This document shows, piece after piece, positions 1 to 52,806 of a stretch of 52,806 nt of DNA. A program made the position numbers and the translations under genes. Source of the stretch: an uncultured Candidatus Saccharibacteria bacterium (GTDB lineage: Bacteria > Patescibacteriota > Saccharimonadia > Saccharimonadales > Saccharimonadaceae); the NCBI GenBank assembly GCA_946406315.1, contig CAMJKD010000009.1:1-52806 (forward strand), written 5' to 3'. Below the pieces are notes generated by a model. The model was not told where the DNA came from. It saw only the letters and a list, made by a program, of their open reading frames with translations, and made no database searches. How positions within the stretch are numbered: position 1 is the first letter of the stretch; each line of letters begins with the position of its first letter.

Positions 1-2
1 TC

Positions 3-3000
3 GATGATCCAAGTACTACTCCCATTGAAACTCGTCGAGATTTCTACAACACTGCTTTTGCTGCCGAACGAGGACTAACCGCTACTTCCAATACTGTTCA
101 TGCTTTTATTGGCAACTCTAGTGCTACGCTATATGACGTTACTTACGCATATGAAGGTAACATCCCAGCCGGTGCGCCAACTACTCCTAGTGAAGAATCT
201 TACGCCCAAGATTCCACAGTACCAGTAAATGCTAATCCGGTACTTGAAGGCTATACTTTCTCTGGCTGGACTACGACTGATGCTACCGTTACGGACGGAA
301 CTTTCCCAATGCCAAATCGCAATGTCCGTCTAGTAGGTCTCTGGACGAAAAATCCAGAAAGTACTAAATACAATGTTACCTACGTTATTAATGGCGAAAA
401 ACCAGCAGACTTTATGCCACCAGTTCAGAAGCAATATGAAGCTGGCGTTAGCGTGCCATTAGATTCTACGGAAAAAGATGCTAATATAGATGGCTATAGA
501 TTCTCTGGTTGGAGCACATCTGATGCTACATTATCTGAAACTGGCTTCATTATGCCAAGTCAAGACGTAACTATTGTTGGTTCATTCCAACGTATTTCGT
601 ACAGAGTCTGCTATGCCTTTGAAGGCGCTATTATCCCAGCAGGTGCAAGTGTTCCACCATGCGAAGATCATTATCCAGGTGACACAGTTACGACAGCCGC
701 TAATCCAGTAGCAGCAGGTTACGACTTCCTAGGCTGGTATAAGAATGCAACCTTCACCATGCCAGAAGAAGATGTCACTATCTATGGTGAATGGGCAGAA
801 ACTCTTGGCAACTTTGCGCCACAGATAAGCAAGAGCCTTGTTGATGCTCAGACGGAATACATCTACGGCGAAACCGTAAAGTTCAAGATTACAGTTCATA
901 ATCCAGAGTCCTTTGCTATTAAAGATGTCTATTTACAAGAAGAACTAGATGGTGCAGTCTTTACAGCTTCAGCTAATAACAGTTATGAGCTGAAGACTAA
1001 TACTATTGTTAAAATTCCAAGTATCCCAGCTAATTCTAGTGTAGACGTCTATGCTGAATACAAGGTAACAGAAAACCGAAGCCAAACGCTTACTAACATT
1101 GTAGAGCTAACTGGTGCTCTAGCAGATAACCATAGCTTAGATACTAGCCAAGAATACAAGGCAACCATAGATTTCAATATTGTTCCAGAACCAGTACCAC
1201 TTACGGGCATTATCTTTAATGCTTTACCATATATTGGTTTAATTGTATTAGGGATTGGCATTATTTTCATACTTATCATATCTTCTCGTAAGCTTAAGAT
1301 ACTAAATAAACTGAGCACAATTTCAAGTAGCATCAATCCGCGAAAGATTTTCAAATACTCACTCCCATGCTTTGCTATTATTGGCATTCTAATTGGCGCT
1401 ACAGTAATTAAGAATGTTGCAGCAGGGCATTATACCGAAGTTATTAAATCCATTGAACTTACTTCACAGCATACTAGCTACGCAAACAACGAGCCAGGCT
1501 CTTGGAATGTGACGAAAAGCGCAAAATGGATTGAACAGGGCAAAGCCAGGATAACATTTGATGTAGATACGGTAGCCAAAGTAGCAGAAGGCACACATAC
1601 GGACATTGTTATGGTACTAGATAACTCTGGTTCTATGAGTGGAGATAAAATAGCTCAAGTTAAGCATGATGTAACTGAACTTATTGAAAGTGTCTTATCT
1701 GATACTAATAACCGTATTGGCTTAGTGAGCTTTAACTCTACCGCAACTAAACTCAGCAATCTCACCTCAGATAAGACTACACTCATAGATTTAGTAAATG
1801 GATTAGATACTCCAGGCTGTACTAACTATTATGATGGCTTCCTTAAAGCCGAAGAAATACTTGAAGGCTACCAAAAACAAGATAATCGTAAACTCATCAT
1901 GCTATTCCTCACTGACGGTTATCCAAATGAACAAACCCCAAATGAAATCCCAGAATACCAAGCCCTAAAAGCTAAGTATCCATATATGACCATTAATGGT
2001 ATTCAGTATGAAATGGGCGATGAAGTACTAGACCCTATTAAACAAATCTCAGATAAGCAATTCATTGCAAATATGGACTCATTAAATAACGTATTATTTG
2101 AAGCCTCAATTTCACCATATATCTATGAGAACTTTACTCTAACGGATTACATTAATGACGAATACTGGGATGTAGATAGCGTAGACAAGCTTAAAGCCTC
2201 CATTGGTGAGACATCACTAACCCATGAAGACGCAGTACCAGTTGTAACCTGGACGATGAATGGGGCATTAATGTCTGGCCATTCCGCACAGCTTACCATA
2301 GATATTACGCTCAAGAACACGGGCGCAATTGAAGAGGGAATCTTCCTACCAACCAATGACCATGAAACTGCACAAAGTAGCCTACCTGATACCATGGACG
2401 AAAACATCTCTAGCGAATTTACGCCAGTTCTAAAGACCAGCTACGAAGTAAGCTATGAACCGAACTTGCCAAGTGGCTGCAGTTCATATGAGGGTACACT
2501 ACCAGCAACACAGAACTACCCACCAATGACTATAGTGCAAATGTCTAGTAGTACGCTTACTTGCGATGGCTATAACTTTGTAGGGTGGGATGTAGCCGAA
2601 GGCGATCCGAAGCCGATTAACGACGATTACTTTAAGATTATTAGTGACGATGTAGTTTTACGCGCCATTTGGTCTAAAGTTTCTATCTCTAAGAGTATGG
2701 ATGGAGAAGTAAAGGAAGAAGTAATGGCAATCCTAAACACTGGACAGAACATAAACGTGGCATTGAAAAAGCTTTCTGGTCAAACCAGTGCACACTATTC
2801 GTCTGATAACACCACTATTACAGCCGTAAAGCCTGCTTCCACTATGTCTTCTGCACAACAAGCAAGTGCTTCTATTATCTCTGCGTCCGATTCTCCTGTA
2901 CCAATATATGCCTGGTTTGATAATACCGATGGCACTATCTATATTTATTCCGAGGCAGATAAGATTAAGGCGGGTACTTCCTTGAGATGTTTATTCTACT

Positions 3001-5216
3001 ACTTTAAGAGCCTAAACGATATCTCTGCGCTCGTCAGTTGGGATACTTCTAGTGTTACTAATATGGGCGATATGTTCAGCGGCGCCTCCAGTCTTACGAA
3101 TATAGATGGTGTAACTAATTGGGATACCTCGAATGTTACTAATATGAGCTATATGTTCAGCGGCGCCTCCAGCCTGACGAACATTGATGGCGCCTCTAAC
3201 TGGAATACTTCGAGTGTTACTACTATGCAGTCTATGTTCAGCGGCGCCTCCAGCCTTACAAATATAGACGCGTTAGTCGACTGGGATACTTCTAGCGTTA
3301 CTAATATGAGCTATATATTCTATGGCCCCTCTAGCCTTGCGAACATAGATGCCCTTTCCAATTGGGACACCTCGAATGTTACTAATATGAGCTATATGTT
3401 CAGCTACGCCTCCAGTCTTACCAATATAGATGGCGTAGCCGATTGGAATACTTCGAGTGTTACTACTATGCAGTCTATGTTCAGCGGCGCCTCTAGCCTC
3501 ACAAACATTGACGGTGCGGCTGGTTGGGATACTTCAAGCGTGACTACTATGAACTCTATGTTCTACAATACTAAAATTACAAATATAGACGCGCTTAGCG
3601 ATTGGGATACTTCAAGCGTGACTACTATGAACTCTATGTTCTACAATACTAAAATTACAAATATAGACACGCTTAGCGATTGGGATACTTCGAGTGTTAC
3701 TACTATGCAGTCCATGTTCTCTGGTGTCTCTAGCCTTGCGAACATCGATGGTGCGGCTGGTTGGGACACTTCGAGCGTTACTGCTATGCAGTTTATGTTC
3801 TATGGAGCATCCAGCCTCACGAATATAGATGGCGCATCTGGTTGGGATATTTCTAAAGTCACCAATATGCAGGCTATGTTCTACGACGCAAAAGCCCTGA
3901 CTGATATAGACGGTGTGTCCGACTGGGATACTTCGAGTGTTACTTATATGAGCAGCATGTTCCAAAACGCATACAATCTTACAAATATAGATGGTGCAGC
4001 CGGTTGGGATACTTCGAGTGTTACTTCGATGAGCAGTATGTTCAGTGGCACTAAAATTAGCAATATAGATGCGCTTTCCGGCTGGAATACTTCGAATGTT
4101 ACTAATATGAGCTATATGTTCAATGGTGCCTCTAGTCTTACAAATATAGATGGCGCAGCCGGTTGGGATACTTCGAGTGTTACCAATATGAGCGGCATTT
4201 TCTCTGGCGCCTCCAGCCTCACAAACATCGGTGGTGCGGCCGATTGGGATACTTCAAGTGTTACTAATATGTATGCTATGTTCCATAACGCAAAAGCCCT
4301 GACTAATATAGATCGCGTTTCTAATTGGGACATTTCGAGCGTTACTACTATGCAGTCCATGTTCTCTGGCGTCTCTAGCCTTGCGAATATAGACGCGTTA
4401 GTCGACTGGGATACTTCAAGTGTTACTAATATGAGCTATATGTTCAATGGTGCCTCTAGTCTTACAAATATAGATGGCGCAGCTGATTGGGATACCTCTA
4501 AAGTTACTAATATGAGCAATATGTTCGCCGGCGCCTCCAGCCTTGCCAATATTGATGGCGCCTCTAACTGGGACATTTCGAGCGTTACTACTATGCAGTT
4601 CATGTTCTCTGGCGTCTCTAGCCTTGCGAACATCGATGGTGCGGCTGGTTGGGACACTTCGAGCGTTACTATTATGCAGTCCATGTTCTCTGGCGCCTCC
4701 AAACTTACGAATATAGACGGTGCGACTGGTTGGGATACTTCAAAAGTAACCTATATGGGCTCTATGTTCTCTGGCGCCTCCAGCCTTGCAAACATAGACG
4801 GCGCATCTGACTGGGATACCTCTAAAGTTACTAATATGAGCTCTATGTTCTCTGGTGCCTCCAGCCTTGCAAACATAGACGGCGCAGCTGGTTGGGATAC
4901 TTCAAAAGTAACTGATATGAGCAGTATGTTCCACGGCGCCTCTAGCCTCGCAAACATAGATGGCGCGGCTGGCTGGAATACTTCAAAAGTCACTAATATG
5001 AGCTATATGTTCGATGGCGCCTCTAGCCTTGCTAATATAGATGGTGCTTCTAATTGGGACACCTCGAGCGTGACGACTACATATTATATGTTCGGAGACT
5101 GCAGGAATATTACCTCATTAAATCCGATCTTTAATTGGGATACGTCAAGCCTTACGAATAAGAGCGGTATGTTTAACGGCGTTCCATCATCCGTAACGCG
5201 CCCAGGATGGTATTAG
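3..5216 (+). CDS. BspA-like/vWA giant surface protein, copy 1 (5' end outside window)
   Basis: The reading frame is already open at base 3. Alignment with the complete copy at 31415-36631 shows that about 186 N-terminal residues lie outside the window. Order of parts: Listeria/Bacteroides-type repeats (GYxFxGWxT motifs), a DUF11-like beta domain, two internal hydrophobic segments (about 1200-1285 and 1345-1410), a von Willebrand A domain with MIDAS motif DNSGSM and a later LTDG, another GW-type repeat, then 27 DUF285/BspA-like repeats of about 24 residues (WDTSSVTNMSYMF type), ending SSVTRPGWY. BspA-type repeats are known in surface adhesins; vWA domains usually bind protein ligands. A role in attachment to a host cell or surface is inferred. 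Compared with copy 2 it has seven more repeats and patches of identical DNA, so the two genes recombine. Confidence 0.85.
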   Translation, partial: DDPSTTPIETRRDFYNTAFAAERGLTATSNTVHAFIGNSSATLYDVTYAYEGNIPAGAPTTPSEESYAQDSTVPVNANPVLEGYTFSGWTTTDATVTDGTFPMPNRNVRLVGLWTKNPESTKYNVTYVINGEKPADFMPPVQKQYEAGVSVPLDSTEKDANIDGYRFSGWSTSDATLSETGFIMPSQDVTIVGSFQRISYRVCYAFEGAIIPAGASVPPCEDHYPGDTVTTAANPVAAGYDFLGWYKNATFTMPEEDVTIYGEWAETLGNFAPQISKSLVDAQTEYIYGETVKFKITVHNPESFAIKDVYLQEELDGAVFTASANNSYELKTNTIVKIPSIPANSSVDVYAEYKVTENRSQTLTNIVELTGALADNHSLDTSQEYKATIDFNIVPEPVPLTGIIFNALPYIGLIVLGIGIIFILIISSRKLKILNKLSTISSSINPRKIFKYSLPCFAIIGILIGATVIKNVAAGHYTEVIKSIELTSQHTSYANNEPGSWNVTKSAKWIEQGKARITFDVDTVAKVAEGTHTDIVMVLDNSGSMSGDKIAQVKHDVTELIESVLSDTNNRIGLVSFNSTATKLSNLTSDKTTLIDLVNGLDTPGCTNYYDGFLKAEEILEGYQKQDNRKLIMLFLTDGYPNEQTPNEIPEYQALKAKYPYMTINGIQYEMGDEVLDPIKQISDKQFIANMDSLNNVLFEASISPYIYENFTLTDYINDEYWDVDSVDKLKASIGETSLTHEDAVPVVTWTMNGALMSGHSAQLTIDITLKNTGAIEEGIFLPTNDHETAQSSLPDTMDENISSEFTPVLKTSYEVSYEPNLPSGCSSYEGTLPATQNYPPMTIVQMSSSTLTCDGYNFVGWDVAEGDPKPINDDYFKIISDDVVLRAIWSKVSISKSMDGEVKEEVMAILNTGQNINVALKKLSGQTSAHYSSDNTTITAVKPASTMSSAQQASASIISASDSPVPIYAWFDNTDGTIYIYSEADKIKAGTSLRCLFYYFKSLNDISALVSWDTSSVTNMGDMFSGASSLTNIDGVTNWDTSNVTNMSYMFSGASSLTNIDGASNWNTSSVTTMQSMFSGASSLTNIDALVDWDTSSVTNMSYIFYGPSSLANIDALSNWDTSNVTNMSYMFSYASSLTNIDGVADWNTSSVTTMQSMFSGASSLTNIDGAAGWDTSSVTTMNSMFYNTKITNIDALSDWDTSSVTTMNSMFYNTKITNIDTLSDWDTSSVTTMQSMFSGVSSLANIDGAAGWDTSSVTAMQFMFYGASSLTNIDGASGWDISKVTNMQAMFYDAKALTDIDGVSDWDTSSVTYMSSMFQNAYNLTNIDGAAGWDTSSVTSMSSMFSGTKISNIDALSGWNTSNVTNMSYMFNGASSLTNIDGAAGWDTSSVTNMSGIFSGASSLTNIGGAADWDTSSVTNMYAMFHNAKALTNIDRVSNWDISSVTTMQSMFSGVSSLANIDALVDWDTSSVTNMSYMFNGASSLTNIDGAADWDTSKVTNMSNMFAGASSLANIDGASNWDISSVTTMQFMFSGVSSLANIDGAAGWDTSSVTIMQSMFSGASKLTNIDGATGWDTSKVTYMGSMFSGASSLANIDGASDWDTSKVTNMSSMFSGASSLANIDGAAGWDTSKVTDMSSMFHGASSLANIDGAAGWNTSKVTNMSYMFDGASSLANIDGASNWDTSSVTTTYYMFGDCRNITSLNPIFNWDTSSLTNKSGMFNGVPSSVTRPGWY
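3025..5180 (+). repeat. 27 tandem BspA/DUF285 coding repeats
   Basis: About 27 imperfect 69-78 bp units, each encoding NWDTSSVTNMxxMFxGASSL or close variants. Two neighbouring units near 3530-3670 are almost identical in DNA, a sign of recent tandem duplication. Units alternate between a few recurring sub-types (MQSMF, MSYMF, MSSMF), as expected from unequal crossing-over and conversion. Confidence 0.9.
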
Positions 5217-5318
5217 GAGGTCGATTCCTTATCTCAAACGTTTCTCCCAACCCCTGCGTTAACCTTAAGGATGCGTGCAATATGTTTGGGAGGTTGATTC
5301 TGAGTTAATACGTAGCTA

Positions 5319-5347
5319 TTAACAAATTATAAAAAATATGATATAAT
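5319..5347 (+). promoter_or_regulatory. Sigma70-type promoter for the 5385 gene
   Basis: TTAACA at 5319-5324, a 17-bp spacer, then TATAAT at 5342-5347. The predicted start of transcription is about 30 nt before the GTG start of the next gene. Confidence 0.7.
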
Positions 5348-5384
5348 ATAAAACATATGCTCACTTTGATTGGAGGTGATAAGC

Positions 5385-5882
5385 GTGAGTCGTATTTTTA
5401 GAATTTCCGGTAATTTTATGCAGTTCGGAAAATGGTCAAAGCCCAACCCATCATTTTCGGGTAAAATTATTGCGGATGAAGAGGGCAGATTTTATGGTTA
5501 CTGTGAAGAGCTTTATGACGGCGCGTCGGACGCAAGCCGAATCCAGTATATCGCTGGGGCTTTTGCGGAAAATAACCATAGAAGACGGCAGGGCATTGCT
5601 TTCTTCAAGATGTCGAATGATCCAAGCCAAGGCCCTCTCGCATATATTACGCTTGATTTAGAAAATCCAGAGAGTGGTTCATGGTCTGAATTATCTACCC
5701 TTGGACGCTTTCTGAGGCGAGGGAGAACAAGAATTGTTGTCGAAGAGGAGGCATTTTCTGAGAAAGTCGAGAATAGCATTAGAGCCAAATATGGCACTCT
5801 CGATAAGAGCATTAATGGGAACGATAAGCTCCTTAAAGAGATATATAGCCTTGTAAGCGCCGTTGTGCACTCTGCAGCATAA
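5385..5882 (+). CDS. Hypothetical protein, 165 aa
   Basis: I do not recognise this protein. A start at GTG 5385 is preferred because a strong ribosome site, GGAGGTGAT, lies just upstream at 5372-5380; a TTG at 5370 would sit on top of that site. The protein looks soluble, without a signal peptide or membrane segment. It has a basic RRGRTR patch near residue 110 and a charged C-terminal helix. It has its own promoter and its own terminator, so it is a single-gene unit between the surface-protein gene and the papain-like gene on the other strand. Confidence 0.65.
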   Translation: MSRIFRISGNFMQFGKWSKPNPSFSGKIIADEEGRFYGYCEELYDGASDASRIQYIAGAFAENNHRRRQGIAFFKMSNDPSQGPLAYITLDLENPESGSWSELSTLGRFLRRGRTRIVVEEEAFSEKVENSIRAKYGTLDKSINGNDKLLKEIYSLVSAVVHSAA

Positions 5883-5889
5883 GACCGGA

Positions 5890-5918
5890 AAAACCAGGCA
5901 TTTCATGTCTGGTTTTTT
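5890..5918 (+). terminator. Rho-independent terminator
   Basis: AACCAGGCA, a short loop, then TGTCTGGTTTTTT: a stem with one mismatch or wobble followed by a T run, directly after the 5385 gene. Confidence 0.7.
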
Positions 5919-5985
5919 GTACTCTAGTCCTCTATTAGGTTAGTGGATGCTTTTTGCGCAACACTCGGCGTAAAATAGGATTAAG

Positions 5986-6543
5986 CTATAAATACTTTAA
6001 ATCCTCAACTTCGTCAAAATCTATAGTTAAATTAGCGTCATTATATTTCAATAAATCTTCATTCAGCTCTTTGTTGTCCATCCTTGCTATAAAGGAGTTT
6101 TTGTAATTTATATTTTTAAAATAGTAACTCCCTTCTTTACTATTGATGTCTGCCAGTAAGCCCGCCTGTGGGTCCATGATATATATTTCACTATTAATAT
6201 TTAGTAAAATAAATTCATGTCCTCCAGAAGAGTTTTTCCAGTTCACATGACAATAAAATCTTTTTCCCTTTAAGACCTTTCGTATTAATTCGTTTTTATT
6301 GCTAAAATGCATCTTCCTAGCATATTTAACTATGTTTGCATTTGCGAACTTAAAAATAACATCTCTCGGGGAGTATACCGGCCTAGGCAAAACATCAATA
6401 TGTCTAAATTGAGCTTCGGCGCACCATGTGCATAGTAGGCAATTTTGGTTACCGGTTGGTTTTCTCTTGTCTTTTTCGACCTTATTTTTGATTTTTCTCG
6501 ATATTTTTCGCGCCAATTGTTTGATGTCATCAGATTCTTTCAT
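5986..6543 (-). CDS. Papain-like (Tox-PL type) cysteine enzyme
   Basis: This is a 185-residue protein with the hallmarks of the papain-fold toxin family. They are an NCLLC motif with the candidate nucleophile Cys35, a GGHEF motif with His109, and an IMDPQAG motif with Asp124 and Gln126. This order (N-C-x-x-C, G-H-x-F, D-P-Q-x-G) is typical of Tox-PL domains in phage and polymorphic-toxin proteins, which act as proteases or deamidases. The first 30 residues are highly basic (KKISRKIKNK-like). There is no signal peptide and no visible secretion or trafficking domain, and no obvious immunity gene beside it. A role as an intracellular effector or phage-derived enzyme is inferred. Confidence 0.55.
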   Translation of the reverse strand: MKESDDIKQLARKISRKIKNKVEKDKRKPTGNQNCLLCTWCAEAQFRHIDVLPRPVYSPRDVIFKFANANIVKYARKMHFSNKNELIRKVLKGKRFYCHVNWKNSSGGHEFILLNINSEIYIMDPQAGLLADINSKEGSYYFKNINYKNSFIARMDNKELNEDLLKYNDANLTIDFDEVEDLKYL

Positions 6544-6616
6544 GAAATTACCTCTCTTAAAGCCCAGCTGTTAGTTAAGTATTTGGTACTCTACTATTCT
6601 CTATTGCCTATTACAT

Positions 6617-7048
6617 TTAATTTAGTATTTCCACAATGCTAATTGGGGCTACTAATTTATTGCGGGCATTGTTAATAGCGCCCAGGATAAAATTTTCAGA
6701 CCTAAGCTGTACTTTTGTTGACGATAATTCTTCATAGGAGAACCATTTGGCGTCTAGAATCTCATTAGAATCAAACTTGATATCATCACTAAGGACTTTT
6801 GTAGAGAAAATTATCGATACAAATAGGTCGTCTTCTAGCTTACTATTTCCAATTTGGCAAACTCCAGTCAATTCTACGTCTAAACCGCTTTCTTCTTTTA
6901 TCTCTCGTTTGACCGCTTCGAATATGGTTTCGTTGGAGTCTAAGCGACCAGCTGGCAGATTCCATTTGCCGTAAAATTTTTCTTTGGCTTCTTGGACAAG
7001 GAGGTATTTGCCGTCTTTTTCTAATACTCCGCCTACTACTATTGCCAT
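6617..7048 (-). CDS. Nudix (MutT-like) hydrolase, 143 aa
   Basis: A complete Nudix box is visible around residues 37-59: G, five residues, E, seven residues, REIKEESGL. These residues form the Mg-binding loop-helix that hydrolyses nucleoside diphosphates linked to another moiety. Length is normal for a single-domain MutT-like protein. The exact substrate cannot be read from sequence; house-cleaning of damaged or non-canonical nucleotides is the usual guess. It lies on the minus strand upstream of the Tox-PL gene, with about 75 nt between them, so the two may be co-transcribed. Confidence 0.85.
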   Translation of the reverse strand: MAIVVGGVLEKDGKYLLVQEAKEKFYGKWNLPAGRLDSNETIFEAVKREIKEESGLDVELTGVCQIGNSKLEDDLFVSIIFSTKVLSDDIKFDSNEILDAKWFSYEELSSTKVQLRSENFILGAINNARNKLVAPISIVEILN

Positions 7049-7195
7049 TTCTATTCCTTTGGATGTAATTTTATCATAGTTTTACTGGCAAAATTGTAGG
7101 ACACTTAACTATTAAAACATAGAAGCGAATAACCATTTTAGTATATTTTTACTCACTATTTTGAAATTATTTTAAAGATATTTGAAATTCATTGC

Positions 7196-7939
7196 ATGAA
7201 GGCAATTATTACTACCGCAAAAGATTTATCTGCTAATTAATTTGAAAAACATGGGTGGGATATTTTTACGACGAGCTCCCCGAAGATGATATGTATTATA
7301 ATACATTTTACTTGCGCAATTCATTCAATGACCAAAATATATCATCTCGTGTAAAAAGTATGTTGAGGATGCTTTGGGAATATTCCATTATTCAAAGAGC
7401 ATAGATAACATCACTTCGTATGAACAGATGGAATCATTTGAAGATAAATATTGTCAGTTCATGAAGTATTCCGATTATATGCCAAACGCGTTCCTATCTT
7501 CTGATGGTACATTTTTAAATGGTAAGCATTTGGCTAAAAAACGCATCTTGCACGTGCTAAAGATATTTATTTTAACGAAGCGAACTTCGATGATGACTAT
7601 ATTATTCAAGACTTGATGGACATTCAAGAAGAATTGCGCGTTTATGTGATATTTAATTATTTAGTCGAGCACGGCTACTATATGACTGGTTTCGAACATT
7701 CCTGGTGTGTCGATCGGTACGGAAATATCATTGATGTATACCCATGGGGAACCATTGGCGGCCCTATATTGATTGCGAGACCCGTTGCGTCTTTTCTTAG
7801 GAGGGATGAATCGGAGAAGAAAGGATTATATAAGATCAACGACAATCTAACAGTTCTCAAAGAACGTCAAACGCGCGATGATGCTGATATTGCAAAAGCG
7901 GAAATTGTTCAGCTTCTTAAAACCTACAAAGCGGTGTAA
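7196..7939 (+). pseudogene. Decayed gene of unknown family
   Basis: A single ancestral reading frame can be followed across several breaks. It starts at ATG 7196 and meets an in-frame TAA about 15 codons in. It then shifts frame near 7260-7275 (into YDELPEDDMYYN), again near 7370 (into GIFHYSKSIDN), and again at the A run near 7540 (into ARAKDIYFNEAN). The last 108 residues (from 7613) are intact and contain a Trp/Cys-rich segment, SWCVDRYGNIIDVYPWG, and GGPILIARP. The ending is a normal TAA followed by a strong terminator. The family is not recognised. It may once have been a cassette gene like those downstream. Confidence 0.6.
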
Positions 7940-7954
7940 AGCACCGCTTTTTTT
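7928..7954. terminator. Bidirectional terminator
   Basis: AAAGCGGTG / CACCGCTTT stem with a 5-nt loop and T run. It overlaps the end of the decayed gene and sits exactly at the stop of the convergent CofE-like gene, so it can serve both. Confidence 0.85.
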
Positions 7955-8678
7955 ATAGCTTCGGTAGTGCTTCTAGCAACGGACGGTAGAGATCCATTTC
8001 GGGCGGAATTTTGAATCCATCCATCGAAGCGGTGTCGCTAAAAACGAGCCCCGTGTCGCCGCGCACGATGGCAACTGGCGTGCATTCGGAACTTTCCCCC
8101 ATTTCTCGAACTGCTATCGCGGCTAGCGGATCAATCAGGTCGACTTGGGTGAGTTTCATTTTTCGATTAAAAATATCGTTTTCTCCGCGAATGTCTTTCA
8201 GCGGCTCAACTCCGGAAAGTCCAATCGCTAGTCCTGTTACGCCCCATCGGAGAGGCATGGTATGAGAATCAGTTGCAACCACGCCGAGACGTTTTAGATT
8301 GAACTTCTTCATCAGGCGTGCTCGGATTTCTCGGCAAGCTTCGTCGATTTTTTCTGGCCAGAGGACATAATAACCGTCAGCATTACTCTCATCAATCCCC
8401 GCCGCGGGAATTAAAACCCCATGCGCGACAGTTAAATTAACATTAAAATCTCCAGTTTCGTTTTTATACGACAGCATCTTCTCGGCTTCTTCGCGCATTA
8501 AATCAGTTTTTTCTACTTCGTCAGTCTTTCTAGTTCGTCCTTGATGGATGGCAAGAATTTTCGAGGTGATAAAAACAATGTCGCCGTCTTTGACTTCCAA
8601 ACTGTCAATTATATCTGAAATATCGTCTTTCGGTGGTTTTACGATTCGCGTCTTTATCGGTAAGATTTCTAGTTTCAT
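7953..8678 (-). CDS. CofE-like gamma-glutamyl ligase family protein, 241 aa
   Basis: The protein matches the F420-0:gamma-glutamyl ligase (CofE-like) fold across its length. Visible signatures are ITSKILAIHQGR near residue 38, GIDESNADG near 95, VVATDSHTMPLRWGVTG near 135 and AAIAVREMGE near 190. CofE adds glutamate to coenzyme F420, but no other F420 gene is in the window. CPR genomes often carry this family annotated as a putative folate-metabolism glutamate ligase, so the substrate here is open. It is a single gene, convergent with the decayed gene and divergent from the next remnant. Confidence 0.75.
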   Translation of the reverse strand: MKLEILPIKTRIVKPPKDDISDIIDSLEVKDGDIVFITSKILAIHQGRTRKTDEVEKTDLMREEAEKMLSYKNETGDFNVNLTVAHGVLIPAAGIDESNADGYYVLWPEKIDEACREIRARLMKKFNLKRLGVVATDSHTMPLRWGVTGLAIGLSGVEPLKDIRGENDIFNRKMKLTQVDLIDPLAAIAVREMGESSECTPVAIVRGDTGLVFSDTASMDGFKIPPEMDLYRPLLEALPKL

Positions 8679-8738
8679 TAATTAATTATAATTCAATCTG
8701 GTTTCATTTCAGTCAAAAACATATTACGAAAAAGCTTC

Positions 8739-9223
8739 TTGCGAGAACTTTACTTCATTGAGGCTGATGACTACGACGACCGCACTACTGTCGCGAAAGC
8801 ATTCGCAAATTTTTGGAAAGAATCCAACGACGACAAGCTTGAAATTCCCGAAAAATACAAACTGGGCGGCAAAGTATTTGGACGTAAAAGACTCAACGAC
8901 GGTGATGAGATTTTTACTTCGAATATTAAATTCGTAGAGAGAATCGAACGCAACAGTCATGACGGCATTTCGCACAATCTCATGTGTGCCACAACCATTT
9001 CTGGTAGTAAGATTACTTCTACTTGGATAATTACAACGCCTATATGTACCTGATGCTGGGCGACTTAATCCATACTAGCAAACTCAACCAGTGTCGCTAC
9101 TTCTATCTGAAGCGCGAGTTCCATGAATCTATACTATCTAAAAAAACAAAAAGCCTCCGACAACCAGTCGGGGTTTTGCTAACCTACTCTTATAAGAGGA
9201 CGCCAAAATATTTACGGTATTAA
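8739..9223 (+). pseudogene. Frameshifted remnant of a small cassette gene
   Basis: The first part encodes ELYFIEADDYDDRTTV and onward. Near 9010-9020 the frame must change by one to continue as YLDNYNAYMYLMLGDLIH. There is no ATG with a ribosome site at the 5' side, and the frame is open upstream almost to the CofE start, so the 5' end looks truncated. The original stop is also unclear because the second frame runs through a terminator hairpin to 9223. It lies directly before repeat I, as a gene does in each cassette downstream. Function unknown. Confidence 0.5.
9148..9177 (+). terminator. Terminator before repeat I
   Basis: AAAAGCCTCCGAC / GTCGGGGTTTT hairpin with one T:G pair. The sequence and the following GCTAACCTACTCTT are shared with the terminator at 14074, so it is part of the duplicated unit. 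Confidence 0.75.
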
Positions 9224-9405
9224 CGGATGGTTTTTATAGGGAGTAAAAATGTGCTTTTGGGCGCATTTTTGTGCAAAATCGGAGTGCGGTAGCATACTAG
9301 AACCAACAAGGTAATTAACAGAGATTTATCACTAAAAAATCGGCCAAAATGCCGAATTATATAAAATCTGGTGGGGGGGCGAATTAGGCAGGCATTAGCA
9401 ATCTA
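9205..9405. repeat. Cassette-boundary repeat I
   Basis: First of four related ~165-200 bp repeats. Shared landmarks are GGTATTAACRG near the left edge, a hairpin with A run and T run (9243-9272), a second TTAACAG near 9316, CTAAAAAATCGGCCAAAATG, and then CTGGTGGGGG. Here the core is followed by GCGAATTAGGCAGG. Confidence 0.8.
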
Positions 9406-9562
9406 TAGATATGAAATAAAAAAACAAGCTAGTCAATCTATAAACTAATATTTAGAATACGTCAAATATCATTAATTGGGGTGACTATTCGGTTTTGTCG
9501 ACCCTATTTTGACAAAAAATGTCGTATTTTACCCCTGTTACAATTCTTCTATTGTTATAGTA

Positions 9563-9591
9563 TTGACAAAAATAAGCATATGTGCTATAAT
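9563..9591 (+). promoter_or_regulatory. Strong promoter of the 9804 gene
   Basis: Consensus TTGACA at 9563-9568, 17-bp spacer, TATAAT at 9586-9591, preceded by TGTGC. The same arrangement is found upstream of the 13434 gene and, on the other strand, of the 12483 gene. Confidence 0.85.
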
Positions 9592-9597
9592 CTAACC

Positions 9598-9803
9598 ATA
9601 GTTAGTAAAGCTCAAAGACTAACTAAGCACGTTATAAAGTCGAGTAGTAAGCATTGTGTAGTTTTTTCTATCCCATGCGACCAGTTGTATCTACTGTCAA
9701 TTGCGAGAGTAGGTAGACCTGGTCGCATGAGGGGGACCTCGCGGCAAAATGTAATTCTATCACCATTTTTGCAAGCGGTAAAAACGCAGAGAGGAGAACT
9801 ACT
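9598..9803 (+). promoter_or_regulatory. Long structured 5' leader of the 9804 gene
   Basis: About 206 nt separate the promoter from the start codon. The leader contains a small stem (AGTTAGT/ACTAACT) and a long hairpin with a perfect 11-bp outer stem, CATGCGACCAG (9674-9684) with CTGGTCGCATG (9719-9729), and further inner pairing. The ribosome site GAGAGGAG precedes ATG. It could be a riboswitch, a protein-binding leader or an mRNA stabiliser; I recognise no known class. Confidence 0.5.
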
Positions 9804-10445
9804 ATGAAGGATTTTAGCAGACTTTTTGTCATTAAGAACGGCGAGTGCGGCGGATGGACAAGTTCCACGAGGACGAGCTTCGTCATCTCCGTTAAGAACG
9901 ACGAGCTGTCCGTTAAGGGCAAGTCCGGACGCGACATGTACACCGCCGAGATCAACACCGCTTTCGGACGCTTCCTTAAGGAGTATGAAGCCGAGTTTGG
10001 CGAGAAGGTCGCTCTCTATGAGCGCCGGAACCGCTACCGCTTCTGCTTCCGTCAGGGGAGCTCCGGTTGCCAGGACACCTACATCGAGATCGATATGGGC
10101 GATGGTTTCCCGGTCAGGAAATTCATGATGCACGAATCTTGCTTCGGCAAGAGCGGTGGCTTCGGCTGCTTCGTGTACGATTTCCTCGACCTCTGTGTCG
10201 CTGCCGGATTCTTTGTTGTGGAGGACGGCTTCTATGCCTATCCCGAGGACGAAGACGCCAATTCTGGACTCGAGATGCGGGTTATCAAACCTCGCCTGAT
10301 CGAGTACGAAGAAGGTTGGACTTCCCCTTGGGAGAAGCCGGAAGGAGTTGTCTATCTGAGGACGGTTCGCGAAAAACCGGAAGATCCGGAAGAAGCGGAT
10401 GATGAATCCAACGATGACGACGCCTCCGAGGACGCAGAGGAGTAA
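9804..10445 (+). CDS. Cassette gene: hypothetical protein with acidic tail, 213 aa
   Basis: I do not recognise a domain. The protein begins MKDFSRLFVIKNGECGGWTS, has a central part rich in aromatic and Gly residues (FGKSGGFGCFVYDF), and ends in a very acidic tail (EEADDESNDDDASEDAEE). It has no signal peptide or membrane segment. Codon use is distinctly GC-richer than its AT-rich neighbours, which points to separate acquisition. It has a consensus promoter, a long leader, a clear ribosome site (GAGGAG) and its own terminator, so it is an independent expression unit inside the array. Confidence 0.8.
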   Translation: MKDFSRLFVIKNGECGGWTSSTRTSFVISVKNDELSVKGKSGRDMYTAEINTAFGRFLKEYEAEFGEKVALYERRNRYRFCFRQGSSGCQDTYIEIDMGDGFPVRKFMMHESCFGKSGGFGCFVYDFLDLCVAAGFFVVEDGFYAYPEDEDANSGLEMRVIKPRLIEYEEGWTSPWEKPEGVVYLRTVREKPEDPEEADDESNDDDASEDAEE

Positions 10446-10498
10446 TCCCTCCCCGAAACCCGCTAATCCCTAGCTTACCAGACGACAACGCACATAGA

Positions 10499-10521
10499 GA
10501 CCCGCTTCGGCGGGTCTTTCT
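10499..10521 (+). terminator. Terminator of the 9804 gene
   Basis: GACCCGC-TTCG-GCGGGTC perfect 7-bp stem with a UUCG tetraloop and a short T run. Confidence 0.85.
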
Positions 10522-10560
10522 CATTCAAAAGCTTAATAGTTTTTATTATAGACCAAATTG

Positions 10561-10722
10561 TTTAGGGTATTAACAGACGATTCTATCAGGGTAAAAATGC
10601 GTTTTCGGACGCATTTTTTCTGCAAAATCAGTATAAAATAGCACCCTATAATTTTCAGGGTACTTAACAGAAAATTACTACTAAAAAATCGGCCAAAATG
10701 CTGAGTCATATAAAATCTGGTG
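10561..10722. repeat. Cassette-boundary repeat II
   Basis: Carries all landmarks of the family: GGGTATTAACAGACG, an AAAAATGCGT/ACGCATTTTT hairpin, CAGGGTACTTAACAG, AAAAAATCGGCCAAAATG and CTGGTG. The G run after CTGGTG is lost here and the HD-domain gene unit starts directly after it. Confidence 0.8.
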
Positions 10723-10747
10723 CAAGTGTCGTAGTTATTTACGACTT

Positions 10748-11416
10748 TTAATTTAGAATTCTTGATATATCAATTTCTTTATTGTTAATTAAAAATATAA
10801 AATCTTTATTTAAGTAATTTGACACTTTATATGGAATAGTAATTGCTTTTGGCCAATTATTTAATATATTAATATTAAAATCATCATAAGTTGTATAGCT
10901 TACTATAAGTTTATCTTCATTAATTTTAATATCAACATTTCTTATTTTTTGTATTTCCTTATTCATTACATCTTGAATGCTAGAATTTTCAGTTCTATGA
11001 TAAGTAACATCCAATTTATCTGCTAATACCAGGGCAAGACCAACTAAAGATTTAATGTTATTTCCTTTAGAATGATCCATAATAGCCTGTCTTAAAATTT
11101 CCTCTTCATTCTGTGTAATATCATTTTTATCAATAAAATTAACAAATATTTTACTACTCACTATAGCATGATCAACTTTATCACCTTTAATTAAACCAAT
11201 ATCATGTAAAAGTGCAGCAGCCATTCCTAAATCAATTGTTCTTTTATCAGAGTTTAATTGTAATAAAATCTTATTTACATACTCTGCAACTCGTTTATAG
11301 TGACCTAATCCATGTTCCCAATCCCACTTACCATCAGTTATAAATTTAATATTATCTATTTTTTTAGCTGTATCTAAATATTCACTATTGTTTAATATTT
11401 CATTATACAAAGTCAT
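10748..11416 (-). CDS. Cassette gene: HD-domain phosphohydrolase-like protein, 222 aa
   Basis: The metal-binding HD signature is present: an early His in WEHGLGHYKRV (about residue 35-42), HDIGLIKGD near residue 72, and a later conserved LVLADKLD with Asp near 135. HD proteins hydrolyse phosphate esters such as nucleotides or cyclic dinucleotides. The substrate here is unknown. The gene is strikingly AT-rich (many AAT, ATT, TTA codons) compared with the window, which suggests recent transfer from an AT-rich donor. A CCTCC complement upstream gives a good ribosome site. It is the only cassette gene whose right edge lacks a full boundary repeat. Confidence 0.75.
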   Translation of the reverse strand: MTLYNEILNNSEYLDTAKKIDNIKFITDGKWDWEHGLGHYKRVAEYVNKILLQLNSDKRTIDLGMAAALLHDIGLIKGDKVDHAIVSSKIFVNFIDKNDITQNEEEILRQAIMDHSKGNNIKSLVGLALVLADKLDVTYHRTENSSIQDVMNKEIQKIRNVDIKINEDKLIVSYTTYDDFNINILNNWPKAITIPYKVSNYLNKDFIFLINNKEIDISRILN

Positions 11417-11603
11417 AAGTTTTTCCTCCTAATGCAATTTTGACATAATTTATATTTTTTAGCAGATGTTTTACTATGGCAAATTATTTAACCCCCTAGG
11501 TATTTTGACATTAATATCAAAATACTAGTCGAAAAAGAAAAACAATCATTTTTTCAGATTGTTCACTTATCTTAAAGTTCGAATAGTTCGAACAGATGCG
11601 TCA
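11417..11603. other. Intergenic region with several short palindromes
   Basis: No gene seen. GTATTTTGA / TCAAAATAC (about 11500-11527), AACAATC / GATTGTT and GTTCGAA-TA-GTTCGAA palindromes lie upstream of the HD-domain gene. They may be operators or terminators for the flanking units. Confidence 0.4.
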
Positions 11604-11643
11604 CTGGTGGGGGCGAATTGGGCAGGTTTAACAATTTATAGAG
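11604..11643. repeat. Partial cassette boundary (core only)
   Basis: CTGGTGGGGGCGAATTGGGC followed by AGGTTTAACAATTTATAGAG. It matches the right-hand part of repeats I and III but lacks the preceding ~160 bp. The stop codon of the next gene lies inside it. Confidence 0.7.
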
Positions 11644-12163
11644 AGTCAATTTGAACTTGTTTGCCTTTTTCGCAATATTTATAAAAATCAAGACACGATA
11701 GGTTTTCCTTTGGCGCATCGTATTCGTAAATGACGAGATTTTGCGGATTGTATTTGTCGCCAAGTTCATTATCGATGAATTTATTGCGAATATCGGAAAT
11801 CGCAGTTTTGAGATTATCATATTTATGTAGGCCGCGTAAAACAGCCCAAGCGTGCTCATACCAAAATGTTTTGTTATTGTGTTCGAAAAGCATAAATGTA
11901 TGAGTGGGGCATTTATCTTCGTCGTAATGAACTATAAAAAATGAGCGTGTAGCTATGCCGACATCGGCGAATAATTTTCTTTGTAGCTCGATTTGATCCC
12001 AGCAAACACCAAGCTTGCTTTCTAGTAATTGGTCTGGCATCTGTAGCATATATTTTTCGGCATAGTGTGCCATGTCGGTATGTTTGACTCCATTTTTATC
12101 AACCCAACCGTATTGAATTGGGGACATTTTTACATCGATTCCTTTTATGAAGTCCATATTCAT
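11636..12163 (-). CDS. Cassette gene: transglutaminase-like (papain-fold) protein, 175 aa
   Basis: The central segment fits the transglutaminase-like core. It has GVCWDQIELQR with candidate nucleophile Cys54, CPTHTFML with His88, and TFWYEHAW with acidic Glu103 in the place of the third catalytic residue. Proteins with this core act as proteases, amidases or cross-linking enzymes. There is no signal peptide, so it would act in the cytoplasm or be delivered by another route. The gene sits between the partial boundary and repeat III, transcribed toward the left. The real start may be the second ATG (MDFIKG). A TTAAAAT box lies immediately before the start, so the message may be leaderless. Confidence 0.6.
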   Translation of the reverse strand: MNMDFIKGIDVKMSPIQYGWVDKNGVKHTDMAHYAEKYMLQMPDQLLESKLGVCWDQIELQRKLFADVGIATRSFFIVHYDEDKCPTHTFMLFEHNNKTFWYEHAWAVLRGLHKYDNLKTAISDIRNKFIDNELGDKYNPQNLVIYEYDAPKENLSCLDFYKYCEKGKQVQIDSL

Positions 12164-12180
12164 ATTTTAACATATGGACC

Positions 12181-12385
12181 TAATTGTTTTAGGGTATTAA
12201 CAGGCAATCTTATAGGTGTAAAATGGCGATTTTTGCCCCATTTTTCGTGCAAAATCAGTATAAAATTGCATACTAGGACTTCAAAGGTACTTAACGGATA
12301 TTCATTATTAAAAAATCGGCTAGTATACCGGTTTAGATATGTCTTGGTGGAGGCGAATTGGGCAGGTATTAACACTGTATAGAGG
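12181..12385. repeat. Cassette-boundary repeat III
   Basis: Same family: AGGGTATTAACAGG, AAAATGG/CCATTTT hairpin, AAGGTACTTAACGG, AAAAAATCGGCTAGTATACCG and CTTGGTGGAGGCGAATTGGG. The inner stem sequences differ from repeats I and II but still pair. Confidence 0.8.
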
Positions 12386-12447
12386 AGAAATAAGAGATAG
12401 GTTAGCCAACAATCAATTATTATAATACACGCCATGTTAGATGCAGT

Positions 12448-12479
12448 AAAAAGCCCCGACTGGCGGCCGGGGACTTTTC
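12448..12479 (-). terminator. Terminator of the 12483 gene
   Basis: AAAAGCCCC / GGGGACTTTT stem. On the minus strand it directly follows the stop codon. Confidence 0.75.
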
Positions 12480-12482
12480 TGC

Positions 12483-12947
12483 TTAGATGTGGGTGAGGGG
12501 TGAGATAATCTTTGGGTTCATGATTAGGATTGAATCGCAATCCCAACCATAAAGTCGCCAATACAGACCATCTTTATCCCAATTCTTATCCGTACTTGAA
12601 AGATGGAGTTCGATGGCATCCCAGCCATCTTTCGCCATCTGTTCAAAGTCCGGATAGAATCCATTCCATGAATCAAAGCAGTCGTTACAACGTGGCAGGC
12701 GATCCAAATCTTTACTTGTGTAAAGATGAGCGACCTTTGCGGCAGGAGTAATTAGAAAACGAAAGTAAGTATTCAGGTCTTCAAGCCTGAATTCTCCAAC
12801 TTCGCACCAATTGCGCCAACCGAGTTTTGCATCAACGCGAGAGGCCCAGAGTCCGCCATAAGGCTTGTTCCAGTGATCTTGGTTGGTGACCTGCTTAAAG
12901 TAACGGGGGTTGAAATATGCGGAGCCGTAGTGGATGTAGAGTGCCAT
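12483..12947 (-). CDS. Cassette gene: hypothetical protein with GGLWAS motif, 154 aa
   Basis: The protein begins MALYIHYGSAYFNP, followed by KPYGGLWASRVDAKLGWRNWC. An HYGS strand followed by a conserved GGLWAS and an aromatic-rich region recalls ADP-ribosyltransferase-like or RNA 2'-phosphotransferase-like folds (first motif H-x-T/S). I cannot identify the acidic catalytic residue with confidence, so this is a weak hint only. It has no signal peptide. It has a strong ribosome site (AAAGGAGGTACC) and a long leader from a consensus promoter shared back-to-back with the 13434 gene. Confidence 0.7.
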   Translation of the reverse strand: MALYIHYGSAYFNPRYFKQVTNQDHWNKPYGGLWASRVDAKLGWRNWCEVGEFRLEDLNTYFRFLITPAAKVAHLYTSKDLDRLPRCNDCFDSWNGFYPDFEQMAKDGWDAIELHLSSTDKNWDKDGLYWRLYGWDCDSILIMNPKIISPLTHI

Positions 12948-13138
12948 AATGGTACCTCCTTTTGTTTGTGTTTGTTGGTAATTTTTCTCTCTGGACTCAA
13001 ATAAGTCTTCTCATGAACTAAAGGCTTTTAATTCTTCTAGGACAATTCTTCTTTACCAAATCTTTTCAACACAAACGTTCGGATTCTCCGCAAACATTGT
13101 TTTAAAATGCACTACTCACAGTTTCAAGCAGTATTCCC

Positions 13139-13167
13139 ATTATAGCATACTTAATATTATTTGTCAA
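13139..13167 (-). promoter_or_regulatory. Promoter of the 12483 gene
   Basis: On the minus strand: TTGACA, 17-bp spacer, TATAAT. The transcript would carry a ~180-nt leader before the start codon at 12947. Confidence 0.8.
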
Positions 13168-13235
13168 TACTCTTTATGCTTTTTGAATATCTATTATTTT
13201 GACCTTAAAGATAACCTTTAAGTGTGATTTTACTA

Positions 13236-13264
13236 TTGACATTTCATAGTGTTTGTGCTATAAT
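13236..13264 (+). promoter_or_regulatory. Promoter of the 13434 gene
   Basis: TTGACA at 13236-13241, 17-bp spacer ending TGTGC, TATAAT at 13259-13264: identical in design to the promoter at 9563. Confidence 0.85.
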
Positions 13265-13270
13265 GTAAAT

Positions 13271-13433
13271 ATAGGATCATTAAGATTCCGTATTTTAAAA
13301 AGGTGCTTGCTTAACCGCGGATCTGAGGGCTTAATTCTTTAATTCAGCCCTGATATCTGCGGTTAAGGGTGGCTCTCTTTTCCGTAGTGATACATTGTGC
13401 AATGCTGATCTAATTGAAAGGAGATCAAAGCCT
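13271..13433 (+). promoter_or_regulatory. Structured 5' leader of the 13434 gene
   Basis: A long hairpin is closed by CTTAACCGC (13310-13318) with GCGGTTAAG (13359-13367) and carries an inner AGGGCT/AGCCCT stem. It is followed by an unpaired region and the ribosome site AAAGGAGAT. The sequence differs from the leader at 9598, but the layout (promoter, hairpin, ribosome site) is the same. Confidence 0.5.
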
Positions 13434-14054
13434 ATGAGTGAGAAAATTTTCAACATGTCCGCAAAAGAATTTTCTGATTCCAGTTATTGGATCCAGAAGA
13501 GGCTCTTGCCGAAGTTGGAACCGAGAGAAACTCCTAGGAGAGTCGATGACGACGCAAAGACTCCCGAAGAAAGACTTCTCGATGCTTTTTACTACGAGCC
13601 AAAGGTATTCTGGACGCTCGGTGGTAATGGCGCAACGATTCGGCTTTTCACTGATCTTGATGAGAAAATCAGTCTTTTCGATCTTTCGTTCTATGAAGAT
13701 CCTAAGAATGATCCAACCGTCAAGTATCTGACAGAACACTCTATTGACGAGATTTTCGCCGGCAAAAACCCTGATATGATACCAGACAGCGTCTGCGTCG
13801 TTGAGGGTGGTGACGGCATCATCGAAATCAATTTCAGATGTTCTGAAGAGCTGAAGGCTGCTGGCGTCGATGAAAGTTTTCTCTTGAACCGTGATCTCGA
13901 TGAGGCCAGATTTGGCGTCATGGTCAAAGGTCACGGTTCTGAAAAACATCTCATCGGCTACACCAAGAGCGACAAGCAGGAACCCTACATCAAGACATAC
14001 TATGAAAACGGAGTTACGAGTCAGATGACTTTTGACCTCGTCTCAAAGTATTGA
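13434..14054 (+). CDS. Cassette gene: hypothetical protein, 206 aa
   Basis: Function not recognised. ATG 13434 is chosen because AAAGGAGAT precedes it at normal spacing; an upstream TTG in the same frame would put that ribosome site inside the gene. The protein is soluble and rather acidic, with a central segment TLGGNGATIRLFTDLDEKIS and later VVEGGDGIIEINFRC. No signal peptide or membrane helix. It forms a single-gene unit with promoter, leader and terminator, directly before repeat IV and the tRNA. Confidence 0.75.
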   Translation: MSEKIFNMSAKEFSDSSYWIQKRLLPKLEPRETPRRVDDDAKTPEERLLDAFYYEPKVFWTLGGNGATIRLFTDLDEKISLFDLSFYEDPKNDPTVKYLTEHSIDEIFAGKNPDMIPDSVCVVEGGDGIIEINFRCSEELKAAGVDESFLLNRDLDEARFGVMVKGHGSEKHLIGYTKSDKQEPYIKTYYENGVTSQMTFDLVSKY

Positions 14055-14073
14055 TTGATCACACAACACCTTT

Positions 14074-14105
14074 AAAAAGTCCCCGGCAGCCAGTCGGGGC
14101 TTTTT
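14074..14105 (+). terminator. Terminator of the 13434 gene
   Basis: AAAAAGTCCCCG / CGGGGCTTTTT hairpin. The downstream GCTAACCTACTCTTGTA is shared with the sequence after the terminator at 9148. Confidence 0.85.
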
Positions 14106-14140
14106 GCTAACCTACTCTTGTAGGGGGAATATCAAAATAT

Positions 14141-14306
14141 TTAGGGTATTAACAGACATTCTAACAGGGACAAAATGCATGTTTCTTGCAGTTTTCTGCC
14201 GTAAAAATGCACAATTTTTGCGCCCTATTGTTGGCAAGTTACTTAACAGAATTTTACTACTAAAAAATCGGCCAAAATGCCGACTCATATATAATCTGGT
14301 GGGGGC
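14141..14306. repeat. Cassette-boundary repeat IV, joined to the tRNA
   Basis: GGGTATTAACAGACATTCT, GTTACTTAACAGAATTTTAC, CTAAAAAATCGGCCAAAATG and then CTGGTGGGGGC. The final CTGGTGGGGGC is the 3' end of the tRNA gene on the minus strand (acceptor stem plus CCA), so the core of the repeat family equals a tRNA 3' terminus. Confidence 0.8.
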
Positions 14307-14372
14307 AGCTGGGTTTGAACCAGCGACCAATCGGTTATGAGCCGACTGCTCTAACCACTGAGCTATGCCCCC
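14297..14372 (-). tRNA. tRNA with CAU anticodon, probably tRNA-Ile2
   Basis: Cloverleaf: acceptor GGGGGCA/TGCCCCC, D-arm AGCTCAGTGGTTAGAGC, anticodon loop CTCATAA, T-arm GCTGG-TTCAAAC-CCAGC, discriminator A and encoded CCA. The body resembles bacterial tRNA-Ile2 (AGCTCAGTGGTTAGAGC and TTGGTCGCTGGTTCAA) more than elongator Met. It would then need TilS, which is encoded at 51586. Its 3' end is the boundary of the cassette array. Confidence 0.8.
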
Positions 14373-14593
14373 GTGCTTTAAAGTATATCATATCTTTGAA
14401 GAGACATGATTAGGATATATTTTAACTATAACGTAAGCATAATTAAATATGAAAAGATTATCTCTATTCCGGCGCAGTTTTTTATTATCTTTTCGCGCCG
14501 CTCGCAACCAAGCAGCCTAAGGAGAAAATCGACTTTTTTATCATGCAACAATGACCGTGTATAGTCAAATAGCATTAGTGCTATAATATTGTT

Positions 14594-15016
14594 ATGTGGC
14601 TGAAAATCCAGACCTTCTTCAATCGTATCCGTTACTATGCAAAACGGGATATTTTTACCCTTCGCAATATAGTTACAGTTATCGCTATTCTGATTTGTTT
14701 TTATTGGGCGGTTGGCGCTATTAACTCCACATCTCGTAACTGGGGTCTAGAGGAAAAACTAAAAGGCAAACAGCTTGAAGCAGCTAAAATAGAGCTTGAA
14801 GTAGAGAAAAATCAGCTTGAACAGCAATACTATCAAACTGAAGAATATCAAGAACTCATGGCGCGTATAAAGCTTGGCAAAAAAGCCAAAGATGAGACGA
14901 TGGTAATCTTACCAGCGAATTCCGAAGATGCTCGCACGCGATATATCAAAATCGAACCGCAACAATCTGAATTCCGTAGCAACTTCTCTCAGTGGCTTGA
15001 CTTCTTGTTTGGTTAG
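14594..15016 (+). CDS. FtsB/DivIC-like septum formation protein, 140 aa
   Basis: It has a short basic N-terminus, one membrane helix at about residues 26-44, then a coiled coil (residues 52-95, rich in Glu, Lys and Leu heptads), and a short outer tail. This is the plan of FtsB/DivIC, bitopic proteins that link the divisome to septal wall synthesis. TATAAT at 14582-14587 lies six bases before ATG, so the message is predicted to be leaderless. It stands alone between two tRNA genes. Confidence 0.7.
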   Translation: MWLKIQTFFNRIRYYAKRDIFTLRNIVTVIAILICFYWAVGAINSTSRNWGLEEKLKGKQLEAAKIELEVEKNQLEQQYYQTEEYQELMARIKLGKKAKDETMVILPANSEDARTRYIKIEPQQSEFRSNFSQWLDFLFG

Positions 15017-15038
15017 GAGTAAAATTAACAAGTATCAT

Positions 15039-15115
15039 CGCGGGGTAGAGCAGCCTGGTAGCTCGTCTGGCCCATAACCAGAAGGTCGTTGGTTCAAATC
15101 CAACCCCCGCCACCA
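15039..15115 (+). tRNA. Initiator tRNA-fMet (CAU)
   Basis: CGCGGGG acceptor with an unpaired first position (C1 opposite C72), D-arm AGAGCAGCCTGGTAGCTCG, anticodon loop CCCATAA, T-arm GTTGG-TTCAAAT-CCAAC and encoded CCA. The 1-72 mismatch marks an initiator. The anticodon stem ends in TGG/CCA, so only two of the three G:C pairs usual for initiators are present. Confidence 0.9.
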
Positions 15116-15124
15116 AGATTTCAA

Positions 15125-15145
15125 AGGCCATCAGGCCGTTTTTTG
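15125..15145 (+). terminator. Terminator after tRNA-fMet
   Basis: AGGCC-ATCA-GGCC hairpin followed by GTTTTTT, just after the tRNA. Confidence 0.7.
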
Positions 15146-15151
15146 TTGTTT

Positions 15152-16513
15152 CTAAATCCTTTCGCAGGCCTCGCGAATCAAGGCGTTCCAGTCATTTGCT
15201 AGGTGTGGTACTAGAGCAACATTGTCCGCCGTCAAGTCATAGCAAAGCGCAAAGGCTAATTCCTGGGCAAGTACACCTGCATTTGGCGCCATTACTGTTG
15301 CGCCTAGTATTTTGTTAGTCTTTTTGGCGACAATAATCTTAACAAAACCATTATGAGTATCCGAAATGTTTGCCTTCGCTACGGTATCCAGTGGGACGAC
15401 GACTTTCTTGATTTTTTTATCGCTGCGAATGCAATCATCTTCAGTTTCGCCCACCTGCGCAACCTCTGGATAAGTATCCGTTACACGCATAATGCCACGA
15501 TAATCAGCAATTGCCTTCGATTTACCAACAATATGCATCGCTGCCACGCGTGCTTCTATCTCGGCTTTTTCGGTTGAACTATGACCGCCTATGACATCAC
15601 CGGCAGCATAAATATGCTTTTGCGAGGTACGCATCGTAATATCAACGCTAATACCAGTATGATTAAAATTCACGTGTGCATTTTCTAGACCGATATCTAC
15701 GTTTGGCGCGCTTCCTGTGCACATTAATATTTCGTCTACGCGAATCGATTTTTCTTGACCTCCCCTTAAGAATATTACTTTCTTAGTTTGATTATCTTTT
15801 TCTAACGCAATCACGCGCGACTGTGTTAAGACTTTTATCTTATCTTTGCTGAAGATTTCGTCCATAACTTGACCGACTTCTTCGTCTTCGCGCGGCAATA
15901 GGCGCCCCGCAATATCAGCAATTACAACCTCAGTGCCAAGTGTAGCGAAATATTGCGCCAACTCACAGCCAGTCGAGCCTGCACCGATAATAAATAAACT
16001 CTTCGGCGGTCGCAAGATATTCAAGACGTCTTCTGGTAGCCAGTAATCGACATTTTCCGGAATTTTAATGCCTGTATCGAGAATTGAGGCGCCAGTTGCA
16101 ATTAAATAATTCTTCGCCCGAATAATCTCTTCGCCGACCGCTAATTCTTTTTTCGAAATGAAGCGTGCTTTTCCTTTTATGCAGACAATACCTGCTTCTT
16201 CAAAATCGGCCTTACCATTCGCCTTTGCGCGGCGCATAGCGGTATTTTTCCAACTATTAATTGTTGGATAGTTATAGCGTAGGCCGTTACTAGAAATACC
16301 AAACTTACCACCTTCAAGGGCTTTTTTATAGATTTGGGACGCATGAAATAGCGCACCTAAAGGTACGTTACTAACATTGAGGCTAGATCCGCCCCATTTA
16401 TTTGCTTCAATCAAGACTACACGCTGTCCTGATTCGGCCGCAATTAAGGCCGCTTTACCACCTGCATCGCCACTCCCTATGACGGCCAGATCATAATCGA
16501 AACGCTTACTCAT
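15152..16513 (-). CDS. FAD/NAD(P)-dependent oxidoreductase lacking the redox cysteines, 453 aa
   Basis: Clear member of the pyridine nucleotide-disulfide oxidoreductase class I fold: FAD-binding GSGDAGGKAA near residue 13, NAD-binding GAGSTGCELAQYFA near 177, second FAD motif IYAAGDVIGG near 300, and the C-terminal dimerisation domain. The active-site motif, normally GGTCLNVGCIP, reads GGSSLNVSNVP. Both cysteines are replaced (Ser44 and Asn49). The C-terminal HxHPT motif is also altered (VPHLANDW). So it cannot be a standard lipoamide or mercuric reductase; a plain NAD(P)H oxidoreductase role is inferred. It is the last of three minus-strand genes, one base after the 16515 gene. Confidence 0.85.
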   Translation of the reverse strand: MSKRFDYDLAVIGSGDAGGKAALIAAESGQRVVLIEANKWGGSSLNVSNVPLGALFHASQIYKKALEGGKFGISSNGLRYNYPTINSWKNTAMRRAKANGKADFEEAGIVCIKGKARFISKKELAVGEEIIRAKNYLIATGASILDTGIKIPENVDYWLPEDVLNILRPPKSLFIIGAGSTGCELAQYFATLGTEVVIADIAGRLLPREDEEVGQVMDEIFSKDKIKVLTQSRVIALEKDNQTKKVIFLRGGQEKSIRVDEILMCTGSAPNVDIGLENAHVNFNHTGISVDITMRTSQKHIYAAGDVIGGHSSTEKAEIEARVAAMHIVGKSKAIADYRGIMRVTDTYPEVAQVGETEDDCIRSDKKIKKVVVPLDTVAKANISDTHNGFVKIIVAKKTNKILGATVMAPNAGVLAQELAFALCYDLTADNVALVPHLANDWNALIREACERI

Positions 16514-16514
16514 T

Positions 16515-16772
16515 TTATATTATTTTATCATGATTTCGATAAGCGAAAGCGATATCAGGGCTAACTTCTTCTAGCTCCTTACAAATAAAATTTTGTAAAT
16601 CATCCTCGGTTACAATATCTTTATCTTCAATCCACGCATCGGTCGCCTTTGCGATACGCTCGGCGAGTTGCTCGCCCCAGCCTTCTGGCAACCGCAAGGC
16701 TTTCGCGTGTCGAAAAACACTATCTTTTATAGCATCGTGCGAATATTCATATGTTATACGCGTTTTTTTCAT
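16515..16772 (-). CDS. Small ATP-cone-like protein, 85 aa
   Basis: The start at 16772 is chosen because its ATG overlaps the TGA of the upstream membrane-protein gene (TGATG), implying coupled translation. The pattern YSHDAIKDSVFRHAKAL, then AERIAKATDAW, then IVTEDDLQNFICKEL and IAFAYRNHD follows the secondary-structure plan of an ATP-cone domain, the nucleotide-sensing module of ribonucleotide reductases and NrdR. It is a free-standing version without the usual KRDG start. This assignment is moderate; it could also be an unrelated small helical protein. Confidence 0.5.
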   Translation of the reverse strand: MKKTRITYEYSHDAIKDSVFRHAKALRLPEGWGEQLAERIAKATDAWIEDKDIVTEDDLQNFICKELEEVSPDIAFAYRNHDKII

Positions 16773-17455
16773 CACAATACCCAAAATGCCACCACGAATA
16801 ATGCTAATACTACGAAGCTGCTACCAGAGAAAAGACTTGCGAATCTTTTATTCCTAATGCGCCATTTTTGCGCCGCAACTACGTTTTTGCCTGCTTTAAT
16901 GCTGAATTTTAATACAATCATTGGTGTTGCCACAATGAGAATATATAATAGTGCAGCCAGTAACGGAAAACGTGCGTTTAGTAAACAGTTTGCTACTATG
17001 AAATAAATTGCTACAGTAATTGGCAATTCCGCAAAAGCACTGAGCATACCCAGCGAAAATGCCTCGATATTATCATTAGTGTGTTTTGCGCGTCGCGTAA
17101 TGTAGCGCGACAAACACTTTGGTAACCACAATTCCGTTCCATTGCCATCGCGAAAATAGCCCAACCACATGACTAATGAGCAAGCTATGAGCGCGCCTAT
17201 CGAAATTAGCATCCATTCTTGCGAAACGGCGACGCCTAATAATTGCTGAATAAGAAATGCTATCGCACAAACGCAAACAAAGCTAATCGTACACGCACCC
17301 CAAATATAACTCTTTGCTAGATAGCGAGTTTTACGTCTTTTATGCTGACCCATACTAGAGTGATACAACAAAACAAGTCCACCCAAACTCAACTGCAGGG
17401 AAGCTTGGACAATGCCTGCTAGTACAATCGTAGCGATACTTAATAAATCGCTCAT
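16772..17455 (-). CDS. Multi-pass membrane protein, 227 aa
   Basis: Six hydrophobic segments are visible (about residues 5-30, 48-70, 80-100, 132-155, 163-182 and 205-226) with a basic loop RRKTRYLAK after the first. The plan resembles LysE/DsbD-type six-helix transporters, and the AFAELPIT stretch in helix 4 is a possible functional kink, but no family motif is decisive. It starts a three-gene operon with the ATP-cone-like and cysteine-less oxidoreductase genes, so a redox- or cofactor-linked transport role is possible. Confidence 0.65.
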   Translation of the reverse strand: MSDLLSIATIVLAGIVQASLQLSLGGLVLLYHSSMGQHKRRKTRYLAKSYIWGACTISFVCVCAIAFLIQQLLGVAVSQEWMLISIGALIACSLVMWLGYFRDGNGTELWLPKCLSRYITRRAKHTNDNIEAFSLGMLSAFAELPITVAIYFIVANCLLNARFPLLAALLYILIVATPMIVLKFSIKAGKNVVAAQKWRIRNKRFASLFSGSSFVVLALFVVAFWVL

Positions 17456-17531
17456 GGTTTCAGTTTAGCACGCTTAAGAAAATATTGCACTTATGCTTTG
17501 GATATAATTTCGCCTTTTTTATGCTAATAAT

Positions 17532-19052
17532 ATGAAAAGAATTATTATTATAACTTGAATAATTATTAACCTCCTCGTGATGGCTGTAACTTCTCTAGTC
17601 TTTGCCGAAGAGCTACCAGCTACACCATTGATGCGCTTCTATGCAATCAATGCCGGCTATAAAGATGACAATTCCTCCCAGAATTATGATTTTATCGAGC
17701 TAGAGCGTCTATCTGAGTCGGAGCTTAGTCTTGCTCCGTATCGCATCGTGTATACCAATAGTTCAGGAAATATAGGAGGGGAAATTAGTTTCGCCGATAA
17801 TTTAGTCTTAGCTACTAATCGTTTAGTTCTTGGGGCTAGCGTTAGTCCTCAATTTATCGCAGCAGAAGGGAGTGTTTATCTCTATAATTTTAGCAGTTCC
17901 GGTCTCGCTTCCACGGCTGGAAAACTTGAATTATATCAGGGAGAGAATAAAGTGGACGAAATTTGCTGGGGAAAGCTTGAATGTGCTGATAATTATGCGA
18001 AATTTGCCACGAAAATTGAGGATAATTATTCGTTAGTCCGTTGCGCGGAGGAATCATGTTCGGATAGTCATTTTTACGAGCCGGCGAAGTATTATCCCAG
18101 TATAAATCTCAATAGCATTCTTGAAGTAGTTTCCGAGCGGGACGAAGAGGTCTTGGCACTAGATGAAAATGATTGCGAAGGGGTAATAATCAGCGAGCTT
18201 TACAGTTATTATGTGGACGATGCCTCGGAGCAGTTTATAGAGTTATATAATCCCACACCAGAGCGGATTTCTCTTAAAAACTGCTCAGTAAGTTACAAAA
18301 ACGATATTTTCCCCCTTAGTGGGGAAGTGGAGCCGGGTAGTTATTATGTTTTCAAAGATCAAAATCTTAGCTTAACTAAAGATCCTTCCAGTTCAAACAC
18401 AGTTTCTGTGATTAATGGAAAGCGTGATATTAAGACTCAAATAAATTATCCTCACGGCCAAAAGAAGGGCGCGTCGTATGCTCTATTTGATATATCTAGT
18501 GTTAATCCATTCTGGCGGCAAACTTATCATGTTACTCCCGGAGAGGCGAATGTATATCAAGAATTCCAAACTTGCCCCAATGGAAAAACTATCAACCCTA
18601 AAACAGGTAACTGCGTCAAAGAAGAAGTGACCAAAACGGAAACTGTTACCTGTCCTGAAGGAAAATATCTCAATCCATTAACGAACCGTTGTAAAGCTAT
18701 CGAAGCTTCAACCTCTTTGACTCCTTGTAGAGAAGGGTATGAGCGCAACCCAGAGACGAATCGTTGTCGCAAAATAACAAGCGCATCTACAGAGCCAACC
18801 TCTTGTAAAGAAGGCTACGAACGTAATCCGGAAACCAACCGTTGTCGCAAAATTCGAGAAAACACTGGCGAAACCGCTGATTATGCGCCAGAACCAGTAG
18901 AAGAGCAGGAATACTATAATCCGAAGATATTTATTGCGACTACCGCTATTGTTGTTGCCGTAGTGACGGGGCTTAGCTATGTTGTCTATCAATATCGTCA
19001 GGAAATACGCAAAGCTATCCGCAATCTACGCCTCAAGCTTCGTAAGGTATAA
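17532..19052 (+). CDS. Cys-repeat surface protein with C-terminal membrane anchor; in-frame UGA in the signal peptide
   Basis: From ATG 17532 the frame reads MKRIIIIT-stop-IIINLLVMAVTSLVFA-EE. This is a textbook signal peptide interrupted by TGA at codon 9; the next start (GTG 17577) would give only half a signal sequence. The mature part has two lamin-tail-like segments (YDFIELERLS near 45 and EGVIISELYSYY near 220). Four Cys repeats follow (pattern CxxGxxxNPxTxRCxK, about residues 350-430), then one membrane helix (about 460-482) and a basic cytoplasmic tail. Such anchored Cys-repeat proteins are common in Saccharibacteria. The gene lies seven bases before ruvC. It may be a recent nonsense mutant, a sequence error or a readthrough case. 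Confidence 0.7.
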
Positions 19053-19059
19053 TAATGAC

Positions 19060-19554
19060 ATGTCTACGAAACGTGTATTAGGTGTCGATCCAGGAACTGG
19101 CATCTGCGGCTTTGGTGTTGTGGAATTTACAACACATAAACAACCTCGCATGGTTACCGCCGGCGTTATTGCAACTCCAGCTCACACGTCTCTCGCCGAT
19201 CGTTTGTTGGATATTTACGAATCTCTCGACGAAATCATCAACGAAACTCATCCAGATGAGTTCTCGATTGAAAAACTATATTTTAATCAGAATATTACTA
19301 CCGGTATTACCGTAGCAGAAGCACGCGGCGTCTGTATTCTCGTTGCAAAACAGCACAATTTGCCAATTGCTGAGTATACTCCATTACAAATAAAACAGAC
19401 TATGACGGGCTATGGTCGTGCGAAGAAAAAAGATATGCAGGAGGCGGTACGTATCTTCTTAAAAATGCAACAAGTCGTTAAGCCGGACGATGCTGCCGAC
19501 GCGCTCGCGACCGCAATCACACACGCCCTCATGACACGCATATCTTACATATGA
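19060..19554 (+). CDS. ruvC: RuvC Holliday-junction resolvase, 164 aa
   Basis: Full-length RuvC. It has GVDPGTG with the first catalytic Asp near residue 9, IEKLYFNQN with the catalytic Glu near 67, and KPDDAADALA with the last acidic pair near 143. It cuts four-way junctions bound by RuvAB. ATG 19060 is used because it starts seven bases after the previous stop. ruvA follows after 70 bases with its own promoter, while ruvB is about 4 kb away on the other strand. Confidence 0.95.
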   Translation: MSTKRVLGVDPGTGICGFGVVEFTTHKQPRMVTAGVIATPAHTSLADRLLDIYESLDEIINETHPDEFSIEKLYFNQNITTGITVAEARGVCILVAKQHNLPIAEYTPLQIKQTMTGYGRAKKKDMQEAVRIFLKMQQVVKPDDAADALATAITHALMTRISYI

Positions 19555-19624
19555 CACTTAATATGAAATATTGCTACTTTAGTGGCACCTTTTTCTTCCT
19601 CTTAAATATTTGTATAATATCCCT

Positions 19625-20203
19625 ATGATTGCTCATGTTCGTGGTCAAATTGTCGAAAAATTTGCTAATTCTGCTATTATCGACGTTCAGGGCGTAGGCT
19701 ATGAAGTTACTCTCACGGCTATTGATTTTGACAACCTTAGCCTCAACGACGATATTAAACTTTACACTTATCATCATGTTCGCGAGCAATCGGAAGAATT
19801 ATTTGGCTTCTCTAGCCTTGCTGCCAAAAAACTATTTGAACTGCTTATTACGGTGCAGGGAATCGGCCCAAAAGCCGCCATGGCTATTCTCGGTTTAGCT
19901 CCCGTAGAAGAAGTCCGTAATGCTATCGCGAATGCCGACTCGGTCTATATCTCTAAGGCTAGCGGTGTTGGCAAAAAATCCGCCGAGCGCGTTATTGTTG
20001 ATTTGAAAGAAAAAGTTGGTCTTCCGACCTATTATGGCCGCAAGGCTGAACCAGAGCAACAAAAACTATCAGAAAATGATGATGCTCTAGATGCACTAAT
20101 GTCCCTCGGATTTACGCTTGCAGACGCCACGAAGGCTTTAGACGGTATAGATATTAACATGCCAGTCGAAAACCGCATTAGAGAGGCTCTCAAGAGGCGC
20201 TAG
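19625..20203 (+). CDS. ruvA: RuvA Holliday-junction binding protein, 192 aa
   Basis: Typical three-domain RuvA: N-terminal OB fold (MIAHVRGQIVEKF onward), two helix-hairpin-helix motifs (TVQGIGPKAAMAIL near 80 and ASGVGKKSAERVI near 115), and C-terminal domain III (DALMSLGF near 155) that contacts RuvB. TATAAT at 19613-19618 lies six bases before ATG 19625 and no ribosome site is visible, so the message is predicted to be leaderless. Confidence 0.95.
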   Translation: MIAHVRGQIVEKFANSAIIDVQGVGYEVTLTAIDFDNLSLNDDIKLYTYHHVREQSEELFGFSSLAAKKLFELLITVQGIGPKAAMAILGLAPVEEVRNAIANADSVYISKASGVGKKSAERVIVDLKEKVGLPTYYGRKAEPEQQKLSENDDALDALMSLGFTLADATKALDGIDINMPVENRIREALKRR

Positions 20204-20222
20204 GTGGCATAAAATTTATGCT

Positions 20223-20250
20223 TGAATCCCCACATTTTCTTTGCTATAAT
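20223..20250 (+). promoter_or_regulatory. Promoter of a small transcript
   Basis: TTGAAT, 16-bp spacer, TATAAT at 20245-20250. The transcript start would fall at about 20257, where a TCGCTC...GAGCGA pairing begins. Confidence 0.6.
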
Positions 20251-20333
20251 GCATATTGTCGCTCGAAAATCCGTTATATCGGTTTGGGGATAAAGGTCGT
20301 TTAGAGCGATATATTACTAAGCAGGAGAAAACC

Positions 20334-20405
20334 ATGAAAAAGCGTACTCGTAAGGGGACGCTGCGAGTGGATACACTTCGATGGAATGAATACATCGAAA
20401 TGTAG
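20334..20405 (+). CDS. Small basic protein, 23 aa, with own promoter and terminator
   Basis: Starts MKKRTRKGTLRVDTL and ends EYIEM. The ribosome site AGGAGAAA lies seven bases before ATG, a promoter about 85 bp upstream and a strong terminator 10 bp downstream. Such a complete transcription unit for 23 codons is unlikely by chance. The strongly basic N-terminus recalls nucleic acid- or ribosome-binding peptides, but no family is recognised. The ~80-nt leader can fold (TCGCTC/GAGCGA), so the unit could instead be mainly an sRNA. Confidence 0.55.
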   Translation: MKKRTRKGTLRVDTLRWNEYIEM

Positions 20406-20414
20406 TAATAATCT

Positions 20415-20444
20415 AAAAAATCTCCCTTCTCGGGAGATTTTTTG
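20415..20444. terminator. Bidirectional terminator
   Basis: AAAAAATCTCCC-TTCTC-GGGAGATTTTTT, perfect stem with A and T runs. Serves the small gene and the convergent DsbA-like gene. Confidence 0.9.
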
Positions 20445-20459
20445 TCGGTAATTGCAAGG

Positions 20460-21179
20460 CTATTTTTTATCGCCGCCGCTATCTTCTTTAAGTCCGTCCT
20501 CGATTAGCTTCTTAATATCATCCGCGATATCGTCGAAAGTTTTATCTTTATCAGTCATATCGATAGCTTTGCCGTTAATGAAAATTGCAGGCGTAGCTTC
20601 TACGCCGGATTTATCTTTACCGATGTTATAGTCGAAACTAATTTTCTTATCAATTTTAGGATCGTTCATGTCGCTACGGAATTTATCTTCGTCGCCATCA
20701 GGGGTAATTTCTTTAAAGATTTTCACATAAATATCCGTACGATCTTGACCAGTCGCATAAAGCCAGTCTGAGCGCCTTGAATAAAGCGCCTCGAGCATTT
20801 CCCAATAATGACCTTGATATCCCGCACTTTCGACTGCGGCGGAAGCGGAGCGTGAGTTCTGGTGCGCCTGAAGCGGGAAGTGGCGGAAGATAAAGGCTAC
20901 CTTATCGCCATATTCTTCGTATAGCTTTGATATACGTGGCATCATACTAGCGCACCCAGGACAAGACATATCTGCATACTCGAGCACTATTACTTTAGAG
21001 TCGGCCTTGCCGCGCACATGCTCTCCAATTAGTCCATTATCGTCGGTAGCCTCAACGACTTTATTTGCGTCATATTTGCTGAAATCTATATGCTCAGCTT
21101 TGTTATTTGTCGACCAGATAATAAGTCCACCAAAACAGAGTATAATAATCGCAATAGCCACCGCTGTGAATTTGTTCAT
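20460..21179 (-). CDS. DsbA-family thiol oxidoreductase, membrane-anchored, 239 aa
   Basis: One N-terminal membrane helix (residues 4-24) is followed by a thioredoxin-fold domain of the DsbA/DSBA_5 type. The active site is CPGC near residue 74 within EYADMSCPGC. The cis-Pro region is VEATPAIFINGK near 190. It would sit outside the cell membrane and introduce or isomerise disulfides, for example in the Cys-repeat surface protein or in pilins. The C-terminus is highly charged. It has a good AGGAG ribosome site and is transcribed divergently from the CBS-domain gene. Confidence 0.85.
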   Translation of the reverse strand: MNKFTAVAIAIIILCFGGLIIWSTNNKAEHIDFSKYDANKVVEATDDNGLIGEHVRGKADSKVIVLEYADMSCPGCASMMPRISKLYEEYGDKVAFIFRHFPLQAHQNSRSASAAVESAGYQGHYWEMLEALYSRRSDWLYATGQDRTDIYVKIFKEITPDGDEDKFRSDMNDPKIDKKISFDYNIGKDKSGVEATPAIFINGKAIDMTDKDKTFDDIADDIKKLIEDGLKEDSGGDKK

Positions 21180-21246
21180 GAATAACTCCTAATTCCTCAC
21201 TTGATAAGATGTTATAATTATAGCACGAGGAACGGAGAATTATATT

Positions 21247-21912
21247 ATGGCAAATCGGAATAATCAGAATCAGTCATTCTTCCATAAAATGATGGTAAAG
21301 TTCACGGCTTCAATCGACCCGAAGCTTGAAAAGTACCGTCCGCCAAAGAAAAAAGAACCGCCGTTCACGCCTAAAACCGAAGAAGAATTAATCGGCGTCA
21401 TTAAGCGCACGCCAAAGACGCTTCTTGATGCTAAAACGCGTAATCTTCTTGCTAGTGCCATGGCTTTTGATAAGATGGCTGTCTCGGTTATTATGTCGCC
21501 AAAGCACGAAATGGAATTCTTGCACGAAACAGATTTTCTTGGTCCGCTAACTTTTGACAAACTTTACAAATCGGGAACTAATCGTTTTCCGATTCTAGAC
21601 CAAAACGATCAAGTATGTGGCATTTTAAATACCGACAATGTCGACCCGCTCGCTATTACTGAAGAAACTCCAATTACTAAATATATGAGTACGGATGTAT
21701 TTTTTGTCCGCGCGGATTATACGCTCGAGATGTTACTTGCCACCTTCATTCGCACGAATAGTAGTTATTGTATTGTTGTAGATAAAGATGCAAAAATAAA
21801 AGGCTTCGTCACTCTCGATACGCTTATGTTTGTCCTATTCGGTCGCGAAATAGCGGACAGCTTCGATAATGACTCTTCTGCATTTGCGGTTGCAAAACGC
21901 AGCCAAAAATAG
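21247..21912 (+). CDS. CBS-domain pair protein (CorC/CNNM-like without the membrane part), 221 aa
   Basis: After a basic N-terminus (RPPKKKEPPF) the segment LASAMAFDKMAVSVIMSPKH resembles the linker and first CBS domain of CorC/HlyC proteins. A second CBS unit follows (ITKYMSTDVFFVRADYTLEM, later YCIVVDKDAKIKGFVTLD). CBS pairs bind adenosyl ligands and regulate transporters or enzymes. No transmembrane DUF21 domain or C-terminal transporter-associated domain is present, so this is a free cytosolic regulator. RBS ACGGAG. The EamA gene follows 26 bases later. Confidence 0.75.
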   Translation: MANRNNQNQSFFHKMMVKFTASIDPKLEKYRPPKKKEPPFTPKTEEELIGVIKRTPKTLLDAKTRNLLASAMAFDKMAVSVIMSPKHEMEFLHETDFLGPLTFDKLYKSGTNRFPILDQNDQVCGILNTDNVDPLAITEETPITKYMSTDVFFVRADYTLEMLLATFIRTNSSYCIVVDKDAKIKGFVTLDTLMFVLFGREIADSFDNDSSAFAVAKRSQK

Positions 21913-21938
21913 TATTACGCTTGTGTTAAAATATCCTT

Positions 21939-22889
21939 ATGTGGTGGTTAGTTCTTCCTGTTGCTGCGTCCGTTTTCTACTGTTTTAACGGATATATTCA
22001 AAACTATCTTACTGACGTAGCTTTACCAAAGAAGCGTGCCGGCTCTCTAGCCGTTATGCATATACTGAGCTTTTTTGTCTCCATTGTGTTGCTTATTTTA
22101 GTATTTGGCCGCGCAGTATTTATGATGCCGCTCGGCAATGCGCTCGGCCTAATGCTGGCTGGCGCAATTAATATCGTTGGCGCAGTCTTTTATTACAAAG
22201 CTATTCAAAAAGGCGATAATATCGACGTTGCGATTTTCGGTCAAGTTGCACCGCTGATGTCTATTGGCCTCGGCGTTCTACTACTTGGTGAATCTATTAA
22301 CGCTAATCAAGGACTTGGCTTCGTGCTCATCATGGGCGCTACGCTTGTTGTTATTTTTGGCACTAGCAGCAAACGCGAAAAACATAGCCCAAATGTTGAT
22401 GTCGCGCTTACTACTATCGTGTATTGCTTCTTCTCAATCTTATCCGATATTGTTTATGCGTACTTTATTGGCGACCGTATTGCAAATTTTACGCTTTTTG
22501 CGCAGGGATTCTTCTTCTTTCAACTTGGATCGCTCGTTACCGTGATAATGTGTTTTATCTTTTTTGACTCTTGGCGCAAAGCCCTAAAAAAGACCTTTCT
22601 TACGCGCAAAAAACACAAATTCTATCTTGTAGCTGCGTTGGCAGATAACCTTACATTGATGGGCGGGGAAATTATTTACAAATTTGCCCTTATTGTCGCC
22701 CCTGTTGTATCGCTCTTGTCGCCAATTATGCGCGTATCTAATCTCTTCGTATCGTTCATTATTGTTCTCTTGCTCGGACGTGCTTTTCCGAAGTTCATTA
22801 CCGCAAAACGCATGACTAAAAAGATTATTCTTTATTATGTTGTTGCGGCGATTATTATCACGGTAGGTATTATACTAATGAGCTCTTAG
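21939..22889 (+). CDS. EamA/DMT-family transporter, 316 aa
   Basis: Ten predicted membrane helices are arranged in two five-helix halves. Each half ends with an EamA-like signature (VAIFGQVAPLMSIGLGVLLLGESIN near 90-115; VVSLLSPIMRVSNLFVSFIIVLLLGR near 258-285). DMT carriers export or import small metabolites such as amino acids, nucleosides or drugs; substrate unknown. TAAAAT at 21927-21932 stands six bases before ATG, so it is predicted to be leaderless. Confidence 0.85.
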   Translation: MWWLVLPVAASVFYCFNGYIQNYLTDVALPKKRAGSLAVMHILSFFVSIVLLILVFGRAVFMMPLGNALGLMLAGAINIVGAVFYYKAIQKGDNIDVAIFGQVAPLMSIGLGVLLLGESINANQGLGFVLIMGATLVVIFGTSSKREKHSPNVDVALTTIVYCFFSILSDIVYAYFIGDRIANFTLFAQGFFFFQLGSLVTVIMCFIFFDSWRKALKKTFLTRKKHKFYLVAALADNLTLMGGEIIYKFALIVAPVVSLLSPIMRVSNLFVSFIIVLLLGRAFPKFITAKRMTKKIILYYVVAAIIITVGIILMSS

Positions 22890-22930
22890 CACTCTTGACC
22901 TATAGACTGCTAAAATATATAATCTAATCT

Positions 22931-23827
22931 ATGAGCAAAAGAGACTATTACGAAGTTCTCGGCGTCAAAAAAGACGCATCTGATGATGAAATAAAAAAGG
23001 CTTTCCGCAAGCTTGCTATTAAATATCATCCCGATAAAAATCCAGGCGACAAGGAGGCTGAAGCAAAATTTAAAGAAGCGAACGAAGCTTATTCGGTTTT
23101 GAGTGATAAAACCAAACGCCAACGCTACGATCAGTTTGGTCATGCTGGCGTAGGCGGCGCGGGTGCTGGCGCTAATGGTGGTAACCCGTTTGAGGGCTTT
23201 AATTTCAACGGCCAAAGCTTCAACTTTGACTTTGGTGGCGGCTTCGGCGGCCTTGATGATATTCTCGGCGCTATGTTTGGCGGCGGTTTTCGCGGGGTTC
23301 GTCGCGGCCGCGACTATCGCACTAGTACTACAATTAATTTTGAAGAAGCTATTTTTGGCTGTACAAAAAATATTACAGTTGATGGTGAACAGATTAAACT
23401 TAAAATCCCTGCTGGTATTTATGATGGGCAATCCATTCGTCTAAACGGCAAGGGCGGTCCCGCTCCACAAGAAGGTGGTCAACGCGGCGATCTCTATGTT
23501 GAAGTTCGCGTTCGTGCTCACAAGCGACTTACGCGCGAAGGCGACCTTATCTTATCTGAAGTCACCATCTCGATGGTTGAGGCTGTACTTGGTACGGAAG
23601 TCGATATTGAAACCGTTGACGGCGAAGTAACTATGAAAATTCCAGCTGGTACGCAGCCAGGTACCAATTTTAAACTATCTGGACACGGTGCCCCTCGTCT
23701 TGGTTCCAATGAACGTGGTCCGCACATTGTTACGGTGAATGTCGAAATTCCAAAGAATCTCAGCCGAAAACAGAAAGAGCTTATTCAAGAATTTGACAAA
23801 GCCAAAAAACGCTCAATCTTTAGTTAA
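22931..23827 (+). CDS. dnaJ: DnaJ-type co-chaperone without zinc finger, 298 aa
   Basis: J domain at residues 1-65 with HPDKN, a Gly/Phe-rich linker (residues 70-130), then two beta-barrel C-terminal domains ([10 protein letters not shown] near 137; [16 protein letters not shown] near 240). The four CxxCxGxG zinc motifs of classical DnaJ are missing, so it is a class B, CbpA-like protein. It stimulates Hsp70 (DnaK) ATPase and delivers substrates. TATAAT lies seven bases before ATG. It is convergent with ruvB. Confidence 0.9.
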
Positions 23828-23852
23828 GCCGTGCTTCTTCTCTCGGCTTTTT
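23826..23852 (+). terminator. Terminator of dnaJ
   Basis: AAGCCG / CGGCTTTTT hairpin with a 12-nt loop, starting at the dnaJ stop codon and lying between the convergent dnaJ and ruvB genes. Confidence 0.65.
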
Positions 23853-24852
23853 ATTCTAAATCTAAATGTTTCTTTGCAATATCTGTTACTACACGACCGC
23901 GCGGCGTACGTTGAATCATACCAATTTGTACCAAAAATGGCTCCAAATAGTCCTCAATCGTCGAAGCCTCGTCACCCGTTAAGGCTGCAATTGTATTTAA
24001 ACCAACTGGCCTGTCGCCGTATTTCTCATACATCAAAGTTAGCATATTTCGATCAGCCGGATCTAAACCTAATTCGTCAACTTCTAGCATTACTAGAGCC
24101 GAAGTTGCGGTTTGTTGATCAATTACGCCATCGCCATTTACGTCTGCATAATCTCGCACGCGTTTTAGCAGCCTATTGGCTATACGCGGCGTCAGTCGTG
24201 AACGCTCTGCTAGTAATCTTGCCGCACTCGGCTCGATTTTTGTGTCCAAAATGTTTGCCGAACGCTCAATTATCTTCTGGATATCGTCATTTGCATAGTA
24301 TTCCAAACGATACGAATGACCAAAACGATCGCGTAATGGTCCTGCTAAATTACCCGCTTGTGTCGTCGCGCCAATCAGCGTAAAACGCGGTAAATCCAAT
24401 TTTACGCTACGCGCGGCCGGCCCTTTACCAATCACAATATCAAGTTTGTAATCTTCCATTGCGGAGTAGAGAATTTCTTCTACGGCTCTACGCAAACGGT
24501 GAATTTCATCGATAAACAAGATATCTCCATCACTTAAATTTGTCAGAATACTAGCAAGATCGCCCGCTTTTTCTATTGACGGGGCAGAGGTGGCACGAAA
24601 GTTCGCACCCATCTCGTGTGCGATTACGCCAGCCATCGTAGTTTTGCCTAAACCAGGCGGACCGTAGAGCAGGACATGATCCATTACGTCGCCGCGTTTT
24701 CTAGCGGCGTCAATTGCAAGTTTCAAGTTCGTCTTTAAACGGCGCTGACCAATATATTCTTCAAAACTCGTCGGGCGTAAAGAAAACTCCACGGCGCGCT
24801 CTTCGCTGTCTTCTTCGTGTAGGCTCGTGTCAATTACTCTCTCGATTGCCAT
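23851..24852 (-). CDS. ruvB: RuvB Holliday-junction helicase, 333 aa
   Basis: AAA+ motor of branch migration: Walker A GPPGLGKTT near residue 50, Walker B ILFIDEIHRL near 100, sensor motif IGATTQAG near 145, arginine finger region GPLRDRFG near 158, and the C-terminal winged helix (VQIGMIQRTPRGR). The start at 24852 (MAIERVID) is preferred over upstream in-frame ATG codons. It is the family's usual N-terminus and TATAAT stands six bases before it. Unlike in many bacteria, it is not next to ruvA. Confidence 0.95.
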   Translation of the reverse strand: MAIERVIDTSLHEEDSEERAVEFSLRPTSFEEYIGQRRLKTNLKLAIDAARKRGDVMDHVLLYGPPGLGKTTMAGVIAHEMGANFRATSAPSIEKAGDLASILTNLSDGDILFIDEIHRLRRAVEEILYSAMEDYKLDIVIGKGPAARSVKLDLPRFTLIGATTQAGNLAGPLRDRFGHSYRLEYYANDDIQKIIERSANILDTKIEPSAARLLAERSRLTPRIANRLLKRVRDYADVNGDGVIDQQTATSALVMLEVDELGLDPADRNMLTLMYEKYGDRPVGLNTIAALTGDEASTIEDYLEPFLVQIGMIQRTPRGRVVTDIAKKHLDLE

Positions 24853-24984
24853 ATCTGTATTATAACACCAGTGTATAACAGTATCATTGAGCGTGACTCT
24901 AGGAATTATACTCGGCGATTCGCTAAACAATACATAAAACAGATATTTCGCAAAAAACAGAGACCAAAGTGTTATAATTAAATT

Positions 24985-25124
24985 GTCTTAAATCAATTTA
25001 ATAATTTGCACTTAGGCTACAATTCTGCACTTGTGCCGAGTTTTGAATAAAGCCCGTAAATCCGGGAATATTCATCGCTCCGGTTAGGCTGTATTCAGTC
25101 TAAGTGCAGAAATTGATTTAAGAC
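24985..25124 (+). ncRNA. Putative structured RNA, ~140 nt
   Basis: TATAAT at 24973-24978 would start transcription at about 24985. That is exactly where a perfect 15-bp helix begins: GTCTTAAATCAATTT (24985-24999) with AAATTGATTTAAGAC (25110-25124). A second perfect helix nests inside, TGCACTTAG (25007-25015) with CTAAGTGCA (25100-25108), followed by inner hairpins such as CCCG-TAAAT-CCGGG. The rod-like plan with a TSS-proximal closing stem recalls 6S RNA, but no diagnostic sequence is seen. It may equally be the 5' part of a regulatory leader for the downstream genes. Confidence 0.55.
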
Positions 25125-25242
25125 ATCATGCGGTGTTATGTTCCCGGATTCATGATGTAACCGGCAATTTGATTTCGAACAAGGCATCGCAAGATGTCTT
25201 ATTTTCTTTTTGAAGTTGTGGCGCTAAGAGTCAGGAGGCGCC
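25119..25242 (+). promoter_or_regulatory. Attenuator-like switch and masked ribosome site before the methyltransferase
   Basis: TAAGACATC (25119-25127) can pair with GATGTCTTA (25193-25201), which is followed by TTTTCTTTTT: a terminator. The same bases take part in the long helix of the upstream RNA, and ACATCATG (25123-25130) can also pair with CATGATGT (25151-25158). These pairings exclude one another. Further down, GGCGC (25220) and GCGCC (25238) enclose the AGGAGG ribosome site. This architecture would allow control of both termination and translation. Confidence 0.5.
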
Positions 25243-26388
25243 ATAGCACGTGAAAAATTCGCTAATGCCAGTCATAGACAAAAGTATGGCCAATTTTTTT
25301 CGCCAGAAAAGTTAGTTAATAAGTGTATTTCGTTAATAAAAAATAAAAACGGAAGAATACTAGAACCGTCTTGCGGGGACGGTGCTTTTAGTAAAATTCA
25401 GAACAATAACTCGGTATTTATCGAAATAGATGAAACGGTTGTAAAAAATGACAACGTTTTAGTGATGGATTTTTTTGATTATCCTACAGATGAAAAATTT
25501 GACACGATAATTGGAAATCCACCATATGTTGATAACTCATTATTCACGCCGAAACATAAGACTAAGATAAAGGTTCAAGCGAATTTATACCTATTTTTTA
25601 TAGAAAAATGCATTAATCACTTAACTGAGCACGGTGAGCTAATCTTTATCGTTCCTAGAGATTTTATCAAGCTAACATCGGCAAAAGTCGTTAATAGACT
25701 TTTATATAGAAACGGCACCATAACAGACTTTTATGATTATGGCGACGAGAGGTTATTTGACGGGGCTTGTCCGAATATATGCGTCTTTCGTTTCGAAAAA
25801 GGCAATTACACGCGCAAAACTAACACATTTGATGGGATATATATATTCACAGAAAACGACGGTCTAATATCATTCATCGACGAAGACCAAAAAGACAGGC
25901 TAGGCGATTTCTTTGATATTAAAGTCGGAGCAGTTAGCGGTGCTGATAAATACTTCGAAAATGAAAAAGGCGTAGAATTTGTCTATTCAAAAACTCGCGT
26001 TAGTGGTGAATTGAGAAAAATGATTTATCAAAAATACGATAAATCATTAGATAAGTATAAAGACAAACTAATATCGCGGGGGATTAAAAGTTTCGATGAG
26101 AATACGTGGTTTATGTGGGGGCGACCAGTTGATTTTCGCGAAGGGAAACCAAGAATATACGTCAACTGCAAAACAAGGGTAGGTAACCCTTTCTTTATTA
26201 ACAGTTGCGATAGATGGGATGGATCGCTACTGGCATTATTTCCAAAACAGAAAATGAACTTAGAAAAGGCCGTAAACGCGTTGAACCAAATAGATTGGAA
26301 CGCATTGGGTTTTATGACCGGAGGTCGTTATATTTTTGCACAGAAGTCATTATTGGAGGCGCCTATCGATGGAAAGATATTTGGATAG
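25243..26388 (+). CDS. Type II DNA adenine methyltransferase, 381 aa, with ATA start
   Basis: AdoMet-binding motif I is ILEPSCGDGAFS near residue 45 and catalytic motif IV is NPPYVDN near 85, as in N6-adenine methyltransferases. The N-terminus REKFANASHRQKYGQFFSP is typical of this class, yet no ATG, GTG or TTG precedes it in frame. The codon at the expected place, five bases after AGGAGG, is ATA. The next usable start (GTG 25462) would remove motif I. So translation starts at a rare AUA or the start codon was lost by an ATG-to-ATA change. The restriction gene overlaps its end by 20 bases. Confidence 0.8.
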   Translation: MAREKFANASHRQKYGQFFSPEKLVNKCISLIKNKNGRILEPSCGDGAFSKIQNNNSVFIEIDETVVKNDNVLVMDFFDYPTDEKFDTIIGNPPYVDNSLFTPKHKTKIKVQANLYLFFIEKCINHLTEHGELIFIVPRDFIKLTSAKVVNRLLYRNGTITDFYDYGDERLFDGACPNICVFRFEKGNYTRKTNTFDGIYIFTENDGLISFIDEDQKDRLGDFFDIKVGAVSGADKYFENEKGVEFVYSKTRVSGELRKMIYQKYDKSLDKYKDKLISRGIKSFDENTWFMWGRPVDFREGKPRIYVNCKTRVGNPFFINSCDRWDGSLLALFPKQKMNLEKAVNALNQIDWNALGFMTGGRYIFAQKSLLEAPIDGKIFG

Positions 26389-27016
26389 CATCGTTTCTTG
26401 GCTTCAACGAAACCCCGTTGCTCTATCGAACAATGATGCTGATGGTAGAGTAAACTCGGGTGTAAACGAGCATGAAATTTTAGACGCACTTCAAGCATCT
26501 GAATATGGCAGAATTATAGAATTGCCTCCTCCAAGGTGTTGGTATGATTTTGCTATAAAAAATATGTATGGCGAAATATATGTAAACATAAAAGTTTCTG
26601 ACCTAAATAATAGTGCAGCTGATAATTTATCGTCAAAACAAGGGATGGGATATGCATTAACTGGAATTAAAAACATTCCCGACAATTGGAGAGGTTTTAA
26701 TGAAACCATAGCCAATAATATCAGAAATGGCTATGATTATTATTTCCTAGTTGTTAATAAGAATAATGCTAGAGATGTCTTTTGGACGTCATTGAAGCGC
26801 ATCCAGAGATTGCAGCCGAACGGAAATAATTTACCTTTTCAGTGCAACTGGGCAAGCAATAGGGAATGGTCAAATAGGACTGAAGAAGAATCAATAAAGT
26901 ATATATTAAAAATATATCTTGACAGTTGGGACAAGAAAATTAATGGGTATCCAGGAGAAATAAAAGCACTTCTTGATAGGGGGGAGATTCACTCCATGAT
27001 GCACTACGGTCACTGA
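26369..27016 (+). CDS. Type II restriction endonuclease, 215 aa
   Basis: It is placed directly behind and overlapping the methyltransferase, with its own ribosome site (GGAGGC) before ATG 26369. The segment CWYDFAIKN...YVNIKVSD fits the catalytic core of many type II restriction enzymes: Asp in a first strand, then a VNIK strand in place of the classical (D/E)xK. No other domain is seen. Recognition sequence unknown. If the methyltransferase is poorly translated because of its ATA start, expression of this nuclease would be dangerous, so it may be weakly expressed or inactive. Confidence 0.75.
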   Translation: MERYLDSIVSWLQRNPVALSNNDADGRVNSGVNEHEILDALQASEYGRIIELPPPRCWYDFAIKNMYGEIYVNIKVSDLNNSAADNLSSKQGMGYALTGIKNIPDNWRGFNETIANNIRNGYDYYFLVVNKNNARDVFWTSLKRIQRLQPNGNNLPFQCNWASNREWSNRTEEESIKYILKIYLDSWDKKINGYPGEIKALLDRGEIHSMMHYGH

Positions 27017-27052
27017 ATTTAATAGTCTTTACATTCTGTCGCTCTATATGTA

Positions 27053-27080
27053 CTATTGTATTAAGCAAGTAATACAATAG
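27053..27080. promoter_or_regulatory. Palindromic operator for the GntR regulator
   Basis: CTATTGTATTA (27053-27063), 6-nt spacer, TAATACAATAG (27070-27080): perfect 11-bp arms. It overlaps the TACAAT promoter box just before the regulator's start, as expected for autorepression. Confidence 0.8.
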
Positions 27081-27085
27081 AAAGG

Positions 27086-27457
27086 ATGCTTATAAAGTTT
27101 GTTTTCGACAACGAACGCCCCATCTATATTCAGTTAGTAGAGCAATTGCGGCTAGCAATTGTGTCAGGGCGGTATGCGGCGAGCAGTCGACTCCCGTCCG
27201 TACGTGAGCTTGCGACAATCGCGCAAGTAAATCCCAACACTATGCAAAAAGCTCTGCAAGAACTCGAAGAGCAACAGCTCATTTTTACTGAACGTACCAA
27301 TGGCAAATTTGTTACTGAAGACAAAAAACTAATTGCAAAATACAAAAAGCAATTAGCTGTCGCATCGGCAAAAAACTATCTTGCCGATACGCAAAAAATA
27401 GGCGCAACTTTCGATGAGGCAATTAATATCTTGCAGGAAATAGGAGGCGGCAGATGA
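27086..27457 (+). CDS. GntR-family (YtrA-type) regulator, 123 aa
   Basis: N-terminal winged helix (PIYIQLVEQLRLAIVSGRY, then LPSVRELATIAQVNPNTMQKAL, residues 11-70) and only a short C-terminal helical part. This is the YtrA subfamily, which controls neighbouring ABC exporters and often responds to cell-wall stress. Its stop overlaps the start of the ATPase gene (ATGA). The perfect palindrome at its promoter is the likely binding site, so the operon is self-regulated. Confidence 0.9.
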   Translation: MLIKFVFDNERPIYIQLVEQLRLAIVSGRYAASSRLPSVRELATIAQVNPNTMQKALQELEEQQLIFTERTNGKFVTEDKKLIAKYKKQLAVASAKNYLADTQKIGATFDEAINILQEIGGGR

Positions 27458-28161
27458 TCTTGCTAGAATGCAAACATCTTACAAAAATATTTGACCGCAA
27501 AACCGTGCTCGATGATATAAATCTCAAAATCGAGCCAGGAAAAATTTACGGTCTGCTCGGCAAAAACGGTGCCGGAAAAACAACATTGATTAAACTTATT
27601 AACGATCTACTTACGCCCGACGGCGGAGAAATCAAGTTCAAAAAGAGACCTATTGGCGTTTATTCTAAAGCGCATATTTCGTATTTGCCCGAACGTACAT
27701 ATCTAGATAAAAATATGTACATAAACCAAGCCATCAAAATGTTTGACGAGTTTTATAAAGATTTCGATTCCGAACGTGCATATAGATTGTTAGAGGATTT
27801 AGATCTTGATGTGGATTCTAAAATCTCCAAAATGTCCAAAGGTATGCAAGAAAAATTGCAACTTATCCTTGTCATGTCGCGTGACGCAGACTTGTATATT
27901 TTAGATGAGCCCCTTGGCGGCGTCGATCCAGCTACTCGCGACTATATTCTCGATACGATTTTATCCAACTTCAAAGAAGGATCAAGCGTAATTATCTCTA
28001 CGCACCTAATCGCCGATATCGAACGTATTTTGGATGAAGTTGTTTTTATTGATAAAGGTAAAATCGCGCTTTCCGGCAACGCCGACAAATTGCGCAACAA
28101 AGAAAAAGCATCTATTGATGCAATATTTAGGAGGATGTTCCATGCTAAGAAAGTTAATTAA
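27454..28161 (+). CDS. ABC transporter ATP-binding protein (YtrB-like), 235 aa
   Basis: Walker A GLLGKNGAGKTT near residue 34, signature MSKGMQEKLQ near 129, Walker B LYILDEPLGGVD near 147 and switch His in ISTHL near 180. The signature has SKGMQ in place of LSGGQ, as in many YtrB/EcsA-type exporter ATPases. It couples ATP hydrolysis to the membrane protein encoded next, whose start lies inside this gene. Confidence 0.9.
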   Translation: MILLECKHLTKIFDRKTVLDDINLKIEPGKIYGLLGKNGAGKTTLIKLINDLLTPDGGEIKFKKRPIGVYSKAHISYLPERTYLDKNMYINQAIKMFDEFYKDFDSERAYRLLEDLDLDVDSKISKMSKGMQEKLQLILVMSRDADLYILDEPLGGVDPATRDYILDTILSNFKEGSSVIISTHLIADIERILDEVVFIDKGKIALSGNADKLRNKEKASIDAIFRRMFHAKKVN

Positions 28162-28921
28162 ATATGATTTTTCGTGGATGAATCGCAATATGGTTATCAT
28201 TTTTACTATAACTGCTATTCTTTCTATTTTTACACGCATAGCTAGCAACTATACAGGCTCTATTATGGGGGATTTAATCTTCGGTATTCTGCGCGGCTTT
28301 ACGATTGCAGCCTTTGCTAATACTGTTATTAATTCTGTAATTCGCATTTGGGAACGTTTTCGCCAAAGTTTATATAAGGACGAATCGTATCTCATCCATA
28401 CTTTACCAGTTAGTAAAAAGAAGCTTTATGATAGTAAGACGATTTCTGGCATTGGTACCATTTTACTGTCGCTTGTGGTTGTAATCACTTGTTTCTTCAT
28501 TGCCTTCTGGGATAACGATATCTACGAATACTTTCGCGCTATCTTTAAGGATGGCGATATGACCTTCATTCTACTCGGCATTCTCGTCACGGCTATTTTA
28601 GAGGCTGTATATGCTGTCAATGTTGGCATATTCAGCCTAGTTGTAGGGTATCGCTCTAACAACGCTCGCATCGTACGATCGGTCATTCTTGGCATCTTCC
28701 TGTATTTTGCCTTGCAAATTTTATTGCTCGGCATTATTTATGCAATCGGCATGTTTAACGATAGCATTAAAGCTATGTTTGGCGATACGTCTAATGTTGT
28801 TATCGAATTCTCAACTTATCGTACGCTCATTATTACAGCAGATATTATCTATCTTATCTTTACTATCGGTCTCTATTTTGTCGGTAAGAGACTCTTTGCG
28901 AATGGCGTTAACGTCGATTAG
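28142..28921 (+). CDS. ABC-2-type permease, 259 aa
   Basis: Start ATG 28142 follows TTAGGAGG and overlaps the ATPase gene by 20 bases. Six hydrophobic helices are visible (about residues 16-36, 46-66, 97-120, 138-160, 172-195 and 222-245). This is the membrane partner of the ATPase. Substrate unknown; related YtrA-regulated systems export peptides or respond to wall-active compounds. Confidence 0.85.
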   Translation: MLRKLIKYDFSWMNRNMVIIFTITAILSIFTRIASNYTGSIMGDLIFGILRGFTIAAFANTVINSVIRIWERFRQSLYKDESYLIHTLPVSKKKLYDSKTISGIGTILLSLVVVITCFFIAFWDNDIYEYFRAIFKDGDMTFILLGILVTAILEAVYAVNVGIFSLVVGYRSNNARIVRSVILGIFLYFALQILLLGIIYAIGMFNDSIKAMFGDTSNVVIEFSTYRTLIITADIIYLIFTIGLYFVGKRLFANGVNVD

Positions 28922-28959
28922 CGCCATAGCGTCAGCGTCAGCAGCGTAATGATGCTGAT

Positions 28960-30414
28960 TTACCACGTTACTGAATATGAATATTCATTGTCTGCGACTG
29001 GGCGCTTTTGTGCGACAGGGCAGGTCGCTTCAATCATCTGTCCGTCCCCAGCGTAAATTGCGACATGGCGGAATCCTGTAAGCCTAATATTCGAAATGTC
29101 ACTTCGGCGCCCTACGTCATCATACACGATAATATCACCCGCAGTCATGTCTGAAACTGTACCCGTCGATGTCACGACTGGCGCTTGCGTCATTTGATCG
29201 ATGGATCCTTTCGGTATCGTAAGGCCAGCCGCATCATATGCCCAACGCGTTAGACCATTACATGCTAGCTGTTGATTCGGAATATCATTAGTCCAAGACC
29301 CTCCACCGCAAGCGTTATTTGGACCGTAGTTATATGGTGTGCCAATTTGAGTCTCGCTAAATTCTACAATCTTTTGGCGCTGCTCAGCCGTTAACGATCC
29401 CTTTCCGCCAGTATAACCAGCACCACCACCGCCACCACCAATAGGGGAACTCTTTTCTTTAACAGACACTTGCGCTGTCGCCTCTATGCCGTTGCTAGTT
29501 TTAGCTGTAATGGTAGCTTCTCCAATATCTATTCCTTTTACCTTACCCTTACTATCAACGATTGCAATTGCCTTATCGCTACTGCTCCAGGTGACTGTCT
29601 TATCGGCGGCATTTCTAGGTAAAACAGTAGCGGCAAGCGTGCCAGATTTTCCTTTAATCAATGCAAGACTAGTCGGATTTAAGACGATCGAAGTTGGTTG
29701 TACTATTTCTTTTACGATAACCTTCGTCGTCGATTCGACTCCATTATTTGATTTTACGGTAATCGTTGCTTCGCCTGGCTTCTTAGCTTCTATTTTTCCG
29801 TCAGAACTTACGGTCGCTACACTCTCGTTATCTGAAGAAAAAGTTAATGAGCGATCATCTGCATAATCTGGTACCACGGCAACCCTTAACTGCAACTCTT
29901 GTCCTTCAGTAATGGATGTCGTTGATACTGTTCGTATCTGTCTAACCTCTACCGGTTTTTTGCCGCCCCCTCCGCTCCCTCCACCTTCTCCTTGAGAGCT
30001 ATCGCTCGTCGTATTTCCATCGAGCGCATTGATAACTAAAGTCGTCATAGCAAATGCAGATAAGGTTACTATAAGACCAATAATCGAGTAGGTGATTGTC
30101 ATTTTTGCGCGTCTTGCTTTCTCTGGCTCACCTTGAGCGGTCATATATTGAATGCCGCCAATTACAGTAACGACTACCGCAATAATACCAATCCATAAGT
30201 AAATCGTATTTAAAACGGATCGCACGCGACCCTGAAGCTCAGCTTCTTCATTTGAGCCCTTAGTACCACAGATAAGCGGATCGTCAAAACCGGCAATTTC
30301 GCAGGCATCGCTTTTTTCGTACGACTGTTTCGCAAAAGCCATATCTGGGATTAACGCACAGCTGAACAAAACACATATGCCCAATAAATAAGTAAGAATC
30401 TTCTTCATGTTCAT
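28960..30414 (-). CDS. VirB2-like / Ig-like (Big2) x2 / NlpC-P60 fusion, 484 aa
   Basis: Order: signal peptide (to about residue 28), then two membrane helices (about 70-92 and 104-130) with the Gly-rich GGIQYMTAQGEPEKARRAK loop typical of VirB2/TrbC-like pilins in CPR genomes. A Gly/Ser linker follows, then two Big2 domains (about 165-250 and 252-335), another Gly linker, and a C-terminal NlpC/P60 domain. Its nucleophile lies in LACNGLTRWAYD (Cys near 395), with His in RHVAIYAGDG near 455. NlpC/P60 enzymes cut peptidoglycan peptides. The usual DCSG motif is ACNG here. It is a membrane-tethered wall hydrolase, plausibly opening the wall for a secretion or pilus machine. Confidence 0.8.
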   Translation of the reverse strand: MNMKKILTYLLGICVLFSCALIPDMAFAKQSYEKSDACEIAGFDDPLICGTKGSNEEAELQGRVRSVLNTIYLWIGIIAVVVTVIGGIQYMTAQGEPEKARRAKMTITYSIIGLIVTLSAFAMTTLVINALDGNTTSDSSQGEGGGSGGGGKKPVEVRQIRTVSTTSITEGQELQLRVAVVPDYADDRSLTFSSDNESVATVSSDGKIEAKKPGEATITVKSNNGVESTTKVIVKEIVQPTSIVLNPTSLALIKGKSGTLAATVLPRNAADKTVTWSSSDKAIAIVDSKGKVKGIDIGEATITAKTSNGIEATAQVSVKEKSSPIGGGGGGAGYTGGKGSLTAEQRQKIVEFSETQIGTPYNYGPNNACGGGSWTNDIPNQQLACNGLTRWAYDAAGLTIPKGSIDQMTQAPVVTSTGTVSDMTAGDIIVYDDVGRRSDISNIRLTGFRHVAIYAGDGQMIEATCPVAQKRPVADNEYSYSVTW

Positions 30415-30529
30415 TTATAATTATATAGCCCCGACGTGGGCTATTTCAAGTAGGTTTAACTCGGCGCCGATTATGAGTTGCAGGGGTAATTTTGTTGTAA
30501 TGCTATTTATGGCATAAAATTAAATTAAT

Positions 30530-31147
30530 ATGCCATCATTTAAACTGCGGCGCAAAAACAAGTTTCAAAATACGCCCAAAATAATCAAAAAAGAGGAACG
30601 CGATTTATATGACCAGAATCACGAACTGACCGGCAAGACTATCGTCGTCGGTGATTCTATCCCGAAGGGGTATTATGTTCAGGTTGTCATGGTCTTTATT
30701 CAAAATTCCAGCGGACATTATTTAATTCAAAAACGTACTAAACAGCGCAATGGCATGTATGCTACGACTGGTGGACACCCAAAAGCCGGACAAACCAGTT
30801 TGCAAGGCATAGTTACAGAAATTGAAGAAGAGCTAGGCATTAAAGTCGATCCAGCACGTTTGCAATTATTTTATTCGGGTCGCTCCGATGAAGAACAAGT
30901 GTTTTTCGACGATTATTATCTTGAAGCGAATATTCCACTTAACAAATTAAAACTTCAAAAAGAAGAAGTGCAATTTGCGAGCTGGTTTATGCGTAGTGAG
31001 ATAAAAGGCCTCTTTAAGCGCGGCAAGCTGATGTCAGATCATTATGAAGAATACTTACGCTTGCAGGATTGGCTCGAAGAATGTCAAATTGCGAAAAGAA
31101 TTATTCGCAAAGAAGCTAAACATATCAATAAAGACCAGGTAATCTAG
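30530..31147 (+). CDS. Nudix hydrolase of the Idi/YfcD-like type, 205 aa
   Basis: Layout of the isopentenyl-diphosphate isomerase/YfcD-like Nudix branch: ERDLYDQNHELTGK near residue 24, then LIQKRTKQRNGMYATTGGHP, and a Nudix helix TEIEEELGI near 105. Within the Nudix box the first Glu is Gln and the Arg is Thr, so metal binding may be altered. Substrate unknown. Its last codons and stop lie in the 19-bp sequence repeated at 37084, and the surface-protein cassette begins right after the stop. Confidence 0.8.
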   Translation: MPSFKLRRKNKFQNTPKIIKKEERDLYDQNHELTGKTIVVGDSIPKGYYVQVVMVFIQNSSGHYLIQKRTKQRNGMYATTGGHPKAGQTSLQGIVTEIEEELGIKVDPARLQLFYSGRSDEEQVFFDDYYLEANIPLNKLKLQKEEVQFASWFMRSEIKGLFKRGKLMSDHYEEYLRLQDWLEECQIAKRIIRKEAKHINKDQVI

Positions 31148-31149
31148 CC
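31131..31149. repeat. 19-bp direct repeat, left copy
   Basis: AAGACCAGGTAATCTAGCC, including the final codons and stop of the Nudix gene. An exact second copy is at 37084-37102. The two enclose the surface-protein cassette. Confidence 0.9.
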
Positions 31150-31153
31150 AGTA

Positions 31154-31286
31154 TCAATATTTCGTAAAAATGTTACCCCTTTTGCTCCATGAAAAGTTTT
31201 GTAAATGAAAGATTGGCTTACGCGTTTGTTATTAGGGGTGACATTTTAATAAAACAATCTACTATGACATTATTGCGAGACAACAA
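31154..31286. mobile_element. Transposon-end-like mini-element before copy 2
   Basis: The left side has TTTCGTAAAAATGTTACCCC; the right side has GGGGTGACATTTT and then TGACATTATTGCGAGACAAC, an inverted relative of the left end. No transposase is inside. The left part recurs at 52441-52519 and the right part (53 of 55 bases) at 37031-37085. It may be a MITE-like remnant; the end sequences are reminiscent of IS21-type multiple end repeats, but this is a guess. Confidence 0.55.
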
Positions 31287-31292
31287 TAAGTT

Positions 31293-31414
31293 GCGGTATG
31301 AAGCTTGTGCTTACTTCTAAAGTACGCTACCATATAATTAGTACTTTTGGGAGGTACCGGTATGCATATAAAGCATTTGCCGTATTAACTAATGCAATAT
31401 ATAGGAGTTAATTA
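31293..31414 (+). promoter_or_regulatory. Conserved promoter-leader of the BspA-like family
   Basis: TATAAT at 31333-31338, then GGGAGG and two micro-ORFs before the GTG start. The block is nearly identical to 52662-52784 upstream of copy 3, while the sequence before it differs, so the expression signal travels with the gene. Confidence 0.75.
31362..31388 (+). CDS. Leader micro-ORF, 8 codons
   Basis: ATG 31362 encodes MHIKHLPY and stops at TAA. A ribosome site (GGGAGG, 31348-31353) stands at ideal distance. Copy 3 has the same micro-ORF with Leu for Pro (52732-52758). It may control translation of the giant gene. Confidence 0.5.
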   Translation: MHIKHLPY

Positions 31415-31415
31415 G
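31392..31415 (+). CDS. Second leader micro-ORF overlapping the main start
   Basis: ATG 31392 encodes MQYIGVN; its TAG shares one base with the GTG start (TAGTG). It begins three bases after the first micro-ORF ends. Its GGAG (31403-31406) doubles as the ribosome site of the main gene. Also present unchanged before copy 3. Confidence 0.4.
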   Translation: MQYIGVN

Positions 31416-34400
31416 TGTCTAGTGGAATATTCTCCAGAAAACGCTTAACGCAGGTAGATAGGATTCAGAAAAATATTCGTATTTTTGCAGTGCTCATTTT
31501 GGGCGCTATTTTAAGTTGTATTGTTTTTAAGTCCTTTGCTGAAATTATCGATGATGTCCGTGTTGATGTCGATGCAGATCTTACCTATTACTTAAACGTC
31601 AAAGAAGACGGTATTGATGCTACTGGCATAGAATCTAGTGATGCCCAAATTGCCAATGTACTTGGTGGTAGGGTAAATGTGACAGACAAAATCCCAGAAG
31701 GTCTAGTATTCCAAGGTTTCGTTACTACTTCTGATGGTACAATCGGTGCCGTATCCCGTGCAGATAACTCTATCCAATGTCCAGGTAAAGTCATTGACGA
31801 TACTAATGAAGAAACTGTAGATACTGGTACTTGGAATAATGACCATACAGAATACTACTACCATGGTCTTCACTACAATGCTAATACTCGTACCGTTAGC
31901 TTTTCCGCTGAGAAGATTAAAGCTGGCTGCCAATTAACAGTAGGCATTATTACTAAAACCCCAGCCACCATAGATGATCCAAATACTACTCCCATTGAAA
32001 CTCGTCGAGACTTCTACAACACTGCTTTTGCTGCCGAACGAGGACTAACTGCTACTTCCAATACTGTTCATGCCTTTATTGGCAACTCTAGTGCTACGCT
32101 ATATGACGTTACTTACGCATATGAAGGAAACATCCCAGCTGGTGCACCAACCACTCCTAGTGAAGAATCTTATGCTCAAGATTCCACAGTACCAGTTAAC
32201 GCCAACCCAGTACTTGAAGGTTATACTTTCTCTGGTTGGACTACAACTGATGCTACTGTTACGGACGGAACTTTCCCAATGCCAGGACGTAGAGTACGAT
32301 TAACCGGTATCTGGACGAAGAATCCAGAAGGTACTAAATACAATGTTACCTACGTTATTAATGGCGAAAAACCAGCAGACTTTATGCCACCAGTTCAGAA
32401 GCAATATGAAGCTGGCGTTAGCGTGCCATTAGATTCTACGGAAAAAGATGCTAATATAGATGGCTATAGATTCTCTGGTTGGAGCACATCTGATGCTACA
32501 TTATCTGAAACTGGCTTCATTATGCCAAGTCAAGACGTAACTATTGTTGGTTCATTCCAACGTATTTCGTACAGAGTCTGCTATGCCTTTGAAGGTGCTA
32601 TTATGCCACAAAATGCTAGTTCATTTTTGCCTCAATGTGAAGATCGTTATCCAGGCGATACAGTTACAACAGCCGCTAATCCAGTAGTAGCAGGTTATGA
32701 CTTCCTAGGCTGGTACAAGAATGCAACCTTCACCATGCCAGAAGAAAACGTCACTATCTATGGTGAATGGGCAGAAACTCTTGGCAACTTTGCACCACAG
32801 ATAAGTAAAAGTCTAGTTGATGCTCAGGCAGAATACATCTACGGCGAAACCGTAAAGTTCAAGATTACTGTCCATAACCCAGAATCCTTTGCTATTAAAG
32901 ATGTCTATTTACAAGAAGAACTAGACGGTGCAATCTTTACAGCTTCAGCTAATAACAGTTATGAGCTGAAGACTAATACAATCGCAGTAATTCCAAGTAT
33001 CCCAGCTAATTCTAGCGTCGATGTCTATGCCGAATACAAAGTAACAGAGAACAAAACTCAAACACTCACTAACATCGTAGAGCTAACTGGCGCCTTAGCA
33101 GATGACCATACTTTAGATACTAGCCAAGAATACAAAGCAACCATAGATTTCAATACTGTTCCTGAACCAATACCACTTACGGGCATTATCTTTAATGCTT
33201 TACCATATATTGGTTTAATTGTATTAGGGATTGGCATTATTTTTATACTCATCATATCTTCTCATAAGCTTAAGATACTAAATAGACTAAGCACAATTTC
33301 AAGCCGTATTAATCCGCGCAAGATCTTCAAATACTCGCTCCCATGCTTTGCTATTATTGGCATTCTAATTGGCGCTACAGTAGCTAAGAATGTTGCAGCA
33401 GGGCATTATACCGAAGCCATTAAGTCTGTAGAATTAACATCGCAACACACTAACTATTCTAACAATGAGCCAGGCTCTTGGAATGTAACTAAGAGCGCTA
33501 AATGGATTGAACAGGGTAAAGCAAGAATTACCTTTGATGTAGATACTATAGCCAAAGTAGCAGAAGGCACACATACAGACATTGTAATGGTGCTAGATAA
33601 CTCCGGCTCTATGGATGGAGGCAAAATAACCCAAGTTAAGCATGATGCAACTGAACTCATTGAGAGTGTCTTATCTGACACTAATAATCGTATTGGTTTA
33701 GTGAGCTTCAATTCTACTGCGACTAAACTCAGTAATCTAACCAATGATAAAGATTCATTATTATCCTTAGTGAATCAATTAGAGGCTACTGACAATACTA
33801 ATTATTACAGTGGTTTCCTGAAAGCGGAAGAGGTGCTTGAGGGGTATACCAAACAAGAAGATCGAGAGTTGATTCTATTATTTCTCACTGACGGCTACCC
33901 AAATGAACAAACCCCAAATGAAATCCCTGAATACCAAGCCTTAAAAGCTAAGTATCCATATATGACCATTAATGGTATCCAGTATGAAATGGGTGATGAA
34001 GTCTTAGACCCTATTAAGCAAATCTCAGACAACCAGTTTATTGCTAATATGAATTCCCTAGGCAATGTACTCTTTGAAGCCTCAATTTCATCATATACCT
34101 ATGAGAACTTTACTCTAACGGATTACATCGATGACGAATACTGGGACGTAGATAGCGTAGATGAAATTGAAGTCTCCATTGGTGAAACGAACCTCACCCA
34201 TGAAGGCACAGTACCGGTCGTAACCTGGACTATGAACGAGGCATTAAAATCTGGTCATTCAGCTAGGCTAACCATAGATGTTACATTAAAGAACGCAGAT
34301 GCAATTGAAGAGGGAACTTTCCTACCAACCAATGACCACGAAACAGTCCAAAGCCACTTAGCAGATACGCCAGATGAAAACATCGCAAGCGAACTCACCC

Positions 34401-36631
34401 CAGTCCTAAAATCTAGCTACGAGGTTAGCTACGAACCAAACTTGCCAAGTGGCTGCAGCTCATATGGAGGCACACTGCCAATAGCGCAGAATTATCTACC
34501 GCTCTCGATAGTGGGGGAGTCTAGTAACGTATTAACTTGCGATGGCTATAACTTTGTAGGGTGGGACGTAGCTAGCGGCAATCCAAAGCCAATTAACGAC
34601 GATTACTTCAAGATTCTAGAGGACGACGTAGTACTACGCGCCATCTGGTCTAAAGTTTCCATCTCCAAGAGCATGGATGGGGAGGTAAAGGAAGAGGTAG
34701 TGGCGATTCTAAACACCGGACAGAACATAAACGTGGCATTGAAAAAGCTTTCTGGTCAAACCAGTACAAGTTATTCGACTAATAACACTACCATTACAGC
34801 CGTAAAGCCTGCCTCTACTATGTCTTCTGCGCAACAAGCAAGTGCTTCCACAATCTCTTCATATAATTCTCCGGTACCAATTTATGCCTGGTTTGATAGT
34901 ACCGATGGCGCTATTTATATCTACTCCGAGGCAGATAAGATTAAGGCGGGTACTGCCTTGAGATATTTATTCTACAACTTTAAGAACCTGAACGATATCT
35001 CTGCGCTCGTCAGTTGGGATACTTCTAGTGTTACTAATATGGGCGATATGTTCAGCGGCGCCTCCAGTCTTACGAATATAGATGGTGTAACTAATTGGGA
35101 TACCTCGAATGTTACTAATATGAGCTATATGTTCAGCGGCGCCTCCAGCCTGACGAACATTGATGGCGCCTCTAACTGGAATACTTCGAGTGTTACTACT
35201 ATGCAGTCTATGTTCAGCGGCGCCTCCAGCCTTACGAATGTAGACGCGTTAGCCGACTGGGATACTTCTAGCGTTACTAATATGAGCTATATGTTCTACT
35301 ACGCCTCTAGCCTTGCTAATATAGATGGCGCTTCTAACTGGGATACTTCGAGTGTTACTAATATGAGTCATATGTTTAGTGGAGCCTCTAGTTTGACTAA
35401 TATAGATGGTGCATCTAATTGGAATACTTCTAAAGTAACTGATATGAATGGTATATTCTTCGGCGCAAAAGCCCTGACTGATATAGACGGTGCGTCCGAC
35501 TGGGATACTTCTAAAGTAACTGATATGAGCTATATGTTCTCTGGCGCCTCTAGCCTTGCCAATATAGACGGCGCTTCTAACTGGGATACTTCGAAAGTTA
35601 CTACTATGAGCTGTATGTTCTATGGCGCTTCCAAGCTCACGAATATTGACGGCGCATCGGGTTGGAATACTTCGAGTGTTACTGCTATGCAGTCTATGTT
35701 CAATGGCGCCTCCAGCCTTGCAAACATAGACGGCGCGACTGACTGGGATACTTCAAATGTTACTGATATGACCAGTATGTTCAGTGGCACCTCTAGCCTT
35801 GCTAATATAGATGGCGCTTCTGGTTGGGATACTTCGAAAGTTACTAGTATGGCCTCTATGTTCCGCAACGCCTCTAGCCTGACGGATATTGATTCGCTTA
35901 GTGATTGGGATACTTCGAGTGTTACTAGTATGTATCAGATGTTCTACGACGCGAAAGCTCTCACGAATATAGACGGCGCTTCTGGTTGGGATACTTCTGG
36001 TGTTACTAATATGAGCTCTATGTTCCGCAGCGCCTCCAGCCTTACAAATATAGATGGTGCATCCGGTTGGGATACTTCTGGCGTTACTAATATGAGCTAT
36101 ATGTTCTATGAAACTAAAATTGCCAATATAGATGGCGCATCCGACTGGGATACTTCAAGTGTTACTAATATGAGCTATATGTTCTATGGTGCCTCTAGCC
36201 TTACAGATATTGATGGCGCATCTAACTGGAATACTTCGAAAGTTACTGATATGAGCTTTATGTTCTGGGTTGCCTCCAGCCTTACAAACATAGATGGCGC
36301 ATCCGACTGGGATACTTCAAGTGTTACTAATATGAGCTACATGTTCTATGGTGCCTCTAGCCTCACGAACATAGATGGCGCAACTGATTGGGATACTTCA
36401 AGTGTTACTAATATGAGCTACATGTTCCGTAACAACTCTAGCCTTACGAATATCGACGGCGCATCGGGTTGGGATACTTCTAAAGTTGCTAATACATCCA
36501 ATATGTTCAATGGCTGCAGCAGTATTACCGCATTGAATCCAATCTTTAATTGGGATACGTCAAGCCTTACGAACAAAAGCGATATGTTTAATGGTATTCC
36601 ATCATCCGTAACGCGCCCGGGGTGGTATTAG
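31415..36631 (+). CDS. BspA-like/vWA giant surface protein, copy 2 (complete), 1738 aa
   Basis: Start GTG 31415 behind ATAGGAG. It has an N-terminal membrane segment (about residues 22-43), a beta-rich domain, and four GW-type Listeria/Bacteroides repeats (about 240-460). A DUF11-like domain (about 470-575) follows. Then comes a sorting-like stretch PEPIPLTG with a hydrophobic helix and basic SSHKLK (about 583-622), and a second signal-like helix (about 637-660). The vWA domain comes next (DNSGSM near 727, LTDG near 827), another GW repeat (about 1020-1085), and 20 DUF285/BspA repeats (about 1195-1725). The sequence is most like two surface proteins joined head to tail. Probable role: adhesion. 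It has no outer cell-wall anchor at the C-terminus. Confidence 0.88.
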   Translation: MSSGIFSRKRLTQVDRIQKNIRIFAVLILGAILSCIVFKSFAEIIDDVRVDVDADLTYYLNVKEDGIDATGIESSDAQIANVLGGRVNVTDKIPEGLVFQGFVTTSDGTIGAVSRADNSIQCPGKVIDDTNEETVDTGTWNNDHTEYYYHGLHYNANTRTVSFSAEKIKAGCQLTVGIITKTPATIDDPNTTPIETRRDFYNTAFAAERGLTATSNTVHAFIGNSSATLYDVTYAYEGNIPAGAPTTPSEESYAQDSTVPVNANPVLEGYTFSGWTTTDATVTDGTFPMPGRRVRLTGIWTKNPEGTKYNVTYVINGEKPADFMPPVQKQYEAGVSVPLDSTEKDANIDGYRFSGWSTSDATLSETGFIMPSQDVTIVGSFQRISYRVCYAFEGAIMPQNASSFLPQCEDRYPGDTVTTAANPVVAGYDFLGWYKNATFTMPEENVTIYGEWAETLGNFAPQISKSLVDAQAEYIYGETVKFKITVHNPESFAIKDVYLQEELDGAIFTASANNSYELKTNTIAVIPSIPANSSVDVYAEYKVTENKTQTLTNIVELTGALADDHTLDTSQEYKATIDFNTVPEPIPLTGIIFNALPYIGLIVLGIGIIFILIISSHKLKILNRLSTISSRINPRKIFKYSLPCFAIIGILIGATVAKNVAAGHYTEAIKSVELTSQHTNYSNNEPGSWNVTKSAKWIEQGKARITFDVDTIAKVAEGTHTDIVMVLDNSGSMDGGKITQVKHDATELIESVLSDTNNRIGLVSFNSTATKLSNLTNDKDSLLSLVNQLEATDNTNYYSGFLKAEEVLEGYTKQEDRELILLFLTDGYPNEQTPNEIPEYQALKAKYPYMTINGIQYEMGDEVLDPIKQISDNQFIANMNSLGNVLFEASISSYTYENFTLTDYIDDEYWDVDSVDEIEVSIGETNLTHEGTVPVVTWTMNEALKSGHSARLTIDVTLKNADAIEEGTFLPTNDHETVQSHLADTPDENIASELTPVLKSSYEVSYEPNLPSGCSSYGGTLPIAQNYLPLSIVGESSNVLTCDGYNFVGWDVASGNPKPINDDYFKILEDDVVLRAIWSKVSISKSMDGEVKEEVVAILNTGQNINVALKKLSGQTSTSYSTNNTTITAVKPASTMSSAQQASASTISSYNSPVPIYAWFDSTDGAIYIYSEADKIKAGTALRYLFYNFKNLNDISALVSWDTSSVTNMGDMFSGASSLTNIDGVTNWDTSNVTNMSYMFSGASSLTNIDGASNWNTSSVTTMQSMFSGASSLTNVDALADWDTSSVTNMSYMFYYASSLANIDGASNWDTSSVTNMSHMFSGASSLTNIDGASNWNTSKVTDMNGIFFGAKALTDIDGASDWDTSKVTDMSYMFSGASSLANIDGASNWDTSKVTTMSCMFYGASKLTNIDGASGWNTSSVTAMQSMFNGASSLANIDGATDWDTSNVTDMTSMFSGTSSLANIDGASGWDTSKVTSMASMFRNASSLTDIDSLSDWDTSSVTSMYQMFYDAKALTNIDGASGWDTSGVTNMSSMFRSASSLTNIDGASGWDTSGVTNMSYMFYETKIANIDGASDWDTSSVTNMSYMFYGASSLTDIDGASNWNTSKVTDMSFMFWVASSLTNIDGASDWDTSSVTNMSYMFYGASSLTNIDGATDWDTSSVTNMSYMFRNNSSLTNIDGASGWDTSKVANTSNMFNGCSSITALNPIFNWDTSSLTNKSDMFNGIPSSVTRPGWY
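34996..36575 (+). repeat. 20 tandem BspA/DUF285 coding repeats
   Basis: Same unit as in copy 1 but 20 units. The first three units are identical in DNA to those of copy 1 over about 240 bp, then the order of unit sub-types diverges. The final unit and the SSVTRPGWY end are again conserved. Confidence 0.9.
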
Positions 36632-36759
36632 GAGATTGATTCCTTATCCCAAACGCCCCCCTCCTTGCATTAACCTTAAGGATGTGTGCAATATGTTGGG
36701 AAGTAACTATACTACCAACCACTGTCTCCTATCTTTTATTACTCCAATCGTGATACGCT
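36632..36759. other. Conserved 3' flank of the BspA-like genes
   Basis: TTAACCTTAAGGATG and TGCAATATGTT are shared with the sequence after copy 1 (5255-5290). TCCCAAAC upstream and a (G)TTGGGA downstream can pair around them. No gene is seen. Confidence 0.5.
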
Positions 36760-36940
36760 ATGGATGCGCTTAGTAACTGGAATACTTCGCAAGTTGCCGA
36801 TACGTCCTTCATGTTTTTTCAATTGCTCTCATATAACGTCTCTCCAACCCATCTTTGATTGGAATGTCTCGAGCTCAACAGATAAAACCGATATGTTCTA
36901 CGGCATACCAGCATCTGTGCAACGTCCAGGGTGGTTATGA
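36760..36940 (+). pseudogene. Broken C-terminal tail of a further BspA-like copy
   Basis: It encodes MDALSNWNTSQVADTSFMF, then needs a one-base shift at a run of six T (36814-36819) to continue as NCSHITSLQPIFDWN and end SVQRPGWL with TGA. These are the last one and a half repeats plus the family's C-terminus, clearly divergent from copies 1 and 2. It shows that another copy once stood here, or that copy 2 replaced it by recombination. Confidence 0.8.
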
Positions 36941-37030
36941 AAATAGTTAAAAAACTATGAGAGGTACAATCGGTTTCTGGCTATTTTAGCACTAGGCAAT
37001 CTGTCCGGTCGTCATATTTTTAAATTATAT

Positions 37031-37083
37031 TTAGGGGTGACATTTTAATAAAACAATCTACTATGACATTATTACGAAACAAC
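37031..37083. repeat. Transposon-end-like sequence at the right edge of the cassette
   Basis: GGGGTGACATTTTAATAAAAC and TGACATTATTACGAAACAAC. The whole 55-bp stretch repeats 31232-31286 with two changes and is inverted relative to TTTCGTAAAAATGTTACCCC at the left edge. It ends exactly where the right 19-bp direct repeat begins. Confidence 0.7.
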
Positions 37084-37102
37084 AAGACCAGGTAATCTAG
37101 CC
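37084..37102. repeat. 19-bp direct repeat, right copy
   Basis: AAGACCAGGTAATCTAGCC, identical to 31131-31149. Here it is followed by GGTTTTTT, the likely original downstream sequence of the Nudix gene. Confidence 0.9.
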
Positions 37103-37155
37103 GGTTTTTTATGGGCTAATAATCTGTTAAAATAGAAAGAATAAAGGAGAATTAT

Positions 37156-37698
37156 ATGGCAAAAATCAAAGGGACTAAGACCGAGAAAAACCTCAATGCC
37201 GCTTTTGCTGGCGAGTCTCAGGCGCGCGTTAAATATCAATTCTATGCCAGCAAGGCGAAGAAAGAGGGCTACGAGCAAATCGCTGCTATTTTTAATGAAA
37301 CTTCCGACAATGAAAAAGAACACGCTAAGATTTGGTATAAAATCCTTCACGATGGCGGAGTGCCGGATACTGTCGAAAACCTCAAAGACGCTATCGCCGG
37401 TGAAGAATATGAAGAAACTGAAATGTACGTGAAGTTTGCTAAAGAAGCACGCGAGGAGGGGTTTGAGGAAATCGCTAAACTTTTCGAAGAAGTTGGCAAA
37501 ATCGAGGCCGAGCACGAGAAGCGCTACCGCAAGCTTCTCGATAATCTCGAAAAGGGCATCGTATTCAAAGGCGATGGTGTAACGGTTTGGAAGTGTCGCA
37601 ACTGTGGCTACATTCATATCGGTGACAGTGCGCCAGAAGAATGTCCAGTCTGCCAGCACCCTCAGGCTTATTTCGAAATTCAAGCCGAAAATTATTAA
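37156..37698 (+). CDS. Rubrerythrin, 180 aa
   Basis: The ferritin-like diiron domain (two ExxH-type motifs: EKEHAKIW near 53 and EAEHEKRY near 117) is followed by a rubredoxin domain with CRNCGY and CPVC (residues 148-170). It reduces peroxide using electrons delivered through the rubredoxin iron and protects against oxidative stress. AAAGGAG ribosome site. The nuclease gene begins one base after its stop, so both are likely co-transcribed. Confidence 0.95.
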   Translation: MAKIKGTKTEKNLNAAFAGESQARVKYQFYASKAKKEGYEQIAAIFNETSDNEKEHAKIWYKILHDGGVPDTVENLKDAIAGEEYEETEMYVKFAKEAREEGFEEIAKLFEEVGKIEAEHEKRYRKLLDNLEKGIVFKGDGVTVWKCRNCGYIHIGDSAPEECPVCQHPQAYFEIQAENY

Positions 37699-37699
37699 A

Positions 37700-38449
37700 A
37701 TGACTCAAAAAGTCTCCTATCGTGTTCGGCGTATTGTCGTCGTACTGATTGCGGTGGGGGCTTTTTGCGCTTATTTATTACTGAACCCAAATTCATACGA
37801 ATATGTCGCCTGGCTTGATCCGGATCTTAAAGCTCCCGAAGAAATTGTATTAAAAGCAGAACAGACCAAGGCTGATTCTGCGAAAGCGAAAGACGTACTC
37901 GAAGGTCTCGCCGTACAAGAAAAAGGTTCACCCGAAAAATATTATCGCAAACTTTTTTATGATAACTGGGGTATCGACGAGCATGGTTGCAGTACGCGTG
38001 AAGTAATATTGCAACGAGACCTAAAAAACACCACTCTCAAAGGGTGCAAAGTTCAAGCCGGCACACTTAATGATCCTTATACTGGAAAAACCATTGAATT
38101 CAAACGCGGACAAGAAACCTCAGATGCCGTACAGATTGATCACGTGGTCGCTTTAGGCAATGCTTGGGCTTCCGGCGCCTACGAGCTAGATGCCGAAACG
38201 CGTTATGAGCTCAGTCAAGATCCGCTCAATCTTCTTGCCGTTGAAGGGCGGGCGAACCAAGATAAATCCGCTGCCGCCGCTGATGCTTGGTTACCGCCGA
38301 ACCAAGCATTTCAATGCCAGTATGTGGCTAGGCAAATATCAGTTAAATATAAATATCATCTTTGGGTAACGCCGGCAGAAAAATCTACTATGCAAAAAGT
38401 CCTTGCGTTATGCCCAAATGAAACTACTGTAGGACTAGAAAATCCGTAA
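37700..38449 (+). CDS. Membrane-anchored HNH nuclease (DUF1524/GmrSD-like), 249 aa
   Basis: N-terminal basic stretch and membrane helix (about residues 10-28), then an outer domain. Its core IDHVVALGNAWASGA and DPLNLLAVEGRANQDKS holds the HNH/DUF1524 catalytic His and Asn-Lys pattern seen in secreted nucleases of Gram-positive bacteria. Two Cys pairs may form disulfides. It probably degrades extracellular DNA, useful for a nucleotide-auxotrophic epibiont or for DNA uptake. The start follows rubrerythrin directly. The 3' end overlaps the convergent RNase HII gene by 26 bases. Confidence 0.8.
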   Translation: MTQKVSYRVRRIVVVLIAVGAFCAYLLLNPNSYEYVAWLDPDLKAPEEIVLKAEQTKADSAKAKDVLEGLAVQEKGSPEKYYRKLFYDNWGIDEHGCSTREVILQRDLKNTTLKGCKVQAGTLNDPYTGKTIEFKRGQETSDAVQIDHVVALGNAWASGAYELDAETRYELSQDPLNLLAVEGRANQDKSAAAADAWLPPNQAFQCQYVARQISVKYKYHLWVTPAEKSTMQKVLALCPNETTVGLENP

Positions 38450-39338
38450 CTTCATAATTGTCGCCCGAAACTTCTGCTGCTGCCAAAATTGCCGCTCCGC
38501 CATCATTCTTCGCTAAATAAAACTCAGCCGCAAAGTGCATTTTTTCGAGCTTCTTTTTATCTATTGCGTCCAAGCCATTGCCGCCACAGCGATATTTTAC
38601 TTCCGTAAAACAAAGTACGCCATTAAACTTTGAAATAATATCAATTTCGCAATATTTATTTTTCCAATTTCGCGCGACAATTTCATGCCCGCTCGTTTTT
38701 AAATATTCGCAAACAGCATCTTCGCCACGGTTTCCCTTTGCCTTAGCGCTTTTAGCTGGAGTTTTCGTTGTAATTCCGAGTAATTCGGCAATTGGTTTGA
38801 AGCTTTTACGGTGCTCAGGGCATACACCTAGCTCCACCAATGCTTTTTTATGTGCAGCGGTGCCGTAACCGACATGCTTCTCAAAACCGTAACCTGGATA
38901 TTTTACAGCCAGTTTATGCATATAATCGTCACGTGCAACTTTTGCAACTATTGAAGCAGCGGACACCTCTGGAACTAGCAAATCTGCTTTTGTTAATACT
39001 TGCACATGGGAAGCTAAGGGAGTGTCGCGCAGAAAATTAATTGTCCCGTCAATAACAATTTCATGAAAAGGCACATGGACTTGCTTTACGGCGATACGAC
39101 AAGCTTTGCATAACGCAGCTGTAATGCCGATTTCATCTAGCTCTTTTGCCGACACCCAACCTAAGCCTATTGTGGCCTTTTCTCGAATAATTGGAGCCAA
39201 GGCTTCGCGCTTTTTAGCGGTTAATTTTTTCGAATCGGTTAAGCCGTCAATTTGCGCATCGCCCAAAACGCAGGCGCCAACAACAAGAGGTCCTGCCCAA
39301 GGACCTCTTCCGACTTCGTCTATTCCAAGAATTGCCAA
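38424..39338 (-). CDS. rnhB: RNase HII-YraN fusion protein, 304 aa
   Basis: Residues 1-185 are RNase HII: GIDEVGRGPWAG with the catalytic Asp-Glu, EIVIDGTINF, and VSAASIVAKVARD. It removes RNA from RNA-DNA hybrids. Residues 195-304 match the YraN/UPF0102 endonuclease-like domain (KGNRGEDAVCEYL, CEIDIISKF, FTEVKYR). These proteins are normally separate neighbours; here they are one chain joined by a short Lys/Ala linker. Followed closely upstream by rplS, the same neighbourhood as in many bacteria. Confidence 0.92.
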   Translation of the reverse strand: MAILGIDEVGRGPWAGPLVVGACVLGDAQIDGLTDSKKLTAKKREALAPIIREKATIGLGWVSAKELDEIGITAALCKACRIAVKQVHVPFHEIVIDGTINFLRDTPLASHVQVLTKADLLVPEVSAASIVAKVARDDYMHKLAVKYPGYGFEKHVGYGTAAHKKALVELGVCPEHRKSFKPIAELLGITTKTPAKSAKAKGNRGEDAVCEYLKTSGHEIVARNWKNKYCEIDIISKFNGVLCFTEVKYRCGGNGLDAIDKKKLEKMHFAAEFYLAKNDGGAAILAAAEVSGDNYEVTDFLVLQ

Positions 39339-39339
39339 T

Positions 39340-39786
39340 TTAGGCTTCTACCTTAGCGGCTTCTTTAGCTTCCTCGACTGGCTCTTCCGTGACATCTTCC
39401 TCTTCTTTGGGGAGCTCATTCACTGCGTGGCGATCAAAATCTTTCTGCGAAAGACGAGCGCTTTTGCCGGAACGTTCGCGGAGATAGCGCAAATTATTAC
39501 GACGAACCTTGCCGCGGCGGACAATTTCGACTTTTTCTACGAGCGGACTATGCATCAAGAAGCTCTTCTCGACACCAACGCCAGAAGTAACCTTACGTAC
39601 GACAATACGCTCGGTATGTGATTGCTTACGGTCAACACGAATTACCGTACCTTCAAAAACCTGAATACGGAATTTGTCACCTTCCTTAATCTTTTGGGAC
39701 ACACGGACGGTATCACCAGAACGGACGTCGATAACGGCCTTCTTCTTTTGGGCATCTCCCACCATCTTTAATAGTTCAAATGACAT
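39340..39786 (-). CDS. rplS: Ribosomal protein L19, 148 aa
   Basis: Conserved bL19 body: DVRSGDTVRVSQKIKEGDK near residue 20, FEGTVIRVDRKQ near 45, and RRGKVRRNNLRYLRERSGKSARL near 90. The C-terminus carries an extra acidic tail (EEEDVTEEPVEEAKEAA) not usual for the family. L19 lies at the subunit interface. The RNase HII-YraN gene starts one base after its stop. Confidence 0.96.
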   Translation of the reverse strand: MSFELLKMVGDAQKKKAVIDVRSGDTVRVSQKIKEGDKFRIQVFEGTVIRVDRKQSHTERIVVRKVTSGVGVEKSFLMHSPLVEKVEIVRRGKVRRNNLRYLRERSGKSARLSQKDFDRHAVNELPKEEEDVTEEPVEEAKEAAKVEA

Positions 39787-39861
39787 GATTTTACCTTTTA
39801 TATTTAAAAACTTGTCTCATTTTAGCATATTTTTGCTATTTTGAAAAGGGGTATAAAAGGG

Positions 39862-41472
39862 TTAAATCACGCGTGCAACTTCTTCAATTGTCGTGTCGCC
39901 ACGTAGCGCAGCTATAATACCTTTTTGCTGTAGGGTCAACATACCGCCTTCGCGCGCAGTTTTCTCAATCGCATTCGTGTCCGGCATTACTTCGCCGCGA
40001 ATGAACTTCTGGATTGGTTCATCTACGATCAACTGTTCCATGATGGCGGTACGCCCATTATAACCAAATGGATGTTCATGGCTCGGCTTTGGTTTCCAGA
40101 GAGTAATATCGTCAAGATTATAATCTGTCAATTCAAGATTATCTAAAATGTCTTTGATATATTTTACAGTTTGTACGTCAGGCTTGTAGGCTTCCTTATT
40201 ATCGTCCAATTTACGCAACAGGCGTTGAGCAATTACTAAACGCACCGACGACGAAAAGACTGGGTTAATGCCAATCATATCAATCATGCGCGAGAATGCT
40301 GCCGACGAAGAATTAGCGTGGAATGATGAAAGAACCAAGTGACCAGTAATTGACGCCTGAATCGCCGTACGTGCCGTATCTGGATCGCGAATCTCACCAA
40401 CCATCACTACGTCAGGGTCGAGACGGAGCACTGAACGCAAACCTTCTGCGAATGAGCCACCTTGACCAGTTGCAATTGGAATCTGAGAAATGCCAGTTAA
40501 ACCGTACTCGATTGGATCCTCGAGCGTAATAATCTTTCGCTCAGTAGTGTTTAATGCGTTAATAATCGAGTATAGAGTCGTGGACTTACCAGAACCAGTA
40601 GGACCAACCATCAAAAGTAGACCGCGCGGATGCGAAATAACTTCGTCAATCTCGGCGCGCTCTTCCGCCGTAATGCCTAAGAGGTCTAAGTTTAAGAGGC
40701 TTTCGTCGAAGTTGAAGAGACGCAATACTGCGTCTTGACCGTACATAGTTGGCACCATCTCGACGCGAATATTTAACAAGTGTGTTGCACCGTCGCGAGT
40801 TATATCCTTCTGCATATGTCCAGACTGAGGTCGCATTGATGCAGTAGAGACATTTGCGCGCGAGCTAAGCTCGCCCATAAAGATACGGTAGCGATCGCGG
40901 TTAATTTCTGCTACTGGATGCAAAATACCGTCCACGCGCATACGGATGCGAATCGCATGGCGAAGATTTTCTATGTGGATATCTGATGCGCCAAGCCTAT
41001 CAGCCTGATCTAGCAAATAATCAAAAACCTTATCCGTCGCAACGCTATTAAGTGTTTGAGATACTTGTTGAATCGTTTCGGAATCACCTTCGGAAGCAAT
41101 CTCAATATCGTCATAATGAACCTCTTGTGGAGGATCATGTCGTAACATAAAAACCTGGTAGGCTGAATTTGAGATGAGATAAAATTCAATTCTCATGCCT
41201 TCGTCTTCGTACCGTTTTTGCATCTCCTCAATAATGTGGCGCGGCGTCTGGCTGGTTACCATAAATTGGTAAGGCGTACTACCTTCGCCCACCTGAAGTG
41301 GAATCATGAAATTCTTATGCATTTCTTCTTTCGTCAGTACATGACGAATTAAAGGTATAGTCTGTTCAAATTCACGCGTGTCTAGATATAGCAATCCTAG
41401 AAGACCAGCACGACGCTCGGTCGCGTTTTCTTCGTTCTGTCTACGCTTGCTTTGGACCTCATCCTCATTCAT
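39862..41472 (-). CDS. GspE/PilB-type secretion ATPase, 536 aa
   Basis: N-terminal GspE_N-like part, then the AAA+ motor: Walker A GPTGSGKSTTLYSI near residue 298, Asp box ITLEDPIEYGL near 325, Walker B DPDVVMVGEIRD near 365, His box GHLVLSSFHANS near 390. It powers assembly of type IV pili or a related system; a pilin is encoded at 44592. The tetra-cysteine zinc motif common in PilB is absent. The start at 41472 puts TACAAT six bases before ATG, a leaderless arrangement like other genes here. Confidence 0.92.
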   Translation of the reverse strand: MNEDEVQSKRRQNEENATERRAGLLGLLYLDTREFEQTIPLIRHVLTKEEMHKNFMIPLQVGEGSTPYQFMVTSQTPRHIIEEMQKRYEDEGMRIEFYLISNSAYQVFMLRHDPPQEVHYDDIEIASEGDSETIQQVSQTLNSVATDKVFDYLLDQADRLGASDIHIENLRHAIRIRMRVDGILHPVAEINRDRYRIFMGELSSRANVSTASMRPQSGHMQKDITRDGATHLLNIRVEMVPTMYGQDAVLRLFNFDESLLNLDLLGITAEERAEIDEVISHPRGLLLMVGPTGSGKSTTLYSIINALNTTERKIITLEDPIEYGLTGISQIPIATGQGGSFAEGLRSVLRLDPDVVMVGEIRDPDTARTAIQASITGHLVLSSFHANSSSAAFSRMIDMIGINPVFSSSVRLVIAQRLLRKLDDNKEAYKPDVQTVKYIKDILDNLELTDYNLDDITLWKPKPSHEHPFGYNGRTAIMEQLIVDEPIQKFIRGEVMPDTNAIEKTAREGGMLTLQQKGIIAALRGDTTIEEVARVI

Positions 41473-41486
41473 AATCATATTGTAGC

Positions 41487-42011
41487 ATGAAAAAGCTTAT
41501 AGTTACTCTGTATAATATCCGTTCTACTTATAATGTTGGTGCAATTTTACGCACTTGTGATTGTCTTGGTGTTACGGAGGTAATTTTCACGGGTTATACA
41601 CCTTTTTGGGATAAAGGACTACCGCATGAACAAGCTAAACTTAAAAAACAAATCCACAAAACTGCTCTCGGCGCCGAGAATATTATTCCTTGGCAACGTA
41701 TGGAAGATATCCATGAAGTGATAAACTCTTATCGATCTAAAGGCTTTCGTATAGCCGCATTAGAGCAGGGCGAATCTTCGTTGAACCTAGCTAATCAGCA
41801 TATTTTTGATGACGATATTCTCCTAATTCTCGGCGAAGAAGTACACGGTATCCCGCAAGACACTCTTCGACAGTGCGATTTACTCCTTGAAATCCCAATG
41901 TGTGGTCAAAAAGAATCGTTCAACGTCTCTGTCGCAACCGGTATCGCGCTTTGGGAGCTTAGAAAGACCGACCTGAGCGGTACAAGAAAGTATCTGCGTA
42001 CGCAAAAATAA
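41487..42011 (+). CDS. SpoU/TrmH-family RNA methyltransferase, 174 aa
   Basis: SPOUT knot signatures: YNIRSTYNVGAILRTCDCLG near residue 8, ILLILGEEVHGIP near 110, and the AdoMet knot IPMCGQKESFNVSVATGIALWE near 135. These enzymes 2'-O-methylate ribose in tRNA or rRNA. No extra RNA-binding domain is present, so the target cannot be told. Divergent from the pilus ATPase; its end overlaps the convergent membrane-protein gene by 53 bases. Confidence 0.9.
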   Translation: MKKLIVTLYNIRSTYNVGAILRTCDCLGVTEVIFTGYTPFWDKGLPHEQAKLKKQIHKTALGAENIIPWQRMEDIHEVINSYRSKGFRIAALEQGESSLNLANQHIFDDDILLILGEEVHGIPQDTLRQCDLLLEIPMCGQKESFNVSVATGIALWELRKTDLSGTRKYLRTQK

Positions 42012-42417
42012 TACCAACCACCAAGATTATATTGCGCAGTCCTCCAATCCAGCCAGAAATACTTGCCGAAAGAGTATCAAAACTAAATAAAGCTACAAGC
42101 GGTCCAGATAATAGGATGGTTAGCATAACGGCAAAGATAATCGACTCGACCGCACGCATAACGCCAAAAAGGCCGCTTCTGCCAGAGCGAAAGTATAAAA
42201 GTAATGGAATCGCGGCGATAAGAAGAGCATAAAGCCCCACATCGGCCACTCGCGTTTCTACTGCTGGCACCCACTGGCTAATTGTACTTGCAAAACCTGC
42301 ACCAAAATGCTCATATACGGCTAAGCCGGCAATCATTGCTAAAAACGGTACACCAACATGATGGCGTACGAGCAAGAAGCAAAGCAATAGTGCAGCTAAT
42401 AGAACCGCTAAAACCAT
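41959..42417 (-). CDS. Small membrane protein, 152 aa
   Basis: Five hydrophobic helices (about residues 1-17, 22-45, 62-80, 88-112 and 122-145) and little soluble sequence. The topology is broadly like CvpA-type proteins, but I see no decisive motif. The protein-coding nature is supported by its position downstream of the RimB-RimK genes on the same strand and by the lack of stops; the last 53 bases overlap the methyltransferase gene. Confidence 0.6.
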   Translation of the reverse strand: MVLAVLLAALLLCFLLVRHHVGVPFLAMIAGLAVYEHFGAGFASTISQWVPAVETRVADVGLYALLIAAIPLLLYFRSGRSGLFGVMRAVESIIFAVMLTILLSGPLVALFSFDTLSASISGWIGGLRNIILVVGIIFAYADTFLYRSGRSF

Positions 42418-42443
42418 AAGCTACTTATATTCTAGCACAAAAA

Positions 42444-43355
42444 CTAAGCACCCACGCGGTCTTTACGAATCGTGCGATTCGCGTTACGTTCGACGTATTC
42501 GATAATCTTGCCGGCCACATTGCGCCCAGTTACCCTCTCGATGCCAAACCCTGGTGATGCATTTACCTCGAGCACGAGTGGTCCACGAGCGGAACGCATA
42601 ATATCAACGCCGGCTACTGAAAGTCCCATCACCTTGGCGGCTTTTACTGCAACTTTTTCTTCTTCTGGCGTTAATTTAATTATCGTACCGCTGCCACCTT
42701 TGTGTAGGTTTGAACGAAAGTCATCATCGAGACTCTGGCGTTGCATACTGGCAACCACCTTACTGCCAACCACGAAAGCACGTATGTCGGTGCCGGCCGA
42801 CTCTTTAATGAATTCCTGCAAGAGAATATTCGTCCCTTGCTCATTCGTAAGATAGAAGGCCTGTAGGGTAGATTTAGCTGCCTTCTTTGTTTCAGCTAGA
42901 ACTACACCATTGCCGTGCGTACCGCTAGCTAACTTAATAATGACTGGCGCACCATCTAATTGGTCAAGTAATTGATCGATGTCGGCCGAATCGCGCGAGA
43001 CGACAGTTTTCGGAATATCAATCCCATATTTAGCCAGAAGCTGCATCGAACGGAGTTTATCGCGTGCGCGCGTAATCGCAAGTGATTTTGAAAGGCAGTA
43101 TTCGCCTTGCATCTCAAGCTGGCGTACGATGGCTGTACCATACTTAGTCATACCGGAAGAAATACGTGGAATAATTGCATCAAATTTTCCGAGCGGCTTA
43201 CCCTTGTAGAAAACATTATTTTGACCTTGTTCGATTGATAGGTAACAATTTTTGTACTTAATAACTTTTACTTCGTGATTGCGCTTTTCCGCCTCTTCGA
43301 CCAAGCGTTTGGTGGAATAGTTCGCATTCCCGTTTGAAAGGATAGCAATTTTCAT
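42444..43355 (-). CDS. rimK: RimK-type ATP-grasp ligase, 303 aa
   Basis: ATP-grasp fold with VIIKLASGTHGNGVVLAE near residue 140, LLQEFIKESAGTDIRAFVVG near 185, and metal/ATP site VAGVDIMRSARGPLVLEVNASPG near 250. RimK adds glutamate residues to ribosomal protein S6 or makes free poly-glutamate. Its start overlaps the stop of the aspartic-protease-like gene upstream (ATGA), a pairing known from rimA-rimB-rimK operons. Confidence 0.9.
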   Translation of the reverse strand: MKIAILSNGNANYSTKRLVEEAEKRNHEVKVIKYKNCYLSIEQGQNNVFYKGKPLGKFDAIIPRISSGMTKYGTAIVRQLEMQGEYCLSKSLAITRARDKLRSMQLLAKYGIDIPKTVVSRDSADIDQLLDQLDGAPVIIKLASGTHGNGVVLAETKKAAKSTLQAFYLTNEQGTNILLQEFIKESAGTDIRAFVVGSKVVASMQRQSLDDDFRSNLHKGGSGTIIKLTPEEEKVAVKAAKVMGLSVAGVDIMRSARGPLVLEVNASPGFGIERVTGRNVAGKIIEYVERNANRTIRKDRVGA

Positions 43356-43870
43356 TTTTCATCTACTCCGTTTAGATATTGTTCTTTATAAAACTTATAA
43401 GGATCTTCTTTCATCTGTTCGTTGAGTTTCGACATTTCTTTGACTTCCTTCTCTGTTTCTATATCTTTTTTCTCAACGTCTACTATAAATTTCCCCCGCA
43501 AAGTCCTACGACCGATTAAAATTGGATAATTATGCGTCGAACGATTGCTCAATCCAAAGATGGTTCTAATCTTTCTCCCTTTAATTTTAATAGGTAACTT
43601 AACTTTATACTTCATAACAACGTCGCCGGAGGCACTTTTTACTACTGCCACAGAGTAAGTGTCTGTTACTATTTCATCTCCCGTATAATATGGGGAACCT
43701 TTGTCAAACAACTTATAATGCAATAGCCCATCTCTATCGACAAAAATATCACTTGCCCACACTGCAGATGCGTCTGCGCCAGTATCAATTTTTGCTGGTA
43801 CATCATTGGCATTAGCTAAGCCTACAAAGCTTACTTTCGCATCTCGGCCAATCACCATTTTTTGCGACAT
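43352..43870 (-). CDS. RimB-like retropepsin-type protease, 172 aa
   Basis: The motif KIDTGADASAVWA near residue 25 is the catalytic Asp-Thr-Gly of the retropepsin-like (formerly 'ATP-dependent zinc protease') family. LIGRRTLRGKFIVDVEKK closes the fold, followed by a charged tail. RimB trims the glutamate tails added by RimK. Start at 43870 (MSQKMVIG) is chosen because AAAGGGGA precedes it; an ATG six codons upstream would absorb that site. Confidence 0.85.
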   Translation of the reverse strand: MSQKMVIGRDAKVSFVGLANANDVPAKIDTGADASAVWASDIFVDRDGLLHYKLFDKGSPYYTGDEIVTDTYSVAVVKSASGDVVMKYKVKLPIKIKGRKIRTIFGLSNRSTHNYPILIGRRTLRGKFIVDVEKKDIETEKEVKEMSKLNEQMKEDPYKFYKEQYLNGVDEK

Positions 43871-43967
43871 TGAGCAGTCCCCTTTCATTAGTCAATTATA
43901 TCATTTTAAGATGAATATGTCAAAAATAGACCTAGTATAGCTAACGGATATGTGTTATAATCACAAC

Positions 43968-44567
43968 ATGAAAGAAGAGTTAGCGCAAGTCAAACATGCG
44001 CGTAGTGCTAAAGATTATCCAGATATCGACCTTGAGGCCGACGAACACGTCGTTCTTCATTTTAAACGATCCCGTATTGGTATCATCGCAATTTGGACTA
44101 TGGTTGCCTTTTGTGTCGTCGTACTTAGTCTCTCTATTATCTTAATGTCTAACAACATTAAACTCGATAATACTTTGCTTACTATCAACGAAGCTTCGCT
44201 TGATTATTTGCGCATTGCAATCTTCGCGCTTTACGCCATCATTTTCGCTGGTGGCATTATTGGTCAAAGTATCTACAATACTAACGAAATGTACATCACT
44301 AATCGCCGTGCGATTCAGAAATCTCGCACCTCGCTCTTTGCTAATTCTACTAATATTATCGAGCTTCGCCGCATCGAAGATGTTTCTTTCCGTCAGGAAT
44401 CGCTCGTTGACCATATTTTCCAAATTGGCATCTTACGTATGTCTACTGTGGGCGACGAAACAACCTATACATTTAAGTATCTCGACACGCCGCATGATGA
44501 AGTTAAAATCATTTCACATTTAGTTTACGAATCTAAAAAACACAGCAAACGTAACGATGACGATTGA
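43968..44567 (+). CDS. PH-domain (bPH2-like) membrane protein, 199 aa
   Basis: Two membrane helices (about residues 43-65 and 86-108) are followed by a bacterial PH-like domain (MYITNRRAIQKSRTSLF, then IIELRRIEDVSFRQESLVDHIFQIGIL and GDETTYTFKYL). Such proteins sit in the membrane with the PH domain inside the cell. TATAAT lies six bases before ATG 43968: predicted leaderless. It converges with the pilin gene; a GGGG/CCCC hairpin lies between them. Confidence 0.8.
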   Translation: MKEELAQVKHARSAKDYPDIDLEADEHVVLHFKRSRIGIIAIWTMVAFCVVVLSLSIILMSNNIKLDNTLLTINEASLDYLRIAIFALYAIIFAGGIIGQSIYNTNEMYITNRRAIQKSRTSLFANSTNIIELRRIEDVSFRQESLVDHIFQIGILRMSTVGDETTYTFKYLDTPHDEVKIISHLVYESKKHSKRNDDD

Positions 44568-44591
44568 AAAATGCCCCCCCTCAAAGGGGTA

Positions 44592-44984
44592 TTAATTTCT
44601 ACTTGTTTTTACGAAATCTTCTTCTTTTTCCATGATAGAGCGGAGTTCGTACGATTTGCACTTTCCGTCTTCGCAATTCTTTGCTTCATAAGTATAGTTA
44701 CTGCCTTCGCCCCAAAGTAGGCTTCCGTATGGATCGGTAAATAGGTTCGGGTCAATCCATGGTAATTCTTCGGCCTTCTCAATCTTCTCTGGATAATAAT
44801 GGTTCTTGGCATAATAACCTTCTTCGAGCGCATAATAAATTGCGTTAATGGCAACTTTTCGCTTCTCGTCGCGATCCATTGCATCAGCATTCACTTTTTG
44901 CAAGAAAAACAAAACTACAAAAATACCCACAAAAATAATACACAGCATCAACTCTAAAACGGTGAAACCCTTTTTTGTCTTCAT
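44592..44984 (-). CDS. Type IV pilin-like protein, 130 aa
   Basis: Class III signal KTKKGFTVLELMLCIIFVG: a short basic leader, cleavage after Gly, Phe+1 and Glu+5, then the hydrophobic N-terminal helix. The C-terminal part is short with one Cys pair (KNCEDGKCKSYE), which could form a disulfide with help from the DsbA-like protein. It would be assembled by the PilB/GspE ATPase encoded at 39862; no prepilin peptidase is in the window. Confidence 0.9.
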   Translation of the reverse strand: MKTKKGFTVLELMLCIIFVGIFVVLFFLQKVNADAMDRDEKRKVAINAIYYALEEGYYAKNHYYPEKIEKAEELPWIDPNLFTDPYGSLLWGEGSNYTYEAKNCEDGKCKSYELRSIMEKEEDFVKTSRN

Positions 44985-45000
44985 AGATTCATTTTACCAT

Positions 45001-45031
45001 AAAAAATACTCCAACCTTCTGGAGTATTTTA
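45001..45031. terminator. Terminator between pilin promoter region and tRNA-Met
   Basis: AAAATACTCCA / TGGAGTATTTT perfect stem. On the minus strand it terminates the tRNA transcript. Confidence 0.75.
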
Positions 45032-45042
45032 AATTCAATTTC

Positions 45043-45119
45043 TGGTAGCACCAACTGGGATCGAACCAGTGACCTTAGGCTTATGAGTCCTACGCTCTAA
45101 CCAGCTGAGCTATGGTGCC
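45043..45119 (-). tRNA. tRNA-Met (CAU), elongator
   Basis: GGCACCA acceptor (with a G1:U72 pair), D-arm AGCTCAGCTGGTTAGAGC, anticodon loop CTCATAA, T-arm ACTGG-TTCGATC-CCAGT, encoded CCA. The regular 1-72 contact excludes the initiator, and the body differs from the Ile2-like tRNA at 14297. Confidence 0.85.
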
Positions 45120-45160
45120 ATGAGAGTACTAAAAAAGTATAGCATAAGATAGCATGCTTG

Positions 45161-47167
45161 TCACCTCTTCTTGCGAAACACCGCCGCCGAGCGGCAGGGC
45201 AAATAGATTTCAAAACCTAAACCACGCTTGTCGGCTATGGTCGAGTAAATGTATTTCTCATCGATTCTGTCCTGGCCGCCGAACTCTTTCCTATCTGTAG
45301 AGAAGATGACTCTATAGTTGCCGGCGCCAACTGTATGCGCGTGCAGGAAAAACTTTGTCGCCGATTCGGTTGGGTGGAAATTGAAGGCGTAGAGCAAGTT
45401 ACCGCGTGCGAAGGCGATAATCTTAGCTTTTTCGTCAATCCATAAGTTTTCTGCCGCCGGTTTATTCATAATCTTATTCTTCTTGGCGAATTTTATCATT
45501 GCGGCATCAAAATTAAGCAGCCACTCGTATTTCAGGAAGCCATTATCTGCTAGTGACCATTGGCGCCGCGCATGATGAAAACTCCATCCGTTTCCCTCGC
45601 GTGGAAAATCAATCCATTCTGGGTGACCAAATTCATTCCCCATAAAGTTTAAATATCCTTCGCAGGCTAGAGTTAAAGTGATAAAACGTATCATTTTGTG
45701 CATCTCGATTGCGCGATCGATTGTGGGGGAGTGGTAAGCCTTATTCATACCTTCATACATCTCGGCATCTGCCATGCGAAAAATTAAGGTCTTATCGCCT
45801 ACTAGCGCCTGATCGTGCGATTCGGAATAGCCAATGCTTTTTTCGCCTGGGCGCCGCGTGGTTAATTCGTGCCACATTTTATGCATATCACGCTTTTCGT
45901 CTTTTTCGGATTTTAAAGTTTTTATCCAATAATCTGGAACTCCCATCCCTAGGCGATAGTCGAAACCGATACCGCCATCCTTAATAGGAATACACATACC
46001 AGGCATTCCGCTCATTTCCTCAGCAATCGTGATGGCATTCGGATTCACGGAATGAATTAACTCATTTGCTAATTGTAAATAAGTAATTGCGTCAGTATTC
46101 GTAAATACATCAAAGTATTGTTTGTAATCCGTGAAATCTACACCTAAACCGTGATGGTGGTAACACATACTTGTTACGCCGTCAAAACGAAAACCGTCGA
46201 AGTGATATTCTTCCATCCAGAATTTTAAGTTTGATAATAAGAAATGAATTACCTCATGTTTTGCGTAATTAAATAACTTCGTGCCCCAAGCTGGATGGTC
46301 GCCTGCGTCGCCTGTCATGAAAAACTGATTGAAGGTGCCGTCAAACATATTAATGCCTTCGGCGGTATTCTTAATAGCGTGCGAATGAACGATGTCGAGT
46401 AATACTTTTAAGCCTAACCTATGGGCTTTGTTGATTAAGTACTTCAAATCGTCCGGATTTCCATACCAACTTGATGCGGCATAAAAATTGGATACTTGAT
46501 AGCCGAAGGAGGCATAATATGGATGCTCTTGAATCGCCATTAGCTGCACGGTGTTATAGCCTTCTTTTACGATTCTGGGCAGGATATTATCGGCAAATTC
46601 TCTATAAGTGCCAATTCCTTCTTTGTCTTGTGCCATTCCGACGTGTGCTTCGTAAATGAATAAAGAATCGGGCTTATTATCCTGATAGTTATTATCTGTC
46701 CAACGGAATGCCTTTTCTGGCGCCCATATTTCGCCTACGAAGCCACGCGTAAGTTTATCTTGTACGACATAGTTCATATAAAGTGGAATTCGATCGAATT
46801 TGCGTCCACGTCGCGTGATTTGTACCTTAATCTTTTGCCCATGCTTAATCTTATCGCGACCTTTAATCTTAATTTCCCAAATACCAGATTCAGTACGATG
46901 CATTGGATGTGCGCGCCTATCCCAATCATTAAAATCGCCAATTAAATGCATTTCATCTGCGCCTGGCGCCCACTCTCGGTAAATCCAGCCATCTTTTGTA
47001 CGGGAGAATCCAAAAAACATATAACCGTTCGCAAAACTCTCGAGGCTATTTTCGCCCACTAAATCATATCTGGTCTCATAGTACTTGTTCATGCGTAAAT
47101 TAATATCGCTTTCAAACGGCTCCAGCCACGGGTCAATCTCGAGAATTTTATACTTTTTGTTTGTCAT
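45161..47167 (-). CDS. glgB: 1,4-alpha-glucan branching enzyme, 668 aa
   Basis: An N-terminal CBM48-like domain (EWAPGADEMHLIGDFNDW near residue 70) is followed by the GH13 barrel. Catalytic residues lie in DGFRFDGVTSMCYHHHG near 330 (nucleophile Asp), ITIAEEMSGMPG near 385 (acid Glu) and GYSESHDQALVG near 450 (Asp). FDGVTSM with YHHHG is the signature of the eukaryote-like GBE subgroup. The enzyme makes alpha-1,6 branches in glycogen. No other glycogen gene is in the window, so it might also act on host or surface glucans. Confidence 0.93.
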   Translation of the reverse strand: MTNKKYKILEIDPWLEPFESDINLRMNKYYETRYDLVGENSLESFANGYMFFGFSRTKDGWIYREWAPGADEMHLIGDFNDWDRRAHPMHRTESGIWEIKIKGRDKIKHGQKIKVQITRRGRKFDRIPLYMNYVVQDKLTRGFVGEIWAPEKAFRWTDNNYQDNKPDSLFIYEAHVGMAQDKEGIGTYREFADNILPRIVKEGYNTVQLMAIQEHPYYASFGYQVSNFYAASSWYGNPDDLKYLINKAHRLGLKVLLDIVHSHAIKNTAEGINMFDGTFNQFFMTGDAGDHPAWGTKLFNYAKHEVIHFLLSNLKFWMEEYHFDGFRFDGVTSMCYHHHGLGVDFTDYKQYFDVFTNTDAITYLQLANELIHSVNPNAITIAEEMSGMPGMCIPIKDGGIGFDYRLGMGVPDYWIKTLKSEKDEKRDMHKMWHELTTRRPGEKSIGYSESHDQALVGDKTLIFRMADAEMYEGMNKAYHSPTIDRAIEMHKMIRFITLTLACEGYLNFMGNEFGHPEWIDFPREGNGWSFHHARRQWSLADNGFLKYEWLLNFDAAMIKFAKKNKIMNKPAAENLWIDEKAKIIAFARGNLLYAFNFHPTESATKFFLHAHTVGAGNYRVIFSTDRKEFGGQDRIDEKYIYSTIADKRGLGFEIYLPCRSAAVFRKKR

Positions 47168-47231
47168 AGTAGTATTTAAATTTTAGCATATGAGTCGTCC
47201 AAAAAAATAAGACCCAATGGGTCTATTATTC

Positions 47232-47320
47232 TGGCGGAAGGGGTGAGATTCGAACTCACGGTGGCTATTAACCACGCCGGTTTTCAAGACCGGTGCCTTA
47301 AACCACTCGGCCACCCTTCC
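47232..47320 (-). tRNA. tRNA-Ser (UGA)
   Basis: GGAAGGG acceptor, D-arm GCCGAGTGGTTTAAGGC, anticodon loop CTTGAAA (anticodon UGA), a long variable arm of the class II type, T-arm GTGAG-TTCGAAT-CTCAC, discriminator G and encoded CCA. Confidence 0.95.
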
Positions 47321-47361
47321 ACTAGATGAAATTATATCATATCTTATATAATAATCTTAGT

Positions 47362-47796
47362 ATGAAGATGAAAATAACTAAATTTTATAAGGATGCAATC
47401 ATTCCAACTTATCAAACCAAAGGCGCCGCTGGCTTCGATTTTTGCGCTCATCTCAGTGAGCCGTACATTATGCAGCCGGGAGAAATTCACGCCTTTGATA
47501 CTGGCGTTGGGGTTGAAATACCCGATGGCTATGAGCTGCAAATCCGTAGCCGTAGTGGTCTAGCCTATAAACATTATATTTCTCTCCTGAATGGTATCGG
47601 CACTATCGACTCAGACTATCGTGGCGAAATGCGAGTTTTGCTTAAAAATTATGGCGATAAAGAGTTTGTAGTTGAGCCTGGTATGCGCATTGCGCAGGGG
47701 GTTGTTGCGAAATATGAACACATTGAATTCGAAGAAGTCGACGACCTTCCAGAAACCAATCGCTCGGGCGGCTTTGGCAGCACTGGCTTGAAATAA
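47362..47796 (+). CDS. dut: dUTP diphosphatase, 144 aa
   Basis: All five trimeric dUTPase motifs are visible: AAGFDFCA, RSRSGLAYK, GIGTIDSDYRGE, RIAQGVV and the C-terminal NRSGGFGSTG. It hydrolyses dUTP to dUMP, keeps uracil out of DNA and feeds dTMP synthesis. Start at ATG 47362 (an ATG two codons later is also possible); TATAAT stands about nine bases upstream, so the message is nearly leaderless. Confidence 0.95.
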   Translation: MKMKITKFYKDAIIPTYQTKGAAGFDFCAHLSEPYIMQPGEIHAFDTGVGVEIPDGYELQIRSRSGLAYKHYISLLNGIGTIDSDYRGEMRVLLKNYGDKEFVVEPGMRIAQGVVAKYEHIEFEEVDDLPETNRSGGFGSTGLK

Positions 47797-47797
47797 A

Positions 47798-47826
47798 AAA
47801 TAGCCTCTCAGAAAAGGCTATTTTAA
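47798..47826. terminator. Bidirectional terminator between dut and yebC
   Basis: AAAATAGCCT / AGGCTATTTT perfect stem with an 8-nt loop, shared by the two convergent genes. Confidence 0.9.
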
Positions 47827-47834
47827 ATTGGTCA

Positions 47835-48536
47835 CTATTCCGCATTAGTATGGACGGCGACCACGTCATCGAGGTCATCAATTGCATCGAGAATTTTTTC
47901 GACTTTTGGCGCATTTTCTTCATCTACTGGTACGGTACTATTTGGCACATATTGTAATTCCGCCGAATCGATTTCGTAACCAGCATCAATCAGACCGCTG
48001 CGTACTTTTGCTAAATCACTGGCGGCGGTGTAGATAGTTGTACCATCTTCTTCATCCGCAATATCTTCTGCGCCAGCATCAAGTGCCGCCATCATTACTT
48101 CATCGCCTTTGGATTTAGTAAAAATCACACCCTTACGCGTAAATTGAAACATTACTGAGCCCGGATCCGCCATGCGACCACCGTTCTTTTCGAGCGTATG
48201 GCGCACTTCTGGCATTGTGCGATTTTTATTATCGGTAGCAACCTCGATAATAATACCTACGCCGCCAGGACCATAAGCTTCATAAGTCTCTTCAATTAGC
48301 GCCGCAGCACTTTTGTCTGCAACGCGAGCAATGGCGCGTTCGATGTTTGCTTTCGGCATATTGGCTAAACGCGCTTTTTCAAGCACCATTGCAAGGGAAG
48401 GGTTCATTGCAGGATCGGTGCCACTGCGTGCTGCAATAGCAATTTGGTTACCGATTTTTGTAAACAACGCACCGCGTTTAGCGTCTACGACGGCTTTTTG
48501 GCGCTTAGTGGTTGCCCATTTGCTGTGTCCGCTCAT
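47835..48536 (-). CDS. YebC/PmpR-family protein, 233 aa
   Basis: The conserved N-terminus SGHSKWATTKRQKAVVDAKRG, LEKARLANMPKANIERAIAR near residue 50, and YEAYGPGGVGIIIE near 85 define the YebC family. Members were long called transcription regulators; some act on ribosomes stalled at proline runs. Length is normal. On its own, convergent with dut. Confidence 0.93.
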   Translation of the reverse strand: MSGHSKWATTKRQKAVVDAKRGALFTKIGNQIAIAARSGTDPAMNPSLAMVLEKARLANMPKANIERAIARVADKSAAALIEETYEAYGPGGVGIIIEVATDNKNRTMPEVRHTLEKNGGRMADPGSVMFQFTRKGVIFTKSKGDEVMMAALDAGAEDIADEEDGTTIYTAASDLAKVRSGLIDAGYEIDSAELQYVPNSTVPVDEENAPKVEKILDAIDDLDDVVAVHTNAE

Positions 48537-48722
48537 TTTTTATCCTTATTTTTAATAACAGTATTTTCCATATTTTAACATATTTTTAACTATTAAAGAC
48601 AGGCATTTGTCAAAAACAACAAGCTGATGCTTTATTGGACGATTGGGCAGTGCTATCTTTAATTAGTCTTAAATTAATTTCTGAACATAAATATAAATAT
48701 TAATAGGAGGAAATAAACGCAA

Positions 48723-49124
48723 ATGAGATATATTAAAAAATCTAGCTTAAATGCCAGCGAAGTCGCGCAAATCCGTCGTCGTTCGGACAATAACTATATT
48801 TGGGCTGTTCTCGACATCGCACAGAATCGAATTGCTATAGGCGATGAGTTTCTCATAGATTTACGCGATGCGCTCATCCGTAAATATCGCAGTTATTCAC
48901 ACGATATTTATGGCATTGGTTTAGATTTACGCACGGGCGAAATATTCTACGCCACAATCGTTAATCGTATGAACAGCAATTATCGTGAACTCAAAGATAT
49001 CCCACAGCACGTTAGAGACCGCATAGAAACAATGGTAGCTTACTATTTTGAGCGATTCGAACCCTTCCGCCCTAAATCATACCGCATTTATCAAGCACAT
49101 AATACACAATCATCGTCCCGCTAG
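48723..49124 (+). CDS. DUF5674-like hypothetical protein, 133 aa
   Basis: The segment AVLDIAQNRIAIGDEFLID followed by DIYGIGLDL and RMNSNYRELKDIPQHVRDRIE follows the conserved order of the DUF5674 family (VVDI-GGELH-WGINL-INIRP), but with several changes in the most conserved positions. Function unknown. Ribosome site AGGAGG at good distance before ATG 48723. It lies 50 bases before recA and may share its transcript. Confidence 0.7.
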   Translation: MRYIKKSSLNASEVAQIRRRSDNNYIWAVLDIAQNRIAIGDEFLIDLRDALIRKYRSYSHDIYGIGLDLRTGEIFYATIVNRMNSNYRELKDIPQHVRDRIETMVAYYFERFEPFRPKSYRIYQAHNTQSSSR

Positions 49125-49174
49125 ATTTTACCCCAATAATCAGCTAAAATATAACTATAAATAGGAGGTTTCAA

Positions 49175-50245
49175 GTGGCTAAGAAGAGTCAGGAAGCGGT
49201 GGGTGCGTCAGATAGAGATAAAAAAGATAAACAAACTAAAAGCGCCTCAGCTATGGATGAGGGCAAAAAGCAGGCACTAAATTTAGCTTTGTCTCAGATT
49301 ACGAAGCAGTTCGGTGACGGCTCTATTATGAAGCTCGGCGAGCAATCGAAGATCGATGTCGAGTTATTCTCGAGCGGTTCGTTAGCTTTCGATCTCGCAC
49401 TCGGCGGCGGCTTTCCGAAAGGGCGTATTATTGAGATTTATGGTCCAGAATCTTCTGGCAAGACAACCTTAGCTTTACATGCTATTGCCGAGATTCAAAA
49501 ACAAGGCGGTCAAGCTGCATTTATCGATGCGGAGCACGCGCTCGATCCAGCCTATGCGCGTAAGATTGGTGTCAAAACGGATGATTTGCTCATATCGCAG
49601 CCGGACAATGGCGAGCAAGCGCTAGAAATATGTGAAACTCTTGTTCGTTCTGGTGCGGTTGATTTAATCATAGTTGACTCTGTAGCAGCCTTAGTGCCGC
49701 AAGCGGAAATTGATGGCGATATGGGCGATGCGCAAATGGGGCTTCAGGCGCGTTTAATGTCTCAGGCTATGCGCAAATTAACTGGTATTATTAGCAAGAC
49801 TAAGGCTACGGTTATCTTTATTAATCAGATTCGTATGAAAATTGGAGTCATGTTTGGCAACCCGGAAACTACGACCGGCGGTAATGCGCTTAAGTTCTAT
49901 GCTTCTGTTCGTGTCGATATTCGCCGTATCGGTCAAATTAAAGACGGCGATAACATCGCTGGAAACCGTACGAAAATCAAAGTCGTCAAGAATAAGATTG
50001 CCGCACCATTCCGTACAGCTGAATTCGATATTATGTATAACGAGGGCATTAGCAAGACTGGCGACGTACTCGATCTTTCGGTCCAATATGGCGTAGTAGA
50101 AAAAGCTGGCGCCTTCTTTAAATATAATGGCGAAACTCTCGGTCAGGGTCGCGAGGCAGTTAAGCGCCTCTTTAAGGAGAAACCAGAACTTATGGCAGAA
50201 ATAGAAACTAAAGTTCGCGCAGCTGCTAAAAACAACGAAGACTAA
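49175..50245 (+). CDS. recA: RecA recombinase, 356 aa
   Basis: Walker [10 protein letters not shown] near residue 86, [12 protein letters not shown] (Walker B), loop L1 region [24 protein letters not shown] and L2 region [21 protein letters not shown] are all standard. It forms filaments on single-stranded DNA for homologous recombination. The start is GTG 49175 behind AGGAGG; the extra N-terminal ~30 residues are Lys/Asp-rich. Its stop overlaps the recX start (TAATG). It would drive exchange between the surface-protein copies. Confidence 0.97.
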
Positions 50246-50973
50246 TGCTGGAAACGATTACGATTTTCGATGCGGATGATTCCGCCAAAACAAACCAAGA
50301 TCATCGCGTCACAGACATTAAAGAAGCTGCCTATAAGCAGAATCGCATTAATATCTACGTTGACGATAAATTTTTCTGCTCTCTTGATATTTCGCAAGTC
50401 GTAGACTATTCCGTTAAAGTTGGACGTAAGCTATCCGTCGCAGAACTGGAAGAGCTTAAGCGCGCATCGGATTTTGGTAAATTTTATACTTGCGCACTCG
50501 AGTATGTTTTAATGCGACCGCACTCAACGAAGGAAATACGTGACTATCTTAAACGCAAGACCTTAAGCAAAAAAGTTCGTGTTAAAAATTGTAAGACAGG
50601 CGAATATCAAACTAAAATGCAAAAGGGTTATGATTCTAGCCTTGTTCCATTAGTTCTAGAACGTCTAGATAAACACGGCCATTTAAACGACCGCCATTTT
50701 GCCGAGTTGTGGGTTGAAAATCGTAATACTAAAAAAGGAACCAGTCGCAAAAAACTTCGTAACGAATTGCTAAAAAAGGGAATTAGCGAGGCTATCATCG
50801 ATGAGGTTCTTCAGAACAGCTCGCGCAATGATGGAGAAGAGTTATGCAAGATTATTGCCCGTAAAGCTAATCACTACGACAATCAGCAAAAACTGATTCA
50901 ATATCTAGTGCGACAAGGTTTTAATTATTCAGACATTTTAGACGAGCTTGCGTCATCGTCCGATGGGGCGTAA
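50245..50973 (+). CDS. recX: RecX regulatory protein, 242 aa
   Basis: Three-helix RecX repeats: ALEYVLMRPHSTKEIRDYLKRK near residue 85, LVLERLDKHGHLNDRHFAELWVENR near 130, and KLIQYLVRQGFNYSDILDEL near the end. RecX binds inside the RecA filament and limits its activity. Coupled to recA by the one-base overlap. The N-terminal ~70 residues form a beta-rich extension seen in several RecX proteins. The 3' end overlaps the convergent PRC-barrel gene. Confidence 0.92.
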   Translation: MLETITIFDADDSAKTNQDHRVTDIKEAAYKQNRINIYVDDKFFCSLDISQVVDYSVKVGRKLSVAELEELKRASDFGKFYTCALEYVLMRPHSTKEIRDYLKRKTLSKKVRVKNCKTGEYQTKMQKGYDSSLVPLVLERLDKHGHLNDRHFAELWVENRNTKKGTSRKKLRNELLKKGISEAIIDEVLQNSSRNDGEELCKIIARKANHYDNQQKLIQYLVRQGFNYSDILDELASSSDGA

Positions 50974-51548
50974 TCTGGTTTACGAAAAGGATTTGAGAAG
51001 TTAGGCACAAATTCTTCCTCAGGCGCCTCTTTTGCCTTTTTGACCTTAACTTTAGAAGTGCTATGCTTTATCGTAACTTTAAAATCGTCAATCTCAACAA
51101 TTTGCGAGCGGTTAATTGTTAATTGCGGATCGATAAAAGAAGCCATTACTGGGCGTTGAACAATTAACTGATAAACCATAAAACTACCGGAATCAATTGT
51201 GTAATCAATAATTTTGCCCAGCTTTTTGCCGCGCTGGTCGATAACTTTTAGACCAACCAGGTCAAAATCCAAAGACATAATTTCATCGAGTTTTATTACG
51301 TCATCACGTGTAGTAAATACATCTGCGGAGTCAACAATAAAGCCTTTTTCGCTCATTTCGCGCACGTCGGCTAAATCCAGGATGTTTCCTACATCTGGGT
51401 CATTTTGAATAATTGCGCCTTCGAGGGTATAAGCGATTATCTTTAAATCTTCAGGATCGATAATGGCCTTCTTAGTTCGCGCAATTTCACCTCCCACATG
51501 TAAACTTAATACAGGGAAGTTAGTCAAATTTGAGCCAACCATTAACAT
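50925..51548 (-). CDS. PRC-barrel domain protein, 207 aa
   Basis: Two PRC-barrel-like units are visible: NFPVLSLHVGGEIARTKKAII near residue 8 and DFDLVGLKVIDQRGKKLGKIIDYTID near 90. A Lys-rich stretch and an acidic Asp/Ser-rich tail follow. PRC barrels occur in RimM and photosynthetic reaction centres and often bind RNA or proteins. The start at 51548 (MLMVGSNLT) is chosen because GGAGAGAAAAAG precedes it and the longer frame would run under the tilS promoter. Confidence 0.75.
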   Translation of the reverse strand: MLMVGSNLTNFPVLSLHVGGEIARTKKAIIDPEDLKIIAYTLEGAIIQNDPDVGNILDLADVREMSEKGFIVDSADVFTTRDDVIKLDEIMSLDFDLVGLKVIDQRGKKLGKIIDYTIDSGSFMVYQLIVQRPVMASFIDPQLTINRSQIVEIDDFKVTIKHSTSKVKVKKAKEAPEEEFVPNFSNPFRKPDYAPSDDDASSSKMSE

Positions 51549-51585
51549 TTTCTTTTTCTCTCCGCTTATGGAATAATTGTAGCAC

Positions 51586-52428
51586 ATGAGAAAAATCTTA
51601 GCGGTATCGGGCGGAATCGATTCGGTCGTTATGTTACATCTACTGCGAGACGACCCCAACATTGTAGTCGCCCACTTTAATCACAACATTCGCTGCAACT
51701 CTGCGGAAGATTGTGATTTTGTTGCTAGGCTTGCTCGGAAATATCATTGCGACTTCGTCTCGGAAGATGCAAATTTAAATGCCGACGCCTCAGAAGCGGA
51801 GGCACGAGAGGCGCGCTACGGGTTCCTTAATCGAATTTGTACCGAACAGCATGGTCGGCTCTATGTCGCCCATCACAAAGATGATATTTATGAAACTATT
51901 GCAATCAATATTCTGCGCGGCACCGGTTGGCGGGGTCTGGCTCCTCTTCGGAATCCAAACATCGAACGCCCTTTATTAAGTTGGAGCAAAAGAGACATCT
52001 ATCTATACGCCGCTAAAAATCGACTATCATTCCGTCAAGACCAAACTAATACTGAAGATGTGTACTTGCGCAATCGTGTGCGCGAGCGTTTACGCTTTTT
52101 GAATGATGAGCAGAGAAAAAGACTTGATTATTTATATCAACGACAATGCGAAACGGGCGCAGAAATTAATCAAATAATCGGCACCCTAACGCCTAATGAA
52201 GAAAAATATATCTCGCGTGAACTTTTTCGGAAAATTGACGAAGAAGTGGCAATTGAGCTATTACGTGAATTACTGCGAAAACGCTCAATCTCTCAGACTC
52301 GTCCACAAATGTCCCGTATTATTGATGCGATCAGGACATATCAAGCGGGGAAGCAATTTCCACTAGGCAAAAACGCTTGTGTCAAAGTGACAAAATACCA
52401 CTTTTTAATCAAAATAGATAATACTTAA
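51586..52428 (+). CDS. tilS: tRNA(Ile)-lysidine synthetase, 280 aa
   Basis: The PP-loop ATPase motif SGGIDSV is at residues 8-14, and HFNHNIRCNSAEDCDFVARLA and VAHHKDDIYETIAINILRGTG are typical of TilS. The C-terminal substrate domain is short, as in the compact bacterial form. TilS converts C34 of tRNA-Ile(CAU) to lysidine so that it reads AUA. The matching tRNA candidate is at 14297. Confidence 0.93.
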   Translation: MRKILAVSGGIDSVVMLHLLRDDPNIVVAHFNHNIRCNSAEDCDFVARLARKYHCDFVSEDANLNADASEAEAREARYGFLNRICTEQHGRLYVAHHKDDIYETIAINILRGTGWRGLAPLRNPNIERPLLSWSKRDIYLYAAKNRLSFRQDQTNTEDVYLRNRVRERLRFLNDEQRKRLDYLYQRQCETGAEINQIIGTLTPNEEKYISRELFRKIDEEVAIELLRELLRKRSISQTRPQMSRIIDAIRTYQAGKQFPLGKNACVKVTKYHFLIKIDNT

Positions 52429-52440
52429 TCCGTTAAACTG

Positions 52441-52519
52441 TCAATGTTTCGTAAAAATGTCACCCCTTTTGTTCCATGAAAAGTTTCGTAAATGAAAGAT
52501 TAGCTTACACGTTTGTTAT
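52441..52519. repeat. Transposon-end-like sequence, copy before BspA-like copy 3
   Basis: TTTCGTAAAAATGTCACCCC and onward match 31154-31231 with about 90% identity, then the match stops. The following ~140 bp (52520-52660) is unique and holds no gene. Confidence 0.7.
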
Positions 52520-52661
52520 GCTCGTATTCTAAAAATTCATTGAAATGACTAAAATTCCAACCCTTATATTCGGTTTTATATATTTGAACCACCTCAGACT
52601 TGAGTGAAGATGAATATCTTTATTCTTTATTTTTCCGTCGATTAATTGCTGCAATATATTA

Positions 52662-52784
52662 GCGGCATGAAGCTTGTGCTTACTTTTAAAGTACGCTATC
52701 ATATAATTAGTACCATTTGGGAGGTACTGGTATGCATATAAAGCATTTGCTGTATTAACTAATGCAATATATAGGAGTTAATTA
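52662..52784 (+). promoter_or_regulatory. Promoter-leader of BspA-like copy 3
   Basis: Almost identical to 31293-31414: TATAAT at 52702-52707, GGGAGG, micro-ORF MHIKHLLY (52732-52758), then MQYIGVN overlapping the GTG start. One extra base and a few substitutions distinguish the two. Confidence 0.75.
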
Positions 52785-52806
52785 GTGTCTGGTGGAATAT
52801 TTTCCA
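52785..52806 (+). CDS. BspA-like surface protein, copy 3 (first 7 codons only)
   Basis: GTG start followed by codons for SGGIFS, matching MSSGIFS of copy 2, at the very edge of the window. The ribosome site ATAGGAG and leader are the same. Nothing more of the gene can be seen. Confidence 0.8.

Follow-up and report, generated by a model that had tools for sequence, protein, structure and literature searches.

Introduction

The timing of restriction-modification (R-M) is known to be controlled by C proteins, by feedback of the methyltransferase and by antisense RNA, and RNA switches that attenuate transcription are likewise a known kind of regulation. In the EcoRI and Eco29kI systems antisense RNAs transcribed from reverse promoters act on R-M expression (PMC3874152). 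At the level of translation, an AUA start codon placed after a strong Shine-Dalgarno (SD) sequence in Staphylococcus lowers initiation but does not abolish it, the yield in S. aureus being about 10-30% of that with AUG (PMC13009471). Neither riboswitch-type control of R-M nor a Saccharibacteria RNA of such kind was found in the open-access literature; an earlier note on this DNA had said that RNA-switch control of R-M genes would be new.

The window analysed here is a stretch of 52,806 nucleotides from a tiny gut Saccharibacterium with a genome of 1.07 Mb. The intergenic stretch between ruvB (reverse strand) and the gene of an Eco57I/TaqI-type methyltransferase contains a TATAAT box, a predicted transcription start at 24985 and a leader extending to 25242; its adjacency to ruvB is incidental. 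We put at roughly 0.7 the probability that this leader belongs to a new family, lineage-wide in Saccharibacteria, of RNA switches that act in cis through a terminator and an antiterminator. The RNA class, the host group, the link to R-M and the coupling to non-AUG starts appear to be new among the sources searchable.

Layout of the leader and of the operon

The features are given below in the order of their coordinates.

24973-24978, + strand: -10 promoter element TATAAT (from the sequence; predicted +1 = G24985)
24985-24999, + strand: P1 helix, 5' strand (15/15 complementarity to 25110-25124)
25007-25015, + strand: P2 helix, 5' strand (copy 1, TGCACTTAG; family P2 permutation z 21.0)
25023-25032, + strand: second copy TTCTGCACTT (alternative partner of 25102-25111; complementary to AAGTGCAGAA)
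25036-25040, + strand: hairpin A, 5' strand (pairs with 25078-25083 with one bulge; local pairing by inspection)
25044-25049, + strand: pseudoknot helix B, 5' strand TGAATA (pairs with 25092-25097)
25059-25068, + strand: antiterminator segment AATCCGGGAA (10/10 complementary to 25141-25150)
25100-25108, + strand: P2 helix, 3' strand (family P2 permutation)
25110-25124, + strand: P1 helix, 3' strand (end common to the T1 remnant and the anti-T2 pairing)
25122-25137, + strand: T1 remnant, GACATC-ATGC-GGTGTT (family terminator here lacking its U tract; aligns to the T1 found in relatives)
25141-25150, + strand: antiterminator partner TTCCCGGATT (pairs with AATCCGGGAA)
25181-25212, + strand: predicted intrinsic terminator T2 (hairpin AAGGCATC-GCAA-GATGTCTT at 25181-25200 with GCAA loop; U tract to 25212)
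25220-25242, + strand: ribosome-site hairpin GGCGC 25220-25224 / GCGCC 25238-25242 (encloses AGGAGG 25233-25238)
25243-26388, + strand: N6-adenine DNA methyltransferase, Eco57I/TaqI type, ATA start (Pfam PF07669, E 5.7e-19)
26372-27016, + strand: putative partner restriction endonuclease, 214 aa (overlaps the methyltransferase by 17 nt)

The earlier note had described a switch-like RNA with a 15-bp helix near the transcription start, and the observation is borne out: 24985-25242 is strongly structured (z about -7.6), and P1 is a perfect helix that begins at the predicted +1. The minimum free energy of 24981-25212 is -80.7 kcal/mol, with z of -7.59 for folding against shuffles, and 0 of 200 shuffles folded as well as the native leader; for the sub-leader 24981-25128 z is -8.08. 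A TATAAT-like box is found at the same spacing upstream of P1 in nearly all homologues.

Helix B joins the loop of hairpin A to a segment 3' of A, forming a pseudoknot; in relatives it reads TGAATACA/TGTATTCA (G014) and TGAAACA/TGTTTCA (G192). Since A and B have a few 5'-side nucleotides in common in many members, they may partly exclude each other. The duplicated TGCACTT gives the 3' strand of P2 two possible 5' partners, with a compensatory change in divergent members; for the second copy TTCTGCACTT the pairing is limited to the window's subgroup and is accompanied by a compensatory change in the relatives L009 and L037. Two further candidates were dropped, namely a leader peptide (short ORF ATGCGGTGT..TAA in the hairpin loop, which has no SD and is missing from divergent members) and, as an independent feature, the pairing of CCGGTTA 25080-25086 with TAACCGG, which is partly lost in G192.

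Homologues and distribution

A BLAST search recovered the leader from other genomes of the genus (85-97% identity), together with divergent copies, and a pattern of its 3' end matched a dozen contigs, nearly all from Saccharibacteria (one match, L030, lies by chance inside an unrelated coding region). The same RNA occurs in metagenome assemblies that bear the title Candidatus Saccharibacteria, and every genome whose title is known was assembled from a metagenome. Three covariance models were built, whose E-values are rough: R1 covers T2 and the ribosome-site hairpin, R2 covers the core, and R3 was made from divergent members with the window's subgroup left out. Within the genus R1 and R2 agree on the loci apart from a few cases, and R2 reached other genera. 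Within the window's taxonomic family R3 matches 92 of 394 genomes, in 25 of 61 genera, and beyond it 7 genomes from other families of the same class; outside the class no homologues were found in a phylum-wide sample. Since R3 recovers the window's leader (E 7e-12) without having been built from its subgroup, the homology is independent of the window. The RNA is present in a minority of genomes, some of which carry several copies.

Rfam 15, which the earlier note had proposed as a check for 6S, riboswitch and housekeeping RNAs, holds no family matching the window's leader at either gathering or permissive thresholds (up to E 10 only a chance miRNA match appeared), and in 40 homologue loci it gave no match within the RNA. 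The 6S model RF00013 (window and 40 homologue loci) and the T-box model (window and homologue loci) gave no match either. As judged from these searches, the RNA is a previously undescribed family found in many Saccharibacteria. At one locus of another genus (L202:2743-2860) a LOOT RNA (RF03000) lies about 1.1 kb 3' of a copy.

Conservation of the core and of the antiterminator

Sequence comparison establishes the helices of the core. When native pairing was set against pairing permuted between RNAs in a set of 56 non-redundant RNAs, z was 23.9 for P1, 21.0 for P2, 20.0 for B and 7.1 for A, under a null that preserves base composition and not phylogeny, so that shared ancestry is reduced (redundancy was cut by a k-mer filter) and not removed. 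G325 was excluded from the statistics for its ambiguous orientation.

T1, typically GACACC-loop-GGTGTC followed by U, lies directly after P1 and has GAC in common with it. The antiterminator segment of the family (typically AAxGGGCACC) lies between the strands of A and is complementary to the 3' arm of T1 and the bases that follow. Its complementarity score is 1373 against 1093 +/- 21 after permutation (z about 13). At offset 1 (the base 3' of the T1 stem against the base 5' of the antiterminator core) 55 of 57 RNAs are paired where 35.9 are expected, through 42 G-C, 8 C-G, 3 T-A and 2 A-T pairs; at offset 3 the figures are 49 of 57 and 26.2. Pooling of four offsets gives 188/228 paired against 136 +/- 5.3, the maximum of 5000 permutations being 154, again under a null that preserves base composition and not phylogeny. 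T1 alone cannot explain this coupling because the coupled bases lie outside its stem. The covariation in homologous loci that the earlier note had asked for is present, permutation tests backing P1, P2, A and B and, as the decisive case, the antiterminator.

A co-directional ORF lies within 60 nt downstream at 50 of the 56 loci with a called ORF, and nearly every copy has a co-directional gene 20-60 nt downstream. Together with the helix permutations, this position indicates a conserved, structured, aptamer-like domain in a 5' leader. A mutually exclusive terminator/antiterminator platform is likewise recognizable, from sequence only, with T1 replaced by T2 in the window. From the covariation of the antiterminator and the co-directional gene just downstream of nearly every copy it is therefore concluded that the family is probably a riboswitch-like orphan, a cis-acting terminator/antiterminator switch.

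Predicted terminators of the window's subgroup

In the subgroup of the window T1 has lost its U tract, and the antiterminator pairing AATCCGGGAA/TTCCCGGATT is kept, with compensatory changes in G014 and L027. Here the partner of the antiterminator segment does not belong to a terminator with a U tract, and so the family mechanism must have been rewired. T1 is likely replaced by T2 as the terminator; the T2 hairpin is kept through the compensatory changes GACATC/GATGTC and GACACC/GGTGTC. The earlier note had taken the pairing of the 3' strand of P1 with about 25193-25201 for the terminator. The complementarity exists (AAGACATC 25120-25127 with GATGTCTT 25193-25200), but its role would be that of the competing, antiterminator form, and the predicted intrinsic terminator is instead the local hairpin 25181-25200 with the U tract to 25212, a hairpin absent from that note. 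The other alternative pairing it had named, to 25151-25158, is found as ACATCATG 25123-25130 with CATGATGT. T2 and the competing pairing of the P1-3'/T1 strand are 0-6 kcal/mol apart in 9 leaders, as calculated by nested folding that ignores pseudoknots.

Ribosome site and start codon

The ribosome site of the methyltransferase (AGGAGG 25233-25238) is enclosed in the GGCGC/GCGCC hairpin, as had been noticed before. In G343 a hairpin TGGTCT/AGACCA occupies the same place; such a hairpin is present at 20 of 44 other loci and was not found to be a family-wide feature.

The methyltransferase frame opens at ATA 25243, a point missing from the earlier note, and contains no ATG, GTG or TTG between the in-frame TAA 25225 and codon 74 at 25462. 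The N-terminus is real, since the PADLOC family model starts at residue 4 of the ATA frame. At methyltransferase loci of two genera 18 AUA and 3 ACG starts were counted, and members with a different ribosome site have about 8 ATG and 2 GTG starts. The predicted non-AUG start is conserved across unrelated methyltransferase families.

Genes downstream of the RNA

The window's methyltransferase has the conserved motifs of a type II R-M enzyme: besides PF07669 it matches TaqI structures (E 2.5e-10), and its residues 4-373 correspond to positions 2-373 of 386 of the PADLOC MTase_II model. The putative endonuclease gave no Pfam, PADLOC or PDB match; its homologue has the same placement beside a homologous methyltransferase in G343 and G099, which include another genus. 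Further downstream (31415-36631) the window encodes a surface protein of 1738 aa; repeats of InlB/BspA type are recognized in it by eye, and it has a VWA-like region and a membrane segment at its N-terminus.

Nearly all copies in the window's genus precede DNA methyltransferases, which are of Eco57I type (PF07669), of EcoRI type (PF13651) followed by a GmrSD/HNH nuclease, or small and followed by an Eco57I-type methyltransferase and a helicase. Such a split system lies at L016:527-5651, with the small methyltransferase, the Eco57I-type one and a helicase resembling a type IIG enzyme. An exception in the genus is the copy of G013, which adjoins an AAA ATPase and helicase pair (L119; an AAA/OLD-type ATPase and a UvrD-like helicase, Gabija-like by eye). 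The pair ends 12 nt upstream of the RNA, whose promoter is therefore inside or beside the helicase gene. Upstream of one EcoRI-type R-M operon bearing the RNA (L021:1761-4674) there are two adjacent serine recombinases.

In other genera the RNA is followed by methyltransferases of N6_N4, C5 and EcoRI type, and also by genes of an OLD-like nuclease, a T4SS pilin, VWA and DUF4352 proteins and small membrane proteins. Among the first downstream ORFs of L165-L223 a small membrane protein of 75-80 aa (MKDRKTYKILT..NRWYLGN) recurs in many genera. Outside the R-M subgroup the genes have no common pathway. Because the RNA also precedes non-restriction genes in other genera, the family is a general Saccharibacteria element recruited by R-M operons. 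The same leader stands before Eco57I-type, EcoRI-type, split Eco57I-type plus helicase and N6_N4 methyltransferases, and before unrelated methyltransferases the sequence diverges directly after the start codon.

Proposed mechanism and alternatives

The earlier idea of a switch-like cis RNA upstream of R-M genes is supported, its interpretation as a whole in part. From the features described above we infer termination itself, its control by a signal, the direction of this control and a benefit for R-M. Transcription would start at P1, and P1 and P2 would enclose hairpin A and pseudoknot helix B as an aptamer-like core. In the family at large T1, which follows P1 and shares its 3' end, would end transcription; alternatively, the 3' arm of T1 and the following bases would pair with the antiterminator segment between the strands of A. 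A ligand or protein acting on the core presumably sets the choice between a stop of RNA polymerase and read-through into the gene. In the window's subgroup, where T1 has no U tract, the pairing 25059-25068/25141-25150 would remain and T2 would compete with the pairing to the P1-3'/T1 strand. Transcripts extending beyond T2 would then meet the ribosome-site hairpin and the AUA (or ACG) start, by which the methyltransferase and the overlapping or close nuclease would be kept at a low, gated level. The R-M operon would be held low by these stacked brakes until the switch opens; it may be conjectured that this helps establishment in a new host or averts self-restriction.

As the regulated genes have no common pathway, a single metabolite feeding back on them is less likely than a global signal. 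It is rather probable that the RNA represents an undescribed riboswitch-like class in the Saccharibacteria (Patescibacteria), responding to a single global signal and gating R-M as well as surface and secretion genes, with obligatory non-AUG initiation in the R-M branch.

The input to a cis switch may also be an RNA-binding protein, a tRNA, another RNA or the ribosome instead of a small molecule, a possibility that we take seriously while rating it below an even chance. The spread of regulated genes (methyltransferases, OLD-like nuclease, T4SS pilin, VWA, DUF4352, small membrane proteins) would suit a global factor, and the extra alternative pairings of copy 1 and copy 2 in the subgroup point the same way; however, no candidate factor came to light, and the conserved pseudoknotted core also resembles metabolite aptamers. 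Static attenuation, in which terminators, ribosome-site hairpin and non-AUG start fix a constant low level with no signal, is unlikely: AUA/ACG starts and stacked terminators would each lower expression, in line with the 10-30% yield of AUA in S. aureus (PMC13009471), but a 140-nt pseudoknotted core and an antiterminator conserved through compensatory changes are needless for such a brake.

A further alternative, which the earlier note had offered in its 6S-like form, is an independent trans-acting sRNA gene served by a promoter and a terminator of its own, the methyltransferase receiving read-through only. Although promoter, closed 5' end and terminator meet the needs of an sRNA gene and T1 follows directly after P1, we consider it quite improbable, given that no Rfam family matches (6S included), that a minority of genomes carry the RNA, some of them more than once, and that almost everywhere a co-directional start codon follows within a few tens of nt (as in nearly all of the 60 distant copies); moreover, covariation of the antiterminator beyond the T1 stem would be purposeless in a plain sRNA. 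A DNA-level feature travelling with the operons, such as a recombination or mobility site or an insertion end, to which the occurrence of one and the same kind of leader before unrelated methyltransferases with divergence directly after the start codon and the serine recombinases near some loci might point, is very improbable in view of the G-U-tolerant pairing, the directional order of promoter, terminator and SD, the presence at genes with no mobility sign, and the lack of any plasmid match and of any complete copy in viral contigs, where exact motifs were searched. In these contigs the exact leader/start pattern and the T1 pattern both gave no match; a 17-nt core motif occurs in 9 of them, yet the full model finds fragments only (E 0.0065 or worse), and therefore no phage copy is claimed.

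If the cis-acting switch is real, a leader RNA common to unrelated methyltransferases would be a new way of gating R-M, and would indicate that ultra-small epibionts, too, use complex RNA regulation. As the family occurs in at least 25 genera, identifying its signal would make regulation accessible in a group for which genetic tools are scarce, and the conserved AUA/ACG start is testable in its own right.

Comparison with known systems

With transcription-terminating and orphan riboswitches the RNA shares the conserved pseudoknotted core, the intrinsic terminator, the cis position before a gene and an antiterminator that is the complement of the terminator's 3' arm and the bases after it. In contrast to known riboswitches it has no sequence or covariance match to Rfam 15; it would regulate R-M and surface genes and not one pathway, and it is here limited to Saccharibacteria. 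The long closed rod and the similar size recall 6S RNA, from which the new RNA differs by the lack of an RF00013 match, by the terminator/antiterminator exchange and by the gene a few tens of nt downstream.

The purpose resembles that of C-protein control, namely the timing and level of methyltransferase and nuclease, but the leader RNA is the candidate for control here. Between ruvB and the methyltransferase no ORF reaches 80 aa. The antisense RNAs of EcoRI and Eco29kI (PMC3874152) also act on R-M gene expression, whereas here the RNA is a cis leader with terminator and antiterminator. Finally, infC, ccpN and cvfC1 of Staphylococcus (PMC13009471) exemplify AUA/AUU starts after a strong SD, and the likeness lies in a conserved AUA that lowers initiation; in the present family, unrelated methyltransferase families and two genera have retained AUA or ACG, and the non-AUG start is coupled to a switch RNA and a ribosome-site hairpin.
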